The notes under the pieces were generated by a model that ran no database searches, was not told where the DNA came from, and worked only from the letters and a program-made list of their open reading frames with translations. A DNA stretch of 64,000 bases from Alphaproteobacteria bacterium (GTDB lineage: Bacteria > Pseudomonadota > Alphaproteobacteria > Rickettsiales > SXRF01): the NCBI GenBank assembly GCA_025362975.1, contig JANYES010000005.1:1-64000 (forward strand), in the 5' to 3' direction. This document shows positions 1 to 64,000 of this stretch, one piece after another. Numbering within the stretch: the stretch's first letter is position 1; each line of letters opens with the position of its first letter. The translations under genes were made by a program, and so were the position numbers.

Positions 1-1
1 C

Positions 2-913
2 GTACAGGAAGTCATCGCTACGGCACTGGGCGGCATGCGGCTGGCAGAATCCGTACAGGAACGGGAACGGTACGGTATCATGTTGCGCTATGACCGTCCT
101 TTCCGTGAATCGATTGAGGACGTAAGCAATATATTAGTTGCCGCACCGGATGGCGCGCAACTTCCGCTGGGTGAACTGGCAACCGTCAAACTTGCGCCCG
201 GTCCGCAGATGATCGTCTCGGAAAACGCACGGCTCAATGGCTGGGTGTTCGTTGATATCGTCGGGCGCGATATTGGCAGCTATGTTCAGGAAGCGCAGAA
301 AATCGTGGCGGAAAAGGTGAAGCTGCCAGCGGGCTATTCCATCGGCTGGTCAGGCCAGTTCGAGCAGATGCTGGAAGCCCGCGCACGGCTTAATATTGCC
401 ATACCTGCCACCATTGCCATTATATTTGTGTTGCTGATTTTGCATTTTGGCAGGCTGGATCGCACGCTGATGGTGATGTTGTCCCTGCCCTTCGGTCTGG
501 TCGGCGGGGTATGGGCGCTTTATCTTGCCAATTATAACTTCTCCGTCGCCGTGGCAATTGGCTTTATAGCCCTGGCCGGTATCGCCGTAGAAACTGCTGT
601 GGTTATGTTGATTTACCTCGATCAACAGGTGCGCCACCATCCCCCCCAAAACCTTCATGAACTATTCGAAGCCGTAATGCATGGCGCGGTATTGCGCGTG
701 CGGCCTAAACTAATGACGGTATCAGTCATCATTGCTGGTCTGTTGCCAATCTTCTTCACCGAAGGCTTTGGCTCGGATGTAATGCGCCGCATCGCCCTGC
801 CGATGGTCGGCGGCATGGTATCAACCACATTGCTGACGCTTATTGTTATTCCTGTGGTATATTATATTTATGAAGGCCGGAGACTGGAAAAACTCAATAA
901 AGCAGCAATATAA
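2..913 (+). CDS. Heavy-metal efflux RND pump (CusA/CzcA family), C-terminal part
   Basis: The frame is open from base 2, so this is the 3' end of a gene that starts upstream; the ATG at 35 is internal. The protein has the last periplasmic domain, then a run of membrane helices ending in a short cytoplasmic tail. The helix carrying GFIALAGIAVETAVVM and the later RPKLMTVSVIIAGLLPI are typical of HME-RND proton antiporters, which export Cu/Ag or Zn/Co/Cd from the inner membrane through a tripartite complex. Metal specificity cannot be read from this part. The stop overlaps the next ATG (TAATG), so it is probably cotranscribed with the Fur-family gene. A diverged fragment of the same C-terminus lies near 10,970. 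Confidence 0.9.
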   Translation, partial: VQEVIATALGGMRLAESVQERERYGIMLRYDRPFRESIEDVSNILVAAPDGAQLPLGELATVKLAPGPQMIVSENARLNGWVFVDIVGRDIGSYVQEAQKIVAEKVKLPAGYSIGWSGQFEQMLEARARLNIAIPATIAIIFVLLILHFGRLDRTLMVMLSLPFGLVGGVWALYLANYNFSVAVAIGFIALAGIAVETAVVMLIYLDQQVRHHPPQNLHELFEAVMHGAVLRVRPKLMTVSVIIAGLLPIFFTEGFGSDVMRRIALPMVGGMVSTTLLTLIVIPVVYYIYEGRRLEKLNKAAI

Positions 914-1328
914 TGCCATCACGTCTTGAACAAAAATGCACAGAAAAAGGTCTAAAGATGACCGAACAACGGCGCATTATCACTCAAGTTTTGTCAGAAT
1001 CACACGACCATCCGGACGTGGAATTGCTGCATCAGGGTGCTTATAAACTCGATTCCAGGATCAGTATTGCAACAGCCTACCGTACCGTGCGCCTATTCGA
1101 GGAAGCCGGTATTATTGAAAGCATGACTTTGGCAAGGGGCGTGCCCGCTACGAGGAAATACGTGAGGAACACCACGATCACCTGATCGATTTGAAAAGCG
1201 GCAAAGTCATTGAATTCAGTAATCAGGAAATTGAACACCTGCAACAGACAATCGCGGAGAAATTGGGTTACAAACTAGTAGAACACCGGCTGGAACTTTA
1301 CTGTGTGCCATTAAAGAGCAAAAAATAA
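913..1328 (+). pseudogene. Fur-family metalloregulator, broken by a one-base frameshift
   Basis: Residues 1-70 from ATG 913 give a Fur winged-helix domain (TEQRRIITQVL, TAYRTVRLFEEAGII). The frame then goes wrong near base 1120-1122. In another frame the rest of Fur follows: HDFGKGRARYEEI, EEHHDHLIDLKSGKVIEF and HRLELYCVP, ending at TAA 1328. The span of 416 nt is one short of a 139-codon gene, so one base is missing around GAAAG/CATGAC. No CxxC structural zinc pairs are seen. It overlaps the pump stop and lies just upstream of Fur-box-like sites and an iron permease, so it was probably the local iron or metal regulator. It may be a real mutation or a sequencing error. Confidence 0.85.
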
Positions 1329-1401
1329 GGCTATCTGTCTTAAAATATTTACTTTCAGATTCTTGTGATTTTTCTATCCCCTCACTTCGGCGCAGCATAA
1401 C

Positions 1402-1473
1402 TGCGAATGATTCTTATTGACATCATTCGGCTGGATTAATATAGAAGCATGCTTGCGAATCGTTCTCAGTTGT
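1402..1473 (+). promoter_or_regulatory. Two tandem Fur-box-like sites upstream of the iron permease
   Basis: Two related sequences lie about 52 bp apart: TGCGAATGATTCTTAT at 1402 and TGCGAATCGTTCTCAG at 1454. Both resemble the AT-rich Fur-box half pattern (AATNATTCT). The first also lies in an imperfect inverted repeat, GAATGA...TCATTC. They occupy the leader of the FTR1 gene, which argues for the start at 1501 rather than the ORF-track start at 1417. Iron-responsive repression is inferred from the motif only. Confidence 0.5.
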
Positions 1474-1500
1474 TATTTTGCAATCCGAACTGGAAGTTTA

Positions 1501-2343
1501 ATGCTCGCTACGTTGATTATTGTATTCCGTGAAGTGATCGAAGCCGGGCTAGTGGTCGGCATCGTGCTTGCCGCAACTCGTAGCGTTCCCAGACGCGGCT
1601 TGTGGGTGGGTTACGGCATCTTGGCAGGAATTATTGGTGCATGCGTGGTGTCGGCGTTCGCCAGTTCTATCAGCGCCGCCATGGAAGGTGCGGGGCAGGA
1701 ATTATTTAACGTCACCATTCTTCTGGCTGCGGTGCTTATGCTTACCTGGCATAATGTCTGGATGGCGCGGCATGGACATCAGATCGCCATGCAGATGAAA
1801 AATATGGGCGAGGCGGTGGCGGCAGGTCGCCGTTCACTGGTGGCGTTGTCGATTGTTGTCGGCATTGCCGTATTGCGCGAAGGTTCGGAAATCGTGCTTT
1901 TTCTCTATGGCATCGCTATATCGGGAGGCGATACAGCAGCGGCGATGGCAGCGGGCGGCTTGTTTGGCTTAATATTGGGCGTTGCCGTGGGCGCTGTCAC
2001 CTATTTCGGCCTGCTGCGCATTCCGAATCGTTATCTGTTTGCGGTCACGGGCTGGCTAATCGCTCTGCTGGCGGCAGGCATGGCATCGCAGGCAGTAGCA
2101 TTCCTCCAGCAAGCGCAAGTGGTGACATCTTTTACTCAGGTGATATGGGAGACCTCCAGCTTTATCTCCGATGGCAGCGTGATCGGGAAAGTATTGCACA
2201 CCCTGATCGGATATACCGCTCGGCCAACGGGAATGCAGCTTATGGTTTATCTCGCCACGCTGGTCGGCATATTTACCCTGATGCGTTTATTCGGCCACAC
2301 GCCTCAGGCAAAACCGGCAGCGACTGCCGCCTCCTCTAGTTAA
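1501..2343 (+). CDS. FTR1-family high-affinity iron permease
   Basis: This is a 280-residue integral membrane protein with about seven hydrophobic segments. It has the two diagnostic iron-binding REXXE-type motifs: REVIE at residues 10-14 and REGSE near residue 126. FTR1/EfeU proteins carry ferric iron across the inner membrane, usually after a periplasmic partner has oxidised or delivered it. The start at 1501 is chosen because the protein then begins MLATLIIVFREVIEAGL, as is usual, a GGAAG lies just upstream, and the ORF-track start at 1417 would translate the Fur-box region. The cupredoxin and outer-membrane-like genes follow closely and probably form one operon with it. Confidence 0.9.
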   Translation: MLATLIIVFREVIEAGLVVGIVLAATRSVPRRGLWVGYGILAGIIGACVVSAFASSISAAMEGAGQELFNVTILLAAVLMLTWHNVWMARHGHQIAMQMKNMGEAVAAGRRSLVALSIVVGIAVLREGSEIVLFLYGIAISGGDTAAAMAAGGLFGLILGVAVGAVTYFGLLRIPNRYLFAVTGWLIALLAAGMASQAVAFLQQAQVVTSFTQVIWETSSFISDGSVIGKVLHTLIGYTARPTGMQLMVYLATLVGIFTLMRLFGHTPQAKPAATAASSS

Positions 2344-2376
2344 TCACAAGTCAACTCATGCAAAGGAATCATCCCA

Positions 2377-2703
2377 ATGAACAAAGCAATATATATGACG
2401 GTGTTATCCGCAGGACTATTCTTTTCTGGAGCGGCTTATGCCGAGGATTATGTCATTACGATTAAAAACAATCAGTTCTCACCGCAGGAACTGACCATAC
2501 CGGCCAACCAAAAAGTTAAAATTCTTGTCAAGAATCAGGACATGATACCGGCGGAGTTTGAAAGCTACGACCTAAACCGCGAAAAGGTTGTCAGTGGCAA
2601 TAGTGAAATCATCGTATTCGTAGGCCCGCTAAATCCGGGCAATTACGTTTATTTCGATGACTTCCATCGTGACACCACCAAAGGCACTATTACCGCAAAA
2701 TAA
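2377..2703 (+). CDS. Periplasmic cupredoxin-fold protein of the iron-uptake operon
   Basis: The protein has 108 residues with a signal peptide (cleavage near AYA/ED, residue 22) followed by one small beta-sandwich domain. Phrases such as IKNNQFSPQELTIPANQKVKI and LNPGNYVYFDDFHRDTTKG fit the cupredoxin_1 family that accompanies FTR1 permeases. It has no cysteine in the mature part, so a classical blue-copper Cys/His/Met site is absent. A role as a periplasmic metal carrier or accessory is more likely than electron transfer. It lies 33 bp after the permease with a clear AAGGAATC ribosome site. Confidence 0.8.
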   Translation: MNKAIYMTVLSAGLFFSGAAYAEDYVITIKNNQFSPQELTIPANQKVKILVKNQDMIPAEFESYDLNREKVVSGNSEIIVFVGPLNPGNYVYFDDFHRDTTKGTITAK

Positions 2704-2730
2704 AGTAAATCATATCGATAAGGGGAACCC

Positions 2731-3504
2731 ATGAAAACAGATCGTCCATCCATCCATTGCTTTTCCGCTCTCTTGCTCGGCGTAGCCATAGCTGCCTCAG
2801 TCAGTTCCGCGCATGCTGCGGATAAGCTCTATTATCCTTACGTCACAAAAGGCGAACTGGAAGTGGAATATTTTGGCAGTCGCAGTTCCGATAGTGATTC
2901 CACGGAGTATAACGCGCAAAAACAGCAGTTTTCCGTGGGCTACGGCTTTACTAACTGGTGGAAATCGGAACTATACGGCAAGTTTGAAAGGGAACCGCAA
3001 AATCGCATTACATTCGATGCATGGGAATGGGAAAACATCTTTCAGCTTACCGAGCGCGGGGAATACTGGCTCGATGTTGGCGCGTCGCTAGCGTATGAAT
3101 ACACGCCGCAGAGAAACCATGCCGATACAATTGAAGCCCGTCTGCTTCTCGCTAAAGATATTGGCAAAACCTCGCACACTTTCAATGCCATCGTCGAGAA
3201 GGATGTCAGTTCAGGCCCCAAGGCAGGTCTGGAAAGCACATTATTATGGAGCAGCCGTTACCGCTACAATCAATATTTCGAGCCTGGGTTTGAAATCAGC
3301 AGTGATTTCGGTGAATTGAAGCATACCGGCTCATATGACAATCAGAAGCATTCCATTGGTCCCGCTGCTTATGGCAAAATTCCCTTGGGCCTGACGGATA
3401 GGGGAGATTCGCTCAAATACCGCATAGGCTATCTATTTGGCGTATCCCAGGCAGCGCCGAGCGGAGAAGCCATTGCCCAGCTGGAATATGAATTGCATTT
3501 TTAA
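2731..3504 (+). CDS. Secreted outer-membrane-like protein of the iron-uptake operon
   Basis: The protein has 257 residues with a signal peptide (about residues 1-29, ending SSAHA/AD). The mature part is rich in aromatic residues and alternating polar/hydrophobic strands (ELEVEYFGSRSS, QFSVGYGFTNWWKSELYGKF), and it ends in LEYELHF with a terminal phenylalanine. This is the pattern of a small beta-barrel outer-membrane protein. I cannot assign a named family. Its place 27 bp downstream of the cupredoxin gene, with AAGGGGAA as ribosome site, suggests it serves metal passage or sensing at the outer membrane with FTR1. Confidence 0.65.
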   Translation: MKTDRPSIHCFSALLLGVAIAASVSSAHAADKLYYPYVTKGELEVEYFGSRSSDSDSTEYNAQKQQFSVGYGFTNWWKSELYGKFEREPQNRITFDAWEWENIFQLTERGEYWLDVGASLAYEYTPQRNHADTIEARLLLAKDIGKTSHTFNAIVEKDVSSGPKAGLESTLLWSSRYRYNQYFEPGFEISSDFGELKHTGSYDNQKHSIGPAAYGKIPLGLTDRGDSLKYRIGYLFGVSQAAPSGEAIAQLEYELHF

Positions 3505-3574
3505 TAGGAAATTTATGAAAACGATTAAGGATAATTTCATGATCGGCTGGTAATCTGTAGAAAATTTAGGTATA

Positions 3575-3892
3575 ATGCCGCGCTTGAAACGCATTTTTGT
3601 ATGTCTGTTTGTGGTTTTTTCTTTGATATGCGGGCCTTTAGCTCATGCAGCAGGGATTTGTGCTGACACAGGCAGTACCATCGCGGATGAGGCATCGAAA
3701 GAAAAAAAGCAGGACGATAATAAGTTCGCTAACGCGGGGCATCATTGCTGTACCAATCCTGTTATTGAGCGCGTTGGCTTATCACTAACCGCCCCTATTC
3801 AAGTAAAGGCGTCTGTCGTTATTGTTACTGCGCAGAACCATCTGGCCTCGATTAACGTCGGCCCTCTCTTAGAGCCCCCTTCACACGCTTAA
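3575..3892 (+). CDS. Small secreted protein, metal-cluster associated, function unknown
   Basis: The protein has 105 residues with an N-terminal signal peptide (hydrophobic core FVCLFVVFSLICGPLAHA). The mature part has a charged lysine-rich stretch and a GHHCC cluster, possibly a metal ligand site. Small secreted proteins with His/Cys clusters often precede cus/czc-type efflux genes, but no efflux gene follows here. Immediately after the stop the sequence switches into a truncated DUF2924 gene. The native downstream operon was therefore probably lost when the recombinase element arrived or was rearranged. Confidence 0.55.
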   Translation: MPRLKRIFVCLFVVFSLICGPLAHAAGICADTGSTIADEASKEKKQDDNKFANAGHHCCTNPVIERVGLSLTAPIQVKASVVIVTAQNHLASINVGPLLEPPSHA

Positions 3893-3895
3893 TTC

Positions 3896-4195
3896 CCTAT
3901 TGCCTATCGCCTGCAGGAACAGGCGCTGGTCGAGATAAAACCTGCTACTCGCCGCTTTCTTGAAAAAGCTCTGGATGACAATGCATCTAGGTCGATATTC
4001 GCTGCCAGCGTCAAGCCTGGTACATGCCTACTGCGTGAATGGCATGGCGTCACCCATGAAGTGCTCGTACTGGAGACCGGGGTGCAGTTTCAGGGTAAAC
4101 GATACCGATCTCTTTCGAAAGTGGCTCGCGTCATCACCGGCGCACGCTGGTCAGGTCCTTTATTCTTTGGGCTAAAGAAACGGGAGACAGCATGA
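3896..4195 (+). pseudogene. DUF2924 protein, 5'-truncated
   Basis: An open frame without a start reads YRLQEQALVE, then KPGTCLLREWHGVTHEVLVL, VQFQGKRYRSLSKVARVITG and ARWSGPLFFGLKK. These are the hallmarks of DUF2924, a small protein regularly encoded just upstream of large serine recombinases in alphaproteobacterial mobile elements. The N-terminal few dozen residues are missing, and the junction lies within a few bases of the preceding gene's stop. Its TGA overlaps the recombinase ATG (ATGA), the usual coupled arrangement. Its exact role in the element is not known. Confidence 0.75.
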
Positions 4196-5789
4196 GCACA
4201 AAACGTTGCGCCATCTATACCCGCAAATCTTCCGAGGAAGGGTTGGAACAGGATTTCAATTCATTGCATGCACAGCGTGAAGCCTGCGAGGCCTTTATCA
4301 AAAGCCAGAAGCACGAGGGATGGCAGCTTATTAAAACTGCCTATGACGACGGTGGATTCAGTGGTGGCAATATGGAGCGTCCGGCGCTAAGGCAATTGTT
4401 GGAGGATATCAAGGTCGGAAGAATAGATGTGATAGTGGTCTATAAGGTAGATCGTCTGTCACGTTCCCTGCATGACTTTGCCCGTATGGTCGATGTTTTT
4501 GATAAACACAATGTCTCGTTCGTATCAGTCACCCAGCAGTTCAATACCACTACATCGATGGGACGGCTTACGCTTAATGTCCTGCTCTCATTCGCTCAAT
4601 TCGAGCGGGAAGTTACGGGTCAACGCATCCGGGATAAGTTCGCCGCATCGAAGAAGAAAGGCATATGGATGGGCGGTCCGGTGCCACGCGGGTATCGAGT
4701 TGAAGAACGCAAATTGCTTATTGTGCCTGCGAATGCGCAAACCGTACGATTGATTTACCAGCGTTATCTAGAACTGCGCTGTGTACGGCTATTACTGGAA
4801 GATTTAAAGGCAAAAGACATTCGTTCAAAAGCCAATTACGTTTTATCCTGCGGGGCACTTTATAAGATGCTTTCCAATCCGATCTATATCGGCCAGATCA
4901 CTCTCAAAGGCACATGGTATCCCGGTCAGCATGAAGCCATTGTCGATCAGGAACTATGGGATGCGGTGCAGCAATGTTTCACCGGAAACCGGATTGGAAA
5001 TAAAGTGCACTCGCGCAAAACCGATCCGAGTCCGCTTGCCGGTAAGCTATTCGACGTACCAGGAGAACGACTAGTGCCAATCCATGCAAATAAGAAGGGC
5101 AGACGATATCGCTATTATATCTCACAAAGCCTGATGAATAATCCCAAAGAAGTGGCGATGAGCGGCTGGCGGTTGCGGGGGCAAGAAACAGAGCAGGTCA
5201 TTGCACAAGCAACACTTTCTATATTGCACGATCAGGATGCGATTACCACTGCGCTGCGTGATGCAGGCATTGCGTCCCAGCATCTACCTGCAGCACTTAA
5301 AACCGCAAATGACGCACAGACGGACACTATCATTGACAGATTCGTAGATCGAATAGCAATAAATCTAGATGGATACGTCTTACATTGTCTCTGGCAGCAC
5401 TGGTTCCAGTGGAAGATAATCCTGTTAAAATTACCCGCGATATTCCGATGCGAATGAAGCGGCGCGGCATCGAGATGCGATTGGTAATAGGAAATAGTAG
5501 CCCAGTAAGAAAAGATCCTACATTAATCAATGCCATCATTAAAGCGCGTGGATGGTTTAATGAACTGGTGTCCGGACGTGTAACTACCCTCACACAGATA
5601 GCATCCAGCGACGGCATTGATCTGGGCACACTCAGTCGTATGCTAAATCTTGCCTTTCTTGCCCCAGAGATAATAGAAGTAATTGTGGTAGGGCACCACC
5701 CCGCAGACCTCACCGTCGAAAAGCTAACCAAAAAAATCGAGCTACCTATGGACTGGGCGGAACAGAAGCGCCTGTTGGGTTGCGCGTAA
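4192..5789 (+). pseudogene. Large serine recombinase, broken by a one-base frameshift
   Basis: The N-terminal resolvase domain has RCAIYTRKSSEEG with the nucleophile serine (residue 14) and KVDRLSRSLHDFARM, followed by the recombinase domain and a long C-terminal region. The frame is lost near 5371-5373 (GATGGATACG): the next in-frame reading is nonsense, while the +2 frame gives RLTLSLAALVPVED, MRMKRRGIEMRLVIG and ELPMDWAEQKRLLG to TAA 5789. The span is one base short of 533 codons. Comparison with the related fragment at 11,055-11,678 confirms the expected continuation. It would catalyse site-specific integration and excision, but it is probably inactive unless the frameshift is a read error. 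Confidence 0.85.
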
Positions 5790-5794
5790 ATCTT

Positions 5795-5930
5795 GAGTCT
5801 TGACCGCCGAAATCGTGCATAGAGATAATATCGCTAATCGCCCAAGAAAAGCCGCTATGCAGGTTATATCTGGTCAACACTCAAAATAAGGCCCGCGGTG
5901 TGCGGGCGACACCGGGAAATATCTACAATA
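5795..5930 (+). other. Conserved 3' flank of the serine recombinase (related copy at 11,685-11,815)
   Basis: The 120 or so bases after this recombinase resemble those after the remnant at 11,678. They share GACCGNCGAAATCG, GCAGGTTAT and a small hairpin CCCGC-loop-GCGGG followed by ACACCGGG or ACACGCGG. The hairpin could be a transcription terminator or part of the recombinase attachment site. Conservation outside the coding region at two loci suggests that it belongs to the element. Confidence 0.5.
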
Positions 5931-6014
5931 TATTGAAATACAACAATAAATGGTGGTGGACGGAGTCTACTGCGAACCAGTCTCCGGCGCAATTCCCTCT
6001 TTAGCAGGGTATTT

Positions 6015-6186
6015 ACAGGGAATTTTGTCAATTTTAGGCACTATTGACGATAAACTGTTATTAAGATTCCTGTGATAATAAAGACTTATCCATAAAATTC
6101 CCTAAACAATATATCAGGGAATTATATTTCCATAACAGGGAATTAGTTTTAAGAAACAGGTAAACATCAGGGGCCATCAGGGAAAC
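6015..6186 (+). repeat. Interspersed CAGGGAATT repeats in a 425-bp gene-free stretch
   Basis: The 425 bp between the recombinase and ohr contain no credible gene. ACAGGGAATT or TCAGGGAATT recurs near 6015, 6114 and 6135, with CAGGGAAA near 6177 and inverted AATTCCCT copies near 5991 and 6097. Spacing is irregular, so this is neither a CRISPR array nor a simple tandem repeat. It probably marks the outer boundary of the recombinase element; protein-binding or fold-back RNA roles are possible but unsupported. Confidence 0.45.
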
Positions 6187-6214
6187 GTTTTATGGCAATT
6201 AATAACGCAAAGAT

Positions 6215-6643
6215 TTACGCAAATGTAATGCTGACATCGATATTGCCCCGTGTAGCGTTGGAGTAAGGGCAGACAATATGAGCAGAGTCGATCAATTTCT
6301 GGGCATCAACTGGGTCCATACCAGGAAGTGTCACTAGCAATTGTACCGATATGGCAAATCCAGTCGGAATGGGACCGATGCCGACGCTACCCGCCACAGA
6401 TGCATCCTCCGGCAGTTTCATTTGTATCTTGCCCGCCACAAATTTCATCGCGCCGATGAAACAAGCGGCATAACCCGCAGCAAATAACTGTTCCGGATTA
6501 GTGCCACCCACGCCAGCACCGCCCAGTTCCTTTGGTGCCACAAGTTTTACGTCCAGCGCACCATCCGAAGATTTGGCATGACCGTCGCGGCCACCTGTGG
6601 CACTAGCATGAGCGGTGTAAATAATTTTGCTTGGCTGATCCAT
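6215..6643 (-). CDS. ohr: Organic hydroperoxide resistance protein (Ohr/OsmC family)
   Basis: This is a 142-residue thiol peroxidase that reduces organic and fatty-acid hydroperoxides, normally with lipoyl-protein thiols as electron donor. Both catalytic cysteines are visible: C61 in GYAACF and C125 in HIVCPYSNATRGN, and the Ohr signature GGTNPEQLFAAGYAACF is intact. It is full length for the family. It lies beside katA on the same strand with oxyR nearby, forming a peroxide-defence cluster. No adjacent MarR-type OhrR repressor is present, so OxyR control is possible but not shown. Confidence 0.93.
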   Translation of the reverse strand: MDQPSKIIYTAHASATGGRDGHAKSSDGALDVKLVAPKELGGAGVGGTNPEQLFAAGYAACFIGAMKFVAGKIQMKLPEDASVAGSVGIGPIPTGFAISVQLLVTLPGMDPVDAQKLIDSAHIVCPYSNATRGNIDVSITFA

Positions 6644-6687
6644 TACTAATCTCCTTAATTAAAAATGATAAATTGATGATTGGTCGG

Positions 6688-8148
6688 TCAGATCACCGGG
6701 TTCGGTGTTCTTTCCGATACGCCACGTTCCAGTGCTGCTGCTACACCCGCGCCGTAAGCCGGGTCGGCCTTAGTGCAGTTGGCGATATGCCGTTGCTGGA
6801 TTTCTTTAGAGGCACCGACTACAGAGCGTGCTGTGTTCTCAAACAACAGTTTCCGCTTTTCCGGTGTCATAAGGCGGAACAGGTTTCCGGGCTGGGTGAA
6901 ATAATCCTCATCGACCCGGTGATCCCAATGTGCCGCTGCGCCTTCAATTGCAAGGGGCGGTTCCGAAAAATCCGGTTGCTGCTGCCACTCACCTTTACTG
7001 TTCGGTTCATAGCCAATGGTCGCTCCCTTGTTCCCATCCACTCGCATCGCGCCATCGCGATGGTAGCTATTGAAAGGACATTTTGGGGCGTTGACGGGAA
7101 TCTGGTGGTGATTGACGCCGAGGCGATAACGCTGCGCATCCCCGTAAGAGAACAGACGGCTTTGTAACATTTTGTCTGGCGAAAAGCTAATGCCGGGTAC
7201 AACATTGGCAGGCGAGAACGCGGCCTGCTCGACTTCGGCGAAGTAGTTTTCCGGATTGCGATTCAACTCCATTACCCCGACATCCATCAGCGGGTAATCC
7301 TTATGTGGCCACACCTTGGTCAGATCGAAGGGATTGATATGGTATGCACTCGCTTCTTTCTCAGGCATGATCTGCACCCGTAGTTTCCAGCGCGGGAAAT
7401 CTTTGTTCTCAATAGCATCGAACAAGTCGCGCTGTGCGCTTTCGCGATCGCGCCCAACCAGATCGGTAGCTTCTGAATCGCTGAGGTTCTTAATGCCCTG
7501 CAGGCATTCGAAATGGAATTTTACCCAGTAACGTTCATTGGCTGCATTAATAAAGCTAAAGGTGTGGCTGCCAAAACCATGCATGTGGCGATAGGAAGCC
7601 GGTATACCGCGATCACTCATCACAATCGTGATCTGGTGCAAAGCTTCCGGTAGAAGGGTCCAGAAATCCCAATTATTCTCAGCGCTACGCATATTAGTTT
7701 TAGGATCGCGCTTAACTGCATGGTTCAAATCAGGGAATTTTAATGGATCGCGCAGGAAAAATACCGGCGTGTTGTTGCCGACCACATCCCAATTGCCTTC
7801 TTCCGTATAAAACTTAACGGCAAATCCGCGGATGTCGCGTTCTGCATCAGCAGCACCGCGCTCTCCGGCCACCGTAGAAAAACGCAGGAACAGATCGGTT
7901 TTTTTGCCAACCGTCGCGAAGATTTTTGCCTTAGTGTATTTGGTAATATCGTGAGTGACGGTAAATGTACCATAGGCTCCAGAGCCCTTCGCATGCATAC
8001 GGCGCTCGGGGATGACTTCACGATCAAAATGTGCCAGCTTTTCGAGGTGCCATACATCCTGGAGTAAGACAGGTCCACGTGGCCCGGCGGTTTGCGTGTT
8101 CTGGTTATCGACGACCGGTGCCCCGGCAGCGGTGGTGAGTTTCTTCAT
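6688..8148 (-). CDS. katA: Monofunctional haem catalase
   Basis: The 486-residue small-subunit catalase disproportionates hydrogen peroxide. Visible landmarks are the distal histidine in RRMHAKGSG, the asparagine in [12 protein letters not shown] and the haem-ligand tyrosine in [15 protein letters not shown]. The start at 8148 (MKKLTTAAG) is preferred to the ORF-track start at 8166, because AAGGAAATTCTGAG lies immediately upstream of it. It is divergent from oxyR across a 131-bp gap, the classical arrangement for OxyR activation of katA. ohr follows 45 bp downstream on the same strand. Confidence 0.95.
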
Positions 8149-8279
8149 CTCAGAATTTCCTTTCATTGAAGTGCTTTTTGGTTCGCATTGATTATCGAAT
8201 TTAGAAACATATTGTTCTTAGGTAAAATATAAGTATCTTATATCAGACATAAGCAAAAACTAATAACGCACTAAATCCC
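8149..8279. promoter_or_regulatory. Divergent katA-oxyR control region
   Basis: This AT-rich 131-bp region between catalase and its likely regulator contains ATTGATTATCGAATTT and ATATTGTTCTTAGG. These are loosely compatible with the spaced ATAG/CTAT half sites bound by OxyR tetramers, but no perfect operator is visible. The assignment rests mainly on the divergent gene arrangement. Confidence 0.4.
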
Positions 8280-9161
8280 ATGAATCTGCGAGATCTACAT
8301 TATCTGGTTACCGTGGCCGACTCAGGCCAGTTCGCACGTGCTGCTAAAATCTGCAATGTCAGCCAGCCTTCTTTAAGTATGCAGCTTAAAAAGCTGGAGG
8401 AAGAGCTAGGCGTTACCATATTCGAACGGGGTGGACGCCAGCTTATCATTACGCAAGCAGGTAGAGCGATTATCGAGCGCGCACGCCAGGCTCTGCAAGA
8501 AGTGACAGAAATGCGTAACCTCGCCAACTTGTTCGCAGGCAAGGGCATGGAGTTTCGCTTAGGCATTATACCCACAGTGGCCCCATACCTTCTACCCCAT
8601 TACGTGCCCCGCATCCGCGAAGCCTTGCCAACGCTGAAACTTCATCTTGTGGAAGCACAGACGCAGCAACTGGAAATTATGCTGGCTAAAGGCGTGCTTG
8701 ATGGAATTATCGTCGCTCTACCTATTGATTCCGGCACATTTAAAACAGCGTTGCTCTATACGGAACAATGCTTCATTGCAGCGCCTAAAAATCATCGCCT
8801 TGCTAGACGCAAAAAGCTGAATAGCCACGATCTGGCTTCCGAACGCATCCTGTTGCTGGATGAAGGGCATTGCCTACGTAATCAGGCGCTTTCCTTATGT
8901 AGTAAAACCGGCATGGAGGAAAATACAAATTTCCGCGCCACTAGCCTAGAAACCCTGCGTTATATGGTCGCAAGCGGGGAAGGAATCACCATAATGCCGG
9001 AGTCCGCCATTAAAAAAGATGATGGCATTGTCTATATCCCCTGTACTGAGTCAGGCTTCAACCGCAAAATTGGCATCGCCTGGCGCTCCTCTACGCCTCA
9101 TGCTTCCCTAATAGAAACCTTAAAGAAACTGGGTTCTGCTATTAAATTTAACGACACATAA
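8280..9161 (+). CDS. oxyR: LysR-type hydrogen peroxide sensor OxyR
   Basis: The protein has 293 residues. The N-terminal LysR helix-turn-helix (about residues 1-60: LHYLVTVADSGQFARAAKICNVSQPSL) is followed by a substrate-binding-like sensor domain. The redox cysteines are in the expected setting, DEGHCLRNQALSLC, at residues 198 and 207, matching the spacing of Cys199/Cys208 in E. coli OxyR. Disulfide formation by peroxide converts it to an activator of katA, which lies divergently next to it. The start codon follows directly from the LysR N-terminus (MNLRDLHYLV). Confidence 0.94.
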   Translation: MNLRDLHYLVTVADSGQFARAAKICNVSQPSLSMQLKKLEEELGVTIFERGGRQLIITQAGRAIIERARQALQEVTEMRNLANLFAGKGMEFRLGIIPTVAPYLLPHYVPRIREALPTLKLHLVEAQTQQLEIMLAKGVLDGIIVALPIDSGTFKTALLYTEQCFIAAPKNHRLARRKKLNSHDLASERILLLDEGHCLRNQALSLCSKTGMEENTNFRATSLETLRYMVASGEGITIMPESAIKKDDGIVYIPCTESGFNRKIGIAWRSSTPHASLIETLKKLGSAIKFNDT

Positions 9162-9335
9162 CATATTCTTTTACCGGCACTTGCCCTTAATACATCCAGA
9201 AAGTAATGACGGTTAATTATTTGTTAAACCGCTTTCGTATGATTGCTAGCCCGCTCTGGTTTTACCATTTAGTAATAGCTAATTGGTAAACTGTAAGAGA
9301 GTATTATTCCTATAAAACCTGGCTCGGAGTAGTAT

Positions 9336-9860
9336 ATGCAAGAAGCGGTTTTCCCTAATAATGAAGCTGAACGCCTGTTTATCCTGCGTGCGCTCAACCT
9401 TTTGGATACACCGATAGAGGAACGATTCGACCGCATTACACGTATCGTCTGCAATGCGCTTAATGTTCCCATAGCGACCATTACGTTGATTGATGACACA
9501 CGGCAGTGGTTTAAATCGGGTCAGGGCATATGTGTCGCAGAAACTTCCCGTAAGGATTCCTTTTGCGCCCATGCTATTTTAGAAAACGAAATGATGATTG
9601 TGCCTGATGCCTCCAAAGATCCCCGCTTTCATGATAATCCCCTTGTAATATCGGAACCCAACATCCGATTTTATGCAGGCATTCCCATCACTGTCCGTAA
9701 TGCATTCAATATTGGTACGTTGTGTGCAATTGACACCAGGCCCAGAGAACTGACCGATGCACAGAGAAGCATTATGCATGATCTGGCTAAAATTGTAGAA
9801 TCGGAAATCTCGGCAATATCCCTTTCCGAAACGCATTACAAAATGCAAAAGAAAGGTTGA
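9336..9860 (+). CDS. GAF-domain sensor protein
   Basis: The 174-residue single-domain protein has a GAF fold across about residues 20-165: EERFDRITRIVCNALNVPIA, LIDDTRQWFKSGQG, FCAHAILENEMMIVPDASKD and IGTLCAIDT. This subtype is common as the N-terminal sensor of alphaproteobacterial diguanylate cyclases and kinases. Here it stands alone, 21 bp before a GAF-GGDEF gene, so it probably feeds into c-di-GMP signalling. No catalytic domain or membrane segment is present; the ligand is unknown. Confidence 0.8.
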   Translation: MQEAVFPNNEAERLFILRALNLLDTPIEERFDRITRIVCNALNVPIATITLIDDTRQWFKSGQGICVAETSRKDSFCAHAILENEMMIVPDASKDPRFHDNPLVISEPNIRFYAGIPITVRNAFNIGTLCAIDTRPRELTDAQRSIMHDLAKIVESEISAISLSETHYKMQKKG

Positions 9861-9881
9861 TGCCCGTCATCATTTATACCC

Positions 9882-10925
9882 ATGACACAGTCTCCTAAAC
9901 CATCTCAGCTTAAACAGAACCATCTCCAGCAAATCATCGAGATGCAAGCTGCCTTAGTTTCGGGAGATTTCGCCCTTGATGCCTTTATGACGGATGTCGT
10001 AGAGCGCGTGCAGACATTCACCTCTGCTACCGGTGCAGTGGTGGAACTGGTGGAAGGCGACGAAATGGTTTACCGGGCCGCCAGTGGCAGTGTAAGCACT
10101 TATGTAGGGCTACGATTAAAAATGGCTACCAGCCTCTCGGGGAACTGTGTCCGCAGCGGTCAGGTCACATTGTTCGAAGATACAGCCAACGATCCGCGCG
10201 TGGATGCGGCAGCCTGTAAGAAAGTAAGTGCCGCGTCCATGGTGGTTGTACCGCTGTCACGCAAAAATCAGGTGGTCGGTGTGCTGAAGGTGATTTCAAA
10301 TCAAGCATATGCTTTCAACGAGCATGATGTTTATACCCTTCAGTTATTAGCCGGACTTCTGGGAGGTGCGCTGGGCCAGCAAATTGAGATGCATGACCAG
10401 CAACAGCTGGAAGAAAAACTCCGTCATATGGCGCAGAATGATTCGCTGACCGGGTTGCCCAACCGTGCATTGTTTTATGACCGGTTAGCACATGCTATTG
10501 CGCGCAGTAGCAGAAGTGATAAATTGCTTGCATTGATGTACATGGACATAGACCATTTCAAAGCTGTAAACGATACCTATGGCCATGCTGTAGGGGATGC
10601 GCTGCTTCAGCAATTCGCCGAGCGTGTGCGTAAAGTCGTTCGGGAATCAGATACTTTTGCGCGGCTGGGTGGTGATGAATTCACACTGATTACCGAAAAT
10701 CTCCGCAACAAACAGGAAGCGGTACATATCGCTACAAAAATAATAGAAAGCGTGCGCCCGGAATTTGTTCTGGAAGGCCAGAAAATTAAAGTCAGTACGA
10801 GTATAGGAGTAGCACTCTCTTCAGGAAAAGGAATACAATCCGATGAATTTATTTGTCAGGCAGATGAAGCTTTATATGAAGTAAAAAAAGCCGGTCGAGA
10901 CAGTTTCCGGTTTGCACATTCCTGA
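9882..10925 (+). CDS. GAF-GGDEF diguanylate cyclase
   Basis: The protein has 347 residues: an N-terminal GAF domain (about 25-165), a short coiled linker and a C-terminal GGDEF domain (about 180-345). The catalytic signature is intact (RLGGDEFTLI), and an RxxD inhibitory-site motif (RESD) lies five residues before it. It should therefore synthesise c-di-GMP from two GTP with product inhibition. LTGLPNRALFYDRL and YMDIDHFKAVND, typical GGDEF substrate and metal segments, are present. It is cytosolic, with no membrane segment, and follows the lone GAF gene closely. Confidence 0.9.
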   Translation: MTQSPKPSQLKQNHLQQIIEMQAALVSGDFALDAFMTDVVERVQTFTSATGAVVELVEGDEMVYRAASGSVSTYVGLRLKMATSLSGNCVRSGQVTLFEDTANDPRVDAAACKKVSAASMVVVPLSRKNQVVGVLKVISNQAYAFNEHDVYTLQLLAGLLGGALGQQIEMHDQQQLEEKLRHMAQNDSLTGLPNRALFYDRLAHAIARSSRSDKLLALMYMDIDHFKAVNDTYGHAVGDALLQQFAERVRKVVRESDTFARLGGDEFTLITENLRNKQEAVHIATKIIESVRPEFVLEGQKIKVSTSIGVALSSGKGIQSDEFICQADEALYEVKKAGRDSFRFAHS

Positions 10926-10969
10926 TAAACTTTCCTACAAATCTCATAACATCAATACTGAATAAGAAT

Positions 10970-11045
10970 GTGATGCCCTAAGGCCCAAGCTGATGACTGT
11001 ATCGATTATTATTGCTGATTTATTGCCTATCTTCTTTAGCGATGG
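10970..11045 (+). pseudogene. Fragment of a CusA/CzcA-type efflux pump
   Basis: About 25 codons read RPKLMTVSIIIADLLPIFFSDG, which matches the C-terminal pump segment of the window's first gene (RPKLMTVSVIIAGLLPIFFTEG). Nothing else of the pump is left, and the frame ends within a few bases of the recombinase remnant that follows. It marks a second, deleted copy of the pump-to-recombinase arrangement at 1-5.8 kb. Confidence 0.7.
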
Positions 11046-11054
11046 GCAGAGGGA

Positions 11055-11678
11055 TGGCGATTACCTGGTCAGGACATTGAGCAGGTGATCGCGCATGCGG
11101 CGGTACAGATGCTGCAGGATGATAATGCCATCACCACTGCGCTGAAGAAATCACAAATCGAAGCGCATCGGATTCCGGGGGTGATCCATGCCGCTGGAAA
11201 GATAAAACCCGATGCTGATAACATAATTGATCGATTCATCCAGCGGGTGGAGATGCAGCAAGATGGCATACGCATCGTTTTATCATTGGCATCGCTTGCA
11301 TCAGGCAAGGAAGCAACCATCACCTACGATATCCCGATGCAGATGAAACGGCGGGGCGTGGAGATGCGACTCGTGATCGGCAGTGCTGGCCCCGCCAGAG
11401 TGGATCAGACATTACTGAAAACCATCATCCGCGCCCATAGATGGTTCAACGAGCTAATATCCGGACAAGCGCAGAGTATGGCTGAGATTGCATTAAGGGA
11501 ATGCATTGATAAAAGCTACGTCGCCCGTATCATGGATCTCGTCTTCCTTGCCCCTGACATTACCGAAAGCATTATCGCAGGGTACCAGCCTCCGGATCTC
11601 AGCGTAGAGAAACTCACCAAACGCATCGAACTTCCAATGGACTGGGCGCAGCAGCGCCAGATTTTCGGTTTTGCCTGA
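11055..11678 (+). pseudogene. C-terminal fragment of a large serine recombinase
   Basis: Only the C-terminal third remains, entering in frame at WRLPGQDIEQVIAHA and running to TGA 11678 (IELPMDWAQQRQIFGFA). It aligns along its length with the C-terminus of the recombinase at 4192-5789 but differs at many positions, so it is an older or independent copy rather than a recent duplication. The resolvase catalytic domain is absent, so it cannot act as a recombinase. The ORF-track start at 11,085 is an internal codon. Confidence 0.8.
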
Positions 11679-11815
11679 ATCCCCTAAGTGGACCGACGAA
11701 ATCGCTAACAGAGATATTCCCGATAATCAGGCCGGAAAAGCCCAATTGCAGGTTATCTCCGGTCGGTTCCTCACCACGAGGCCCGCTGTGTGCGGGGCAC
11801 ACGCGGAAAATATAT

Positions 11816-11843
11816 AATATTATTGTTATTAAACAATAATATT
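11816..11843. repeat. Perfect 12-bp inverted repeat next to the split tRNA
   Basis: AATATTATTGTT and AACAATAATATT are separated by ATTA, giving a perfect AT-rich hairpin. It lies directly after the 3' end of the tRNA half on the minus strand. It may act as a terminator or simply end the recombinase-flank sequence; it lacks a strong GC stem. Confidence 0.6.
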
Positions 11844-11891
11844 GGTGGGGGGGGGGTGAGGGACTTGAACCCACGACCAAGGCGTTATGAG
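11843..11891 (-). pseudogene. 3' half of a split CAU tRNA gene (left junction of element 1)
   Basis: On the minus strand this reads the anticodon loop CTCATAA, then CGCCT, variable loop TGGTC, T arm GTGGG-TTCAAGT-CCCTC, the acceptor strand and ACCA. The 5' half lies at 21,629-21,666. Only these two halves give a matched anticodon stem (GGGCG with CGCCT). The acceptor C-run is ten long instead of six, so this end is also decaying or misread. Transcription of this half alone cannot yield a tRNA. Confidence 0.85.
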
Positions 11892-12009
11892 TGACATAGT
11901 CTTGGTTCCCAACCATTCTCAATCGACCCCATAAAACCACTAATATCCTTGATATAAAAAGATATTTTTCCCATTTCCCCCTATTCTCCGCTAGCTTTTT
12001 CCATAGAGC

Positions 12010-12031
12010 ACTCTTATTATACTCTTATTAT
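12010..12031 (+). repeat. Left arm-type repeats of element 1
   Basis: Two perfect adjacent copies of ACTCTTATTAT lie 119 bp inside the left crossover and 27 bp before the integrase start. The same pair, with one mismatch, occurs near the right end at 21,511. This is the layout expected for arm-type integrase-binding sites of a tyrosine recombinase element. Confidence 0.7.
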
Positions 12032-12057
12032 TTTCAGTTTTTTTTCATAATAGCAAT

Positions 12058-13284
12058 ATGTCTAAAATTAATAAGAGTAATACTCGGAAAGACAAGCTGA
12101 CTGTACGTTTTGTTGAATCACTACCCTTCGTCGCAAAGGGGCAAAAGGTATATACGGACTGCGAATTGATAGGATTTGGTATCATTGTCGGCAAAAATTC
12201 CAAGACTTATTTCGCCCAGCGTTTCGTTAATGGGAAAACTGTCAGGGTCACAATAGGCAGGCACGGCATATTTACCAGCGAGCAAGCCCGCACTGATGCT
12301 AGGGAATTACTCGTCCGTATGGCACGTGGCGAAAACCCTAATCAAACGAAACGTGAAATAATATTGGAAGAACGAGAAATCGCTTCAAATGAGATAACAC
12401 TGGCACAAGCGTGCGATGCGTATCAAGAAGGCAAGAAACACCTAAGCAAAGTCAGTCTTTATAGGTTACGCAGATGCAGGGAGCAGTGGTTTGATGATTG
12501 GATGCGGCTTCCTATTAATCAAATCACTAAGGAAATGGTGCTTAAACGCCATGCAAAAATCGGCAAGAAGCATGGCGGCACAACTGCTAATAACGCTTTG
12601 AAATTGTTACGAGCAATCTATAACTTCGCTCTTATTATCAATAGCACCCTCCCCGCCAATCCTGTCAGAACCTTATCTCAAGCCAAAAGTTGGTTTAAAC
12701 AGGAAGTAAGGCAAAGCGTTATAAGGCCTACACAGCTGAAATCTTGGTATGATGCGGTAATGCTGGTGGAAAGCAGTATTATACGGGATTACCTTTGCCT
12801 ACTGTTATTTACAGGCATGAGAAAAACCGAAGGATTATCGCTACGTTGGGAAAATGTTGATTTTAAGGAAAAGGTCATAACGGTGCCGGATACCAAAAAT
12901 GGCAAGCCCCTTATCATTCCTATGAGCGATTATGTCCATGATTTGCTCAGTTCTAGAAAAAAGCGCACAAGCAATAGCAAATGGGTTTTCCCCGGCACTG
13001 GCAAAACAGGTCATCTTGTTGAACCCAAGAAGGCAATGGCAAACATAGCAAAGAAATCTGGCGTTCCATTTATGACACATGACCTACGCCGCACCTTTAT
13101 CACTATAGCTGAGAGTCTTGATATATCATCATATGCGCTCAAACGACTCGTCAATCACAGCCAAGGCCGCGATGTGACAACTGGCTATATAGTCATGAAC
13201 GTTGACCGCCTGAGAGAGCCAATGCAAAAAGTAGCCACTTTTATTCAGCAGAAAATTAATGCCGATAATAAAGAATCAAGGTAA
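12058..13284 (+). CDS. Tyrosine-type integrase of element 1
   Basis: The protein has 408 residues: an N-terminal arm-binding domain of the DUF4102 type (SKTYFAQRFVNGKTVRVTIGRHG), a core-binding SAM-like domain and a C-terminal catalytic domain. Catalytic residues are visible: Arg in LLFTGMRKTEGLSLRW, HDLRR, the second His in LVNHSQG and the nucleophile Tyr in TTGYI. It should catalyse integration and excision at the tRNA anticodon-loop site that begins 170 bp upstream. No strong Shine-Dalgarno is seen before ATG 12058. The gene appears intact. Confidence 0.92.
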   Translation: MSKINKSNTRKDKLTVRFVESLPFVAKGQKVYTDCELIGFGIIVGKNSKTYFAQRFVNGKTVRVTIGRHGIFTSEQARTDARELLVRMARGENPNQTKREIILEEREIASNEITLAQACDAYQEGKKHLSKVSLYRLRRCREQWFDDWMRLPINQITKEMVLKRHAKIGKKHGGTTANNALKLLRAIYNFALIINSTLPANPVRTLSQAKSWFKQEVRQSVIRPTQLKSWYDAVMLVESSIIRDYLCLLLFTGMRKTEGLSLRWENVDFKEKVITVPDTKNGKPLIIPMSDYVHDLLSSRKKRTSNSKWVFPGTGKTGHLVEPKKAMANIAKKSGVPFMTHDLRRTFITIAESLDISSYALKRLVNHSQGRDVTTGYIVMNVDRLREPMQKVATFIQQKINADNKESR

Positions 13285-13314
13285 TAAAGAATTATCTAAC
13301 AATTAGGATTTACT

Positions 13315-14187
13315 ATGAAAATTGTTGCGCTTGATGGGAAATTTAAGACAGACGATATGATTCATTTTGATGAACTGGTCAATAAGGCCGGGGAATCACT
13401 ATACGAGGCAGCTTGGAAAGATAATCCTTTTACAGATGTTGAGCCATTCCATCGCGCCGTACCGAAGAAAATGAGAAAGAGTGCTGCGGTAACTGAGGTT
13501 AAAATATCCACTTTTATAATGCAAGATAACGAGCCGAAATTATTTAGTCGGATAATACCATTCGCACATGCATATAAAGATAAAAAAGACGATAGCACCT
13601 TGGTTTTAGAAGCTCAGCAAATGTTGATGAATATAAGGCAAAAATTATGGTCGATAATTAATAAAACTCAATTGCCTTATAGTGTCCTACTAAATAATGG
13701 CAACATTATTGAAAGCAGCGATATTAACGCCGGAATGTGGTTAATGAAACCCAACACTATATTCTGCACTGGTTGCTTTCCAATCAAAAGAGGTGCTGTA
13801 CGACTTTGGGGCAGATTGTTATTCAAAAAAGAACAAGCATTGGAATGTATAAAAAATCTCAATAAGGACTCTGCCTCTATACAGCCTGTACCTAATACGC
13901 AATCTGGTGTTGAGGAAAATGAAGATGACAGGGAAGATGATGAAATAGATTCACGAGAAAGAAATTCTCTTCTCAAAATAATACTTATCATGAGCATAAA
14001 AGAACACCGGAAACAAATGATAGAGGGAAATTATCATAGTATTGGCAATAAGATAAAAGGCTGGGCGGCTGATTATGGCATAGAAATAGGCCATAAAAAT
14101 GTTGCTGATAAAATTGAGAAAGCAACACAACTTCCTTCATGGAAAACATACTTAGGATATTTGAAGGAAGATAAAAAAGTCCAATAG
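13315..14187 (+). CDS. Hypothetical element protein
   Basis: The protein has 290 residues and no family I recognise. It has no signal peptide or membrane helix. A strongly acidic stretch around residue 205 (EENEDDREDDEIDSRE) divides an N-terminal domain containing two cysteines (FCTGC) from a basic C-terminal segment (MSIKEHRKQMIEGNYHSIGNKIKGW). It lies 30 bp after the integrase with AGGATT upstream, probably in the same transcript. It could be regulatory or a recombination accessory, but nothing in the sequence settles this. Confidence 0.6.
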   Translation: MKIVALDGKFKTDDMIHFDELVNKAGESLYEAAWKDNPFTDVEPFHRAVPKKMRKSAAVTEVKISTFIMQDNEPKLFSRIIPFAHAYKDKKDDSTLVLEAQQMLMNIRQKLWSIINKTQLPYSVLLNNGNIIESSDINAGMWLMKPNTIFCTGCFPIKRGAVRLWGRLLFKKEQALECIKNLNKDSASIQPVPNTQSGVEENEDDREDDEIDSRERNSLLKIILIMSIKEHRKQMIEGNYHSIGNKIKGWAADYGIEIGHKNVADKIEKATQLPSWKTYLGYLKEDKKVQ

Positions 14188-14287
14188 CAAATTTTCTGTC
14201 CAATAGGAGTTTTTCTAAGGTTATTGAACTTCTTTCCCTTTGAATAACAATACATTTCGCTCTGTTGATTAACTAACGGAGCAATGT

Positions 14288-14623
14288 ATGAATGTTGAAA
14301 AATTAAACTCAACGGATACTGACAATAAGCCAGTATCTACTCAGATGGAGGAACATCTTCAGCTGGTACAGCAATTACAGAGTGCTGACCCTCACCTTAC
14401 CCTTTTGACTGGCAAAGAACTGGCCATTTATTGGAAAGTCAGCAAAAAGAAGATTGAGGCTGACCGTGTAAGCGGTGCAGGCATTCCTTTTATCAGGCTT
14501 TCCTCCGGTGCAATTCGATACCGTTTACAAGCTGTCTTGCAGCACATGGCGGATAATCAATGCACCAACACGTGCAATCAATCTCCAAGACCGGAAAAGA
14601 CCAAGTGCCAAAATGCGAATTAA
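14288..14623 (+). CDS. Excisionase/MerR-like helix-turn-helix protein
   Basis: The protein has 111 residues. After a 35-residue leader, LLTGKELAIYWKVSKKKIEADR followed by IPFIRLSSGAIRYRLQAVLQ fits the winged-helix excisionase (helix_turn_helix_17) pattern: a helix-turn-helix, a short wing, then a capping helix. In integrative elements such proteins direct excision or regulate the integrase and early genes. GGAG lies at the right distance from ATG 14288. The C-terminal tail is Asn/Cys-rich without clear fold. Confidence 0.65.
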   Translation: MNVEKLNSTDTDNKPVSTQMEEHLQLVQQLQSADPHLTLLTGKELAIYWKVSKKKIEADRVSGAGIPFIRLSSGAIRYRLQAVLQHMADNQCTNTCNQSPRPEKTKCQNAN

Positions 14624-14686
14624 CTCGCAGTGGATGGCTATTATCAAAATTTTAGAACTGGAAATTTATTACTAAAGGTAGGGTCT

Positions 14687-15673
14687 ATGACTAAGCGTTT
14701 TAAAACCAAGCAAAGTAAAAATATTAATATTTCTGATAAAAAAAGCGAAAAGCTGATTAAGCATAGGTGCGGCAAAATTAAATTTAAGCGCATTGATAGC
14801 GCAATAGAAATGTCAATGGGTACTGCCGAAATTCTCGCACGGAAGCAGGCTTGCATCTGTTATGCAGAGTTTTGCAAAGATTTGGAGGGTTTTGAATGTG
14901 ACGAATTTGATTTAGTTGTCGGCGTGACCTTCAATAAAATCACTGAAAAGCAAATCGAAAAGCACCGCCCCGATAGAGCGGAAAGAATCGACCTTAGTGT
15001 CATGACGCCATATATGCGTCTATTTCCTATAAATAAAAAAATGTTTTCTACGAGAGTGCTGCCAGAAGATATTGCTCAGCAGCATTTGAACCGGCGTGTA
15101 AATTATGGCTATTCATATATAGCCGCTAAAAAAGAAAAAAACTGGAGCGAGAAAGAATATGAAAAGCACGTCATGAATCACGGCTATACTGCATTAGCCA
15201 AGCGCGGCAAGACAATTGTGTTCGATAGTTGTGGGGATAATGTGAGTCATAACGCTGGCACAGAATTAAATAATGACCCCGACATGGACGAATTATTTGA
15301 TGGTAAAAAGCAAAGTGGCACAAAAGCAGCTGTGGCTAATGCAGAACAATCCTCAGGGTTAGCAATTAACTATTCAGAAGAAGAAAGGCTATCTGCCTTC
15401 TATGAATGGCTTCCTCGACTCCCGCAATTATGTACTGCGAAATTTGAAAATAAAAATTTTTGGAAGCAGGAAACTAAAAACAAGCAGCGCAAGCAACACC
15501 CACCAGTGCGCCTTGCATTTATTATCCCGCAAAGACTCCCCAATCATGTAGGGATAAACTACGTTGATACTGGCTTAACCGAGGAGCTAAAGAAACTCAT
15601 GATGCAAATTGGGCACCAAGAATTAATAAAATCCGTAGTCGATAAGCCCAAGAAAAAGAAGCGCAAGAGATAG
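14687..15673 (+). CDS. Hypothetical basic element protein
   Basis: The protein has 328 residues from ATG 14687, which has AGGTAGGG just upstream; the ORF-track start at 14,630 lacks such a site. The protein is highly basic at both ends (MTKRFKTKQSKN... and KPKKKKRKR), suggesting nucleic-acid contact. A cysteine pair, ACICYAEFCKD, occurs near residue 65. I recognise no family. The position between the excisionase-like gene and the helicase suggests a replication or mobilisation role, but this is inference. Confidence 0.6.
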   Translation: MTKRFKTKQSKNINISDKKSEKLIKHRCGKIKFKRIDSAIEMSMGTAEILARKQACICYAEFCKDLEGFECDEFDLVVGVTFNKITEKQIEKHRPDRAERIDLSVMTPYMRLFPINKKMFSTRVLPEDIAQQHLNRRVNYGYSYIAAKKEKNWSEKEYEKHVMNHGYTALAKRGKTIVFDSCGDNVSHNAGTELNNDPDMDELFDGKKQSGTKAAVANAEQSSGLAINYSEEERLSAFYEWLPRLPQLCTAKFENKNFWKQETKNKQRKQHPPVRLAFIIPQRLPNHVGINYVDTGLTEELKKLMMQIGHQELIKSVVDKPKKKKRKR

Positions 15674-15768
15674 TTTCTGGTCTTTTTTAAAATAGAATTA
15701 AATAAAAATTACTGCATCGGAGATGTGTTTTATGAATCCACCTCCGATGTTTTTAGATAGGAATACTT

Positions 15769-17817
15769 ATGTCAAAGAAAAGTGATATGCATAAACAACG
15801 CCAAGCAATTAAGGCAATCACAGAAGGAATGACTGCAATTCCAGCTGGTGCAGGCACTGGCAAGACTTCCCTTATTATAGAGGGGATTTCAGCCGTTTTA
15901 GCGTCAAGCAGGAAAGGAATTACGACGTCGAGTAAAATACTCGCTGTCACCTTTGGTAAGAAAGCCGCCAAAGAGATTAAACAGAGGCTGAAAGACGCTA
16001 TAGGTGATAAAGCTAATAATGTTATCGCTAGCACCCTCCACTCCCACGCAGCAAGCATTGTACGCAATAACGCGAAAGTATTGGGTTTTAGCAAACAGTT
16101 TTCAATTATTGGCGATGACGCCGTTATTCGCGCACTGAAAAGAATTTGCGCCTCTCAAAATCTCAGTCTAACGGAAAAACAATTAGATGAAGAATATGAT
16201 GCTATCGAATTGTTTAAGGCTAAAGGATTATTCCCCAACCAGATTGCTCCCGATTCAGAGTACCGCCTAAAGCAATTATATAAAGAACTTCAAGAAACGC
16301 TTATGTCAGCGAATTGTCTGACCTATAGCGACCTTATTTTATATGCCTGCAAGGCATATGAAGAACAGTATGAGCCTGATGGCCAGTGGGAGCAGATATT
16401 TGTAGATGAAACACAGGACATCAATCCGGCGCAATACGCCTTCATTCAATATTTAGCTGGTAAGAAAGCGAACATTTGCATGGTCGGTGATGATGACCAG
16501 TGTATCTACGGCTGGCGGGGAGCAGACCCCAAGCTGATGCAGCGTTTTACAAAGGATTATTCAGCTAAGATATGCTCACTGGAACAGAACTTCCGTTCTA
16601 CCGGATGTATTTTGAAAGCTGCCAATAGCGTCATCACTAATAACTCAGATAGGATACAAAAAGAACTTTTTACCAAGAGAGATAACGGACAGCCAATTAG
16701 AGTTCAACGACTGTCTGGTCTATATGATGAAGCATGTTTCATTGCGAAATATATTAAAAAAAGGCTCAAAGAATTTCAAGGTTCCAAGAAAAAATCGTAG
16801 AAGAAGATTGGTGTATTAGCAAGGCTCGATTCCCACCTGACAGAAATTGCGAAAATACTAGAGCAAAACAATATTCCCTATCAATATGGCAATAATGCTC
16901 TTTACAAAAAAAAGTGCATACAGACTGCCATTGATTATATGCAACTGTTACATAATCCGAATAATTGGCTGGCGTTTCAAAATGTCATGGCAAACCCACG
17001 GCGCGGCCTCAATGAGGCTACTCTCAATAAAATCCATGATTATGCCAATGAAAATAAGCTGAGTTTTTGGCAAGCGGCGACTCAATTAACGGAAGCAAGC
17101 AATTTGAAGAAATGCCGTAAATTTATTGATAATATTGAGAATTGGAAAAAACGATGCAAAGGACAGACCGCTAGTTTTGCGCTTAATTATATACTTGTTA
17201 ATTCGGGTTACAAAAAGTCCCTTAATGACACTGAAAAGGCGGATATAAAGCAACTATTATCAAAAGCAGATGATTTCGATACTATTAGCGACTTTTTAGA
17301 TGCGATTGCTTATGACGCTAACGAGCCAAATATTTCTAATGAAACCACAGTGTATCTAATGACGATTCATGCGGCAAAAGGGCTGGAATTTGACACTGTG
17401 TTTCTCCCTGCCTGGGAGATGGGGCAGTTCCCTCACCCAGCTGGTGATATTGCAGAAGAACGAAGATTAGCCTATGTCGCCATCACAAGAGCAAAAAGAA
17501 GGCTTTTCATTACTTCTATCATAAAGCCGGAGCGCAGAACTGCTGACAAAGGAAAGCAAGTAGAAAAGTCAATTTTTATCAATGAAATTGATAAAGACTT
17601 CCGTTTCCGTAAACGCAGCAAAAAAGCATCATTTTCTCTGCTTGATAATAGGTCTGATATAACTGACAGAAAGAAAATAATGGTGGGCGATACGGTGAGT
17701 CATAATGTCGATAATGGCTATGGAACCATTATGAAAGTGCAAAATGATAAGATAATTGTGGATTTCAACGTAATTGGGAAAAAAACCGTACTGAAAAGCG
17801 AAATTACCAAGGCATAA
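15769..17817 (+). pseudogene. UvrD/PcrA-type superfamily 1 helicase, interrupted by an in-frame TAG
   Basis: The two ORF-track pieces (15769-16800 and 16939-17817) are one 682-codon gene in a single frame. An amber codon at 16798-16800 divides it, and the coding sequence resumes at once as KKIGVLARLDSHLTEIAKIL. All helicase motifs are present: AGAGTGKTSL (I), FVDETQD (II), DDDQCIYGWRGADP (III), EQNFRST (IV), TIHAAKGLEFDTVFLP (V) and AYVAITRAKRRL (VI). An intact protein would unwind DNA 3'-5' with ATP. Truncation at the amber codon removes motifs V and VI. It is either a recent nonsense mutation or a sequencing error. Confidence 0.88.
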
Positions 17818-18003
17818 TGAGTAAATTATGAGCCTAAAAATTATAACGCTCTATATTGTTGTTGTGAATGTTTTATGCATCTAAAACAAAGCATTAAATA
17901 GCAAATAAATATAAATAAGTAGCTAAAAACTTCCAATATCTATGTTTACTAACTAAATATTATAAAGGTCACATAGAATCACATATAAATATCATTATTC
18001 AGC

Positions 18004-18909
18004 ATGACGAACATAAATCTCAGCAACTATCATAGATTAGTAAAACTATACAAAGAACGTAAGTTCAGAGTTAAAAGTGGAACAGGGAAAATAAAGACAA
18101 CTGGATTAGCATTAGCTGAGAAGCAGAAAGATAAGAATGATAAAAAGCTGCGGAACGCTATTGTGAAAAACATCAAGAATCCTGTAAAGCTACTGCAATT
18201 AATCTCTGAAAATACATGTGCGGATTTGAATTACTTCAATCCTCATAGGGTTATTCCATGTAATTTAGCTATTTTAAAGGCTATGGAAGCTCATAAAATT
18301 CGCCTAAAAGATGCCTATATGTTTACTATTATTGAGGGAAAGCATGAAACTAGTAACCTTGTTTTTGACGCTAAAAGCGCAGCATTTAATTTAGAAGTAA
18401 TAAAGCAGGATTTTAAAGATAAGCTGGATGGCATGAACTTCATTGCTATGGTGGAGTTCGCCTACTTTATTGAGCAAAAGAAGCATGGCAAAATAATTCA
18501 AAAAGCAAGACATACAGATGGTGGGGAACTCATAAGTCCTCATCTGCAAGGAATTCTTTGGTCAAACGAACTCACAAAGAAAAAGAAAATACAGTTAAAT
18601 GAAGCATTTTCTGGCGGTAGGAATGAGGCTGATGGATTTTATGCAGAGAAAATGCACAACATAATAGGCGCAGTCGGGTACATGACAAAATTGCCGACAA
18701 CTGGTTATAAACTACGGGATAAGAGGGAAACGTACAAGCATACCGGAACTTACCTGCAGCAGCCAAGAATGTTCTGCCTGTTTAACCGGCTCAGGCATTA
18801 TGATTTTGATGATATGCTGGTGTCTGGTGGCGAAGGGAATGCTGTTAAAGATAGCATATTACAATATCTGCGAAATAATAAAAACGCGTGGCCTAATTTG
18901 GTTGACTAG
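18004..18909 (+). CDS. Putative HUH-type Rep-like endonuclease
   Basis: The 301-residue protein is not clearly recognised, but three segments occur in the order seen in rolling-circle Rep proteins. They are a possible motif I strand (MFTIIEG, about 106-112), a strand then PHLQGILW (about 179-186, an H-hydrophobic-Q motif II) and GAVGYMTK (about 222-229, a YxxK motif III). FIAMVEFAYF at 146-155 would be the strand before motif II. The first 60 residues are very basic. Rep proteins nick a replication origin through the tyrosine. The partner helicase in such systems is often PcrA/UvrD-like, and one is encoded just upstream. The assignment is tentative. Confidence 0.4.
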   Translation: MTNINLSNYHRLVKLYKERKFRVKSGTGKIKTTGLALAEKQKDKNDKKLRNAIVKNIKNPVKLLQLISENTCADLNYFNPHRVIPCNLAILKAMEAHKIRLKDAYMFTIIEGKHETSNLVFDAKSAAFNLEVIKQDFKDKLDGMNFIAMVEFAYFIEQKKHGKIIQKARHTDGGELISPHLQGILWSNELTKKKKIQLNEAFSGGRNEADGFYAEKMHNIIGAVGYMTKLPTTGYKLRDKRETYKHTGTYLQQPRMFCLFNRLRHYDFDDMLVSGGEGNAVKDSILQYLRNNKNAWPNLVD

Positions 18910-18966
18910 TGATAGAAGTAACTATTCCAGAATAGTTACCGATGCGATTTAAGGGGAGATGAGCTT

Positions 18967-19173
18967 ATGTCTAACGTATGGAAAGCAAAGGGAACAAGAA
19001 ATTGTATTCAGCAATTCATGAAGCAAAATCTTGATGTTCTTGGTGAAGGAGCCGCCAGCTACGAAGTGAACTATAATTCTGGCGGGAACGGAATAGTGTG
19101 TGTGAAGTTTGATTCAAACGAAGCCAGTAATTTGGCTCGTCTTGTGATTCCTGAATTATTAAAGCCATTTTAA
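18967..19173 (+). CDS. Small hypothetical protein
   Basis: The protein has 68 residues with a good ribosome site (AAGGGGAGATGAGC) before ATG 18967. The C-terminal part (GGNGIVCVKFDSNEASNLARLVIPELL) looks like a small alpha/beta fold. It has no membrane segment and no recognised family. It follows the Rep-like gene by 57 bp. Confidence 0.5.
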   Translation: MSNVWKAKGTRNCIQQFMKQNLDVLGEGAASYEVNYNSGGNGIVCVKFDSNEASNLARLVIPELLKPF

Positions 19174-19324
19174 ATAAAAACAATGCCACATAAAGATTGC
19201 TAAAGGTGATATTATTCAACACTAAGTATTATGGCTGAACTTGAAGCCAATAATTAGTATTATCGACACTCTGTATTGATACAGGAATTTTGCGTATTTA
19301 TGGCCAGTCGCACATACTAACCAG

Positions 19325-19786
19325 ATGAATTTAGAATTCAAAAAACGCATTGAAAAAACAAAAGGACTATTCGAGCAACTTCACAGTAGTCCTGTTTTGA
19401 CCTTACTGCCAAAGTCTTTGCCAGCAGTTCCAGCAATCTATGTATTTCTTGAAAACGGGAAGCCAGTGCATGTGGGGCGGACTCGCAATTTAAAGAAACG
19501 TTCAAGAGGGCATATTGCAAAGAGTCATTACTCTGCATCCTTTGCATTTAAACGCGCTAGAATAGCCACAGGGAATGAAAAGGCATCGTATAAGGTGGAA
19601 GGGTCTCGAAATGCTCTTGTGGCAGCGGATAGCCCGTTTCTGACAGAATTTACACGTCAGATTGAATTGGTGAAACTGATGCAGGTAAAGTTCCTGCATG
19701 TGGAAGACCCAATAGACCAATATTTGCTAGAACTGTATGCAGCTATGGAATACGGCACATCTATGTCAGAATTTGACACTCATTAA
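19325..19786 (+). CDS. GIY-YIG superfamily nuclease-like protein
   Basis: The protein has 153 residues. A GIY-YIG-like core begins near residue 37: AIYVFLENGKPVHVGRTRNLKKRSRGH, with GIY read as AIY, YIG as HVG, and the conserved Arg in GRT..LKKR. The expected later glutamate could be that in LELYAAMEYG near residue 140. GIY-YIG enzymes cleave DNA in homing, repair, restriction and element mobility. The degenerate first two motifs leave activity uncertain. It stands alone, with AT-rich gaps of about 140 bp on both sides. Confidence 0.6.
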   Translation: MNLEFKKRIEKTKGLFEQLHSSPVLTLLPKSLPAVPAIYVFLENGKPVHVGRTRNLKKRSRGHIAKSHYSASFAFKRARIATGNEKASYKVEGSRNALVAADSPFLTEFTRQIELVKLMQVKFLHVEDPIDQYLLELYAAMEYGTSMSEFDTH

Positions 19787-19926
19787 AATTTCATACCAAT
19801 ATAGTGTTGAGTCAGCATAGACATTCACATTTGAAGTCTTCAGCCCATTAATAAATAAGGATAATGATGGCAATGACGTCAGAAAATCCCCCTTCCATTT
19901 CTTTAAACCTCTGATATAATAGTTAC

Positions 19927-20157
19927 ATGGCATTACTTGATAAAATCCAAGAATTTGAAACACGCCCGGCAGCTTTTAATAGCGCCGAACAAAGCAGCCG
20001 TACTTCCATGTTTCGCCATTTATCTGCAATCAACAAATTTGAAGGTATTACCCCAACTGCTGTTGATGAGCGCCTGTTCCAATTACTAGCCGCTGGCAAA
20101 GTAACTAAGCAAGAATACCTTGAACTTTGCTTATTGGATGCCCACGGTACAGCGTAG
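19927..20157 (+). CDS. Fic antitoxin-like protein (VbhA type)
   Basis: The protein has 76 residues and is encoded immediately before a Fic gene; its TAG overlaps the Fic GTG by one base. The segment HLSAINKFEGITPTAVDERLFQLLAAGKVTKQEY has the layout of VbhA-family antitoxins, whose (S/T)xxxE(G/N) helix blocks ATP in the Fic active site. Here the Glu-Gly is present (FEG) but the Ser/Thr four residues earlier is Ile. The inhibitory glutamate is therefore retained in a degenerate motif. Function is inferred from this and from gene order. Confidence 0.65.
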   Translation: MALLDKIQEFETRPAAFNSAEQSSRTSMFRHLSAINKFEGITPTAVDERLFQLLAAGKVTKQEYLELCLLDAHGTA

Positions 20158-20762
20158 TGATAGATTCTTTTTGGAATACTGGCACTGACCCCTATCAGTA
20201 TGCCACCTCGACTGTACTTAAAAATATACCTGATATTCGCAATGCCGAGGCTCTGGAAGTGTTTGAGCAACGCGCCACTGCATTACGTCTAGATGAGATG
20301 ATTGTTGCTATTGCCGATGCTCCTGCGACTCTCGCTACATGGCAAATGATTCACCGGATTCTTTTTCAGGATGTATATAGCTGGGCTGGCCAGATTCGCA
20401 TGGTACAGCTTGCTAAAGGCGATACGCTCTTTGCCATGCCCGAGCATATTGAGGCAGAAGCAAAACGTATTTTTGATGCGTTCGGGCAGGAAGACCTGAC
20501 TACATTGGAACGTAAGCAACTTATTCCCAAACTTTCTTATTATTTCGGGGAATTAAATGTATTGCACCCTTTCCGCGAAGGAAATGGCCGAACACAGAAG
20601 CTGCTGTTTGATGAAATAGCTCGCCGCTGCGGATATAGGATAGACTGGTCTGCAATGGCTGTTGATGCATTACTGCAAGCTGTTATCGCTGCTTTTAATA
20701 AGCAGGATTATACGAGGCTTGAGCAAGTATTTGATGCGGCACTGCAAAAGCACACGCCATAA
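20157..20762 (+). CDS. Fic-domain toxin (putative AMP transferase)
   Basis: The 201-residue protein begins at GTG 20157 (MIDSFWNTGTDPYQYATSTVLKN), which overlaps the antitoxin stop. The ORF-track TTG start at 20127 would read through antitoxin codons. The Fic motif is HPFREGNGRTQK, near residue 140, with catalytic His and the GNGR anion-binding loop; the usual last Arg is Lys. The flap region precedes it (AGQIRMVQLAKGDTLFAMPEHIEAEAKRIF). Fic enzymes transfer AMP from ATP to target hydroxyls, commonly poisoning topoisomerases or GTPases in toxin-antitoxin modules. It probably stabilises element 1. Confidence 0.88.
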   Translation: MIDSFWNTGTDPYQYATSTVLKNIPDIRNAEALEVFEQRATALRLDEMIVAIADAPATLATWQMIHRILFQDVYSWAGQIRMVQLAKGDTLFAMPEHIEAEAKRIFDAFGQEDLTTLERKQLIPKLSYYFGELNVLHPFREGNGRTQKLLFDEIARRCGYRIDWSAMAVDALLQAVIAAFNKQDYTRLEQVFDAALQKHTP

Positions 20763-20974
20763 TGAATTATAGAAGGCTCTTGGAACTCTATTGGGAAATG
20801 GATGCATTCTGGAAAAAGATGCATGGCTTATATCTTGATGCAATTATAGGCTTTTCACTAGTACATGATACCGTGCAGCAGAATCAGCAACGCATTAGGG
20901 AAATTCTGGGTGATGTAGATGTATATTCAGAAGAGTTTCAAGATACCACAATATTTGGTAGTGGGTCAATTTGA
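20762..20974 (+). CDS. Small hypothetical protein, 3' end overwritten by an inverted-repeat unit
   Basis: The 70-residue frame starts at ATG 20762, overlapping the Fic stop (TAATG), so it is probably translated with the toxin. It is helical and aromatic-rich (LLELYWEMDAFWKKMHGLYLD). The last six codons, including TGA, lie inside the left inverted repeat of the unit at 20,956-21,337. The original C-terminus was therefore probably lost on insertion. No family recognised. Confidence 0.5.
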   Translation: MNYRRLLELYWEMDAFWKKMHGLYLDAIIGFSLVHDTVQQNQQRIREILGDVDVYSEEFQDTTIFGSGSI

Positions 20975-21337
20975 AAAATGATGTAGTGTTCGTTCACATC
21001 CCGTCACAAAACAAATGAGGAATCTCTATATGAATAAAGCAGCGCAGTTGTCGAAGGAACTTGAACAGCTTAATATAGCTGAAGGGGTGGACTTAATACT
21101 ACAGTCAACTAAAGATGCGCTTTGGTTTGATACAGTCGAAGATGTTACGACCATTATGCACAAAGACGGCTCGGTCAACTTCATCGACAATTGCGGGCGT
21201 GGTATTGTCGCTTGCGAGGTTATTTCAGCCGCAAATATCCTCAAAGTATTACAGCATTACAGACCCTTTAAAGAAGTCTTTAAAGACAATATACAATGAA
21301 ACAAAAAAAACAGCGACTTCAAACTGACCCACTACCA
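20956..21337. mobile_element. 382-bp unit bounded by 20-bp inverted repeats (MITE-like)
   Basis: TGGTAGTGGGTCAATTTGAA at 20,956-20,975 is repeated in inverted orientation, with one mismatch, at 21,318-21,337. The enclosed DNA carries one small ORF and no transposase. The inverted repeats resemble terminal repeats of an insertion sequence or a non-autonomous derivative. I see no clear target-site duplication. The left repeat supplies the stop codon of the preceding gene. Confidence 0.55.
21030..21299 (+). CDS. Small hypothetical protein inside the inverted-repeat unit
   Basis: The protein has 89 residues from ATG 21030; GAGGA is correctly spaced before it, so I prefer it to the ORF-track start at 21015. 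The sequence is well mixed (LSKELEQLNIAEGVDLILQS, HKDGSVNFIDNCGRGIVACEVISAANILKVLQHY) and looks like a real soluble protein, but I do not recognise it. It is the only gene between the two inverted repeats. Confidence 0.5.
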   Translation: MNKAAQLSKELEQLNIAEGVDLILQSTKDALWFDTVEDVTTIMHKDGSVNFIDNCGRGIVACEVISAANILKVLQHYRPFKEVFKDNIQ

Positions 21338-21367
21338 GAATTTCTAAATGCTATATTACGATGGTAA

Positions 21368-21443
21368 TGGTGGGGGGTGAGGGACTTGAACCCACGACTA
21401 ATCCGTTATGAGCGGACTGCTCTAACCACTGAGCTAACCCCCC
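21368..21443 (-). tRNA. Complete tRNA with CAU anticodon (Ile2 likely, Met possible), inside element 1
   Basis: The minus strand folds as a full cloverleaf: acceptor GGGGGGT with ACCCCCC, D arm GCTC-AGTGGTTA-GAGC, anticodon arm GTCCG-CTCATAA-CGGAT, variable loop TAGTC, T arm GTGGG-TTCAAGT-CCCTC, then A and encoded CCA. G1:C72 pairing excludes an initiator tRNA. The AGTGGTTAGAGCA D-arm resembles the minor E. coli tRNA-Ile (CAU, lysidine-modified), so Ile2 is favoured over elongator Met. One T·T mismatch lies in the T stem and is shared with the split copy. It differs from the split tRNA chiefly in the anticodon stem. The tRNA is encoded inside the element, 186 bp from the right crossover. Confidence 0.88.
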
Positions 21444-21510
21444 ATTGCGTAAAACGAGCGAATGGAGTTATAAAACATTTCAAACTTGCTTCTATATAAT
21501 TCTTTGCATG

Positions 21511-21532
21511 ACTCTTATTATGCTCTTATTAT
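21511..21532 (+). repeat. Right arm-type repeats of element 1
   Basis: ACTCTTATTAT is followed directly by GCTCTTATTAT, matching the left-end pair at 12,010 in 21 of 22 positions. The copies lie 97 bp inside the right crossover, between the intact tRNA and the split tRNA half. Confidence 0.7.
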
Positions 21533-21628
21533 AAGAATTATGCCAAAAATTTTATCATCTAAAAATGCAAATCAACAAATTGTAAAATAACTATAATATT
21601 AAAAAAATTCCTTCAAAAGAGCATGTCG

Positions 21629-21666
21629 TTATGAGCGCCCTGCTCTAACCACTGAGCTAACCCCCC
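21629..21666 (-). pseudogene. 5' half of the split CAU tRNA gene (right junction of element 1)
   Basis: The minus strand reads acceptor GGGGGGT, TA, the D arm and GGGCG, then the anticodon loop CTCATAA, after which tRNA similarity stops abruptly. Its first 27 bases are identical to the intact tRNA at 21,443, but its anticodon stem pairs only with the half at 11,843-11,891. The element has not restored a 3' half here, unlike most tRNA-targeting elements. Confidence 0.87.
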
Positions 21667-21876
21667 ATGGCTCGCGGCTGCCGCGCGGATTTCCGGTTAT
21701 AAACGCTTGGCTGGCTGCGCACAAGCGAAGAAATACCAGTATTAACCAACTCTATCGCAAGAATTTTATGGATTTCCGGCAAAATATTTAGTCCCGTCAC
21801 CCCGCATGCGTCCATTTTTGCATTGATTTCGGGGCCGGAGTGTTCTAAAAGGAGCGCCCTTATATGGAGACGAGTT

Positions 21877-22167
21877 ATGAAGCAAGGCATTCACCCGGAT
21901 TACCACCACATCACCATCGTGATGTCGGATGGCATGAAATACGACACCCGCTCAACCTGGGGCAAAGAAGGCGACGTCCTTCTGCTCGACGTTGACCCGA
22001 AAACCCACCCGGCTTGGGTCGGCGGCATCAACCTGCGTAAAACCGGCCAGATGGAAAAGTTCCAGAACAAGTTCGCTGCGTTCGCATCGGCCACCGGCAA
22101 AAAAGACGCGGCTGCAGACACTGCAACCCCGAAAGAAGACAAGCCGAAAGAAGACAAGAAAGACTGA
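21877..22167 (+). CDS. rpmE: Ribosomal protein bL31
   Basis: The protein has 96 residues and starts [16 protein letters not shown] at 21877, with GGAG before the ATG; the ORF-track extension to 21,823 is leader. The L31 core is clear ([27 protein letters not shown]). It lacks the CxxC zinc pair, so it is the zinc-free form. The C-terminal tail is Lys/Asp-rich and repetitive ([11 protein letters not shown]). A strong terminator follows. It is the first host gene to the right of element 1. Confidence 0.93.
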
Positions 22168-22189
22168 CTCTTTCATGTTTCGAATATCG

Positions 22190-22220
22190 AATGGCGGGCT
22201 TCGGCTCGCCATTTTTTTTT
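22190..22220 (+). terminator. Rho-independent terminator after rpmE
   Basis: AATGGCG...CGCCATT stem closed on a GGCTTCGGCT top, followed by a run of nine or more T residues. It is placed 23 bp after the rpmE stop. Confidence 0.9.
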
Positions 22221-22268
22221 ATCAAAATTTTGGGAAATAGTAGGAGGCGAACTACCTGCTCGCCGCGA

Positions 22269-22568
22269 TCACGGCGCGTCCTGCGCGGCTTCGTAGATTT
22301 TAGGAAATGTGGAAAGAACCTGTTTACGCTCAAGGAACGCGCGCGTGGCTTCCTCAACTTTAGGCCATGAAAGTCCAGTCTCCCCGTCGAACCGTTCATT
22401 GGCGATTGCAAAGACCTGCATGGCTTCTTCCTCGGTGAGCCTGGTCAACTCCAGCTGCTCACATAGGAAGTGGATATCGTCGACATGCCATAGATTATCG
22501 ACGAAGTAGCCGCATTGTTTTAAAAGTTCCTGGGCGGCCTCAATTAACCGGGCTGGTTCGACACTCAT
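22269..22568 (-). CDS. Hypothetical small soluble protein
   Basis: The protein has 99 residues from ATG 22568 (MSVEPARLIEAAQELLKQCG), which has GAGG seven bases upstream; the ORF-track start adds three codons from a GTG. It is acidic and predicted helical (EQLELTRLTEEEAMQVFAIANERF) with no membrane segment. Codon use matches the host genes. No family recognised. It lies between rpmE and dnaK on the opposite strand. Confidence 0.6.
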   Translation of the reverse strand: MSVEPARLIEAAQELLKQCGYFVDNLWHVDDIHFLCEQLELTRLTEEEAMQVFAIANERFDGETGLSWPKVEEATRAFLERKQVLSTFPKIYEAAQDAP

Positions 22569-22903
22569 AGTTAACACCTCGCTATAAAATTAACGTTGCT
22601 GTTAATAATAGTTAATTATTAAAGAAAAGTTAATTTCTTAGCCTTTGTGCTCTTATGTCACGATAAGCTGCCCCTGTTTCAACTCTACTATAGTATCCAA
22701 CCCGTTGGCTTAGCCTCCAAAAACGTACTTTTGAGGTTTTTAAATTAAAAAAATGACAGAAAACGCCATTGCGGGGTTGCGAATCTCAAATAGCCACTTA
22801 TATCTCTTCCATCGGAGTTCAACTTATACGAAAGATGCGCAGCACCCGGAATACCGGCTCTGAGGCGCAGCGATCGGTTTAATTATTCAGGAGCAAATGA
22901 CTT
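22569..22903. other. Intergenic region upstream of dnaK
   Basis: These 335 bp contain repeated GTTAAT words near 22,590-22,630 and then the dnaK leader. I find no CIRCE element and no convincing heat-shock sigma-32 promoter, although one is expected for dnaK. GGAGCAAATGACTT supplies the dnaK ribosome site. Confidence 0.5.
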
Positions 22904-24841
<1,938 letters not shown>

Positions 24842-24860
24842 GTTTGCCCGAAACCCGCTA

Positions 24861-24895
24861 AAGCAGTAGCCATGTCATGTGGCTACTGCTTTTTA
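24861..24895 (+). terminator. Rho-independent terminator between dnaK and dnaJ
   Basis: AAGCAGTAGCCA and TGGCTACTGCTT form a perfect 12-bp stem around a 7-nt loop, followed by a T-run. It ends 24 bp before the dnaJ start. Confidence 0.92.
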
Positions 24896-24918
24896 TTATG
24901 CCCCGATATTAGAGTATT

Positions 24919-26079
24919 ATGAGCAAAGATTATTACGAACTCCTCGGCGTCGCGAAAACCGCCACTGCCGACGATTTGAAAAAAGCCTATCGCAAAATGG
25001 CGATGCAGCACCACCCCGACCGCAATCCCGGCGACAAAAAAGCCGAGGAAAAATTCAAAGAAATCTCCCAGGCCTACGAAGTCCTCTCCGACGAGCAAAA
25101 GCGCGCCGCTTATGACCGATACGGCCATCAGGCGTTTACGCAAGCCGGCGGCGCAGGAGCTGGCGGCATGGGCGGCGGCGCGGGCGGTTTCGATTTCTCG
25201 TCGAGCTTTGCCGACATCTTCGAAGACCTGTTCGGCATGGGCGGCGGCGCGGGCAGAGGTGGGCGCCAGCAAGGCGGTTCCGCCAACGCAGCTGCACGCG
25301 GCTCTGACCTGCGTTACAATTTAAGCATCTCGCTCGAAGAAGCCTTCAAGGGCAAGAGCGAAACCATCAAAGTCACCACCTCGGTGGCCTGTGACGCCTG
25401 CCACGGTTCCGGCGGCGAAAAAGGCACCAAACCCATCACCTGCCCCACCTGCAACGGCGATGGCCGCATCCGCGCGTCCCAAGGTTTCTTCACCGTCGAG
25501 CGCACCTGCCACACCTGTCAGGGCTTAGGCAAAGTCATCAAAGACCCCTGCCGCGTCTGCGCCGGTTCAGGGCGCACCCGCAAGGAAAAAACGCTAGCCG
25601 TCAACATCCCCGCAGGCGTCGAGGAAGGCACCCGCATCCGCCTCTCTGACGAAGGCGAAGTGGGCATGCGCGGCGGCGCGGCGGGCGATCTGTATATTTT
25701 CCTCTCCATCAAGGCGCACCCGATTTTCAAGCGCGACGGTGCTGATATCTACTGCGAAATCCCGATCAAGATGACCACCGCCACGCTCGGCGGTGCCATC
25801 GAAGTCCCCACCATCGACTGCGGGCGCGTCAAAGTCACCATTCCCGAAGGCACGCAGACTGGCCACCAGTTCCGCCTGCGCGGCAAGGGCATGAGCATCC
25901 TGCGCTCCTCTTCGCGCGGCGACATGTACATCCAGACCAGCGTCGAAACCCCGGTCAAGCTCAGCAAGAAACAGCGCGAACTCATCCGCGAATTCGAAAA
26001 AACCGATGCCGGGTCCTCCCCGGCTTCGGAAAGCTTCCTCGGCCGCATGAAGGATTTCTGGGAAGATCTGAAGGAGTAG
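24919..26079 (+). CDS. dnaJ: Hsp40 co-chaperone DnaJ
   Basis: The protein has 386 residues. Its J domain (1-70) contains the HPD motif ([11 protein letters not shown]), a Gly/Phe-rich linker follows (about 75-130), then four CxxCxGxG zinc repeats ([32 protein letters not shown]), then two C-terminal beta domains. It delivers substrates to DnaK and stimulates its ATPase. All zinc ligands are present, so it is a full type-I Hsp40. It lies downstream of dnaK and upstream of dapB, a frequent order in alphaproteobacteria. Confidence 0.97.
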
Positions 26080-26111
26080 ACAGGGGCTGTTAGCTTCGCT
26101 ACAACGAATTC

Positions 26112-26915
26112 ATGACCAAACCACTTAAAATAGCCGTGGCCGGATGTTGCGGCCGCATGGGGCTCACCCTCATCAAGGCCGTGCTTGCCAGCGATGCCAG
26201 CTTAGTCGCCGGTTCCGAACGCCAGGGCTTCGACGAGGCCAGCGTCAATGCGAGCTTAGCTACCGTTGGCAGCCAGGGCCTGTTTATCACCTCCAACACC
26301 GATTTGCTTGTCGAATCCGCCGATATCGTGCTCGACTTCACCTCCCCGGAATCCACGCTCGCCATCGCGCGTTCAGCCGCCAGGCACAAGCGCGTGCACA
26401 TCGTCGGATCCACCGGATTCACCGATACGCAACAGCGTGAATTGAGCCTCTACGCCCGCGAAGCACGCATCGTACAATCCGGCAATTATTCCATCGGCGT
26501 CAACCTGCTCGAAAAACTGATAGAACAAACCGCCAAAATGCTCGATGATTCCTACGACATCGAAATCTACGAAATGCACCACAAGCACAAGAAAGACGCC
26601 CCCTCCGGCACCGCCCTAATGCTCGGCGAGGCCGCCGCCCGTGGCCGCGGCGTCAAGCTCGCCGACAAGAAAGTTTCAGCGCGCGACGGCATCACCGGCG
26701 AACGCCGTACCGGCGATATCGGCTTCACCGCACTTCGCGGCGGCGATGTGGTGGGTGTGCATGAAGTCATGTTTGCCGGTGCGGGCGAAGTCATCGAATT
26801 CAAGCATCAGGGCTTCAACCGCGACATTTACGCGCATGGCGCGCTGCGCGCCGCGCGCTGGGCTTACGGTCAGAAACCGGGCCTATACTCCATGAAAGAC
26901 GTGCTCGGCCTGTAA
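26112..26915 (+). CDS. dapB: 4-hydroxy-tetrahydrodipicolinate reductase
   Basis: The protein has 267 residues. The N-terminal dinucleotide-binding loop is GCCGRMG; the catalytic and substrate region is YEMHHKHKKDAPSGTALMLGE, with the conserved His pair and Lys. It reduces 4-hydroxy-tetrahydrodipicolinate with NAD(P)H in the lysine and meso-diaminopimelate pathway, so it supplies peptidoglycan as well. It starts 32 bp after dnaJ and is probably cotranscribed with it. Confidence 0.96.
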   Translation: MTKPLKIAVAGCCGRMGLTLIKAVLASDASLVAGSERQGFDEASVNASLATVGSQGLFITSNTDLLVESADIVLDFTSPESTLAIARSAARHKRVHIVGSTGFTDTQQRELSLYAREARIVQSGNYSIGVNLLEKLIEQTAKMLDDSYDIEIYEMHHKHKKDAPSGTALMLGEAAARGRGVKLADKKVSARDGITGERRTGDIGFTALRGGDVVGVHEVMFAGAGEVIEFKHQGFNRDIYAHGALRAARWAYGQKPGLYSMKDVLGL

Positions 26916-27066
26916 ATCGTCATTTTACTGAATAATGGAATTTTAAGTGCTTACCGGAAAAATCTGAGCATTTTAACCCCTGACAGTTCATGAAACCTTC
27001 ATAAAACTTAAGAATTTCGATGGTATACTACGGGAATCATTAACGATTAGCACCCCGGGTTGAGCT

Positions 27067-30000
27067 ATGGCCTTTAGTTTAAATCAACTTACCGATCTTG
27101 CGTCGCAGGCCATCGACACGTTGTACGACAAGCATCCTGACCATTTCCATTACTCTTCCAAAGACATGGCCAAATCCGTCGTCTCGCGTGAGCTTGAAAA
27201 CCTGCAACGCGTCGGTACGCTTCAGGGCCTGAACCCCGATGCCGTGTCCCAAGCCGCGCAAATGCACATGGTGGGCCTTAACAACCTCGAACAGGACATC
27301 CTGACCAGCCCGACCAATACGCAGGAAACCCGCAGGCTTATCCAGACGCCCCGCCAGAATGCGCTCACCGACGAGCTGGTCAAAAACCTGCAAAACAAAG
27401 CCCCCATCGAGGCCCACGGCCTTGAGGCCCTCGTCAAACCTTCCATCCTGCCCACCCGCCTGCGCACGATGGCGGAGATCGACAAGATCGAGATCGGCAG
27501 CACGCGTGCCCTCGGTTTCCTGTGGAAAAACCGCGTCGAACTCGGCGTGCGCCACCTCGAGCCGCAACAGATCGAGGCCCTAAGGACTCATTTGAACGAA
27601 ACGCTCGCGCCAAGCCTTCGCGGTGATCAAATCGGTATCGAAGGCATCACCAGAATGCGAAACGGCGAACCCGTCACCTTCGTCCAGAAGCTCGTCGTCC
27701 CCATCGGCGCCAACAACGTCACGCCCGAGGCCGTGCAGCAAGCCCTCACTGATTTCAAACCTAAAATCCCGGACCGCACCCCGTTCAAATGGGGTGAATC
27801 AACTCCCGCCGCCGCTGCCGAAACCGCCGCTACGATTGAAACCAAAATCGCCGCTGAAGTAGCCGAAATCGTAAAACTCACTCCCGCGCTCGGCTCTGCC
27901 GAAGCTATCGCGAGCGCCAACGCCATTCCGCTGGAAAACATTCCCGAGCATCTGCAAGGCCTCGCCCAAGGCGCACGCGGCATCGCGGAAATCCCCGCCA
28001 GCCAGTTTACCGGCCTCATCGACAGCGCCGTATCTTCCGGCGCCCGTAAAGCTACTTACGGCGCAGCCGCCCTCGGTTCCGTCATCGCCGCGCAGCATGT
28101 CGTAGCCGAAACTAAGCCCGCCGTTTCCGCCCCCATCAATACTATCGCGCTGGAAGAAGTACCCGAACGTTTCCAAGGCATGGCCGAAGCCGCTCGCGGC
28201 ACGATCACCGAACCCTCGTTAAAAATCCGCCTTGCCGAGTCGCCGGCGCCAAAACCCGTCACAGTGCCGGAGTTTACCAGCGTTGCCCCCGTCCAAACGC
28301 TTGCAGCCGAAGTGGCTCCCGCCATCGGCTCTGCCGAAGCCATCGCCAAAGCCGCCGCCATCCCAATGGAAAACATTCCCGAACACATGCAAGGCATGGT
28401 CGGCGGTGTTCGCGGCACGGTCATAGAACCCGCCCTCACCCCACGCCTTGCCGACGCACCATCAACCACCACCGCGCGCCTGCGCACGAGCAACCCTGAA
28501 CTCGCCACCGCTGCCTTGCCGCCAACACCTACAGTCACCGAGGCCATCACCCGCGCCCCCATCAACACCGTCGCGCTGGAAGAAGTACCCGAACGTTTCC
28601 AAGGCATGGCCGAAGCCGCTCGCGGCACGATCACCGAACCCTCGGTAAAAATCCGCCTCGCCGACACGCCGACGCCCAAGCCCATCGTAACATCGCAAGC
28701 AACTGCAACCATTGCCCCGCTCCGAACCGCCGCTACTGAAGTAGCCCCCGTCCTCGGCTCCGCCGAAGCCGTCGCCAAAGCAGCTACGATCCCGCTGGAA
28801 GAAATCCCCGAGCACATGCGCGGTATGGTCTCCGGCGTGCGCGGCACCATCGAAACCCCCGCCAGCCAGTTTTTCGGCCTCGTCGATGCGCCGTCCACCC
28901 ACATTTCGCGCACAGTGCGCACCAGCAACCCTGAACTCGCCACCGCCGCCTTGCCTCCCACCACCGTTGCACCGGCTGTGGCCAGGGTCGATACTGCCGC
29001 AGCCGAAGCCCTCGCCCGGGCCAACGCCATTGCACTCGAAGACGTCCCCGAACGTTTTCAGGGCATGGTTGAAGGCGCACGCGGCCTCTCCACCGAACCC
29101 TCAGTCAAAATCCGCCTCGCCGAGACACCGACGCTAAAACCTGTCGTCGTGCCGGAAGCAGCCGCCGCAATTGCCCCAGTCCAAACCGTTATTGCCGAAG
29201 TCGCGCCCGTTACTGTTGAAGCTGCAGCCATCGCCAAAGCCGCCGCCATTCCGCTCGAAGAGATTCCCGAACGTTTCCAAGGCATGGTCTCCGGCGTGCG
29301 CGGCACGGCCGTCGAACCCGCCCTCACCCCGCGCCTTGCCGACGCCCCGTCCAGCGCGCCGTCGCGCCTTCGCACCAGTAATCCTGAACTCGCAACCGCT
29401 ATGCATATTCCCGAAGTACCCCCGGTAGCGCCTGAAATCAAAGCAGTGGCGCAACCCGTTACCAGAATCGCCGCCGCCGAACTCGGCACGCAGGCCGGTA
29501 TCGAAAGAGCCGCCACCATCGATCTCGAAACCATTCCCGAACATTTGCGCGACATGGTGAGCGCCTCGCGCGGCGTGCCCGCGGCCTCCACGCCCGCCAG
29601 CCCGTTCCAGGGCCTTGTCGACGCGCCCTCCGCATCGCGGCCGAAACAGCTTCGCACTAGCAATCCCGGTCTTGCCACCGCCACCTCAGCGGACCTTGCA
29701 TCGCGTCCCGCCCCCATCGTTGCCGCAGCGCCCAAATCGCGTGTGCCGTATACCGGCGGAGCTGTCACGGGCGTGGAAACAGGTGCGCTGGCGGGTGCAA
29801 AACGCAAACTCGACGGCGCCTTATCGCTCGAAGGCATCGCCCTCCAGAACGAACGGCACTGGACCGCGCCGATGGGCGCCGAACAGGAAGTCCTCAAAGC
29901 GCAGGTGCTGGCCGATTACGAAGCGGCGCAGGCTCTTAAAGGCCACACGCACGCCGCCTTCACCGAACTCGAAACCTCCGCCATCGACCATGTCAGCGGC

Positions 30001-31569
30001 AAAAGCTATTACCCACAGGAAGCGTGGGACGCCTTCCAGTCCAAAATGGGCGAGTTGACCCCGCAGATGCAGGAGTTGGAAACCAAATTCGCCAGCGGCT
30101 ATTCGACGCAGGGCGCCGAGGCGCTTGCCGCGGGCAAGCCCACCATCACCTCGATCTTCCAGGGCGGCAGGCCCGATTTCGGCAACTCCGCACTCGGTAT
30201 TAAAGGCACGCTGGCCACCGATATCGGCGAAGGCATCGGCCGCCTCGGCATCGTCACCGCAGGTGCTGCCGCCGTTACCGTACCGGTGATCGCCACGCTG
30301 AAGGATATCGCACCCCAAGGCATCAAAGTCGCCCGTGCGGGCGGTTTGCTCAGCTCGGCGCGTCGCCATGCGGCGGTCGATGTGTCAAGCCTCAGCGAAG
30401 CACAGGCTGCCACGCTTAAGCATCACCTCGAAGAAGAATTCAAAGCCGCCCCCGGCCGCGTAACCATGAAGGACGGCAAGCTGATCGTCGCCGATATCAC
30501 TCCTGCGCGCGTCGAAAAAACGCTGGCATCTCTCAAGCATCAGGTTCTCGACCCCACCGCTGGCATGCACACACCGCTGGGCACGAAACCCGCCGCCGCC
30601 GCCATCGCACCGGAAGTGTTGACCGAAGTCGGCCCGTTTGCCGAAATCGCCGAACAAGGCCGCAACGCCCGCCTGACCTCAAAGGGTATGAAAATTACCC
30701 CGGCCGCTACGGCGCTTGCCGCCACCATCGAAACCCCCGCCACGCCCGAATCACTGGCTCAGGCCGAGCATCATGGCCAATGGGCCGACGCCGTCGATGG
30801 CAAACTCCCCGTCGCCAAGCCTGTCGCCCCCAAACCCGTGATCGAACCTTCAACGCTCAAACCCGCCAGTGACAAATCGTGGAAACGCGGTGCCGAATCG
30901 CCCACCGCCACCGCAGCCTTCGCCCCGCCCGAACCTAAAATCAAACCAAAAGTCAAAGCGGCTCCCGCTGCCAAGCCCGAACCCGGCGCGTTCGACTTCC
31001 TGAAAAACCCCGAAGGTAAAATTATCAGTCAGGAAACCACATTCTTGAAAGAAGCTGCCGCAAGGGCGGAACGTCCCGGCCTGCTGCGCCGTGCGGCTTC
31101 GGGCATTTTACGTGGCGGCAATGCCGCTGTCGGCGGCACGGTGGGTCTTGTGACCGGCAGTGCGAGCCTTCTTAAAAACGGAATTGTCGGCGGTGCCGGC
31201 CTGACACGCGATGTGGCGGTCGGCAGCGTGGATCTGATGAAGCCGATGGCAAAAATCAGCGGCAAAGGCATCGTCAACCTTGCTAAAGGCACGCACGGCA
31301 TGGCGTCTAACCTCATTCTCGCCGGTGCGGCGACCGCCGCGGTCGTTGCCGCCGGTGCAGCCATCCCGACCAGCCAGCGTGTGCGCGTGCGTGAAAACTA
31401 TTTGAACCACGACGACGAAGGCATCGCCTTCGGCCAGACCAGCAGCGTCGATCTCGGCGGTATCGCCATGCCGTCGCTCGGTCAGGGGCAGAACGCCGGT
31501 TCATGGGTCTCGCGCCTGCCGTCGATGGAAGAGCAGCAAGCCTCCATGCAGGATTTCGTTAAGCGCTAG
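27067..31569 (+). CDS. 1500-residue Ala/Pro-rich repeat protein, function unknown
   Basis: This very long frame has host-like codon use. The N-terminal 240 residues look like a mixed globular region. Residues about 280-855 hold eight degenerate copies of a unit of the form IPLEEIPEHMQGMVSGVRGT, alternating with a second version (VPERFQGMAEAARG). RTSNPELATA linkers recur four times. A further non-repeat region follows. Near the C-terminus there are Gly/Ala hydrophobic stretches, including NLILAGAATAAVVAAGAAIP (about 1415-1434), possibly a membrane helix. There is no signal peptide. It could be a surface, structural or effector-like protein, and I do not recognise the family. Confidence 0.85.
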   Translation: MAFSLNQLTDLASQAIDTLYDKHPDHFHYSSKDMAKSVVSRELENLQRVGTLQGLNPDAVSQAAQMHMVGLNNLEQDILTSPTNTQETRRLIQTPRQNALTDELVKNLQNKAPIEAHGLEALVKPSILPTRLRTMAEIDKIEIGSTRALGFLWKNRVELGVRHLEPQQIEALRTHLNETLAPSLRGDQIGIEGITRMRNGEPVTFVQKLVVPIGANNVTPEAVQQALTDFKPKIPDRTPFKWGESTPAAAAETAATIETKIAAEVAEIVKLTPALGSAEAIASANAIPLENIPEHLQGLAQGARGIAEIPASQFTGLIDSAVSSGARKATYGAAALGSVIAAQHVVAETKPAVSAPINTIALEEVPERFQGMAEAARGTITEPSLKIRLAESPAPKPVTVPEFTSVAPVQTLAAEVAPAIGSAEAIAKAAAIPMENIPEHMQGMVGGVRGTVIEPALTPRLADAPSTTTARLRTSNPELATAALPPTPTVTEAITRAPINTVALEEVPERFQGMAEAARGTITEPSVKIRLADTPTPKPIVTSQATATIAPLRTAATEVAPVLGSAEAVAKAATIPLEEIPEHMRGMVSGVRGTIETPASQFFGLVDAPSTHISRTVRTSNPELATAALPPTTVAPAVARVDTAAAEALARANAIALEDVPERFQGMVEGARGLSTEPSVKIRLAETPTLKPVVVPEAAAAIAPVQTVIAEVAPVTVEAAAIAKAAAIPLEEIPERFQGMVSGVRGTAVEPALTPRLADAPSSAPSRLRTSNPELATAMHIPEVPPVAPEIKAVAQPVTRIAAAELGTQAGIERAATIDLETIPEHLRDMVSASRGVPAASTPASPFQGLVDAPSASRPKQLRTSNPGLATATSADLASRPAPIVAAAPKSRVPYTGGAVTGVETGALAGAKRKLDGALSLEGIALQNERHWTAPMGAEQEVLKAQVLADYEAAQALKGHTHAAFTELETSAIDHVSGKSYYPQEAWDAFQSKMGELTPQMQELETKFASGYSTQGAEALAAGKPTITSIFQGGRPDFGNSALGIKGTLATDIGEGIGRLGIVTAGAAAVTVPVIATLKDIAPQGIKVARAGGLLSSARRHAAVDVSSLSEAQAATLKHHLEEEFKAAPGRVTMKDGKLIVADITPARVEKTLASLKHQVLDPTAGMHTPLGTKPAAAAIAPEVLTEVGPFAEIAEQGRNARLTSKGMKITPAATALAATIETPATPESLAQAEHHGQWADAVDGKLPVAKPVAPKPVIEPSTLKPASDKSWKRGAESPTATAAFAPPEPKIKPKVKAAPAAKPEPGAFDFLKNPEGKIISQETTFLKEAAARAERPGLLRRAASGILRGGNAAVGGTVGLVTGSASLLKNGIVGGAGLTRDVAVGSVDLMKPMAKISGKGIVNLAKGTHGMASNLILAGAATAAVVAAGAAIPTSQRVRVRENYLNHDDEGIAFGQTSSVDLGGIAMPSLGQGQNAGSWVSRLPSMEEQQASMQDFVKR

Positions 31570-31589
31570 GGAAAAAGCTGCTTAAAAAA

Positions 31590-31618
31590 CTAAAGGAACC
31601 TTTTGGGGGTTCCTTTAG
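31590..31618 (+). terminator. Hairpin terminator after the 1500-residue gene
   Basis: CTAAAGGAACC and GGTTCCTTTAG form a perfect 11-bp stem with a 7-nt loop, 20 bp after the stop codon. There is no T-run, so it may be a bidirectional or RNA-stabilising hairpin. Confidence 0.7.
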
Positions 31619-31652
31619 AAGGCCGGTGAGTTATCCAGCAATTTTTATCTTA

Positions 31653-31831
31653 TTATTTCGGGCATGCGACGAGGTCCATTTCGACCTCGGGCGTCTGGGC
31701 GAAGAATCCGAAGCCCGTAAGCTTGATGCCCTTGGCGGTGTTCATGACGAACATTTCAACCGCCGGATTGGCGATTTTGACCGATTCGTCGAGTTCGACG
31801 ATCCGGGGAGTATTGATATCCCACGTGGCAA
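31653..31831 (-). pseudogene. C-terminal part of a small host gene split by element 2
   Basis: The minus-strand frame reads TWDINTPRIVELDESVKIAN and ends MDLVACPK, with host-like codon use that disappears at base 31,831. The ORF-track start (MNIKIA) comes from element sequence. Joining base 31,831 to 39,838 through the shared GGCAA restores a continuous 98-residue frame with the N-terminal piece at 39,834-39,956 (...FFTIGNVA/TWDINTP...). The protein family is not recognised. Confidence 0.65.
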
Positions 31832-31890
31832 TTTTTATATTCATATTATATTGATGATAATCATTATGTTATATTATTTTTGTATTGGTC

Positions 31891-31911
31891 AGCTACATAT
31901 CTAGCTACACA
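31891..31911 (+). repeat. Left arm-type repeat of element 2
   Basis: AGCTACATATCTAGCTACACA matches the right-end sequence at 39,688-39,708 in 18 of 21 positions and in the same orientation. It contains two GCTACA words ten bases apart. It is probably an integrase arm-binding site. Confidence 0.6.
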
Positions 31912-32350
31912 AGAGCCATGCGCTTGAAAGCGGAATATGCCTATCTAAGAATTTAGACGGAATCCCGGTAATCGCAATCATAAATCGGCACTTATTTTTC
32001 TGCTGCTCTCTCATCTTGTGCTTGAATCCTTGCTTGACCCTGCCGGAATAACGGCCATAGGCACACCATTTTCCGTAAGGTTTACCCTCTTACTGTGTCA
32101 GTAGCGGGACTATAATTTTCAAATCACGATTACAGATTCTTTGCCATACCGTAGCGCCGAATACGGGAACTCTACGTGATGCCATTGCCTATACATGAAA
32201 ACCAAAAAATGATATTTTTAATATGGTTGGCAATATAGAAGAGGGAAAAGATATGTAGAAAATCACGTGCCTACCGATAAGTTGCTTGCAGCATAAAGAT
32301 GTTCGAGGTAGTGATGGAATATTAAAAATACAACTTTTCAGGGAGTTACT
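31912..32350. other. Gene-free left end of element 2
   Basis: About 440 bp of moderately AT-rich sequence before the nuclease gene, with no credible ORF. It probably holds the promoter for the plus-strand nuclease, whose start is preceded by CAGGGAGTTACT. No RNA gene or clear repeat is seen. Confidence 0.4.
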
Positions 32351-33763
32351 ATGGCTCTGTTCGATCTTCCGCGCCCCGATTTCTTAGCATCCGGTGAAAA
32401 AGCCCGTCTTATTCCATCCGTGGCTGACACCAGCAAAGAGAATCGCATTACCTCCATTTTGCTTGCTACCATGATGTCCGTAGAAGAGTTCGGCAAGGGT
32501 ATGCTCAATACTCTGGGTGTACGTGCGGGTAAGACATCAAAAATTCAATGTTTTACAGAAATTGTTTTCAAAGGTGATGGGCAAAGCAAGATACGTCCCG
32601 ATGGATTAATTATTGTCAAAACCGGCAACAAAGAATGGCGAGCGCTTGTTGAAAGCAAGATTGGGAAAGCTGAATTAGATAAGGCCCAAATCGAATCATA
32701 TCTTGATTTATGCAAGTTATACGATATTGACGCAATCATTACCCTTTCCAATCTTTCAGTAGCGGATTCTAGCCATCATCCGCTGCAATTTAATAAGCTA
32801 AAAACCCGTAATACCGCCCTTTATCATTGGTCATGGATGAATCTGGTTACCAAGGCGATTATGTGGACAAACCATTATGAAATGGCTGATGCCAACCAAG
32901 CCTATATCCTTTCGGAATTTGTACGTTATTTACAGCACCCAAGTTCCGGTGTTCTTCCCTTTGACCGAATGAATGCGGAATGGAAAGATATATGCACGGT
33001 CATTCAGAATGGTATGCCTGTAAATAAAGGCAATGCTGGCGTTATTGAGAGTGTTCGTAGCTGGCATCAGTTTATCTGTAACTTGTCATTGGAAATGAGT
33101 ATCGCCGTTGGGCATAGCGTTACCGTTCCTATGTCACGGGAGCATATAAATGACCCCCAGAAACGATTGCTTGATGATTGTCTGGCACTAGCAACCAATA
33201 ATAAATTGGAAGTAGAATTTGAAATACCCAACGCTGCTTCCCGCATTAAATTCTCCGCTGATTTCAAGTGCCGTACAGTTAGCTGTTCAATGAGATTAAA
33301 GGCACCGGAAGACCGTAAACGGGCTTCAGCGCGTATCCATTGGATATTTAATCAGCTTAAAAATATTGCTGATGACAGCTTGTTGGTGAAAGCGCATTGG
33401 CCGTCCCGCACACCTGATACTTTTGCCCCGTTAGGCATACTCAAGACGAATGAGGATGCGTTATTAACGGATAAAACCGCTCTGCCGCCGTTGGCTTTCG
33501 ATATAGTTTTGACGCATGACCTAATGGCACGTTTCAAAGGCGCACAAACCTTTGTGCAGGATACACAGGGCTTGCTTCTCGATTTCTATGATAAGGTAGG
33601 TCAGCATCTGCGTGAATGGGTAGCTGCACCGCCAAAGGTTGCCATATCGGAGCCGGTGAAAGTATTAGACGGTACAGTGGATACGCAACCCGCCAGTGAA
33701 GCGGTTGCACCAGAATTATTGCCGCAGGATGAACCGCTACCGCTTGTAGCAAACGAGGCTTAA
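32351..33763 (+). CDS. PD-(D/E)XK nuclease-like protein, candidate defence cargo
   Basis: The protein has 470 residues. The N-terminal third has a restriction-endonuclease-type core: an early helix with a conserved Glu (SVEEFGKGML), then RPDGLIIV, and about 15 residues later ALVESKIG. This fits D...ExK of the PD-(D/E)XK fold, near residues 84-103. The remainder is a large alpha/beta region without a recognised domain, and the last 60 residues are Pro/Ala-rich. There is no membrane segment. It is the only plus-strand gene of element 2, at the end opposite the integrase, where satellites and islands usually carry anti-phage cargo. No methyltransferase is nearby. Confidence 0.65.
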   Translation: MALFDLPRPDFLASGEKARLIPSVADTSKENRITSILLATMMSVEEFGKGMLNTLGVRAGKTSKIQCFTEIVFKGDGQSKIRPDGLIIVKTGNKEWRALVESKIGKAELDKAQIESYLDLCKLYDIDAIITLSNLSVADSSHHPLQFNKLKTRNTALYHWSWMNLVTKAIMWTNHYEMADANQAYILSEFVRYLQHPSSGVLPFDRMNAEWKDICTVIQNGMPVNKGNAGVIESVRSWHQFICNLSLEMSIAVGHSVTVPMSREHINDPQKRLLDDCLALATNNKLEVEFEIPNAASRIKFSADFKCRTVSCSMRLKAPEDRKRASARIHWIFNQLKNIADDSLLVKAHWPSRTPDTFAPLGILKTNEDALLTDKTALPPLAFDIVLTHDLMARFKGAQTFVQDTQGLLLDFYDKVGQHLREWVAAPPKVAISEPVKVLDGTVDTQPASEAVAPELLPQDEPLPLVANEA

Positions 33764-33802
33764 TCACCGTTATCGATGCCGTCTCTTGGCTTTTGGGTCG
33801 GG

Positions 33803-34459
33803 TTAGCGATTCGTATACCATTCCCGCCCCCGTTTGCTTACTATACAATCCCTAATCTTGGCAAGGACGGTGTTATTAGGCTGCATAGTGGCGGTATCAA
33901 GTTCAGGGAAATATTGGGAATTTTCGTTGATAACATCACCTGTGCAATAGGCATTTTCCATTAAAACATTATCGGCAAAGGCGACGCATTTATTATGAAT
34001 CTCAATCATACCCTGCAAGTTATCGGATTCGTATTCCACCAGCGGCATAAGGTCGCAGCCCATGACCTCGCCGATGATGCGTAAGCCAGCCTCTAATTCG
34101 TAAAAATTGCTTACATAGCCTATGATAAGTTCGCGCATTTGCAATAAATCTTCCAGGTTTTCGGTTCGGAAATCCAGCAAGGAATTATTTATCAGTGACA
34201 GCCGCCATAACGCATGAAGCGCGGAAATACGAGCCTCATAATGTATCGACTCCATAAGGTGCAGTAGGGGAATCCATGCGTTATATTCACGCAATTCATG
34301 TGGAGAGAGGCGGTCAATAGCGGCTGTTAGTTCCTGCATCGTAAAGGTTTCTGGTTTTTGTGTGACGGCATCTATCTGCCACTGTAATGCCAGCGCGACC
34401 AATTCCTTGCCGGTCAGTCCCTCCAATAATCTTTTACCGGCAATCGCAGTATTACGCAT
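33803..34459 (-). CDS. Hypothetical element-2 protein
   Basis: The protein has 218 residues and is mostly helical (LALQWQIDAVTQKPETFTMQELTAAIDRL), with no signal peptide or membrane segment. Its start overlaps the end of the DUF5681 gene by 8 bp, so it is the last gene of the coupled minus-strand series. No family recognised. Confidence 0.55.
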   Translation of the reverse strand: MRNTAIAGKRLLEGLTGKELVALALQWQIDAVTQKPETFTMQELTAAIDRLSPHELREYNAWIPLLHLMESIHYEARISALHALWRLSLINNSLLDFRTENLEDLLQMRELIIGYVSNFYELEAGLRIIGEVMGCDLMPLVEYESDNLQGMIEIHNKCVAFADNVLMENAYCTGDVINENSQYFPELDTATMQPNNTVLAKIRDCIVSKRGREWYTNR

Positions 34460-34916
34460 GACTTGCTCTCCGCGCTTCCAGCACCGCCGTCAATGCTTGC
34501 AGCCTTTTTTCAAGCATAGCGGTTTCGATGGTTCGGCGCTGTCCCTCTACCAGCCCCGCCAATGCCTCGCCCTCGACCGGCGTGAGTTCGCCCAGCCCTA
34601 CGGCTTCCAAAATGGCAGACATGGCGCGGACAGTATCGGCGGCGGTGACAATGGGCGGCAAATTGATCGTTACGGGCATATCGCGGCGCGAGGGAAGTAA
34701 TCGTTCTAGGCACAGGCGCAATGCAGCCATATCACCGCCTAACGCCAGTTCTATAGCTTTGCGGGTCAGTGCTTCCGCTTCACCATCTAACAAGGCTTGC
34801 ATGGCAAGCGTGGTTTTATTGCGAGCACCAGCGGGACGACCAGCGGGGTTGCCAGATTCACCCCGCTTAAACTTACCACTCTGTATTTTGCCTGTATTTT
34901 CAGGAGTAGCCATCAT
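34452..34916 (-). CDS. DUF5681-domain protein
   Basis: The protein has 154 residues. The N-terminus SGKFKRGESGNPAGRPAGARNK, followed by TTLAMQALLDGEAEALTRKAIELALGGD, is the DUF5681 signature, common in alphaproteobacterial prophages and islands and often near packaging genes. The role is not established; a DNA-binding or small-terminase-like function is possible. It overlaps genes on both sides by 4-8 bp. A related protein is encoded in element 3 at 50,304. Confidence 0.8.
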   Translation of the reverse strand: MMATPENTGKIQSGKFKRGESGNPAGRPAGARNKTTLAMQALLDGEAEALTRKAIELALGGDMAALRLCLERLLPSRRDMPVTINLPPIVTAADTVRAMSAILEAVGLGELTPVEGEALAGLVEGQRRTIETAMLEKRLQALTAVLEARRASHA

Positions 34917-35122
34917 TTTTTCCTATGATAATTTTTTAGATAAACGACCTTTTCATTCTCGTTCGTTATCGTGCCAAAATTGCCAGAATTGCCAAAATTA
35001 AGTTTTTCCGGTTGAGGTCGGATACTTTTGGTGTTTTTGGCATTTTTGACGTGAGTAGGGAGAGTGACAACAAGGGCGTCCCCTCCGGCTTCAAGAAAGG
35101 CGGTAAGCCACTGGCTACTCAT
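34913..35122 (-). CDS. Small hypothetical protein coupled to DUF3987
   Basis: The protein has 69 residues from ATG 35122 (MSSQWLTAFLEAGGDALVV), which overlaps the DUF3987 stop as ATGA; its own stop overlaps the DUF5681 ATG. The ORF-track start at 35,209 would read antisense-style through the upstream gene. The C-terminal half is low complexity (NFGNSGNFGTITNENEK). Translational coupling on both sides supports that it is expressed. Confidence 0.55.
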   Translation of the reverse strand: MSSQWLTAFLEAGGDALVVTLPTHVKNAKNTKSIRPQPEKLNFGNSGNFGTITNENEKVVYLKNYHRKK

Positions 35123-36630
35123 GGCAACGCCTCCCACAGCTTCGGGTTGACGGTGTAATCCTCGCGAGGGCGTCCTGCCCCGGCTGGAAAAGTAGGTGGG
35201 AAAAGCCACGCCGCATCAACGAGCACCTCCGCTGCCAGCTTCACCTTTTCTGCTTTCCTTAATCCGGGTAATCTTGCCTTACGGCGAACGGCACGCAAAT
35301 TAATCACGCTTGGCTTAGTTTTCACTACCCACTGTGCCAACGTAGCGGCAACGCGGTCATCTTCCGGTACGGAGGCATCTCCGAAAACGCACTCCGCCAT
35401 TGGCTTGAAATAATTTTCCACAAGATGCGCGGCAGCAGCGATTGCTTTTTTGCTGATGGCAGTCGGCTCTGGCGCATCAGGCACGATTGCCCACCATAGA
35501 TATTCCAGCACCAGCGCCAGCCGCAACGCGTGGCCGGGGGCTTTGCCGTAGGATGACGCCAATAAGCCGGTGACGTTTTGCTCGGCGGCATAATGTTCGA
35601 CTCGCCACGATTGGAATAATTCGCTCGCATCCTTCGATAGTGGTACTACACGAGGACGAGGGACACTATCACCAGCATCATCTTCAAGTGCCAGCGCCGC
35701 AAGGCGTTGCAATGCCGCCAGCACAGGTGCGGGGTCAGCGCAGCGTTGTGGTCGGAAGGGTGGAATAGGGTCAGGCCATAGCCACAGGAAGCGAGCGGTG
35801 AGGCCGTCGTCGGCACCATGCAACAATTCTACCAGCTTATCCGGTTGTATGCCGCCCATGATGCCTACCAGCAGATAGGGAATGTGTATCGGGAGCGGGT
35901 GTTTTACACGGTCGATGGTATAGGAGCGTCCGCCATAGGCTTCCGTCCAAAAAGCTCTGTCTGCACCGCTGCCGGTGTAACGGTCAAAGCCGCCCAGCCA
36001 GCCGGATAGTTCGTCGCGGTGAAACAACAATCCCTTGTTATGCGCCGCCAGTAGCAATGCCAGTTTTTCGGTGCTGGTATCGTTTCCGACAATGCGGGGA
36101 CGTATTACTTCCGGCGGTGCTTCCGCTTCCGCAGGCATAACGGGTGGCGTTGCACCATCCTTTACCGCTTTTCTAACCTGTTTTTCCCAGTTTTCACGAG
36201 CACAAGTGGCTGCTTCGTTCGCGGTTTTCCATTCTCGCTGTTTTTCCTCGAATCCCGTTGCCATATCCTTTTCAATGGCGCGTAGTAAATGTAGTACCGG
36301 GTCAGCGCCGGGGCTTTTCCCACTTGAAGGATTACCGACGTTCGCAACCCACAATCCCGCCGGTTCTACCCATGACCCCCATGCCGCCACGCGGCGGGCG
36401 TTGCCTATTGTTGCAGCAGCACCGGCAAGTAACGCCCCGGCAACATAATCTACCGGCGCACCGGCTCCCTCGGCAGCATTGGATAGCCAATCGTTCAACG
36501 CGGTACCGAATAATTCGAGAGGTAATTTCGGGGGTGCGCGGCGGCCTTGCCGTAGGATGGTCAGGTCAGGCAATGGTAATGTCACTTCAACCGCATTATC
36601 AGTCATGGTTTTTACAGCCTCGGCAGTCAT
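35119..36630 (-). CDS. DUF3987 protein (primase-helicase-like ATPase)
   Basis: The protein has 503 residues. A Walker A-like loop, NVGNPSSGKSPGADP, occurs near residue 100 and GLLFHRDELSGWLGGFDRY near residue 210, a Walker B-type segment; LLVGIMGGIQPDKL follows. This is the DUF3987 pattern found in satellite and phage replication genes. The enzyme probably acts as the helicase for element replication, working with the Toprim primase encoded just upstream. Its ATG overlaps that gene's TGA, and the next gene overlaps its stop. Confidence 0.82.
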   Translation of the reverse strand: MTAEAVKTMTDNAVEVTLPLPDLTILRQGRRAPPKLPLELFGTALNDWLSNAAEGAGAPVDYVAGALLAGAAATIGNARRVAAWGSWVEPAGLWVANVGNPSSGKSPGADPVLHLLRAIEKDMATGFEEKQREWKTANEAATCARENWEKQVRKAVKDGATPPVMPAEAEAPPEVIRPRIVGNDTSTEKLALLLAAHNKGLLFHRDELSGWLGGFDRYTGSGADRAFWTEAYGGRSYTIDRVKHPLPIHIPYLLVGIMGGIQPDKLVELLHGADDGLTARFLWLWPDPIPPFRPQRCADPAPVLAALQRLAALALEDDAGDSVPRPRVVPLSKDASELFQSWRVEHYAAEQNVTGLLASSYGKAPGHALRLALVLEYLWWAIVPDAPEPTAISKKAIAAAAHLVENYFKPMAECVFGDASVPEDDRVAATLAQWVVKTKPSVINLRAVRRKARLPGLRKAEKVKLAAEVLVDAAWLFPPTFPAGAGRPREDYTVNPKLWEALP

Positions 36631-37481
36631 GCGATACCCCCCATGAATATATCATTAAAATCATAACCAGCTTTCGGCGGTAGTGCGATGCGCACGCGCC
36701 GTCCTTCGCCAAGCCAGCGCAAAGAAGCCAGTTCGGCGGCGCGTTGGCCGACACCATTGGCGTCATTGTCAGCGGCAATTATCACCTCTTGCGCCAGAGG
36801 CAAGGGCGGCAATATTAGTCGCTCCATGCCGCCAGCAGATAATGCTGCCCATGTTGGGATGTCGGTAGCTTGCATGATGGACATGCCGGTTTCGAGGCCC
36901 TCAACGATGGCTAGCTTTTTACCGGCTTTGGATAGGTGCGTTGCATGTCCACCTACGACGCCTAGCGTCATCTTTGCTGGTTTCACCGGAGCCTTGCTTT
37001 TTCCGTCAATCGAAAGGTAAGTACGATGTAGGGCTTGTACTTTTCCTGCAATATCAGTAACGACAGCCAGCATCACCGGCCAGTAAGTTTCCGTGCTCTT
37101 ATGAGGGTGTCGCGGTAAAAAACGCAATGACGCAGGAATTTCCGCTGTTATGCCGCGTGCGCGAAGATAGTGTTCAATGATGGTTCCGCCAGCGGGAAGG
37201 CTTGATTGCCAGAGCCGCAGGATATATTTCTGTAAGCTGGTGTCAGTAGATTTATGCGTGACAGGTCGGACATATTCATGGTTGTACACGCCGCCGTTTA
37301 TCGCGCTCAAAAGCTCGCCCTGCGAATCTGGCGAACACCCTGCATGGCAGTAGTACAACTGTCGCCCGTCCTTTTCGATGACGCTTAGGGCGTTTTTGTA
37401 TCCACAGCGAGGGCAATCTCTGATTAGGGTTTGGCGGGAACGGCGGAACTGGGTTGCGGCAGTATTTTGTACCATCATCAT
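36627..37481 (-). CDS. Toprim-domain primase
   Basis: The protein has 284 residues. An N-terminal zinc-binding region reads DCPRCGYKNALSVIEKDG..YYCHAGC. The C-terminal Toprim domain has LAIVEGLETGMSIM (Glu) and VIIAADNDANGVGQRAA (DxD), the metal-binding residues of DnaG-type primases. It should lay down RNA primers for element replication. It overlaps AlpA upstream and DUF3987 downstream by 4 bp each, forming one operon. Confidence 0.85.
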   Translation of the reverse strand: MMMVQNTAATQFRRSRQTLIRDCPRCGYKNALSVIEKDGRQLYYCHAGCSPDSQGELLSAINGGVYNHEYVRPVTHKSTDTSLQKYILRLWQSSLPAGGTIIEHYLRARGITAEIPASLRFLPRHPHKSTETYWPVMLAVVTDIAGKVQALHRTYLSIDGKSKAPVKPAKMTLGVVGGHATHLSKAGKKLAIVEGLETGMSIMQATDIPTWAALSAGGMERLILPPLPLAQEVIIAADNDANGVGQRAAELASLRWLGEGRRVRIALPPKAGYDFNDIFMGGIA

Positions 37482-37687
37482 GCCCCGTGCACTTCAAGCC
37501 ATTCTCGAATAGATTGCACTGGCCACGCGGTCACTCTCTCGGACAATTTCACAGGTTTAGGAAATTCACCGGATTTGACTTTGCGCCAAATAGTCGAGTT
37601 GGAAAATGGCACAATTTTTACTAATTGCGATTGGCGAATAAAGCCCGTTGCGGGCAGTTCGCCGTTAGTAGGAAGAGATACTTTCAT
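37478..37687 (-). CDS. AlpA-family regulator/excisionase
   Basis: The protein has 69 residues with the compact AlpA winged helix: FIRQSQLVKIVPFSNSTIWRKVKSGEFPKPVKLSERVTAWPVQSIREWL. In P4-like elements AlpA proteins activate excision or the primase operon. It is the first gene of the coupled minus-strand series, so a promoter is expected in the 120 bp before it. Confidence 0.88.
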   Translation of the reverse strand: MKVSLPTNGELPATGFIRQSQLVKIVPFSNSTIWRKVKSGEFPKPVKLSERVTAWPVQSIREWLEVHGA

Positions 37688-37809
37688 GCTGGGTCACTCC
37701 ATGTAATTAACCATTATAGCTTTACATGAACTGAAAAATGCAGCGGTGTGAACGCGGGGAAAATTACCCGTGTTCACGAAGCAAGGGTGATAGCGGCTTT
37801 GCGGCGGTT

Positions 37810-38409
37810 CTATGCTTTGTAGGATTTCTTCTTGTTAGGCCGGGACGGCATTTTTCCCAAACAAATATCTAAAAAATCGTGTCGTGCTTCTTTTATTTCT
37901 TTTTGCGACGTTTTGTCATACAGGGCATTTTTATCAAAAAAATTAGTCAGTGCTGCTTTAACGCTGTCGTGCACATCTTTTTCGTGTCGATTTTGAGCGC
38001 CGCCGTGGCTTTTTCCAGCTTTTTTTAATTGTTCTATACCAAGCTGGGCATTCATTGCCAGATAGGTAAGGCCGCTCCATAGCTCGCCATTTTGACAACC
38101 TAAAAGCGCGGCTGCTCGCATACTAATTGTATTTTGATGCAACTTATCTGCCAGTTCGGTCGTAAGTTTGTCGATTGCTTCCAATTCAACACGAACACTG
38201 GCAGACGTCGGTTGATTGCGTAACCGCCGGAGCCAGTTAAAATAGAACGTCAACTCACGATTTAATTTCCTGATTATCGTCTTTTGTGCGTCAACCGGTT
38301 GTTCCCAATACCCCAAGTGGTTCACGATTTCTTGTTGTTCCTGTTTATTAAACCTGACCGGAATCCGATAAATATCCGGCTGTGATTTTGGTTTTGTAGC
38401 TGTACCCAT
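37810..38409 (-). CDS. Hypothetical element-2 protein next to the integrase
   Basis: The protein has 199 residues, is basic and mostly helical (LNRELTFYFNWLRRLRNQPTS, EAIDKLTTELADKLHQN), and ends in a Lys-rich tail. No signal peptide, membrane helix or recognised family. It begins 1 bp after the integrase stop, so it is probably cotranslated with the integrase. Confidence 0.55.
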   Translation of the reverse strand: MGTATKPKSQPDIYRIPVRFNKQEQQEIVNHLGYWEQPVDAQKTIIRKLNRELTFYFNWLRRLRNQPTSASVRVELEAIDKLTTELADKLHQNTISMRAAALLGCQNGELWSGLTYLAMNAQLGIEQLKKAGKSHGGAQNRHEKDVHDSVKAALTNFFDKNALYDKTSQKEIKEARHDFLDICLGKMPSRPNKKKSYKA

Positions 38410-38410
38410 A

Positions 38411-39658
38411 TTACCTCACATTCTGCCGTATAGGGATTATTTTCCAGTTTTCCCCGGCTTCGCAGGTCAAAATGAAATCCGTCCATAATTCCAAGGCAGC
38501 GCGGCGTTCAGTCATGTAGTCGTGCTGGTCATAAACTGCAACCAGTCCGCCAAGTGAGTGATTTAGGCAGCGTTCGGCAATGATGATGTTGACACCCAGC
38601 GCCGCAAGATGGCTCCGCGCTGTCGAGCGCAAATCGTGCGGAGTGAAACGGCGGCACTTATCGCCGAGGGCGTCACACAGTTTATTCAGCATAGAATTAA
38701 GCGAATGCTGGTTTAAATGAATATCCGCGCCATATTTCTCTATCCGGCGCGCTTGCCGTGCCGGTAGCACATAGCGCGAACCGTAAGCAAAGGGCTGCAA
38801 CGCCGTGAACCAGCCAATCACCGCTGGCGTCAAAGGCACGGTGAACCCTTTGCCAGTTTTGGAGTTCTGGTCAGGAATAAACCACTCAGCCGTTTTAAAA
38901 TCTATATGCGCCCATTCCGCTTTTATCAGTTCGCCGATACGGACGCACGTTGCCAGCAGGATTTTGACCGACAACGCATTTTGCTCGCCGATAGTGTGTA
39001 CGGCTGGCAATATCTCCCGCAATTCCTCGGCGGTGAGTTTGAGTCGCTGGCGTTTCGGCTCCGCCTTGCCGATAATCGCCGACACGGAAATCACCGCGCA
39101 GGGATTAGCAATAACAACATGCCGCGCCACGGCGTGCTTAAAGATTTCTGAAATGGCGGTAAACACCAGTTCCGCTACGCTTTTTGAACGTCCACCCACG
39201 CTCTCGATTATCGCCACTACGTCGGCAGTGGATACATCGCGGGCCGCCAGTCCGCTCAGTTTAGGCAGGATGATACGCTCAATATGCGAGCGACGTTGAT
39301 ATATGGTGTTAGCGGCGAGGTGCGGGAATTTCTTTTCCATATAATCGGCAGCGAGTTTCCGAAAACTCATAGCGGCGGCGGTTTCCACCTTTGTCCGGCG
39401 TTTTTCACGCGCCACATCAAAGCCGCCCTGAATCTTAGCGCGGGCGTCCGTTGCCGCCTTTCGGGCGTTGGCAAGGGATATATCCTGATACCTGCCTATC
39501 GTGAGTTCACGGGGCCTACCGCCGAAACGATAACGCAGCACCCAGCTTGCCAATCCCTTCGCCGATAACGTGAAGGTCAGCCCGCCCCCGTCGGATTTTG
39601 CGACCGGTTTTCCTATTTTTATCCATGTACGAATCTGTATGTCGGTCAGCTTGTTCAT
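38411..39658 (-). CDS. Tyrosine-type integrase of element 2 (P4-like)
   Basis: The protein has 415 residues with an N-terminal DUF4102 arm-binding domain (LSAKGLASWVLRYRFGGRPRELTIGRY), a core-binding domain and a catalytic domain. Catalytic residues are visible: Arg in LLATCVRIGELIKAEW, HDLRSTARSHLA, His in CLNHSLGG and Tyr in AVYDQHDY. It lies at the right end of the element, 176 bp from the crossover. TGTGTAGCTAGA and TCTAGCTACACA, an inverted pair, sit just before its ATG and may allow self-regulation. Confidence 0.92.
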   Translation of the reverse strand: MNKLTDIQIRTWIKIGKPVAKSDGGGLTFTLSAKGLASWVLRYRFGGRPRELTIGRYQDISLANARKAATDARAKIQGGFDVAREKRRTKVETAAAMSFRKLAADYMEKKFPHLAANTIYQRRSHIERIILPKLSGLAARDVSTADVVAIIESVGGRSKSVAELVFTAISEIFKHAVARHVVIANPCAVISVSAIIGKAEPKRQRLKLTAEELREILPAVHTIGEQNALSVKILLATCVRIGELIKAEWAHIDFKTAEWFIPDQNSKTGKGFTVPLTPAVIGWFTALQPFAYGSRYVLPARQARRIEKYGADIHLNQHSLNSMLNKLCDALGDKCRRFTPHDLRSTARSHLAALGVNIIIAERCLNHSLGGLVAVYDQHDYMTERRAALELWTDFILTCEAGENWKIIPIRQNVR

Positions 39659-39669
39659 ACGCCCCCCAA

Positions 39670-39708
39670 TGTGTAGCTAGAGCCTCTGGCTACACGTCTA
39701 GCTACACA
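39670..39708. repeat. Right arm repeat and inverted repeat before the element-2 integrase
   Basis: TGTGTAGCTAGA (39,670-39,681) and TCTAGCTACACA (39,697-39,708) are exact inverted copies 15 bp apart, placed 12 bp before the integrase start. The right half lies within the 21-bp sequence shared with the left end at 31,891. It probably serves both as integrase arm site and as an operator. Confidence 0.6.
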
Positions 39709-39833
39709 CGTTATACAGGATGCAGGGGCACGTTGTGAAGTGCTATAAAATGATAAAGTAAGGAAATCTGCGTTATTGACGATATTTATGACACGATATA
39801 AAATGCCAGAAAATGCCAATTACAATTACACTC

Positions 39834-39956
39834 GGCAACGTTGCCGATGGTGAAGAATTCCTTCTTCCCGATGAGACGTCCGATCAGCGTGGGGGTTGCC
39901 CACACGAATTTGAGGCCGTGTTTCGTAACCGACCTGGTGATGAAAACAACCATCAT
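39834..39956 (-). pseudogene. N-terminal part of the host gene split by element 2
   Basis: Starting at ATG 39956 after AAAGGGAACT, the minus strand encodes 41 residues (MMVVFITRSVTKHGLKFVW...EFFTIGNVA) and then leaves the host frame at GGCAA 39,834-39,838. The C-terminal 57 residues are at 31,653-31,826. An inverted TCGCAC/GTGCGA pair about 30 bp upstream may belong to its promoter. The family is not recognised, and both pieces are presumably non-functional now. Confidence 0.65.
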
Positions 39957-40167
39957 AGTTCCCTTTCGAGGAACATAGAAAATCGCACTTTAAGTAGTAT
40001 ATTGGTGTGCGACTGACCAAAGCGAAGAGCCGTTAGTACGACTCGTAAGCGTCATCTGAAAACTTCAAATAAAACTGAACATGCCGATTATGCCATACCA
40101 ATAGGTATGATTCAAGCCCAGATCGTTACAATTATTATGTCGCCGTTACAGCCGCTTGAATGAATCG

Positions 40168-41901
40168 CTACAGTTTCAGCAATTCAACCTTACCTGGCAG
40201 CATGCGGCTATGCGGGAAGATCACGCGCACCGTCGTGCCTTCGCCGACCTTGGACGTCAGCAGCAGCTTGCCCTCGTGCAGCTCGGCATACATCTTACAC
40301 AGCGGCAAACCAAGTCCCGTTCCCTCATGGCTCTTCGAGCGATGCACCTGCCCGAACACAGACAGCGCCTTCGATATATCGCCTTCGGCAATTCCGATGC
40401 CCGTATCGGCCACGATCAGCGTCATGTTATCATGCGTGTCCATGCGCACGGCCAGCGTAATGGTGCCGTTTTCCGGCGTGAATTTCACCGAGTTGGATAG
40501 CAGGTTGATCAGGATTTGGCGGATTTTGCGCTTGTCGCCCCACAGAATCGGCAGGTTCGATTCCACCGCCATCACCAGATGGATATTCTTCGTCTTGATT
40601 TTGCCGCTCATGATGCGCGCCGATTCATTGACGATTTCCGACACGTCGACTTTTTCCTCGATCAATTCCAGCTTGCCAGCGTCCCCTTTGGAGAATTCAA
40701 GAATGTCGCTGATAAGTTGCAGCAGATGCGACCCGCACAGATTGATATCGTGGATACGTTCTTTCTGTTTAGCATTCAGCGGCCCGAAATACCCCGAATT
40801 GATCATCTCCGAGAACCCGATAATCGCGTTCAGCGGCGTGCGCAACTCGTGGCTCATGTTAGCTAAAAATTCCGACTTCGCCTGACTGGCTAAAATCGCC
40901 GCCGCTTCCGATTCTTCAACGCGGATAATCTGCTTCGCCAGTGTCACCGAAAAGAACGACAGCACCGAACCCGAAATCGTAAACAGCGCCAGGAAAATAA
41001 TATCCTTGAAGCGCGACTGGCGCCAGCTCGCGAGGAAGTCTTCCTCATCTTCCACCACCGACACCGCGATGGGCATGTTCTTCAGGCGCTTCACAGAAAC
41101 GATCTTGAGGCTGCCGTCATTGACAGTTTCGCTTTTTTCTTCAGCACCCGTTTTCGGCTGGCTTGCCAGCCAGCGTTTCGACAGCGTTTCATTATCCGGG
41201 CTCGCATACGGACCGGAAACAAGCACCGTGCCGTCCGGCAACATCATCGACATGAAGCGCTGGTTGCCCGACGCGATGGAGCTGTAGAAGTCGGTAAAGA
41301 AATCCGGATTGATCGCCGCCACCACGATGCCACCGAACTCGCCGTTGAGTTTGTTATACCGGCGCGACATGATGATCAGCGAATTGTTATCTTCGGTGTA
41401 GTGCTTACCGATGAACACGAACGTGTCGTCCGCTTCGCGCATATGTTCGAATAATTGCTGGCCGACCAGCGTCTTGTGATAATCCAGCCAGTGGTCGTAG
41501 CCGCGCTTGTGTGCTGCCACCGCTACCGAACCGCTTTCATCGATCAGCGCGAGTGCGACGATCTGCGGCGTTTCATTAAGCCAGATTTTGAAATTCTGCT
41601 CGGTGTATTCCGGCAGGTTGTTGCCGAACAGCGAATTGAAATACTGGCGCTCGATGGCGCGGCGAAGCGACAGATCGACGCCAAGGAAAGTCAGCTCCGC
41701 GTTTTCAGCGAGGATGTGCGTCAGGCGCAGCGCCTTTTCGTCGCCTTCGGCCACGGCCTGCTTGTACGCATGGGCGCCCTGGTAGGCGACGATGGAGCAA
41801 AAAAGGACCATGATCAGCGCTGAGAAACCGATCAGGTATCTGACACGCTGCGAACTGGATCGTCCTTGCACGGATTTTATCATTGGGCTCAATTTATCCA
41901 A
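40168..41901 (-). CDS. Membrane sensor histidine kinase with periplasmic Cache-like domain
   Basis: The protein has 577 residues. Membrane helices at about 22-41 and 300-322 enclose a 255-residue periplasmic sensor of the dCache type (IDESGSVAVAAHKRGYDHWLD, FVFIGKHYTEDNNSL). The cytoplasmic part has HisKA with the phosphorylated His351 in FLANMSHELRTPLNAI and an ATPase domain with NLLSNSVKF (N box), DTGIGIAEGD (G1) and GTGLGLPLCK (G2). No receiver is fused and no response regulator gene adjoins, so the partner is encoded elsewhere. The ligand is unknown. Confidence 0.9.
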   Translation of the reverse strand: MDKLSPMIKSVQGRSSSQRVRYLIGFSALIMVLFCSIVAYQGAHAYKQAVAEGDEKALRLTHILAENAELTFLGVDLSLRRAIERQYFNSLFGNNLPEYTEQNFKIWLNETPQIVALALIDESGSVAVAAHKRGYDHWLDYHKTLVGQQLFEHMREADDTFVFIGKHYTEDNNSLIIMSRRYNKLNGEFGGIVVAAINPDFFTDFYSSIASGNQRFMSMMLPDGTVLVSGPYASPDNETLSKRWLASQPKTGAEEKSETVNDGSLKIVSVKRLKNMPIAVSVVEDEEDFLASWRQSRFKDIIFLALFTISGSVLSFFSVTLAKQIIRVEESEAAAILASQAKSEFLANMSHELRTPLNAIIGFSEMINSGYFGPLNAKQKERIHDINLCGSHLLQLISDILEFSKGDAGKLELIEEKVDVSEIVNESARIMSGKIKTKNIHLVMAVESNLPILWGDKRKIRQILINLLSNSVKFTPENGTITLAVRMDTHDNMTLIVADTGIGIAEGDISKALSVFGQVHRSKSHEGTGLGLPLCKMYAELHEGKLLLTSKVGEGTTVRVIFPHSRMLPGKVELLKL

Positions 41902-42189
41902 AGTGGCGGCCCCTCTATAATGGGGGGCACTAAATATTTACCATCATTATCTGATTTGGTTAAGATAGGGTGATAATATTAACAATATTTAGTTAATATC
42001 AGCATTTATTTGTCATACGAACGATTTGAACGCCGCGCCCTTGCTGGTTTTTTGCCCCAGCGCCCTATTGATTAACGCTTGTTTTTGTCCTCCTCATTCC
42101 CATACTCCGCCCTAACGTGCGGGACAACAGGAGTTTCCTAGCTTCCAGAGGGCCTGTGGAAAACTTTTTGGATTTGCCCATCCTAGCTG

Positions 42190-42218
42190 TTGACAAAGGC
42201 CCGTGAATCACCTAGATT
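42190..42218 (+). promoter_or_regulatory. Sigma-70 type promoter for rplU-rpmA
   Basis: TTGACA (42,190-42,195), a 17-bp spacer and TAGATT (42,213-42,218), about 80 bp before the rplU start. It is the only strong promoter in the 396-bp gap downstream of the histidine kinase start; the rest of that gap shows nothing recognisable. Confidence 0.75.
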
Positions 42219-42297
42219 GCACATCCTTCTGAAAATAATACTTTTATTAGTATTGAATTTCAAGAACTTAACTCATTAGAGCGCATAGGATTCAGTC

Positions 42298-42597
42298 ATG
42301 TTTGCAGTGATTCGTACTGGCGGTAAGCAGTACAAAGTATCGAGCGGCGATGTTATTGCCGTCGAAAAACTCGAAGGCGCACAAGGCGATAAAGTCGAAA
42401 TCGGCGAAGTGCTGATGATCGATAGTAAGCTGGGCGCACCCCTGCTCAACGGCGCCAAGGTGCTTGCAGAAATCGTACGTCAGTTTCGTGATGAAAAAGT
42501 CATCATCTTCAAGAAACGCCGTCGTCACAACTATCGTCGTAAAAAAGGTCATCGCCAATATTTGACCGAAATCAAAATAACGGATATCAAGGCATAA
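42298..42597 (+). CDS. rplU: Ribosomal protein bL21
   Basis: The 99-residue protein is full length, starting [20 protein letters not shown] with the conserved C-terminal [16 protein letters not shown] 23S-rRNA-binding stretch. It is a large-subunit component next to rpmA in the usual order and probably cotranscribed from the promoter at 42,190. Confidence 0.97.
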
Positions 42598-42606
42598 GAG
42601 AGTAGC

Positions 42607-42864
42607 ATGGCACATAAAAAAGCAGGCGGCAGTTCGCGCAACGGCCGTAATTCAGCAGGCCGCAGGCTTGGCGTGAAAATCTTCGGTGGCCAGGAAGTTA
42701 TTTCCGGCAACATCATCGTGCGTCAGCGCGGCACCAAGTTCCATCCCGGCACTGGCGTGGACATCGGCCTCGACCACACGATCTTTGCCGTCATCCCGGG
42801 CCGCGTAGAATTCCAGAGAAAAGCCAACGGCAAGACTTTCATCTCGGTCGTCAACGCCGCATAA
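42607..42864 (+). CDS. rpmA: Ribosomal protein bL27
   Basis: The 85-residue protein starts [20 protein letters not shown], the flexible N-terminus that reaches the peptidyl-transferase centre, followed by [21 protein letters not shown]. There is no cleavable N-terminal extension as in Firmicutes. It lies 9 bp after rplU and is followed by a strong terminator. Confidence 0.97.
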
Positions 42865-42883
42865 GCGTTTCGCATCCCATACC

Positions 42884-42915
42884 AAAAAGGGCAGCCCTCA
42901 CCGGCTGCCCTTTTT
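42884..42915 (+). terminator. Rho-independent terminator after rpmA
   Basis: AAAAAGGGCAGCC and GGCTGCCCTTTTT form a perfect stem with a 6-nt loop and T-tail, 19 bp after the rpmA stop. Confidence 0.93.
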
Positions 42916-43622
42916 ATTTCGGCGAATTGCCACCGCGCTACATCGCGAAGGCTGGGTGTGTCTCAGCCGACACTACGACACGTTCCACAAATCGAATTGC
43001 CACCCCCCGCTGCATAGCGGGGTTCGGGCTTGTGTTAGCAGACAGCATTAATGCGTGCTGGCACCTTGCCCTAAATTGACTCTTGCTGACTTTCCAAGCT
43101 GACGTTAGCATAAACTAAGCGGCTAAAAAACAAGGAGAAAAATGCAAATGTCAATAAATGTCAAGAGAACGCAAGCCAATCAGCCCCCATTACCCCCGAA
43201 AAACAGTCAAACAGCCATCCAACCGCTTAACATTGAATATTTTTTCTTAAAAGCGGGTAAAAAACAAGCGGTGACAAACGACCCCCGGCGGGGCAACTAT
43301 TGACTAAACGGGCAATTGGTTCATCGCTGTGGTCACAATCGGTTCAATCCGAATCTTGCACCAAGAATTTCATGCGGCACTTCTCTTTGGCCGGCCTTCT
43401 GCCCCACGCTTACCAACGGCAGCGATTTAAAAATCGGCGCCGAAGCAGCTATCGTCACGAGTATGAACCCGGCGAAGGCCTGAACGCAAGGAACACATCT
43501 GCAAGTCTACGGCTTACGGGCCATCAGACCAGGTGGTACGTTTGGAGGGTTTCGCCTGACCGCCTGCACTACCTTGTGACTACGCGTGTGGGCTAGGGCG
43601 TTATCTTGCGATGATTGGCTGC
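42916..43622. other. 707-bp stretch without a confident gene
   Basis: It contains two CGAATTGCCACC words about 65 bp apart (near 42,924 and 42,992), a perfect hairpin CCCCGCT-GCAT-AGCGGGG near 43,006-43,023, and a possible 53-codon ORF at 43,142. The ORF-track frame at 43,300-43,596 has no ribosome site and unconvincing composition. No RNA gene is recognised. Confidence 0.45.
43142..43303 (+). CDS. Possible 53-residue peptide
   Basis: The frame starts at ATG 43142 with AAGGAGAAAA immediately upstream, which is the only reason to list it. The peptide (MQMSINVKRTQANQPPLPPK..., ending PRRGNY) is basic and Pro/Gln-rich with no known family. Too short for the ORF track. It may be spurious. Confidence 0.25.
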   Translation: MQMSINVKRTQANQPPLPPKNSQTAIQPLNIEYFFLKAGKKQAVTNDPRRGNY

Positions 43623-44864
43623 TTACTTCGCCGCATCTGTTTTGGCCGTCGTAACATGGCTGCCGCCGGATAGTGTCATCGCGCTGGCGGTCACCACCTG
43701 TTCGCCGCTATGCACGCCTTCGCCGATCACGGCGTCGCCGTCTTGCGTCATGGTGACGGTCACGAAGCGTTTTTCCACTTTCTTCGTGTCCGGCTTATAC
43801 ACATAGACCCACGGTTTCAGCGATTCATCCTCCGACTTCGCATCCGGATAATGCACCGACGTCGCTGGCACTACCGTGGCGCTTTTAAGCGACGAGGCCA
43901 GTAACCTAATACGCATCGAAGCGCCGGGCCACAGCACGCGCTTATGGTTCGGGAACGAGGCCTTCAAGTGCACCTGCCCGGTCATGGCATCGACCTGGCT
44001 ATCAACCGTCGCCAGCGTGCCTTCATCCAGCACCGCCTGATTATCGGTATCCACCGCCAGCACCGGAATCGGCTCCTTTTTAGCCAAGCGGTTCGCGAAC
44101 GGACGCAGCGATTTTTCCGGCAGGCTGAACACCGCACTCACCGGCTCCATTTGGGTCACGACCACGATGCCATTGGCATCGGCCGCATGCACCATATTGC
44201 CCGCGTCGACCTGACGGATGCCCGTGCGCCCGTCGATCGGCGAGGTGAGTGTCGTGCGGCTCAGTTGTGTTTTAAACGTTTCGATGGTCACGTCATCGGC
44301 TTTGATGGTGGTTTCGAACTGGTGCAGCTGCGAACGCGTTTCATCGATGGCGCGCTGGTCGCGCTTGCCTTTGGCGCTCGCCAGCTTAATCAACGTAGCT
44401 TTGATCTTCGCCAGCATCGCCTGATCCTGGTTCAAATTGACGACGGCTTCATCGTATTGCATCTGGTAATTGCGCGGGTCGAGCCGTGCGAGCACGTCGC
44501 CGGCCTTCACGTCCTGTCCTTCGCGGAACAGTATCTCGCTCAGCTGCCCGTCCATCTGCACGTGCACGTTGACGGTCTGCCCGGCCTGCACCATCGCATT
44601 CGTATCCAGATACACCGGAATGTCACGCGCCTCTACCGGGGCAACTGATACCGGAATATAGTTGATCGTATGATCGCTAAACGCCCACACCATTGCCGTC
44701 GTCGCTGCCAGATACATCGCGAAGCGGCGGATGCGCCCGCGTTTGCGCGGCAGCTCGCGCCACACCCCGCCAGCCATGTCGAAGCGGCGTTTGCTGAACG
44801 ACGAAGGGGTGCCGACCGCGCTGTCGGCGCGGTACGATGAGTAGAGCGATGCCTGAAGCGTCAC
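43623..44864 (-). CDS. Periplasmic adaptor (membrane-fusion protein) of an RND-type efflux system
   Basis: The protein has 413 residues with one N-terminal membrane helix (about 47-64). The lipoyl-type half motifs (VHVQMDGQLSEILFREGQDVKAGDVLARLDP and LTSPIDGRTGIRQVDAGNMV) flank a coiled hairpin; beta-barrel and membrane-proximal domains follow. This is the MdtA/AcrA family, which couples an inner-membrane pump to the outer-membrane channel. Neither a pump nor a TolC gene adjoins, so the partners are encoded elsewhere. Its ATG overlaps the stop of the upstream small periplasmic gene. Confidence 0.87.
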   Translation of the reverse strand: MTLQASLYSSYRADSAVGTPSSFSKRRFDMAGGVWRELPRKRGRIRRFAMYLAATTAMVWAFSDHTINYIPVSVAPVEARDIPVYLDTNAMVQAGQTVNVHVQMDGQLSEILFREGQDVKAGDVLARLDPRNYQMQYDEAVVNLNQDQAMLAKIKATLIKLASAKGKRDQRAIDETRSQLHQFETTIKADDVTIETFKTQLSRTTLTSPIDGRTGIRQVDAGNMVHAADANGIVVVTQMEPVSAVFSLPEKSLRPFANRLAKKEPIPVLAVDTDNQAVLDEGTLATVDSQVDAMTGQVHLKASFPNHKRVLWPGASMRIRLLASSLKSATVVPATSVHYPDAKSEDESLKPWVYVYKPDTKKVEKRFVTVTMTQDGDAVIGEGVHSGEQVVTASAMTLSGGSHVTTAKTDAAK

Positions 44865-45268
44865 GGCTGTTTATGGCGGTTATCGTTGCGGGTTTTGATC
44901 AGGATTTTGCGTTCATCCTGCTTCAGCTTTTCCACCACTGACACATACGCCGCATTCATTTTCGTGCGCACCTGCGAATACAGCCCGTCGAGTTCCGCCT
45001 GCTTGGCAAGGAAAGCAGCTTTATCGAATTTTTCCGCCGTCATGATGGCGTCGGATTCGTCATGCGCTTTATGAATTTTATCGCGCAAATCTTTGTTGCT
45101 GTCGGAGGCGGCTTTGAGCGTGTCGTTATACAGCTTGGCTTTATCTGGCGACAGCGTCGCGGCTTCAGCGGAAATCTGCGCTTTTTCCCTCGATTCGGCG
45201 AACGCAACACTGGCAAGCATGGTGCTCGCAAGCAGGGTCGCGGTGATCAGCGTTTTAGTGAGTTTCAT
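44861..45268 (-). CDS. Small periplasmic helical protein (Spy/CnrR-like)
   Basis: The protein has 135 residues with a signal peptide (cleavage near AFA/ES, residue 24). The mature part is a charged, helical hairpin-like sequence (LSPDKAKLYNDTLKAASDSNKDLRDKI, LAKQAELDGLYSQVRTKMNAAY), reminiscent of periplasmic chaperones or metal sensors of the Spy/CpxP/CnrR group, although no clear LTxxQ motif is seen. It is translationally coupled to the efflux adaptor and probably senses or buffers envelope stress. Confidence 0.65.
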   Translation of the reverse strand: MKLTKTLITATLLASTMLASVAFAESREKAQISAEAATLSPDKAKLYNDTLKAASDSNKDLRDKIHKAHDESDAIMTAEKFDKAAFLAKQAELDGLYSQVRTKMNAAYVSVVEKLKQDERKILIKTRNDNRHKQP

Positions 45269-45463
45269 GCCATTCTCCCTGATAGTATAACTGGTTATAT
45301 TGGCGGAATCGTTTCTTACCTACTATATTTAGTAGTTCTATGCCCTATCGTTGTATTCCAATGGCGGTTTAATTCAATGGTTTTTTTACGACCGTTTCGC
45401 GCGCCCCAATTACGAATATCTGGACATCATTTGAAGGTCTGCTATAAACCCCTTCGATTCTAT

Positions 45464-45539
45464 AGGGGTGTAGCTCAGCTGGTAGAGCGGCGGTCTCCAA
45501 AACCGTAGGCCGCAGGTTCGAATCCTGTCGCCCCTGCCA
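45464..45539 (+). tRNA. trnW: tRNA-Trp (CCA anticodon)
   Basis: A full cloverleaf: acceptor AGGGGTG with CGCCCCT, D arm GCTCAGCTGGTAGAGC, anticodon arm CGGTCTCCAAAACCG with anticodon CCA, T arm GCAGG-TTCGAAT-CCTGT, discriminator G and encoded CCA. Its 3' end is the attachment site of element 3; a degenerate copy lies at 55,084. The tRNA itself is intact. Confidence 0.96.
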
Positions 45540-45653
45540 TTTCTAAGTCCGGCAATGTCCGGTACAATCCATAAAGTATAGAGATTAGCACGTTTATAGC
45601 TGTTTATATGGCCAGTAATGTCCATGACGTATTATTGACATCCGGGGGTAATT

Positions 45654-45672
45654 AGGGGTAAATGTGGGGGTA
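45654..45672 (+). repeat. Left arm-type repeat of element 3
   Basis: AGGGGTAAATGTGGGGGTA matches 55,007-55,025 in 17 of 19 positions in the same orientation; a further GGGGGTAA lies 9 bp to its left. It lies between the tRNA and the integrase start, as expected for integrase arm sites. Confidence 0.6.
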
Positions 45673-45702
45673 GCTTTAAAAACCATTAGCGGAGTTACCC
45701 CC

Positions 45703-46935
45703 ATGCCCCTAACCGATGTGACAGTGAGGACTGCAAAGCCTAAGAGCAAGCCGTATAAGCTATCGGATGGTGGCGGCCTATTCTTGTTGGTACAACCCTC
45801 CGGCGGCAAATGGTGGCGCTATAAATACCGCTTTACAGGTAAAGAAAAACTGTTGGCATTGGGTGGTTACCCAGATGTTAGCCTTGCCGATGTGCGGGAA
45901 CGTCATTCGCAGGCACGCAAGGCATTAGCGGCAGGCAATGATCCTGGTGAGGTAAAAAAAGAGGCAAAGCGCCTCGCGGTTATCAAAGCTGATAACAATT
46001 TTGAGGCAATTGCCCGCGAATGGCATGAACAACATCGCCATGAATGGGTGGCTCATTATGCCGGTGACGTTCTTAACCGCCTTGAAACGCACATGTTTAC
46101 CAAGATAGGCAATAGGCCGATAGCTGATATTAACGCGATAGAAATCCTTTCCGTATTACGTATTATCGAAAAATCAGGCGCATTAGATATGGCGCAACGC
46201 ATGATGCAAACATGCGGACAGGTTTTTCGGTACGCCATCACTACCGGACGCGCTGACCGTAATCCAGTCGCAGACTTGCGTGGAGCGCTGAAAACGCCGG
46301 TACGCAAGCATCATGCTCACCTTAAGGCGGATGAGTTGCCAGAATTTCTGCAAAAATTAGCAATCTACGATGGCAATTTGCAAACCAAGTTGGCGTTAAA
46401 ATTATTAATGTTAACATTTGTACGCACCACAGAGTTACGTGGCGCGGAATGGGGAGAGATTAATTTTGATGCCGCTGAGTGGCGTATTCCCGCCTCGCGC
46501 ATGAAGATGAAAGACCCGCACATTGTTCCACTATCAACGCAAGCAATTGCAGCGCTGCGCGATTTGCAAAAAATTTCTGGTAATCGGCAGCATGTATTTC
46601 CCAACGAAAAAAGACCGATTACCTTTATTAGCGAAAATACCATGCTTTATGCCATATATCGCATGGGTTATCATTCCCGCACCACTGGGCATGGCTTTCG
46701 CGCCACCGCCAGCACTTTACTCAATGAGCAAGGGTTTGCTCCAGACGTAATCGAGCGCCAGCTTGCTCATTGTGAACGTAATAAGGTGCGCGCCGCATAT
46801 AATCATGCTCAACATCTACCGGAGCGTGGGAAAATGATGCAATGGTGGGCGGATTATTTGGATGTTCAAATAAGTAGGAAACCTGAGCAAAACGCGATGC
46901 TTCAAGGAAAGAGTTATGGCAAAAAAAGAGATTAG
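45703..46935 (+). CDS. Tyrosine-type integrase of element 3
   Basis: The protein has 410 residues from ATG 45703 (MPLTDVTVRTAKPKSKPYKL), the usual N-terminus of DUF4102 integrases. GCGGAG lies upstream; the GTG in the ORF track at 45,664 lies in the arm repeat. It has a DUF4102 domain, a core-binding domain and a catalytic domain. Catalytic residues are visible: Arg in LTFVRTTELRGAEW, HGFRATASTLL, His in LAHCERNK and Tyr in RAAYNHAQ. It recombines at the tRNA-Trp 3' end 170 bp upstream. Confidence 0.93.
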   Translation: MPLTDVTVRTAKPKSKPYKLSDGGGLFLLVQPSGGKWWRYKYRFTGKEKLLALGGYPDVSLADVRERHSQARKALAAGNDPGEVKKEAKRLAVIKADNNFEAIAREWHEQHRHEWVAHYAGDVLNRLETHMFTKIGNRPIADINAIEILSVLRIIEKSGALDMAQRMMQTCGQVFRYAITTGRADRNPVADLRGALKTPVRKHHAHLKADELPEFLQKLAIYDGNLQTKLALKLLMLTFVRTTELRGAEWGEINFDAAEWRIPASRMKMKDPHIVPLSTQAIAALRDLQKISGNRQHVFPNEKRPITFISENTMLYAIYRMGYHSRTTGHGFRATASTLLNEQGFAPDVIERQLAHCERNKVRAAYNHAQHLPERGKMMQWWADYLDVQISRKPEQNAMLQGKSYGKKRD

Positions 46936-47350
46936 TCACCCACAACCGATAAAATTTGCCGCAGATACAGTAGAATTATATAGGAAAGATAACAATGAAT
47001 TGCGACTGCGTATTGCGGAAGCACTACTAAAGCCTATACCTAAAAAAAGGCGCGGTCGTCCCCAAAAGCAATTTGATATTAAAAAAATGGTTCAGGAACA
47101 ACTTGCTCGTCAAAGCCGCGGTCGGCCAAGAAAAGAGAAACAGATTGATTTGCTTGTGGTTGAAAAGAAATTAAAAGCTGCATTTAATGTCAAGACTGCA
47201 ACCGCAATGGTCAATTGTATGGTTGATGTTTATGCTGCTCAAAAAAATATATCAAAAACCCGTGCGCATAGCAATCTTAAGGGTTTTAAAAAGACCTTTT
47301 GCAATGAGCTTTGTAAAGCCAGAAAATCCCAAAAATTAGAACAATATTAG
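46916..47350 (+). CDS. Basic protein with two AT-hook-like motifs
   Basis: The protein has 144 residues and its start overlaps the integrase end by 20 bp. Two RGRP cores (KKRRGRPQKQ near residue 46 and SRGRPRKEK near residue 66) resemble AT-hooks that insert into the minor groove of AT-rich DNA. The C-terminal half is helical. It could be an architectural factor for the element's integration or regulation. No full family match. Confidence 0.6.
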   Translation: MAKKEISHPQPIKFAADTVELYRKDNNELRLRIAEALLKPIPKKRRGRPQKQFDIKKMVQEQLARQSRGRPRKEKQIDLLVVEKKLKAAFNVKTATAMVNCMVDVYAAQKNISKTRAHSNLKGFKKTFCNELCKARKSQKLEQY

Positions 47351-47427
47351 CCTCTATTTAATTCCTGTATTTCTGGGATAATGGCCATTCTAGGATTGCT
47401 TCATCACTAATTGGATGGAGTCAAATC

Positions 47428-47658
47428 ATGGCGTATCGCTTAACCCTTCCTGAGACAGGTTATCTCAGGCTAGTTCACATAATTGGCAATCCAAAAGCCA
47501 ATCCTCCTATACCGCCATTAATTCCAGTCGGCAAATCTACGTGGTGGGCGGGTGTAGCATCCGGGCGCTATCCTAAGCCGGTTAAATCTTTAGGGCAGCG
47601 CATCACTGCCTGGCGCGTTGAGGATATAAGGGCGTTGATTGAGCAGGCGGGAATATAA
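47428..47658 (+). CDS. AlpA-family regulator/excisionase
   Basis: The protein has 76 residues. VGKSTWWAGVASGRYPKPVKSLGQRITAWRVEDIRALIEQ is the AlpA winged-helix pattern (recognition helix, GRYPKPVK wing, capping helix). It has the same position ahead of the primase as its counterpart in element 2, so it probably controls excision or the replication operon. The primase starts 2 bp after its stop. Confidence 0.85.
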   Translation: MAYRLTLPETGYLRLVHIIGNPKANPPIPPLIPVGKSTWWAGVASGRYPKPVKSLGQRITAWRVEDIRALIEQAGI

Positions 47659-47660
47659 GC

Positions 47661-48509
47661 ATGCAACTTTCTGCGTATGTATTATCAGCCCAAAAGTTAA
47701 GAAAAAATGGCTATTCTGCAATTCCCATCAGGCATGGCGAAAAACGCCCTGCTATTAAAGGATGGCAACAATATTGTAATGACATGCCACCACTTGAGCG
47801 TCATACAAAATGGTTACGCAGTTGGAATTTTGACATTGGTATCTGTCTCGGTAAGGCATCCGGTATCATCGCCGTCGATTACGATTATGACCAAAATGGC
47901 TTACATGAAAAAATACAATCAATTTTTCCTATTTCCCCTGTTGCTAAAAGAGGGGCTAAAGGCTTTACCGCTTTTTATCAATATACTGGCGAAAAATCCG
48001 TACCCTTTCATATCGATGGTCAAGTTATTGTTGAAATACTTTCGCATGGTAGAAACACAACCCTACCGCCTAGCTTGCATCCCAAAGGCATGGCCTATAG
48101 CTGGCTTACCTCACGGACATTAGAAAATGTACTCGCGGATGATCTGCCGAGTATTACAGAAAAACAAATGCGAACGGTACAGGCATTTTTTAAGTGTCAC
48201 CATGTTCCTGCGGCAATTCCAAGTCCTTCAATGGAAATTAAGGGCGATGCAATTTTTGAGGCATTGTCGTATATACCGTCTGATAATTATTACACTTGGA
48301 TTACGTGCGGTATGGCACTGCGCTCACATTTTGGAAATGCCGGTTTTCCTATATTTGATAAATGGAGTAGCAAATCCACAAAATACCAAGGTTCCATAAA
48401 AGCATTAAAAAAATGGGAATCTTTTAAAAATGGTGCTGTAACTATTGCCACCATTTTTCATTATGCCAGCCAATGCGGGTACAGGTCGCATATAGCACTC
48501 AATAAATAG
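47661..48509 (+). CDS. Primase-polymerase with PriCT-2 domain
   Basis: The protein has 282 residues. The N-terminal prim-pol domain has KNGYSAIPIRHGEKRPAIKGWQQ and the catalytic IAVDYDYD (DxD). FEALSYIPSDNYYTWITCGMALR and KWESFKNGAVTIATIFHYA form the PriCT-2 C-terminal domain. It can both prime and extend DNA during element replication. It replaces the Toprim primase used in element 2, although the neighbours are equivalent. Confidence 0.85.
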   Translation: MQLSAYVLSAQKLRKNGYSAIPIRHGEKRPAIKGWQQYCNDMPPLERHTKWLRSWNFDIGICLGKASGIIAVDYDYDQNGLHEKIQSIFPISPVAKRGAKGFTAFYQYTGEKSVPFHIDGQVIVEILSHGRNTTLPPSLHPKGMAYSWLTSRTLENVLADDLPSITEKQMRTVQAFFKCHHVPAAIPSPSMEIKGDAIFEALSYIPSDNYYTWITCGMALRSHFGNAGFPIFDKWSSKSTKYQGSIKALKKWESFKNGAVTIATIFHYASQCGYRSHIALNK

Positions 48510-48522
48510 CTGAGAGGTTATT

Positions 48523-50220
48523 ATGACCATTATTATCGATAATACCCTTGAAGCTGATAAGCAGCGGATTGAGGCTGCAATAAAGGAAACAGAGCATAAT
48601 GCTGGTGCTATCTGCGACAAAAAAGTTGTCGATTCACTTGCTAGAATATTGGATGCCGATAAAAAAACTTATTACAATTACCGGGAAAGAATAAAGAAAT
48701 TGGGGATTATCCCGATTGCAGATTTAGAAAAGTATATTCGACAAGCCAGTGAAAGCGAAAATCCAACTCCTTCTATGACGGAGCAGTTGGTAGAGTTTGT
48801 TACATCAAGCGCAGAGTTATTCCATAATGAACAAAAGGAGCCTTTCGCTACTTTTGAAAATAATGGCCATAAAGAAACATGGGGTTTGTATTCCAATGGA
48901 TTCAGCCAATGGCTTTCGCATACGCACTATAAGCGTACCAGTACTGTCCCACGTGAAAATTGCATAAAAGATGCGATTAATACACTTGCAGGCAAAGCAA
49001 AATTTGAAGGACAGAAACGCAGCGTTTATATACGATGCGGGAAACATCATGACGTATATTATATCGATCTTTGCAATAATGAATGGCAAATAATCGAAAT
49101 AAAGGCTGGCCAATGGAATGTTATAAATGATCCGCCAATCAGGTTTATCCGAAGTTCCAGCATGCTTGCTTTGCCGCAACCACAACCAGGTATTGGCAAT
49201 GTAAAAAATATATGGAAATTATTAAATATTCCGCAGGGCAAAAAACTTTTAATGTATGCATGGCTTTTAGAAAGTTATCGGTGTGATACCCCTTTTCCTA
49301 TACTGGAGATAATAGGGCAACAAGGAACGGCAAAATCTAACACGCAGCAATATTTGCGCTTATTTATTGACCCCAATAGAGTTGATTTGCGCAGCGCCCC
49401 TAAGAATCGTGAGGATTTATTTGTGGGTGCGCAAAATTCCTGGCTTCAATGCTATAATAATCTTAGTCACCTTCCTCACGATATGCAGGATGCGTTTTGT
49501 GTAATGGCAACGGGTGGTGGTTATGCAACCCGTACTCTCTATAGTAATTTTGATGAAACGGCGGTTGAAACGACACGGCCTATAGCTATGAATGGAATAA
49601 GCGCACTTGCAACGGCGCCCGATCTTTTGGAAAGGCTAATTCCTTTTGAACTTGAACCCATTTCCGACAGAATAAAAGAGAGTGAACTTAAAAAATATTA
49701 TGAGGAAAATAAAATCTCTATATTCACAGGTATTCTCGATTTATTTGCAGGAACTCTGGCAAAATTAAGTGATATTTCACTAAAAAATCTACCACGCATG
49801 GCTGATTTCGCTCATTTGGGTGCGGCACTCTATTGTTACGCAAAAAAATCAGAGCAAGATTTTTTAGATGATTATAACGATATGCTCACGGAGTCATTGT
49901 ATCGTGGCCTTGATGGATCGCCCACAGCTACTGCTATTTTAAGTTATGTGGAAAAGCACCCAGAGGGAATTAACGGTACCGTGGGATACGTTTACAGCAC
50001 AATGAAGCAACAAATAGACCGGCAACGGTTTCCTGAAACCACGCGGGGTTTTGCCGATGCTTTACGCCGTTCTATGCCAGCATTGAAAAAGGCTGGTATT
50101 ATCGTGGAATTCAGCGGCAGGAGGGCAAAAGGTTATATGCTGCGTATTACGCAAAATTTTGGCCAAGGCAATGTTCACAATATTCATGATGTACATGGTG
50201 AAGGTTATGAACATGGATAA
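48523..50220 (+). CDS. Replication ATPase (probable helicase)
   Basis: The protein has 565 residues. A Walker A loop, EIIGQQGTAKSNTQQYLR, occurs near residue 265. It is followed by ATGGGYATRTLYSNFDETAV and a segment resembling sensor and arginine-finger regions (RPIAMNGISALATAPDLLERLIPFEL) of phage and plasmid D5/DUF927-type helicases. The N-terminal 200 residues are mixed. It comes 13 bp after the primase and should unwind the element's DNA during replication. Assignment to the exact family is uncertain. Confidence 0.72.
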   Translation: MTIIIDNTLEADKQRIEAAIKETEHNAGAICDKKVVDSLARILDADKKTYYNYRERIKKLGIIPIADLEKYIRQASESENPTPSMTEQLVEFVTSSAELFHNEQKEPFATFENNGHKETWGLYSNGFSQWLSHTHYKRTSTVPRENCIKDAINTLAGKAKFEGQKRSVYIRCGKHHDVYYIDLCNNEWQIIEIKAGQWNVINDPPIRFIRSSSMLALPQPQPGIGNVKNIWKLLNIPQGKKLLMYAWLLESYRCDTPFPILEIIGQQGTAKSNTQQYLRLFIDPNRVDLRSAPKNREDLFVGAQNSWLQCYNNLSHLPHDMQDAFCVMATGGGYATRTLYSNFDETAVETTRPIAMNGISALATAPDLLERLIPFELEPISDRIKESELKKYYEENKISIFTGILDLFAGTLAKLSDISLKNLPRMADFAHLGAALYCYAKKSEQDFLDDYNDMLTESLYRGLDGSPTATAILSYVEKHPEGINGTVGYVYSTMKQQIDRQRFPETTRGFADALRRSMPALKKAGIIVEFSGRRAKGYMLRITQNFGQGNVHNIHDVHGEGYEHG

Positions 50221-50303
50221 TAAGAGAAAAATTCTGAATAGATGCCATATGGCTTTATAGTATTCCACTCCCCCGGTAACATTGATAATACAGGAGATAA
50301 ACA

Positions 50304-50759
50304 ATGCCATTTATAGAGGGACAATCAGGAAATCCCGCAGGTCGCCCGCGTGGCGCCAGAAATAAGGCCACATTAGCAGCGCAGGCATTGTTGGATGAGG
50401 AAGCTGAAACCATCACCCGCAAAGTTATTGAGCTTGCAAAAGCTGGTGACATTACTGCCATTAAGCTCGTTATGGAGCGGATCATCCCGCCGCGCAAAGA
50501 AATTCCTATAAGTTTTGAACTACCTTCGGTAAACCGCGCCACGGATTTAGCGGCGGCATTGGGCTGCATATTACAGGCAGCATCGTTAGGGCATATTACA
50601 CTATCGGAAGCACAACAACTGGCATCGATTGTAGAAAATTACCGAAAAACAATTGAATTTACTGATATTGCAGAGCGTATAGAAGCCTTGGAAACGAGGG
50701 CAACCCGTCCACCGCAGCAGAGGGGCATAGTACATGAGCCGTTACCAGCGCAGGCTTAA
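50304..50759 (+). CDS. DUF5681-domain protein
   Basis: The protein has 151 residues, starting EGQSGNPAGRPRGARNKATLAAQALLDEEAETITRKVIEL, the DUF5681 signature. It is close in sequence to the element-2 protein at 34,452. Its function is not known. GGAGATAAACA is the ribosome site. The next small gene starts inside its end (ATG 50734), so the two are coupled. Confidence 0.8.
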   Translation: MPFIEGQSGNPAGRPRGARNKATLAAQALLDEEAETITRKVIELAKAGDITAIKLVMERIIPPRKEIPISFELPSVNRATDLAAALGCILQAASLGHITLSEAQQLASIVENYRKTIEFTDIAERIEALETRATRPPQQRGIVHEPLPAQA

Positions 50760-50991
50760 ATCACTTGATAAGCAATTACCGAAGCCGCCGGATTATCTTG
50801 ATACGCTTAGCGAGGAGCAGCTTGAAAGGATACACCAATTCCTAGAATTTGCGGATGCAAATTGTATCGATGATAATGCATCAAAGGCGTTTGAGTATTT
50901 GGATAATTTGTCTGAACCTGACAGAAAGGAAATTATCAATGCTGGCCTTAATATGGGATTTTTACATTTTACAGAGCCTGCTAAAGAGTGA
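50734..50991 (+). CDS. Small hypothetical protein coupled to DUF5681
   Basis: The protein has 85 residues, is acidic and helical (LSEEQLERIHQFLEFADANC, AFEYLDNLSEPDRKEIINAGL), and overlaps the DUF5681 gene by 26 bp. No family recognised. It is the last plus-strand gene in the replication half of element 3. Confidence 0.6.
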   Translation: MSRYQRRLKSLDKQLPKPPDYLDTLSEEQLERIHQFLEFADANCIDDNASKAFEYLDNLSEPDRKEIINAGLNMGFLHFTEPAKE

Positions 50992-51085
50992 GAAGCATTA
51001 TGTAAATGATCTTACGTTGCCCTAAAGGGTAGTCGCGGCGTTGCCATCTGCTTAAAAACAGCGAGTGTTTTTGTTGTTACATGTA

Positions 51086-51364
51086 TTAAATTTCACCCGT
51101 AGCGATAGCGACGCACAAAAATACGCCGGGTAATAATCCTAATACATAACCAAAATCATACCATCCACCGCTATTAGGAAAGGCATATATGCGAATATCC
51201 ATAAATATGCTGCCGATGAATGTAGGGACAACAAAAAAGCCATGAAGAATTCCTGCAAAGAATCCCGGCGGATCATATGCGTCTGGGATAGGTTGCGTTG
51301 CACATGCTGCTACCAATAGACATAAGCCAATTGTAATCAGCAGGCGACAAATTTTAGGATTCAT
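51086..51364 (-). CDS. Small lipoprotein with membrane segment
   Basis: The protein has 92 residues. The signal ends in a lipobox, LLVAACA, giving a lipidated Cys near residue 21. FVVPTFIGSIFMDIRIYAFPNSGGWYDFGYVLGLLPGVFL forms one or two further hydrophobic segments. It looks like the small lipoproteins of alphaproteobacterial islands and prophages whose function is not known. It follows the 250-residue gene by 8 bp on the same strand. Confidence 0.7.
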   Translation of the reverse strand: MNPKICRLLITIGLCLLVAACATQPIPDAYDPPGFFAGILHGFFVVPTFIGSIFMDIRIYAFPNSGGWYDFGYVLGLLPGVFLCVAIATGEI

Positions 51365-51372
51365 CTCTGTGC

Positions 51373-52122
51373 TTAATTACAAGTGAGAGGTAATGTTGAT
51401 TCTTCAAAATAAGGCAAAAGCGTCTTCTCAAAAAACTCAAATCCCAATTTAAGCCGTAAATCTGTCAGGATTTCCGCAACCGGATCGGCTGGTTGTTTGT
51501 CATCGCCTGTAGCGCGATGGAAGGTTCCATCGGCTTCGATTCGATACTGCCTGCTCATGAGATAGTGAGTGACGGTAGAACTTTTATCGGTCATCACGAA
51601 TTTTACTGGATTAAAACCTATGTGGATATGTGCGCCATCGCATCCTGTAAGCTTTACATGGTCGGAAACATGCATATCAACTTGATATAGAGGTGCTTCA
51701 TAGCGCACTGAGATGGATTCTTCCTCAATGGTATAGGTTGACCGACTACTGTATAGCCGCTCCGTTATTTCAACGGTTTTTTGATCCAGCATCCGGTTAA
51801 GCTCTGGGACCTGTCTTAGAACGGCGCAGAAATCTACCACCTCCTGCACGGCTCGCATGATGATTTCATTTTTTCTTGCCGCTTGTGTTTCTGCCGCGCG
51901 GTACACTGCCAGCTCTTTTTCTTCCTCGGATGAAATGCGGGTATGTATCGAGCGGGCAAGCTGAAGATAGCGCGGAATTGTTGCAGGCTGACCATTATAC
52001 ATTGGTATAATTTTATCGTCGTTGCGTTCATGATTAGCGGTAAGAAAATCGCCAGCCGTGGGCATATTTGCACTGATTGCTTGTTTCTTAAATAGCGCAG
52101 AAATTTTATTGGGTAGTAGCAT
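51373..52122 (-). CDS. Hypothetical element-3 protein
   Basis: The protein has 249 residues from ATG 52122 (MLLPNKISALFKK), which has GGAGG five bases upstream; the ORF-track start lies 4 codons earlier, before that site. The mixed alpha/beta sequence has a central helical stretch (AAETQAARKNEIIMRAVQEVVDF). It has no signal peptide or membrane segment. No family recognised. It is probably cotranscribed with the lipoprotein gene. Confidence 0.55.
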   Translation of the reverse strand: MLLPNKISALFKKQAISANMPTAGDFLTANHERNDDKIIPMYNGQPATIPRYLQLARSIHTRISSEEEKELAVYRAAETQAARKNEIIMRAVQEVVDFCAVLRQVPELNRMLDQKTVEITERLYSSRSTYTIEEESISVRYEAPLYQVDMHVSDHVKLTGCDGAHIHIGFNPVKFVMTDKSSTVTHYLMSRQYRIEADGTFHRATGDDKQPADPVAEILTDLRLKLGFEFFEKTLLPYFEESTLPLTCN

Positions 52123-52266
52123 AAAAGCCTCCATGTTGATGATAGCGTTAATGATAGGCTGAAAAAAGTATGGTAAGCTTGAAATGGGGAAGAAATGAAA
52201 AGTATATGCAATTGTTTGGTTATCATCAAATAGCTTATTAGTGCCTCAGTTTGAAGGTTAATGGCA

Positions 52267-52407
52267 CTAGCCATGAGCAAACAATTTATAGATTGCTGCT
52301 CCAAACGCTATGATGGATGCCCACAATAAAAGCTGATCCGCCCCTTCCTCTTTGGTGCACCAACTACCAGTAAAGAATACTGCTGCAATAATAAATAGCG
52401 TCTCCAT
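52267..52407 (-). CDS. 46-residue membrane peptide (not in ORF track)
   Basis: The minus-strand ATG at 52407 opens a 46-codon frame with two hydrophobic segments (LFIIAAVFFTGSW and LLLWASIIAFGAAIYKL) separated by TKEEGADQ, ending at TAG 52267. Well-formed charge distribution suggests a two-helix membrane hairpin. The ribosome site is weak. It may be a small cargo or toxin-like peptide; no family is recognised. Confidence 0.45.
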   Translation of the reverse strand: METLFIIAAVFFTGSWCTKEEGADQLLLWASIIAFGAAIYKLFAHG

Positions 52408-52592
52408 TAATTCACAACTCTACGAGAATTTCATATATTGTACATATAGCAAGTAAAGCAATGCATTGGCATACACATAGGAAGTCTGTGGAGATGTTTT
52501 TCTTTTCTGCATTCTGGCATTCCACGGACGTGCATAATGCTCAAGCATCTGTTTATAGGTTTAATTTAAACTGACACGCTATCATATTCAAT

Positions 52593-53003
52593 CTAATTGC
52601 ATGATGTCTGCCACCCCATGCCATAACCAGATTTTGTGGTATTACAATTTATAGGAGTACGTTGTTGAGGCGGGCGGGTATATAAGGGGGTTGGAACAAA
52701 TACCGGCTGCGGCTGCAATGCTTGCTGATTATAGTAAGCGGCTTGTTGGTTGAAATAATTAGTCATACCACCGGCCATAGACATGCCTAAAGCTTGATTA
52801 TCTGCTTGATCTTGGCTAACCGCCATCGTCGCCGCTCTTAAGTTTGCGGCAGTGATAGAAGCTAGTTGCTGTGCTTGCGCATTATAATCTTTTTTAGTCA
52901 GCTCGCCATTATCAAAGTGTTCTGCTAGGGGAATAATTTGAGCAAAATATTTTTCAAAAACTTCTTTATAATGTGGTGAATATTCTGAAAGCATTTTATT
53001 CAA
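52593..53003 (-). CDS. Hypothetical cargo protein, possibly 5'-truncated
   Basis: The protein has 136 residues from TTG 53003 with AGGAAG upstream (or from ATG 52994). Helical N-terminal half (EVFEKYFAQIIPLAEHFDNGELTKKDYN), Gln/Tyr/Pro-rich C-terminal half and a Cys-containing tail (NCNTTKSGYG...TSCN). Upstream codons in the same frame look coding (TCAQTAKDKSEVKIHQC) but have no start, so an exported N-terminus may have been lost. The tail resembles that of the lipoprotein at 54,146. Confidence 0.55.
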   Translation of the reverse strand: MNKMLSEYSPHYKEVFEKYFAQIIPLAEHFDNGELTKKDYNAQAQQLASITAANLRAATMAVSQDQADNQALGMSMAGGMTNYFNQQAAYYNQQALQPQPVFVPTPLYTRPPQQRTPINCNTTKSGYGMGWQTSCN

Positions 53004-53126
53004 TTCTACTTCCTGGCATTGATGTATTTTTACCTCAGATTTATCCTTTGCCGTTTGGGCGCAGGTCTGCGGTATTATGTAGCAAACACACCTAGAATAT
53101 AGGCCTTTTTCTGTTAGCTTTCAAGC

Positions 53127-53561
53127 ATGGCAGAAACACACGTTATATCCGCACTGGTCACACGCCGTTCGGAACTGGCAGGTGAAATCGAACACACGCA
53201 ACAGCGGGTAAAGCAGTTAATCCACGACCTTGAGAACCTCGACAGCACGATAAGGCTGTTTGATGGCGATTACCGTGTGGAAGCAATAAAGCCGAAGGGG
53301 TTCCGCCCTCCCGCTGATTGGGCAAGCCGTGGCGAAATGTCACGCATCATTCTGGACATACTCAGGCAAGCAGCCGAGCCGCTCACCAGTCAGGATATAG
53401 CGCGGGAATTGATCGTAAGCCGTGGGCTGGATGTTGCGGATGTGAAGCTGTTACGCAAGATGACAAAGCGGGTCAGTGTGGCATTGCGTAACCAGCGTGA
53501 CAATGGGCTGGTGCAGTCAAGTCAAGCGGAGGGAATGTTTATGGTGTGGGAAGTAGCATAA
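53127..53561 (+). CDS. Coiled-coil plus winged-helix-like protein
   Basis: The protein has 144 residues. The N-terminal coiled coil (about 5-45: VTRRSELAGEIEHTQQRVKQLIHDLENLDSTI) is followed by a winged-helix-like segment (about 70-140: MSRIILDILRQAAEPLTSQDIARELI...KRVSVALRNQRDNGLV). It is probably a DNA-binding regulator that dimerises through the coil. It faces the opposite way to its neighbours. No named family assigned. Confidence 0.65.
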   Translation: MAETHVISALVTRRSELAGEIEHTQQRVKQLIHDLENLDSTIRLFDGDYRVEAIKPKGFRPPADWASRGEMSRIILDILRQAAEPLTSQDIARELIVSRGLDVADVKLLRKMTKRVSVALRNQRDNGLVQSSQAEGMFMVWEVA

Positions 53562-53570
53562 TAGAATATT

Positions 53571-53813
53571 TTATTTCTTAGTAGTAGCTTCAATTGCTAG
53601 CCTATCTTCTACAGCCTTTCTTGCTTGTCCTAAATAGCCAGACTGCACCCATTCTGAAACTTTATTCTCCACAATATTACGCGCTATTTCCGCTGGTGAG
53701 CTACCTACTCCGCCAGCCCTTGCGTTTACCATCGTTTGTAAAAAAGTCATTGTGTCTTCTGACACTGTGAATTTTAGCTCTATTCGTTTGGTGCTTCTGG
53801 GTTTCCCTGCCAT
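53571..53813 (-). CDS. Small ribbon-helix-helix-like protein
   Basis: The protein has 80 residues from ATG 53813 (MAGKPRSTKRIELKFTVSED); the ORF-track start at 53,882 reads through the neighbouring gene. A basic strand (RIELKFTVS) followed by two helices (MTFLQTMVNARAG, SPAEIARNIVENKVSEWVQSG) suggests a ribbon-helix-helix DNA binder. It overlaps the upstream small membrane protein gene by 34 bp. Confidence 0.5.
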   Translation of the reverse strand: MAGKPRSTKRIELKFTVSEDTMTFLQTMVNARAGGVGSSPAEIARNIVENKVSEWVQSGYLGQARKAVEDRLAIEATTKK

Positions 53814-53965
53814 ATGCGATTTTCTCCAAAATATTTTAGCTCCCATTTTTCTGCCGAACGCCAAACACCTACAACTTGCCATAGAAAGGTAGGTACTATT
53901 ATAATGGATAAAATATATTCGATAGCTCCATTCATTGGACTTCTGGCTACGCTGCTGTAAAGCAT
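53780..53965 (-). CDS. Small membrane protein
   Basis: The protein has 61 residues with one strong membrane helix (EYILSIIIVPTFLWQVVGVW) followed by RSAEKWELKYFGENRIW. The VGVWRSA segment recurs in small uncharacterised bacterial inner-membrane proteins. It overlaps the ribbon-helix-helix-like gene. Function unknown. Confidence 0.5.
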   Translation of the reverse strand: MLYSSVARSPMNGAIEYILSIIIVPTFLWQVVGVWRSAEKWELKYFGENRIWQGNPEAPNE

Positions 53966-54145
53966 ATCACATCATGCACTAAGCTCGGCAAAGTAAGAGG
54001 AATGATAAAATTAATCCAAAAAGATCGAGCAAGAGATAATTCCCCTGTCCAATGCTGGATCAAATAGTTTGAAAAACTCTTCACTATGCCAAGCACTACT
54101 TCATCCTTTTCACAATATTAATAAATGGCATATGGTATCATGACC

Positions 54146-54640
54146 TCAATAACAGGTTACAGAATTGCCATAGCCGCTGCATGTGCGCGGACGATTTGCA
54201 TTATAATTTTGCATGATCGCATTGTAGCTTGCGGCAGACGCCGCCTCTTCCTCAGCGTCAACGGCAGCCCTCTGAGAAAAGATATTGTTAACATAAACAA
54301 TAGCTTGTTTTTTCTGTAAGTCACCTTCACTAGATGAAATCTTTTTTTCATCCATTTGTTCATGTATAACTCGGTATTTGGCGTATAAAAGCTCTATCAA
54401 ATCAGGATTAGGGTAGTTAGTTTTCGTATAAATTGGCAGCACTGTTTTATCATAGCAATCAGAAACCTCAGACCATTTCTTGAATACTTTTATGCTTTTC
54501 ATTTGATCACATTGCTGTCCAGCAGTCACCGCATTTTTATCCATAATATCCGATGGACTTTCAAGGCCGCACCCATTTAACGCCAGCAATGCTAATGCTA
54601 AGCATAAATTCATGTTAAAATTCTGAAATGCATTCGTCAT
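54146..54640 (-). CDS. Putative lipoprotein of element 3
   Basis: The protein has 164 residues. The N-terminal hydrophobic stretch ends LALLALNGCGLES, a slightly atypical lipobox with the lipidated Cys near residue 24. The mature part is helical (LIELLYAKYRVIHEQMDEKK, AVDAEEEAASAASYNAIMQNY) and ends with two cysteines (RTCSGYGNSVTCY). Similar in layout to the product at 52,593. Cargo of element 3, perhaps surface exposed. Confidence 0.65.
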   Translation of the reverse strand: MTNAFQNFNMNLCLALALLALNGCGLESPSDIMDKNAVTAGQQCDQMKSIKVFKKWSEVSDCYDKTVLPIYTKTNYPNPDLIELLYAKYRVIHEQMDEKKISSSEGDLQKKQAIVYVNNIFSQRAAVDAEEEAASAASYNAIMQNYNANRPRTCSGYGNSVTCY

Positions 54641-55006
54641 GTTACCCCCCTATTTATTCAATAACACCAGCGTTACCAATGGCAACTGGGAGAGTTTGAA
54701 AACCTGTCATTAGATTAGGTAGTGATAGCCTTCGATCTTTCGACCTATTGTATAACTATCACCTCCCCCAGCCATGCTGAGGAGTGCTTGCGGTCGCACT
54801 TAAACCGCTAACGACAGGGGTTTCAACGCCCCACGAACGCTATTGCGCTCACGAACTGGATGATAGGGTGCAATCAGGGAACGTCAATCGTAAATAGTGC
54901 TATGCGATATAATGTGATTCGTTATAATCCAAAGGAGTACTTATAATTCAAGCTGGTGCTTTACCTTGCGGTAGGAAGTCTCATTAAGATAGTCAGCCGC
55001 AAGTTT

Positions 55007-55025
55007 GGGGGTAAATCTGGGGGTA
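55007..55025 (+). repeat. Right arm-type repeat of element 3
   Basis: GGGGGTAAATCTGGGGGTA corresponds to the left-end repeat at 45,654 and lies about 60 bp inside the right junction. Confidence 0.6.
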
Positions 55026-55083
55026 ATGCATCTGGCAATAGCATGAGAAATGATTTATATTCAAATTGTTATGCGGTTGATAT

Positions 55084-55105
55084 GAATCCTGTCGCCCGCC
55101 ATTCT
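55084..55105 (+). repeat. Right attachment site of element 3 (tRNA-Trp 3' remnant)
   Basis: GAATCCTGTCGCCC is identical to the T-arm and acceptor part of tRNA-Trp; GCCATT then matches after loss of two bases. It defines the right boundary of the element. Confidence 0.82.
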
Positions 55106-55306
55106 TGATAAATCCGCTTTCCAGCCATCAAACGGAAGGGATTTCTCAAGATATATTCAAGACTTGAAGTTCGCAACGCGAGTTCGAAAACATAAAAGCG
55201 ATAATTGGCGTTTTTGCTCGATTGTCGCACCTCACGAAGAACTCGTAAGCTCTCGAACGTTACTATTTTAGAGCTTCAGGCGAAAACAAAAAGATGCGTC
55301 GAACGG

Positions 55307-57742
55307 CTATAACGCCCGGATGCAGCGCCCATACAACATCGCAGCGATAAAGCCAATGACATACACCAACCAGCCCAGCATCAGCACATGCGTGAATCCG
55401 ATCTTCATCGCCAGAATCACCGACAGCACCGACGCCAGCACGCTGGTCAGCCCATTGACGCCCCACGCCCACGGAATAAACCGCGGGTTAATTCCCTGCA
55501 CATGCGCCAGTCCAGCCGCGAACGGCACCCCCATCACAACGCCAAACGGCAGCAATGTCACGATCACCAGCAGCGCACGCGCCCAGAATTCAAACAGCGC
55601 TGTCGCCGACATCAGCGGGGGTACCGCCAACAGCCACAACCCGAGCAGCACCACCGGCGCAAGCGTGCCGAGGCGCATCAGTTTTTCCGGCGTCACCTTC
55701 AGCCTGCTGCGGAGATACGAGCCGACTCCGGCGGAAAACAACAGGCTGCCGAGAATAATCGCCAGCGAATACATCGGGTCGCCGAGATAAAATGAAAGCC
55801 GCTGCATCAACCCCACTTCAACCATAATGAAGCCAAGCCCCAGCGACGCGAAATACAACAGCAAAAACGGGGCGCCAGCGACCAGCAAACCGCTCGCGTT
55901 GAACATCAGTAGCGGCACCACCATCCCAACCGCCGAAACGACCGTGCTCATCACCAGCCAGTGGCGCAGCTGGCAGACCGGGCAAATAGACCCCGGGGCG
56001 GCGAGTGTGTCACTCATTTTGATATCCTGGAAAAAGAACGGGCTGTCATCAAAGCTCGGCCCGATATCGTATGGGTATCGTTCCAGCAATTTTACGCGCT
56101 CGTCTTCAGAGGGCGCGTTGAGCAAGCGCTTGTAGGTGGCGCGAACGCTTGCCAGTTGCGGCTGATAGAAGGAATTGACCCATTCCTCCAGCTTCAGCTG
56201 CAATTTAGGGTCAAACAGCTTCGGAAGATACACCACGGCTGCCGGTTTTTTCCAGAGGCTCTTCAGCGCCACAGTTATTTCCTGCGGCGTAAACGGCGTT
56301 TTTTTTACAAACGTCACACCCCAGAAACGGCCCGGGTAACCGGAATCTTCGGCAGTGACGAAAATGCATTTTTCCGGATTGGCGATGCCTTCGCGCTTGG
56401 CCGCCTCGATGAAATTGCTCGACATGCGAATCGCCTCGCGGGCCACGGGATAGGTCAGCCAGCGCATGCTGACCATTATGCCGTCGGGTTTAAGCGCGCG
56501 CAAATAATCCTGCATCGCTTCAACGGTATACAGGTAATTTTCCGTGAGGATATACGCGCCCGCGTTGCTGGCGGCATAGGTATCGATGCCGCTCATGGTG
56601 ATTTTGTCGAAACTGCCCGGGTGCTGGCGCACGAAATTACGCCCTTCCGCACGGTAGGCTTTGACATCCGACCAGTGCGGCCATTTTAAGAAGTTGGCAA
56701 ACTTTCCCATCATCAGATCATACGTGGCGGCATTAACTTCCACGGCTTGTATATGGTCGGTGGTGGTAAAGGCCCGGGCGCGCACAATATCGGCGCCGCC
56801 GCCGGTGCCTATGATCAGCACGTTGCGATTCTTCGTATTCATCTGGTACAGCAGCGGCAGCGACACCGCGCCAACCGTGTCCATTACATGGTGCATCAAC
56901 GCTTCATCGACCTCGACTGGCGACAGCATACCGCTGGGCGCGAGTCCATCCTGTGTTAACAGCTTGCGTTCACCGGTCGTGGAGATATCGATGCGCGCGA
57001 TGGGCGTCCACACCTGTGCCTCGATTGGCGGCGGCAGATTTTGCTCGGCAGCCTTTGCCACAAGGCTGCCAAGCTCCTTGTACTGCCCCGGCCAGTAGTT
57101 GATAAGCCGGTTGCCGACCACCGCGAAGGCAAGCGCTATACATACGGCAAAGCCGAGCGCATGCCACTGCCAGCGTGGCGCGAACGATGCCTGCAACACC
57201 AGCGATATGCACGCCATCAGCGAGCATAGCCACAGCAGCGTCGGCGCGCCCAACGGGCGCAGTAACAGCATCACCAGCACAGCGCCTGCGGCACTTGCCA
57301 CCAGATCGGCGGCATAAAGCTTTTGCACGTGAGCACCGTAGCTCAGCAACAACAAACCCACCGCCATGCCGCCGCAGAAAAACGGAACGACCAGAATCAG
57401 GTTCGCCGTCTGCGAAAGTTGGGACTGGTGTGGATACCAGACGGGAATGTGGCTGACATAGCTCAGGCACAGCAGCGAAGAAACACCAAACAGCGCGGTA
57501 AATTGCATGATCCAGTGAAACGGCGGCGTCCCGCGATGCGACATCAGGCTCAGCACCACCCCTGCAAGCCCAAACCCCATCAGCGCGATGGTGACCGTGA
57601 AATAAACGATCTGGTTATAATAAAGGGACGACAGAATACGCACCTGCACCAGTTCCAGCCCCATTATGGCTGCCGCCAGAAACGCGATTGCCATGTACAG
57701 TTCTGCTCGCGCGGTTGGGGGCGTTTGGATTGGCAAGGGCAA
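55307..57742 (-). CDS. Membrane protein with fused spermidine-synthase-like domain
   Basis: The protein has 811 residues. An N-terminal block of about six or seven membrane helices is followed by a soluble domain of about 300 residues, with a Rossmann methyltransferase-like motif (VLIIGTGGGADIVRARAF, AVEVNAATYDLM), then a second block of about seven helices. This architecture is found in spermine/spermidine-synthase-like membrane proteins of proteobacteria. The aminopropyltransferase active-site residues are not clearly conserved, so the substrate is unknown. The gene is convergent with element 3 and seems complete. Confidence 0.8.
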   Translation of the reverse strand: MPLPIQTPPTARAELYMAIAFLAAAIMGLELVQVRILSSLYYNQIVYFTVTIALMGFGLAGVVLSLMSHRGTPPFHWIMQFTALFGVSSLLCLSYVSHIPVWYPHQSQLSQTANLILVVPFFCGGMAVGLLLLSYGAHVQKLYAADLVASAAGAVLVMLLLRPLGAPTLLWLCSLMACISLVLQASFAPRWQWHALGFAVCIALAFAVVGNRLINYWPGQYKELGSLVAKAAEQNLPPPIEAQVWTPIARIDISTTGERKLLTQDGLAPSGMLSPVEVDEALMHHVMDTVGAVSLPLLYQMNTKNRNVLIIGTGGGADIVRARAFTTTDHIQAVEVNAATYDLMMGKFANFLKWPHWSDVKAYRAEGRNFVRQHPGSFDKITMSGIDTYAASNAGAYILTENYLYTVEAMQDYLRALKPDGIMVSMRWLTYPVAREAIRMSSNFIEAAKREGIANPEKCIFVTAEDSGYPGRFWGVTFVKKTPFTPQEITVALKSLWKKPAAVVYLPKLFDPKLQLKLEEWVNSFYQPQLASVRATYKRLLNAPSEDERVKLLERYPYDIGPSFDDSPFFFQDIKMSDTLAAPGSICPVCQLRHWLVMSTVVSAVGMVVPLLMFNASGLLVAGAPFLLLYFASLGLGFIMVEVGLMQRLSFYLGDPMYSLAIILGSLLFSAGVGSYLRSRLKVTPEKLMRLGTLAPVVLLGLWLLAVPPLMSATALFEFWARALLVIVTLLPFGVVMGVPFAAGLAHVQGINPRFIPWAWGVNGLTSVLASVLSVILAMKIGFTHVLMLGWLVYVIGFIAAMLYGRCIRAL

Positions 57743-57881
57743 GCTTCGAAATTTGTTTCTTTACAAGAACAAGCGCTAAAATATAGGCAATCATGTTGCT
57801 GGTAGCAAGCTGTTAATGCTAATCGATTTTCCTTATAGTACTGATTGTTAATGGCCGAAATTAATTGTTATTAATTAATCC

Positions 57882-57909
57882 TTGCGGTTTCAAGGCAGTC
57901 TAGTATAAA
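57882..57909 (+). promoter_or_regulatory. Putative promoter of the VPLPA-CTERM protein gene
   Basis: TTGCGG, a 16-bp spacer and TATAAA lie about 50 bp before ATG 57957, in an otherwise AT-rich gap. The -10 is good, the -35 moderate. Confidence 0.45.
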
Positions 57910-57956
57910 AAACCTATAAATAATTAATAATTTTGTCAAAAAATCAAGGATAAGCC

Positions 57957-58601
57957 ATGAAAATCCGCTCTCTCGTCCTCGCAGCTGCCTTCGCACTGTT
58001 CACCGGCGCTGCGCAGGCAAACGCAATCAATTACAGCGGCGCCGTGGTCAGCATGGGCACCGTCCTCATCGGACAGACCGGCACGATTAGCAACCCGCTG
58101 GGCACCGTGCTCACCCTGCCTCACTCCATCAGCGTCGGCAGCCTGATCACCGGCAAGCTGCCGCAGAACGCGATCATCACCTTCACCTACACGTTCACCG
58201 GCCTGCGCAGCGGCGTTATCAACAGCACCAGCGGCTATAACTACACCAAAGCCGGCAACCACTACGCCGGTTTCTCCAACGGCGATTCGCTCACGGGCGT
58301 CACCAATTTCGGCAGCGTTAATGGTGTGTCCGGTACGGCGCTGGTCTTCGCCACCGCCGACATGACCGCCATCACCGGCGGCCACGCTTCAGGCACCACC
58401 ACGGTTGCAAACTTCACCAGCCTTGCCGAATCCTTCGCCAGCGCCTTCCTCGGCTCCATCACCCGCAGCCCGCGCGGCACCGGCATCATCACTTACGTGG
58501 TCTCCAGCATTCCGCTTCCAGCTTCGCTGCCGGTGGTGTTATTGGCTGTGGCTGGCCTGTTCATTGTATCAAGCCGCAAAAATCGCGCGCTCGCCGCTTA
58601 A
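57957..58601 (+). CDS. VPLPA-CTERM sorted secreted protein
   Basis: The protein has 214 residues. The signal peptide (KIRSLVLAAAFALFTGAAQA) is followed by a Thr/Ser/Gly-rich beta-type region. The C-terminus has the tripartite sorting signal: IPLPASLP, a hydrophobic helix (VVLLAVAGLFIVS) and a basic end (SSRKNRALAA). This corresponds to the VPLPA-CTERM/PEP-CTERM class processed by exosortase-type enzymes and linked to extracellular polysaccharide. No exosortase gene is in the window. A strong terminator follows. Confidence 0.8.
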   Translation: MKIRSLVLAAAFALFTGAAQANAINYSGAVVSMGTVLIGQTGTISNPLGTVLTLPHSISVGSLITGKLPQNAIITFTYTFTGLRSGVINSTSGYNYTKAGNHYAGFSNGDSLTGVTNFGSVNGVSGTALVFATADMTAITGGHASGTTTVANFTSLAESFASAFLGSITRSPRGTGIITYVVSSIPLPASLPVVLLAVAGLFIVSSRKNRALAA

Positions 58602-58633
58602 GCCAAACGTTTATATTTTAAGATGTTATTTGA

Positions 58634-58683
58634 GTAACGGCTTTGGCAACCTCCTGTTTGCCAAGGGCCGTTACCGTTTTTTC
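58634..58683 (+). terminator. Rho-independent terminator after the VPLPA-CTERM gene
   Basis: GTAACGGC-TTTGGCAA and TTTGCCAA-GGGCCGTTAC form an extended, slightly interrupted stem, followed by CGTTTTTT. Confidence 0.87.
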
Positions 58684-58826
58684 TTGAAATTTTATAAAAT
58701 TAAATTTTATTAACCAAGTTACCTTTACTTCATGTCATATCGACCCCCTTCAGTGGGAAATGAGGTACAGGCTTCACCGGATCGAAATCCGGAGAAGTGC
58801 TCGATTGGCACTGTGGAGTTTTTCCC

Positions 58827-59168
58827 ATGTCCAAGACGAAAACGATCGGCGACCTGACGGCGACCCTCTGCCCCCACTGTGGCAAGCACGTCGACCTCTT
58901 CAACGAGGGCCACGACCACCTGACGGCGGTCTACCACGACCCCAAGGCCACCGGGCTGAAGAAGTCGGCGACCATCCCGCCGGGCTACTACACCCGCGTG
59001 CCCGTCAAGGAAGGCCAGGAAGTGCTTATCCTCGACGTCGTGCTCGACAACCCGGCCAGCCTCGACGTCGGCCTCGTCGACCTGCCGTTCATCGGGAAGG
59101 CGATCGGGGTCAAGATCAACCCGCCGCTGCAGGCCTACATCGGCAGCGGCGAGATCAAGATCTCGTAA
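58827..59168 (+). CDS. GC-rich hypothetical protein with a CxxC motif
   Basis: The protein has 113 residues from ATG 58827 (MSKTKTIGDLTATLCPHCGK), with GGAG nine bases upstream; the ORF-track start adds 10 unlikely codons. One CPHCGKHVD cluster near residue 15 could bind zinc with the nearby histidines (GHDH). The rest is beta-like (VLILDVVLDNPASLDVGLVDL). Its codon use is almost wholly C/G-ending, clearly stronger than in the adjacent secE and the VPLPA gene, which suggests acquisition. No family recognised. Confidence 0.65.
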   Translation: MSKTKTIGDLTATLCPHCGKHVDLFNEGHDHLTAVYHDPKATGLKKSATIPPGYYTRVPVKEGQEVLILDVVLDNPASLDVGLVDLPFIGKAIGVKINPPLQAYIGSGEIKIS

Positions 59169-59205
59169 GCTCGCCAACTACTAACCCGCCGCCTTAACCA
59201 GCGGC

Positions 59206-59243
59206 CAAAACACTCCCCCTCCCCAAGAGGCGGGGGTGTTTTG
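59206..59243 (+). terminator. Terminator between the GC-rich gene and secE
   Basis: CAAAACAC-TCCCC and GGGG-GTGTTTTG form a strong stem. The A-run/T-run arms allow termination from either side. Confidence 0.8.
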
Positions 59244-59285
59244 CATTTTGGCGGCAAAAAACCCGGTTTTATCCGGTAAAAACGC

Positions 59286-59313
59286 TTGAAAACATTTTCA
59301 GATGCGGTATAAG
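59286..59313 (+). promoter_or_regulatory. Promoter of secE-nusG
   Basis: TTGAAA, a 16-bp spacer and TATAAG, 46 bp before secE. Good -10 and moderate -35. Confidence 0.55.
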
Positions 59314-59359
59314 GACGGCTTCCCCCTTGTTGTAAACGCATACATAGAATCGAACACCG

Positions 59360-59551
59360 ATGGCCAACCTCAATCCCGCAAAATTCATCCGCGAAGTCCG
59401 CCAGGAAATGGGTAAAGTCTCGTGGCCGAGCCGCAAGGAAACCACAATTTCCACCGCAATGGTACTGGGCCTCGCCACCACCGCGGCTACGTTTTTCGTT
59501 TTCGTTGATTGGGCGGTCGGCACGCTGGTGCGCGCCGTTATCGGCATTTAG
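59360..59551 (+). CDS. secE: Preprotein translocase subunit SecE
   Basis: The 63-residue protein has the short single-helix form usual in alphaproteobacteria. The N-terminal amphipathic segment (NPAKFIREVRQEMGKVSWPSRKET) contains the conserved V-x-W-P motif, then one membrane helix (about 35-57). It clamps SecY in the SecYEG channel. nusG follows 21 bp downstream, as is standard. Confidence 0.95.
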   Translation: MANLNPAKFIREVRQEMGKVSWPSRKETTISTAMVLGLATTAATFFVFVDWAVGTLVRAVIGI

Positions 59552-59572
59552 TTTTTAACAGGAGTTATTCGC

Positions 59573-60112
59573 ATGGCATTCCGCTGGTACATCGTTCACG
59601 CTTACTCGGGCTTCGAAAAAAAAGTCGCACAGAGCATTAAAGAAACCGCCGCACAGAACGGCATCTCGCATTTGATCGAAGAAGTCGTGGTTCCGGTCGA
59701 AGAAGTGGTGGAAGTTCGCCGCGGTAAAAAAGTCGCCGCCGAGCGCAAATTCTTCCCCGGCTACGTCATGATCAAAATGGAACTGACCGACGAAACCTGG
59801 CACATGGTGAAAAACACCGCCAAGGTTACCGGCTTCCTCGGCCACGGCGGCAAAGGCCGTCCCGTGCCGATCACCGAAAAAGAAGCGGAATCCATCTTCG
59901 CGCAGGTTCGCGAGGGCCTCGAGCATCCGAAGTCGCAGATCAGCTTCGAAATCGGCGAGAACGTCAAGATCACCGATGGGCCTTTCGAATCCTTCGTGGG
60001 CCTTGTCGAAAGCGTCGACGACGAAAAATCGCGCGTCAAAGTGTCGGTATCCATTTTCGGCCGCGCCACTCCGGTCGATCTGGAATACTCGCAAGTAGAA
60101 AAAGTAGCGTAA
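59573..60112 (+). CDS. nusG: Transcription elongation/antitermination factor NusG
   Basis: The protein has 179 residues. The NGN domain (RWYIVHAYSGFEKKVAQSIKE, RKFFPGYVMIKMELTDETWH) is followed by a KOW domain at the C-terminus (IGENVKITDGPFESFVGLVESVDDEKSRVKVSVSIFGR). It binds RNA polymerase and couples it to Rho and to the ribosome. GGAGTTATTCGC precedes the ATG. The gene downstream is not rplK but a receiver-like gene starting 1 bp after the stop. Confidence 0.97.
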   Translation: MAFRWYIVHAYSGFEKKVAQSIKETAAQNGISHLIEEVVVPVEEVVEVRRGKKVAAERKFFPGYVMIKMELTDETWHMVKNTAKVTGFLGHGGKGRPVPITEKEAESIFAQVREGLEHPKSQISFEIGENVKITDGPFESFVGLVESVDDEKSRVKVSVSIFGRATPVDLEYSQVEKVA

Positions 60113-60113
60113 C

Positions 60114-60599
60114 ATGGGCAACGCCAAACCGGTCGTGATCTACATAGAAGATCAGGACCGGTTTGATCCCAAAGGCTACGGTTTCAACTATTACGACCAT
60201 ATCAAATACCTGATTGAAGAATGCGGTTTTGCCGTGGTGCATGCGCATGACTATCTCAAAGTCGCGCAGGTGCTACGCGACCATCCCGAAGCGGTCGGCA
60301 TCATCAGCGATATCGATACCCATACCAACGGCGCCGGCCTCAGTTGGTTCGAGAAATACCACGGCGAACCGGATGCCCTGCCAGTCGTTTTCGCCAGCAA
60401 CATGCTGTCTTATGAACACCGCGCGATGGCGCTTGGCGCTGTCGATTTCGTGCGCAAGCCATTCTTCGAAACCGGCGATGTGATGCACCCCGAACGCCAC
60501 GAGGAAGAAGCCGGATTCAAACAAGCCCTGACCGCCGCGCTGGACAAGCTCAAAGACCAGATTGAACGTCCGGTGATCGCCACGGGACGTTTTTCATAG
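60114..60599 (+). CDS. Stand-alone receiver-like protein between nusG and rplK
   Basis: The protein has 161 residues with a response-regulator-like receiver fold: acidic pair in VVIYIEDQD, putative phosphoacceptor Asp66 in GIISDIDTHTNG, Ser95 in VVFASN and Lys115 in FVRKPF. No output domain is present; a helical tail follows (EAGFKQALTAALDKLKDQIERP). The start, 1 bp after nusG, implies translational coupling. It may be a phosphorylation-dependent switch for translation or stress genes. The partner kinase is unknown. Confidence 0.72.
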   Translation: MGNAKPVVIYIEDQDRFDPKGYGFNYYDHIKYLIEECGFAVVHAHDYLKVAQVLRDHPEAVGIISDIDTHTNGAGLSWFEKYHGEPDALPVVFASNMLSYEHRAMALGAVDFVRKPFFETGDVMHPERHEEEAGFKQALTAALDKLKDQIERPVIATGRFS

Positions 60600-60896
60600 A
60601 TTTTCAGCCAACCGGTTCGCAATTGCTTTTTGGCGCTTTTTTCTTATAATTTCTGCTGTTCAGTCATTTAGGATTTATCCGTTAAAGGCCCGCTCAGCGC
60701 GCGCCTTTCGGCCGAATGTTTCATCGAAGATTTAATGTGAACCGGCAACTTCGCCGATTCACATGCGCATTCTCTAACCGAGGAGTTTGCTATTCTCGAC
60801 AATCTTACGCCGCATCCCGGATACGCTGAACTCGACATCAGGCAGGGTGGAAGCAACCGTCCAACAGGCGCGTTGTTTTTTTGTACTTTGGTAATC

Positions 60897-61724
60897 TTAG
60901 CGCGACGTGCCCGTCGTGCTCATGCGTTCGCGTTGCCATTTCATGACCTGGGAGTTGCGAGCGTCGAAATCGAAATATTCGCCGCTTTCCCAACCACGGA
61001 TAAAATCCGCCAGTGTGCGCAGCTGGGCGAAGCGCGCCAGCGATTTGCGTTCCCGAACGGCAGGCACTTCAAATCCGGCGCGATGGGCCAGATATTCCAA
61101 CGCAATCAGCGATAACGTTTCGGTGCCGCTCAGCATCATCACATCGTGCTCCAGCCACCAGAAAAACCCGATGGCGGCGTGTTTGCGCAGCTGCAACTCG
61201 TTGTCCATGTGCGTCGCATCGGCAAAGGCCTGCGACAGCATGGCCCAGCGCTGTTCTTCGTCGCAGGCTTCGTGAATGACATGGTTTTCGTTGGCAACGA
61301 TGGCCGGTGCAGGAGCGCGATCGCTCGGCCAGCTATTGCCATAATGCGTGCGCGCCTGTTCAAACGTCAGCACCCTGCCCTCATCACCGGCTTCCCGAAG
61401 GTGCTGATGCCACGAGGTGACGCGCTTTGCTTCATCGCGCACATGGTCTTTCTGGTTATTAGGAATAGGCAGGCGAATCACATACGCGTCCGAGCGGTGA
61501 TGGAGTTGTTTAAGCCCGTCATTGTGCAATATTTCAGATAATTCTGTCACAAGACATATTGCATCCGCCACTTCCTCCCCGCGCGCCAGCATTTCTTTCA
61601 CCGCTTTTGCGCATAGCCGCGCGTATGCGTCGCCCTGCGTCGCATTTTTTTTCCTCGCGATACCTTGCGCGGGACTTACATAAGGCTCTTCCAGCCCTTG
61701 TATTTTAAGTTGGTGCCTAGGCAT
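60897..61724 (-). CDS. Hypothetical protein, inserted before rplK
   Basis: The protein has 275 residues, is mostly helical and has several Trp residues (AIGFFWWLEHDVMML, LADFIRGWESGEYFDF). There is no signal peptide or clear membrane segment. No family recognised. Codon use is host-like. It lies on the opposite strand between the receiver-like gene and the rplK promoter, and the usual nusG-rplK adjacency is broken here. The roughly 300 bp to its right side of nusG-receiver hold no other gene. Confidence 0.6.
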   Translation of the reverse strand: MPRHQLKIQGLEEPYVSPAQGIARKKNATQGDAYARLCAKAVKEMLARGEEVADAICLVTELSEILHNDGLKQLHHRSDAYVIRLPIPNNQKDHVRDEAKRVTSWHQHLREAGDEGRVLTFEQARTHYGNSWPSDRAPAPAIVANENHVIHEACDEEQRWAMLSQAFADATHMDNELQLRKHAAIGFFWWLEHDVMMLSGTETLSLIALEYLAHRAGFEVPAVRERKSLARFAQLRTLADFIRGWESGEYFDFDARNSQVMKWQRERMSTTGTSR

Positions 61725-61814
61725 AAACCATTATTTATCTTTGTTTTTCTTGCTATCCGCTATGTCATGCGCTACACAGGCGCTTCGCCTGATGCAATTA
61801 TTCCTATTTTTTTC

Positions 61815-61843
61815 TTGCAATGGCGATAGGCAGCTTCTATAAG
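61815..61843 (+). promoter_or_regulatory. Promoter of rplK-rplA-rplJ-rplL
   Basis: TTGCAA, a 17-bp spacer and TATAAG, followed by a leader of about 100 bp to the rplK start. The leader contains the repeated-stem sequence CTTTAATGTAAAGG. It is the only good promoter before rplK. Confidence 0.7.
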
Positions 61844-61943
61844 TCTGCCTCCCTTTAATGTAAAGGGAAAAAAGCATTGGGAGTCCGTGCGGCCCGTATT
61901 TAAGGCTTGATGCGGACGTTAACACCACTTGAGGAAGTATAAA

Positions 61944-62378
61944 ATGGCTAAGAAAATTGTCGGTTATATCAAACTGCAAATTCCTGCCGGTAAGGCCAAT
62001 CCGTCGCCGCCAGTAGGTCCCGCTCTCGGTCAGCGCGGCCTGAACATCATGGAATTCTGCAAAGCGTTCAACGCTGCAACCCAGAAAATGGAACCGGGCG
62101 CTCCGATTCCGGTGGTTATCACCGCTTATCAGGACCGTACGTTTACCTTCATTACCCGCCTGTCGCCCGTTTCTTATTACATTAAGAAAGCGACCAAGAT
62201 TGCCAAGGGTTCACAGACCCCGGGTAAAGGCGCTACCGCCGGTAAAATCACGATGACGCAGATCCGCGACATCGCGAAAGAGAAAATGAAAGACTTAAAC
62301 GCTCATGACGTTGAAGCAGCTGCCCGCATGATTCGCGGCTCTGCCCAGTCCATGGGCCTTGAAATTGTGGAGGCTTAA
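61944..62378 (+). CDS. rplK: Ribosomal protein uL11
   Basis: The 144-residue protein starts [20 protein letters not shown] at 61944, with GAGGAAG upstream; the ORF-track start is five codons too early. The N-terminal thiostrepton-region domain and C-terminal rRNA-binding domain are intact ([36 protein letters not shown]). It builds the GTPase-associated centre. rplA follows with a GGAGG inside the rplK end. Confidence 0.97.
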
Positions 62379-62382
62379 GATC

Positions 62383-63081
62383 ATGCCACGCGTAGCAAAA
62401 AAGAGGAAAGGCCTCATCGCTAAAGTCGACATCACGAAGCGTTACAAGCTTGATGAAGCTGTAAAGCTCGTGAAATCCTCGGTCACCAGCAAATTCGATG
62501 AAACCATCGACATCTGCATGAACCTCGGTATCGACCCGAAGCAGACCGAACAGACCATCCGCGGCATGGTTGCCATGCCAAACGGCACCGGCAAAAACAT
62601 CATAGTTGCCGTATTCGCCCGCGGGGAAAAAGCAGCGGATGCCCTTAAAGCTGGCGCTGATTTCGCTGGCGCAGAAGACCTTTTCGAAAAGATCAACGGC
62701 GGTTTCACTGATTTCGACCGCCTGATCGCCACCCCGGACATGATGGCTCTCGTCGGCCGTCTTGGTAAAGTACTGGGCCCGAAAGGCCTGATGCCGAACC
62801 CGAAACTCGGCACCGTCACCCCGAACGTGGTCGACGCTGTGAAAGCAGCTAAATCCGGCCAGGTTGAATTCCGTCTCGATAAAGCTTCCATCGTCCATGC
62901 GGGCGTTGGCAAAGCCAGCTTCTCCGAAGAGCATCTCATCCAGAACATTAAAGCGTTCATCGATGCTGTGACCAAAGCGAAGCCGAACGGTGTCAAAGGC
63001 AACTACATCAAGAAAATCGGCCTCTCTTCGTCGATGGGTTTGGGCATTAAGCTCGACCTTACCGACCTTGCAGCCGCTTAA
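62383..63081 (+). CDS. rplA: Ribosomal protein uL1
   Basis: The 232-residue protein starts [20 protein letters not shown] at 62383 after GGAGG; the ORF-track start at 62,359 lies inside rplK. The L1 signature is present ([21 protein letters not shown]). It forms the L1 stalk. In many bacteria L1 also represses its own operon through mRNA binding; no clear site was identified here. Confidence 0.97.
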
Positions 63082-63093
63082 AGGAGCTGACTC

Positions 63094-63606
63094 ATGAATC
63101 GTGCAGAAAAAAAAGCTTCGATCGAAAGCGTCAACGCCACCTTGAAAGAGGCGCAGATCGCACTAGTTGTACATAATAACGGCCTCACGGTCGCACAGAT
63201 GTCCGACCTCCGTGCTAAAATGCGTGCCGTAGGCGCTCACTTCAAAGTCTCTAAAAACCGTCTCGCCAAAATCGCGACCGTAGGCACCCCGTACGAAAAT
63301 CTCGCCGACCTTCTCAAGGGCCCGGCGGCAATCGCTACGTCGGCTGACCCGGTTTCGGTTGCTAAAGGCCTCGTGGACTTTGCTAAAACTAACGATAAGC
63401 TCGTCATTATTGGCGGTGCTTTCGCTGGCCAGAAGCTCGACGTGAAAGCCGTCGAAGCCCTGTCGAAATTACCTTCGCTCGACGAACTTCGTGGCAGACT
63501 CGTGGGCCTGTTACAGGCTCCGGCGCAACGTATCGCAAGTGTGCTTCAGGCACCCGGCGGTGCAGTGGCGCGTGTTATCGCGGCTCATTCTACGAAAGAA
63601 GGCTAA
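63094..63606 (+). CDS. rplJ: Ribosomal protein uL10
   Basis: The 170-residue protein starts MNRAEKKASIESVNATLKEA. The N-terminal rRNA-binding domain (LRAKMRAVGAHFKVSKNRLAK) is followed by the C-terminal helix that binds L7/L12 dimers (PAQRIASVLQAPGGAVARVI). AAGGAGCTGACTC supplies the ribosome site. An 81-bp gap with no gene separates it from rplL. Confidence 0.97.
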   Translation: MNRAEKKASIESVNATLKEAQIALVVHNNGLTVAQMSDLRAKMRAVGAHFKVSKNRLAKIATVGTPYENLADLLKGPAAIATSADPVSVAKGLVDFAKTNDKLVIIGGAFAGQKLDVKAVEALSKLPSLDELRGRLVGLLQAPAQRIASVLQAPGGAVARVIAAHSTKEG

Positions 63607-63687
63607 TAAAGGAATTCTGGTGGCGAGATGCACGCCGCTTGATACAATAAGATAATAATTTTACGTATTTAACTCAGGAGTATTAAA

Positions 63688-64000
63688 ATGTCTGCTAACC
63701 TCGCACAAATCGTTGATACGCTTTCTGCTCTTTCCGTTATGGAAGCAGCTGAACTGTCCAAACTGCTTGAAGAAAAGTGGGGCGTTTCCGCCGCCGCTCC
63801 GGTTGCCGCCGCTGGCCCGGCCGCAGCTGCTGCAGGTCCTGCTGCTGAAGCACAGACCGAATTCAACGTTATCCTTGCTTCGGCTCCTGCCGACAAGAAA
63901 ATCGGCGTCATCAAAGTAGTTCGCGAAATCACGGGTCTCGGCCTGAAAGAAGCGAAAGACCTCGTTGAAGCTGCACCGAAGCCTGTTAAAGAAGGCGTAA
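63688..64000 (+). CDS. rplL: Ribosomal protein bL12, partial at window end
   Basis: 104 codons are visible from ATG 63688, preceded by CAGGAGTATTAAA. N-terminal dimerisation domain ([26 protein letters not shown]), Ala-rich hinge, and C-terminal factor-binding domain ([33 protein letters not shown]). The frame remains open at the window edge, with about 20 residues still to come. It recruits translation GTPases. Confidence 0.97.

Follow-up and report, generated by a model that had tools for sequence, protein, structure and literature searches.

An integrative element is found inside a small protein-coding gene in the stretch of alphaproteobacterial (Rickettsiales) DNA analysed here (64,000 nucleotides, "the window"). 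This raises the question as to whether the two gene fragments truly belong together and, if so, whether the gene is the regular target of the integrase or a site used in place of another. When the left flank up to 31831 is joined to the right flank from 39839, the minus strand encodes a 98-residue protein (MMVVFITRSVTKHGLKFVWATPTLIGRLIGKKEFFTIGNVATWDINTPRIVELDESVKIANPAVEMFVMNTAKGIKLTGFGFFAQTPEVEMDLVACPK*), with CGAAAGGGAACTATGATG directly 5' of the rejoined ORF and a Shine-Dalgarno-like ribosome site (GAAAGGGAACT) just upstream of the 5' part of the gene. This agrees with an initial annotation, according to which deletion of 31,832-39,838 yields one in-frame 98-residue ORF with a ribosome site and a stop. 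The GGCAA said to be common to both junctions is also present (TTGCC on the gene strand, GGCAA on the plus strand), and this shared 5-bp core makes the cut ambiguous by 5 bp. When codon usage is scored for each fragment individually, the best of the six reading frames is in both cases the very one linked by the join (0.237 and 0.336 per codon), and GC3 is alike in the two (0.77 and 0.73).

The ends of the element provide a second line of evidence. The integrase has an N-terminal arm-binding domain, and matching arm sites of the GTAGCT type lie inside both ends, where the annotation had placed similar repeats. In 64 kb there are exactly three copies of the 12-mer TCTAGCTACACA, each of them just inside one of the element's two ends. 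Relative to the core, the far-side arms are at -82/-70 in the window and in all four relatives for which both ends are visible (see below); on the integrase side, the window has +128/+140/+155 vs. +129/+141/+156 in the relatives, where present. Since these spacings equal those of the relatives to within one base, the crossover can be placed without using the 98-residue ORF, and the result agrees with the first cut, so that the element boundaries proposed initially hold to about one base. The predicted circular attP junction reads AAAATTGCC-GAGTGTAATTG. A pattern search for a second element with the same arm set in the same genome returned none. With the genome in 28 contigs, an assembly artefact joining unrelated contigs could in principle mimic an insertion, but a misjoin would not produce att cores and arm spacings that match at the two ends, and the probability of such an artefact is close to nil.

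As listed in Table 1, the genes for the integrase (int), the 199-residue protein, AlpA, the primase and the DUF3987, DUF5681 and 218-residue proteins are co-directional, with the gene for the 470-residue cargo protein running opposite. The element has the int, alpA and primase genes of gram-negative PICIs, and most of its genes point the same way; judged by genes alone it resembles a PICI and may be satellite-like. In helper-embedded PICIs (HE-PICIs) and other gram-negative PICIs, int, alpA and primase genes are found together with an inward-facing int (PMC10111431). HE-PICIs sit in prophage late genes (motif TGTATTGC), can insert mid-gene without a replacement for that gene, and their arm motif is doubled and lies some 81 bp upstream and 132 bp downstream from the centre of att (PMC10111431). 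The window element differs in that its arm motif is GTAGCT, its location is not a prophage late gene or any other prophage gene, and the gene for which it brings a replacement is a different one (xth, see below). The flanks (dapB/repeat-protein gene and histidine-kinase gene) are chromosomal and syntenic in relatives, on which grounds the 98-residue gene was rejected as part of a prophage; a tRNA target was likewise rejected, there being none at either element end. By eye, the 470-residue protein has a D...VESKI stretch reminiscent of PD-(D/E)xK nucleases. A Fur-box-like palindrome (TGATAATCATTAT) lies at 31848-31870, at the far end of the element and near promoter-like hexamers; inspection of the relative L068 by eye showed no counterpart.

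Table 1 Features of the element and of the gene it interrupts (window coordinates).
Feature	Coordinates	Strand	Remarks
Interrupted gene, 3' part	31653..31831	-	TWDINTPRIV...VACPK stop; codon usage best in joined frame
Chimeric ORF, 63 aa	31653..31844	-	MNIKIATWDIN...; created by insertion
att core, far end	31827..31831	-	TTGCC
Replacement gene start	31827..31844	-	ATG AAT ATA AAA ATT GCC (MNIKIA); like xth N-terminus M-x-I-x-I-A/V-T-W
Integrative element	31832..39838	.	8,007 bp; ends ambiguous by 5-bp core
Arm sites, far end	31891..31908	-	GTAGCT; -82 and -70 from core
Cargo protein, 470 aa	32351..33763	+	No family or defence-model match
218-aa protein	33803..34459	-	No family
DUF5681 protein	34452..34916	-	
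DUF3987 helicase-like replication protein	35119..36630	-	
Primase	36627..37481	-	DUF7146 + Toprim_3
AlpA-type regulator/excisionase	37478..37687	-	69 aa
199-aa protein	37810..38409	-	No confident family
Tyrosine integrase	38411..39658	-	415 aa; Arm-DNA-bind_3 + Phage_integrase
Arm sites, integrase end	39673..39705	-	GTAGCT/GTAGCC/AGCTAC; +128, +140, +155 from core
att core, integrase end	39834..39838	-	TTGCC
Interrupted gene, 5' part	39839..39956	-	MMVVFITR...FFTIGNVA; homologous to small-protein family

The 98-residue protein has no family match in Pfam or PHROGs, and searches of phages, plasmids, viral contigs and genome contigs initially found nothing. A weak match in genome G007 was later traced to a distant small-protein family, comprising two tandem G007 proteins and one on the organism's own contig C3; weak matches in VirB3-like and GcvH-type neighbourhoods were judged on inspection to be due to chance. 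The best match of the N-terminal part to this family has a score reached by 0 of 2000 shuffles. Adding the C-terminal part raises the score from 54-56 to 69, a value matched by 42 of 5000 shuffles of that part, and the alignment runs on across the junction with W-x-I-N. By itself, the C-terminal part has no significant homologue, its match being indistinguishable from chance. The homologue spanning the junction that the initial annotation called for was therefore obtained in part: the N-terminal part is clearly homologous, and none was found that covers the whole junction at full significance. The tandem G007 paralogues (L025:634-1779) are located near a ThyX-like gene.

The behaviour of the C-terminal part alone could also be explained by a coincidental rejoining, whereby this part came from elsewhere (e.g. 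with DNA brought by the element) and the original gene had another end. Just past the stop of the 98-residue gene, at 31638-31657, lies a near copy of the element's far end (GCAATTTTTAT, 17/20), which would fit such a history. Against this, the codon usage of the C-terminal part peaks in the joined frame, its GC3 matches that of the N-terminal part, the homologous alignment crosses the junction and the arm spacing fixes the crossover at 31827-31831, making a coincidence very unlikely. The codon-usage frame, the homology of the N-terminal part, the placement of the 12-mer and the arm-to-core spacing of the relatives together lift the rejoining above chance. The 98-residue gene is truly broken by the insertion in the window copy, and a replacement for it is absent from the element. 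The near copy at 31638-31657 may be due to chance or be an att-like relic.

In none of 343 genomes of the order was an empty site, also suggested as a check, found. The locus in G001, a genome of the same genus, reads dapB, repeat protein, histidine kinase, with both the 98-residue gene and the element missing, and in G004, G007 and G009 dapB adjoins the kinase gene. From these comparisons, the interrupted gene is accessory; it is poorly conserved and has only distant relatives. The repeat protein gene between dapB and the kinase gene (27067-31569, 1,500 aa) is itself fast-changing, with 630 aa at the same place in G001 and no counterpart in G004, G007 or G009.

What, then, is the normal target of this integrase? 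A scan of genomes for related integrases gave 52 loci. Ahead of int, seven close relatives have DNA that resembles ATG-AAA-CTC-GCC-ACC-TG, which is the start of xth. The integrase relatives are from betaproteobacteria and are 62-70% identical to that of the window. For four of them (L068, L069, L072 and L074) the sequence takes in both ends, and the insertion is at codons 3-6 of xth (exonuclease III, IATWNVN). The far end of the element supplies an ATG plus first codons, the remainder of xth comes after it, and the rebuilt ExoIII is full length in all four (254-260 aa). AlpA is present in three of the four and a related primase in L068; past int and alpA, gene content differs among the xth-site relatives (2.6-9.3 kb). 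The contig of the IMG/VR relative L066 starts at the integrase, with the att site outside the sequence. These loci show that xth, at its 5' end (codons I/V/L-A-T-W-N-V/I-N), is what the integrase group normally targets. The papers searched, a limited literature and hence weak evidence, gave neither xth/exonuclease III as an integrase attachment site nor a published name for these elements. Insertion at the 5' end of a protein gene, with the element supplying a new gene start, is known from SXT/R391 at prfC; those elements differ from the window element in being large and conjugative and in using another integrase and another gene.

The betaproteobacterial elements and the window element are alike in integrase clade, arm motif and spacing, the ATG-bearing far end and the IATW codons, but whereas the former restore xth, the window copy is located outside xth and breaks an unrelated gene. 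Its far end reads ATG AAT ATA AAA ATT GCC / ACG TGG GAT ATC AAT, i.e. MNIKIA followed by TW-D-IN of the interrupted gene. MNIKIA-TW is like the xth N-termini of the bacterial family (MTIRIVTW, MTITIATW, MSISIATW), in which M-x-I-x-I-A-TW is common; an xth of the same genome, on contig C26, begins M-x-I-R-I-V-TW. The element therefore still carries a replacement for xth, even though it is outside xth. The landing site itself, GTT-GCC-ACG-TGG-GAT-ATC-AAT (VATWDIN), resembles the xth site: in a matrix built from the relatives' xth sites, four only, it takes third place among the 111,946 positions of the rejoined window (56 kb), and the 12-mer GTTGCCACGTGG is identical in the xth of G001, where the attB-type sequence is GTTGCCACGTGGAATGTG.

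Taken together, it is probable that an xth-type, PICI-like integrative element occupies a secondary, look-alike site inside an unrelated 98-residue gene. The claim that a protein-coding integration target had been identified consequently stands for this copy and falls for the normal target, for which the relatives use the 5' end of xth. Normally, the integrase group would recombine attP with the 5' end of xth, the far end would give xth a new start and first codons, and the host gene would survive. Here, the integrase would have recombined with the VATWDIN look-alike, with exchange at or beside TTGCC. The 98-residue gene would be left as a 5' piece that keeps its start and a 3' piece, the latter forming the 63-residue chimera with the element's xth-type start, which it now follows; precise excision would restore the 98-residue gene. 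The anatomy, the junctions, the arm spacing, the xth sites of the relatives and the in-frame rejoining can be seen in the sequence itself. We infer the order of steps and the ability to excise, and read the event as a secondary one from a replacement start that does not match the gene interrupted.

Three intact and unoccupied xth genes, each with its own start codon, are present elsewhere in the genome, in keeping with a secondary site. Against it, the insertion is the only one of its kind known (n=1), and repeated use of the 98-residue gene may occur; the matrix is also built from four sites. Moreover, the xth on contig C4 outscores the used site in the relatives' matrix (18.96 vs. 10.4) and yet is unused. 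The C4 xth lacks TTGCC, the stretch common to attP and the used site, which is likely why it was passed over, a post hoc and unproven explanation.

A related question is whether the element has adopted the 98-residue gene as its regular attB, with the interruption serving to turn the gene off and on again (regulated gene integrity, a proposal made for helper-embedded PICIs). Both fragments are still readable without frame decay, and the integrase group does change targets, being found at the 3' ends of ZapD, PP2C-type phosphatase and RecO-like genes. On the other hand, attP has only TTGCC and scattered bases in common with the site, the xth-type replacement start has been kept, and the 98-residue gene is orphan-like and missing at the locus in the same genus. 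We therefore regard a regular attB as unlikely and favour the secondary, look-alike site.

The integrase of the window, in a tree built from 26 integrases, belongs to an 11-row fork (support 90/97) that also holds all seven xth-site integrases, two integrases at a phosphatase-like gene and one virus contig of unseen site. A ZapD-like gene, at its 3' end, is the site of the sister group, and a RecO-like gene that of a longer branch. The group thus switches between protein-coding genes and retains arms of the GTAGCT type. In this it is comparable to HE-PICIs, a clade that retargets several protein genes and for which off-target events are reported (PMC10111431). It is conceivable, at somewhat less than even chances, that this is an undescribed integrase clade moving serially between protein genes with fixed arm geometry, and that the present insertion is a first retargeting step, with VATWDIN in place of IATWNVN and the old replacement start kept. 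On the look-alike reading, the insertion shows how an element can leave a site where genes are spared and enter a new one: a few shared bases at the crossover suffice, and the new host gene is broken, since the replacement brought along is that of the old target. The att consensus of the relatives and the arm geometry make the specificity of the integrase group directly testable.

At L075-L082, the DNA directly preceding the related integrases holds the 3' ends of genes that, going by their sequences, are PP2C phosphatase, ZapD and RecO genes. Elsewhere in the window, a tRNA-Trp followed by another tyrosine integrase gene (45464-46935) is probably a separate element at a tRNA, and a third integrase gene is located at 12058-13284; genome-wide there are 22 integrase matches.
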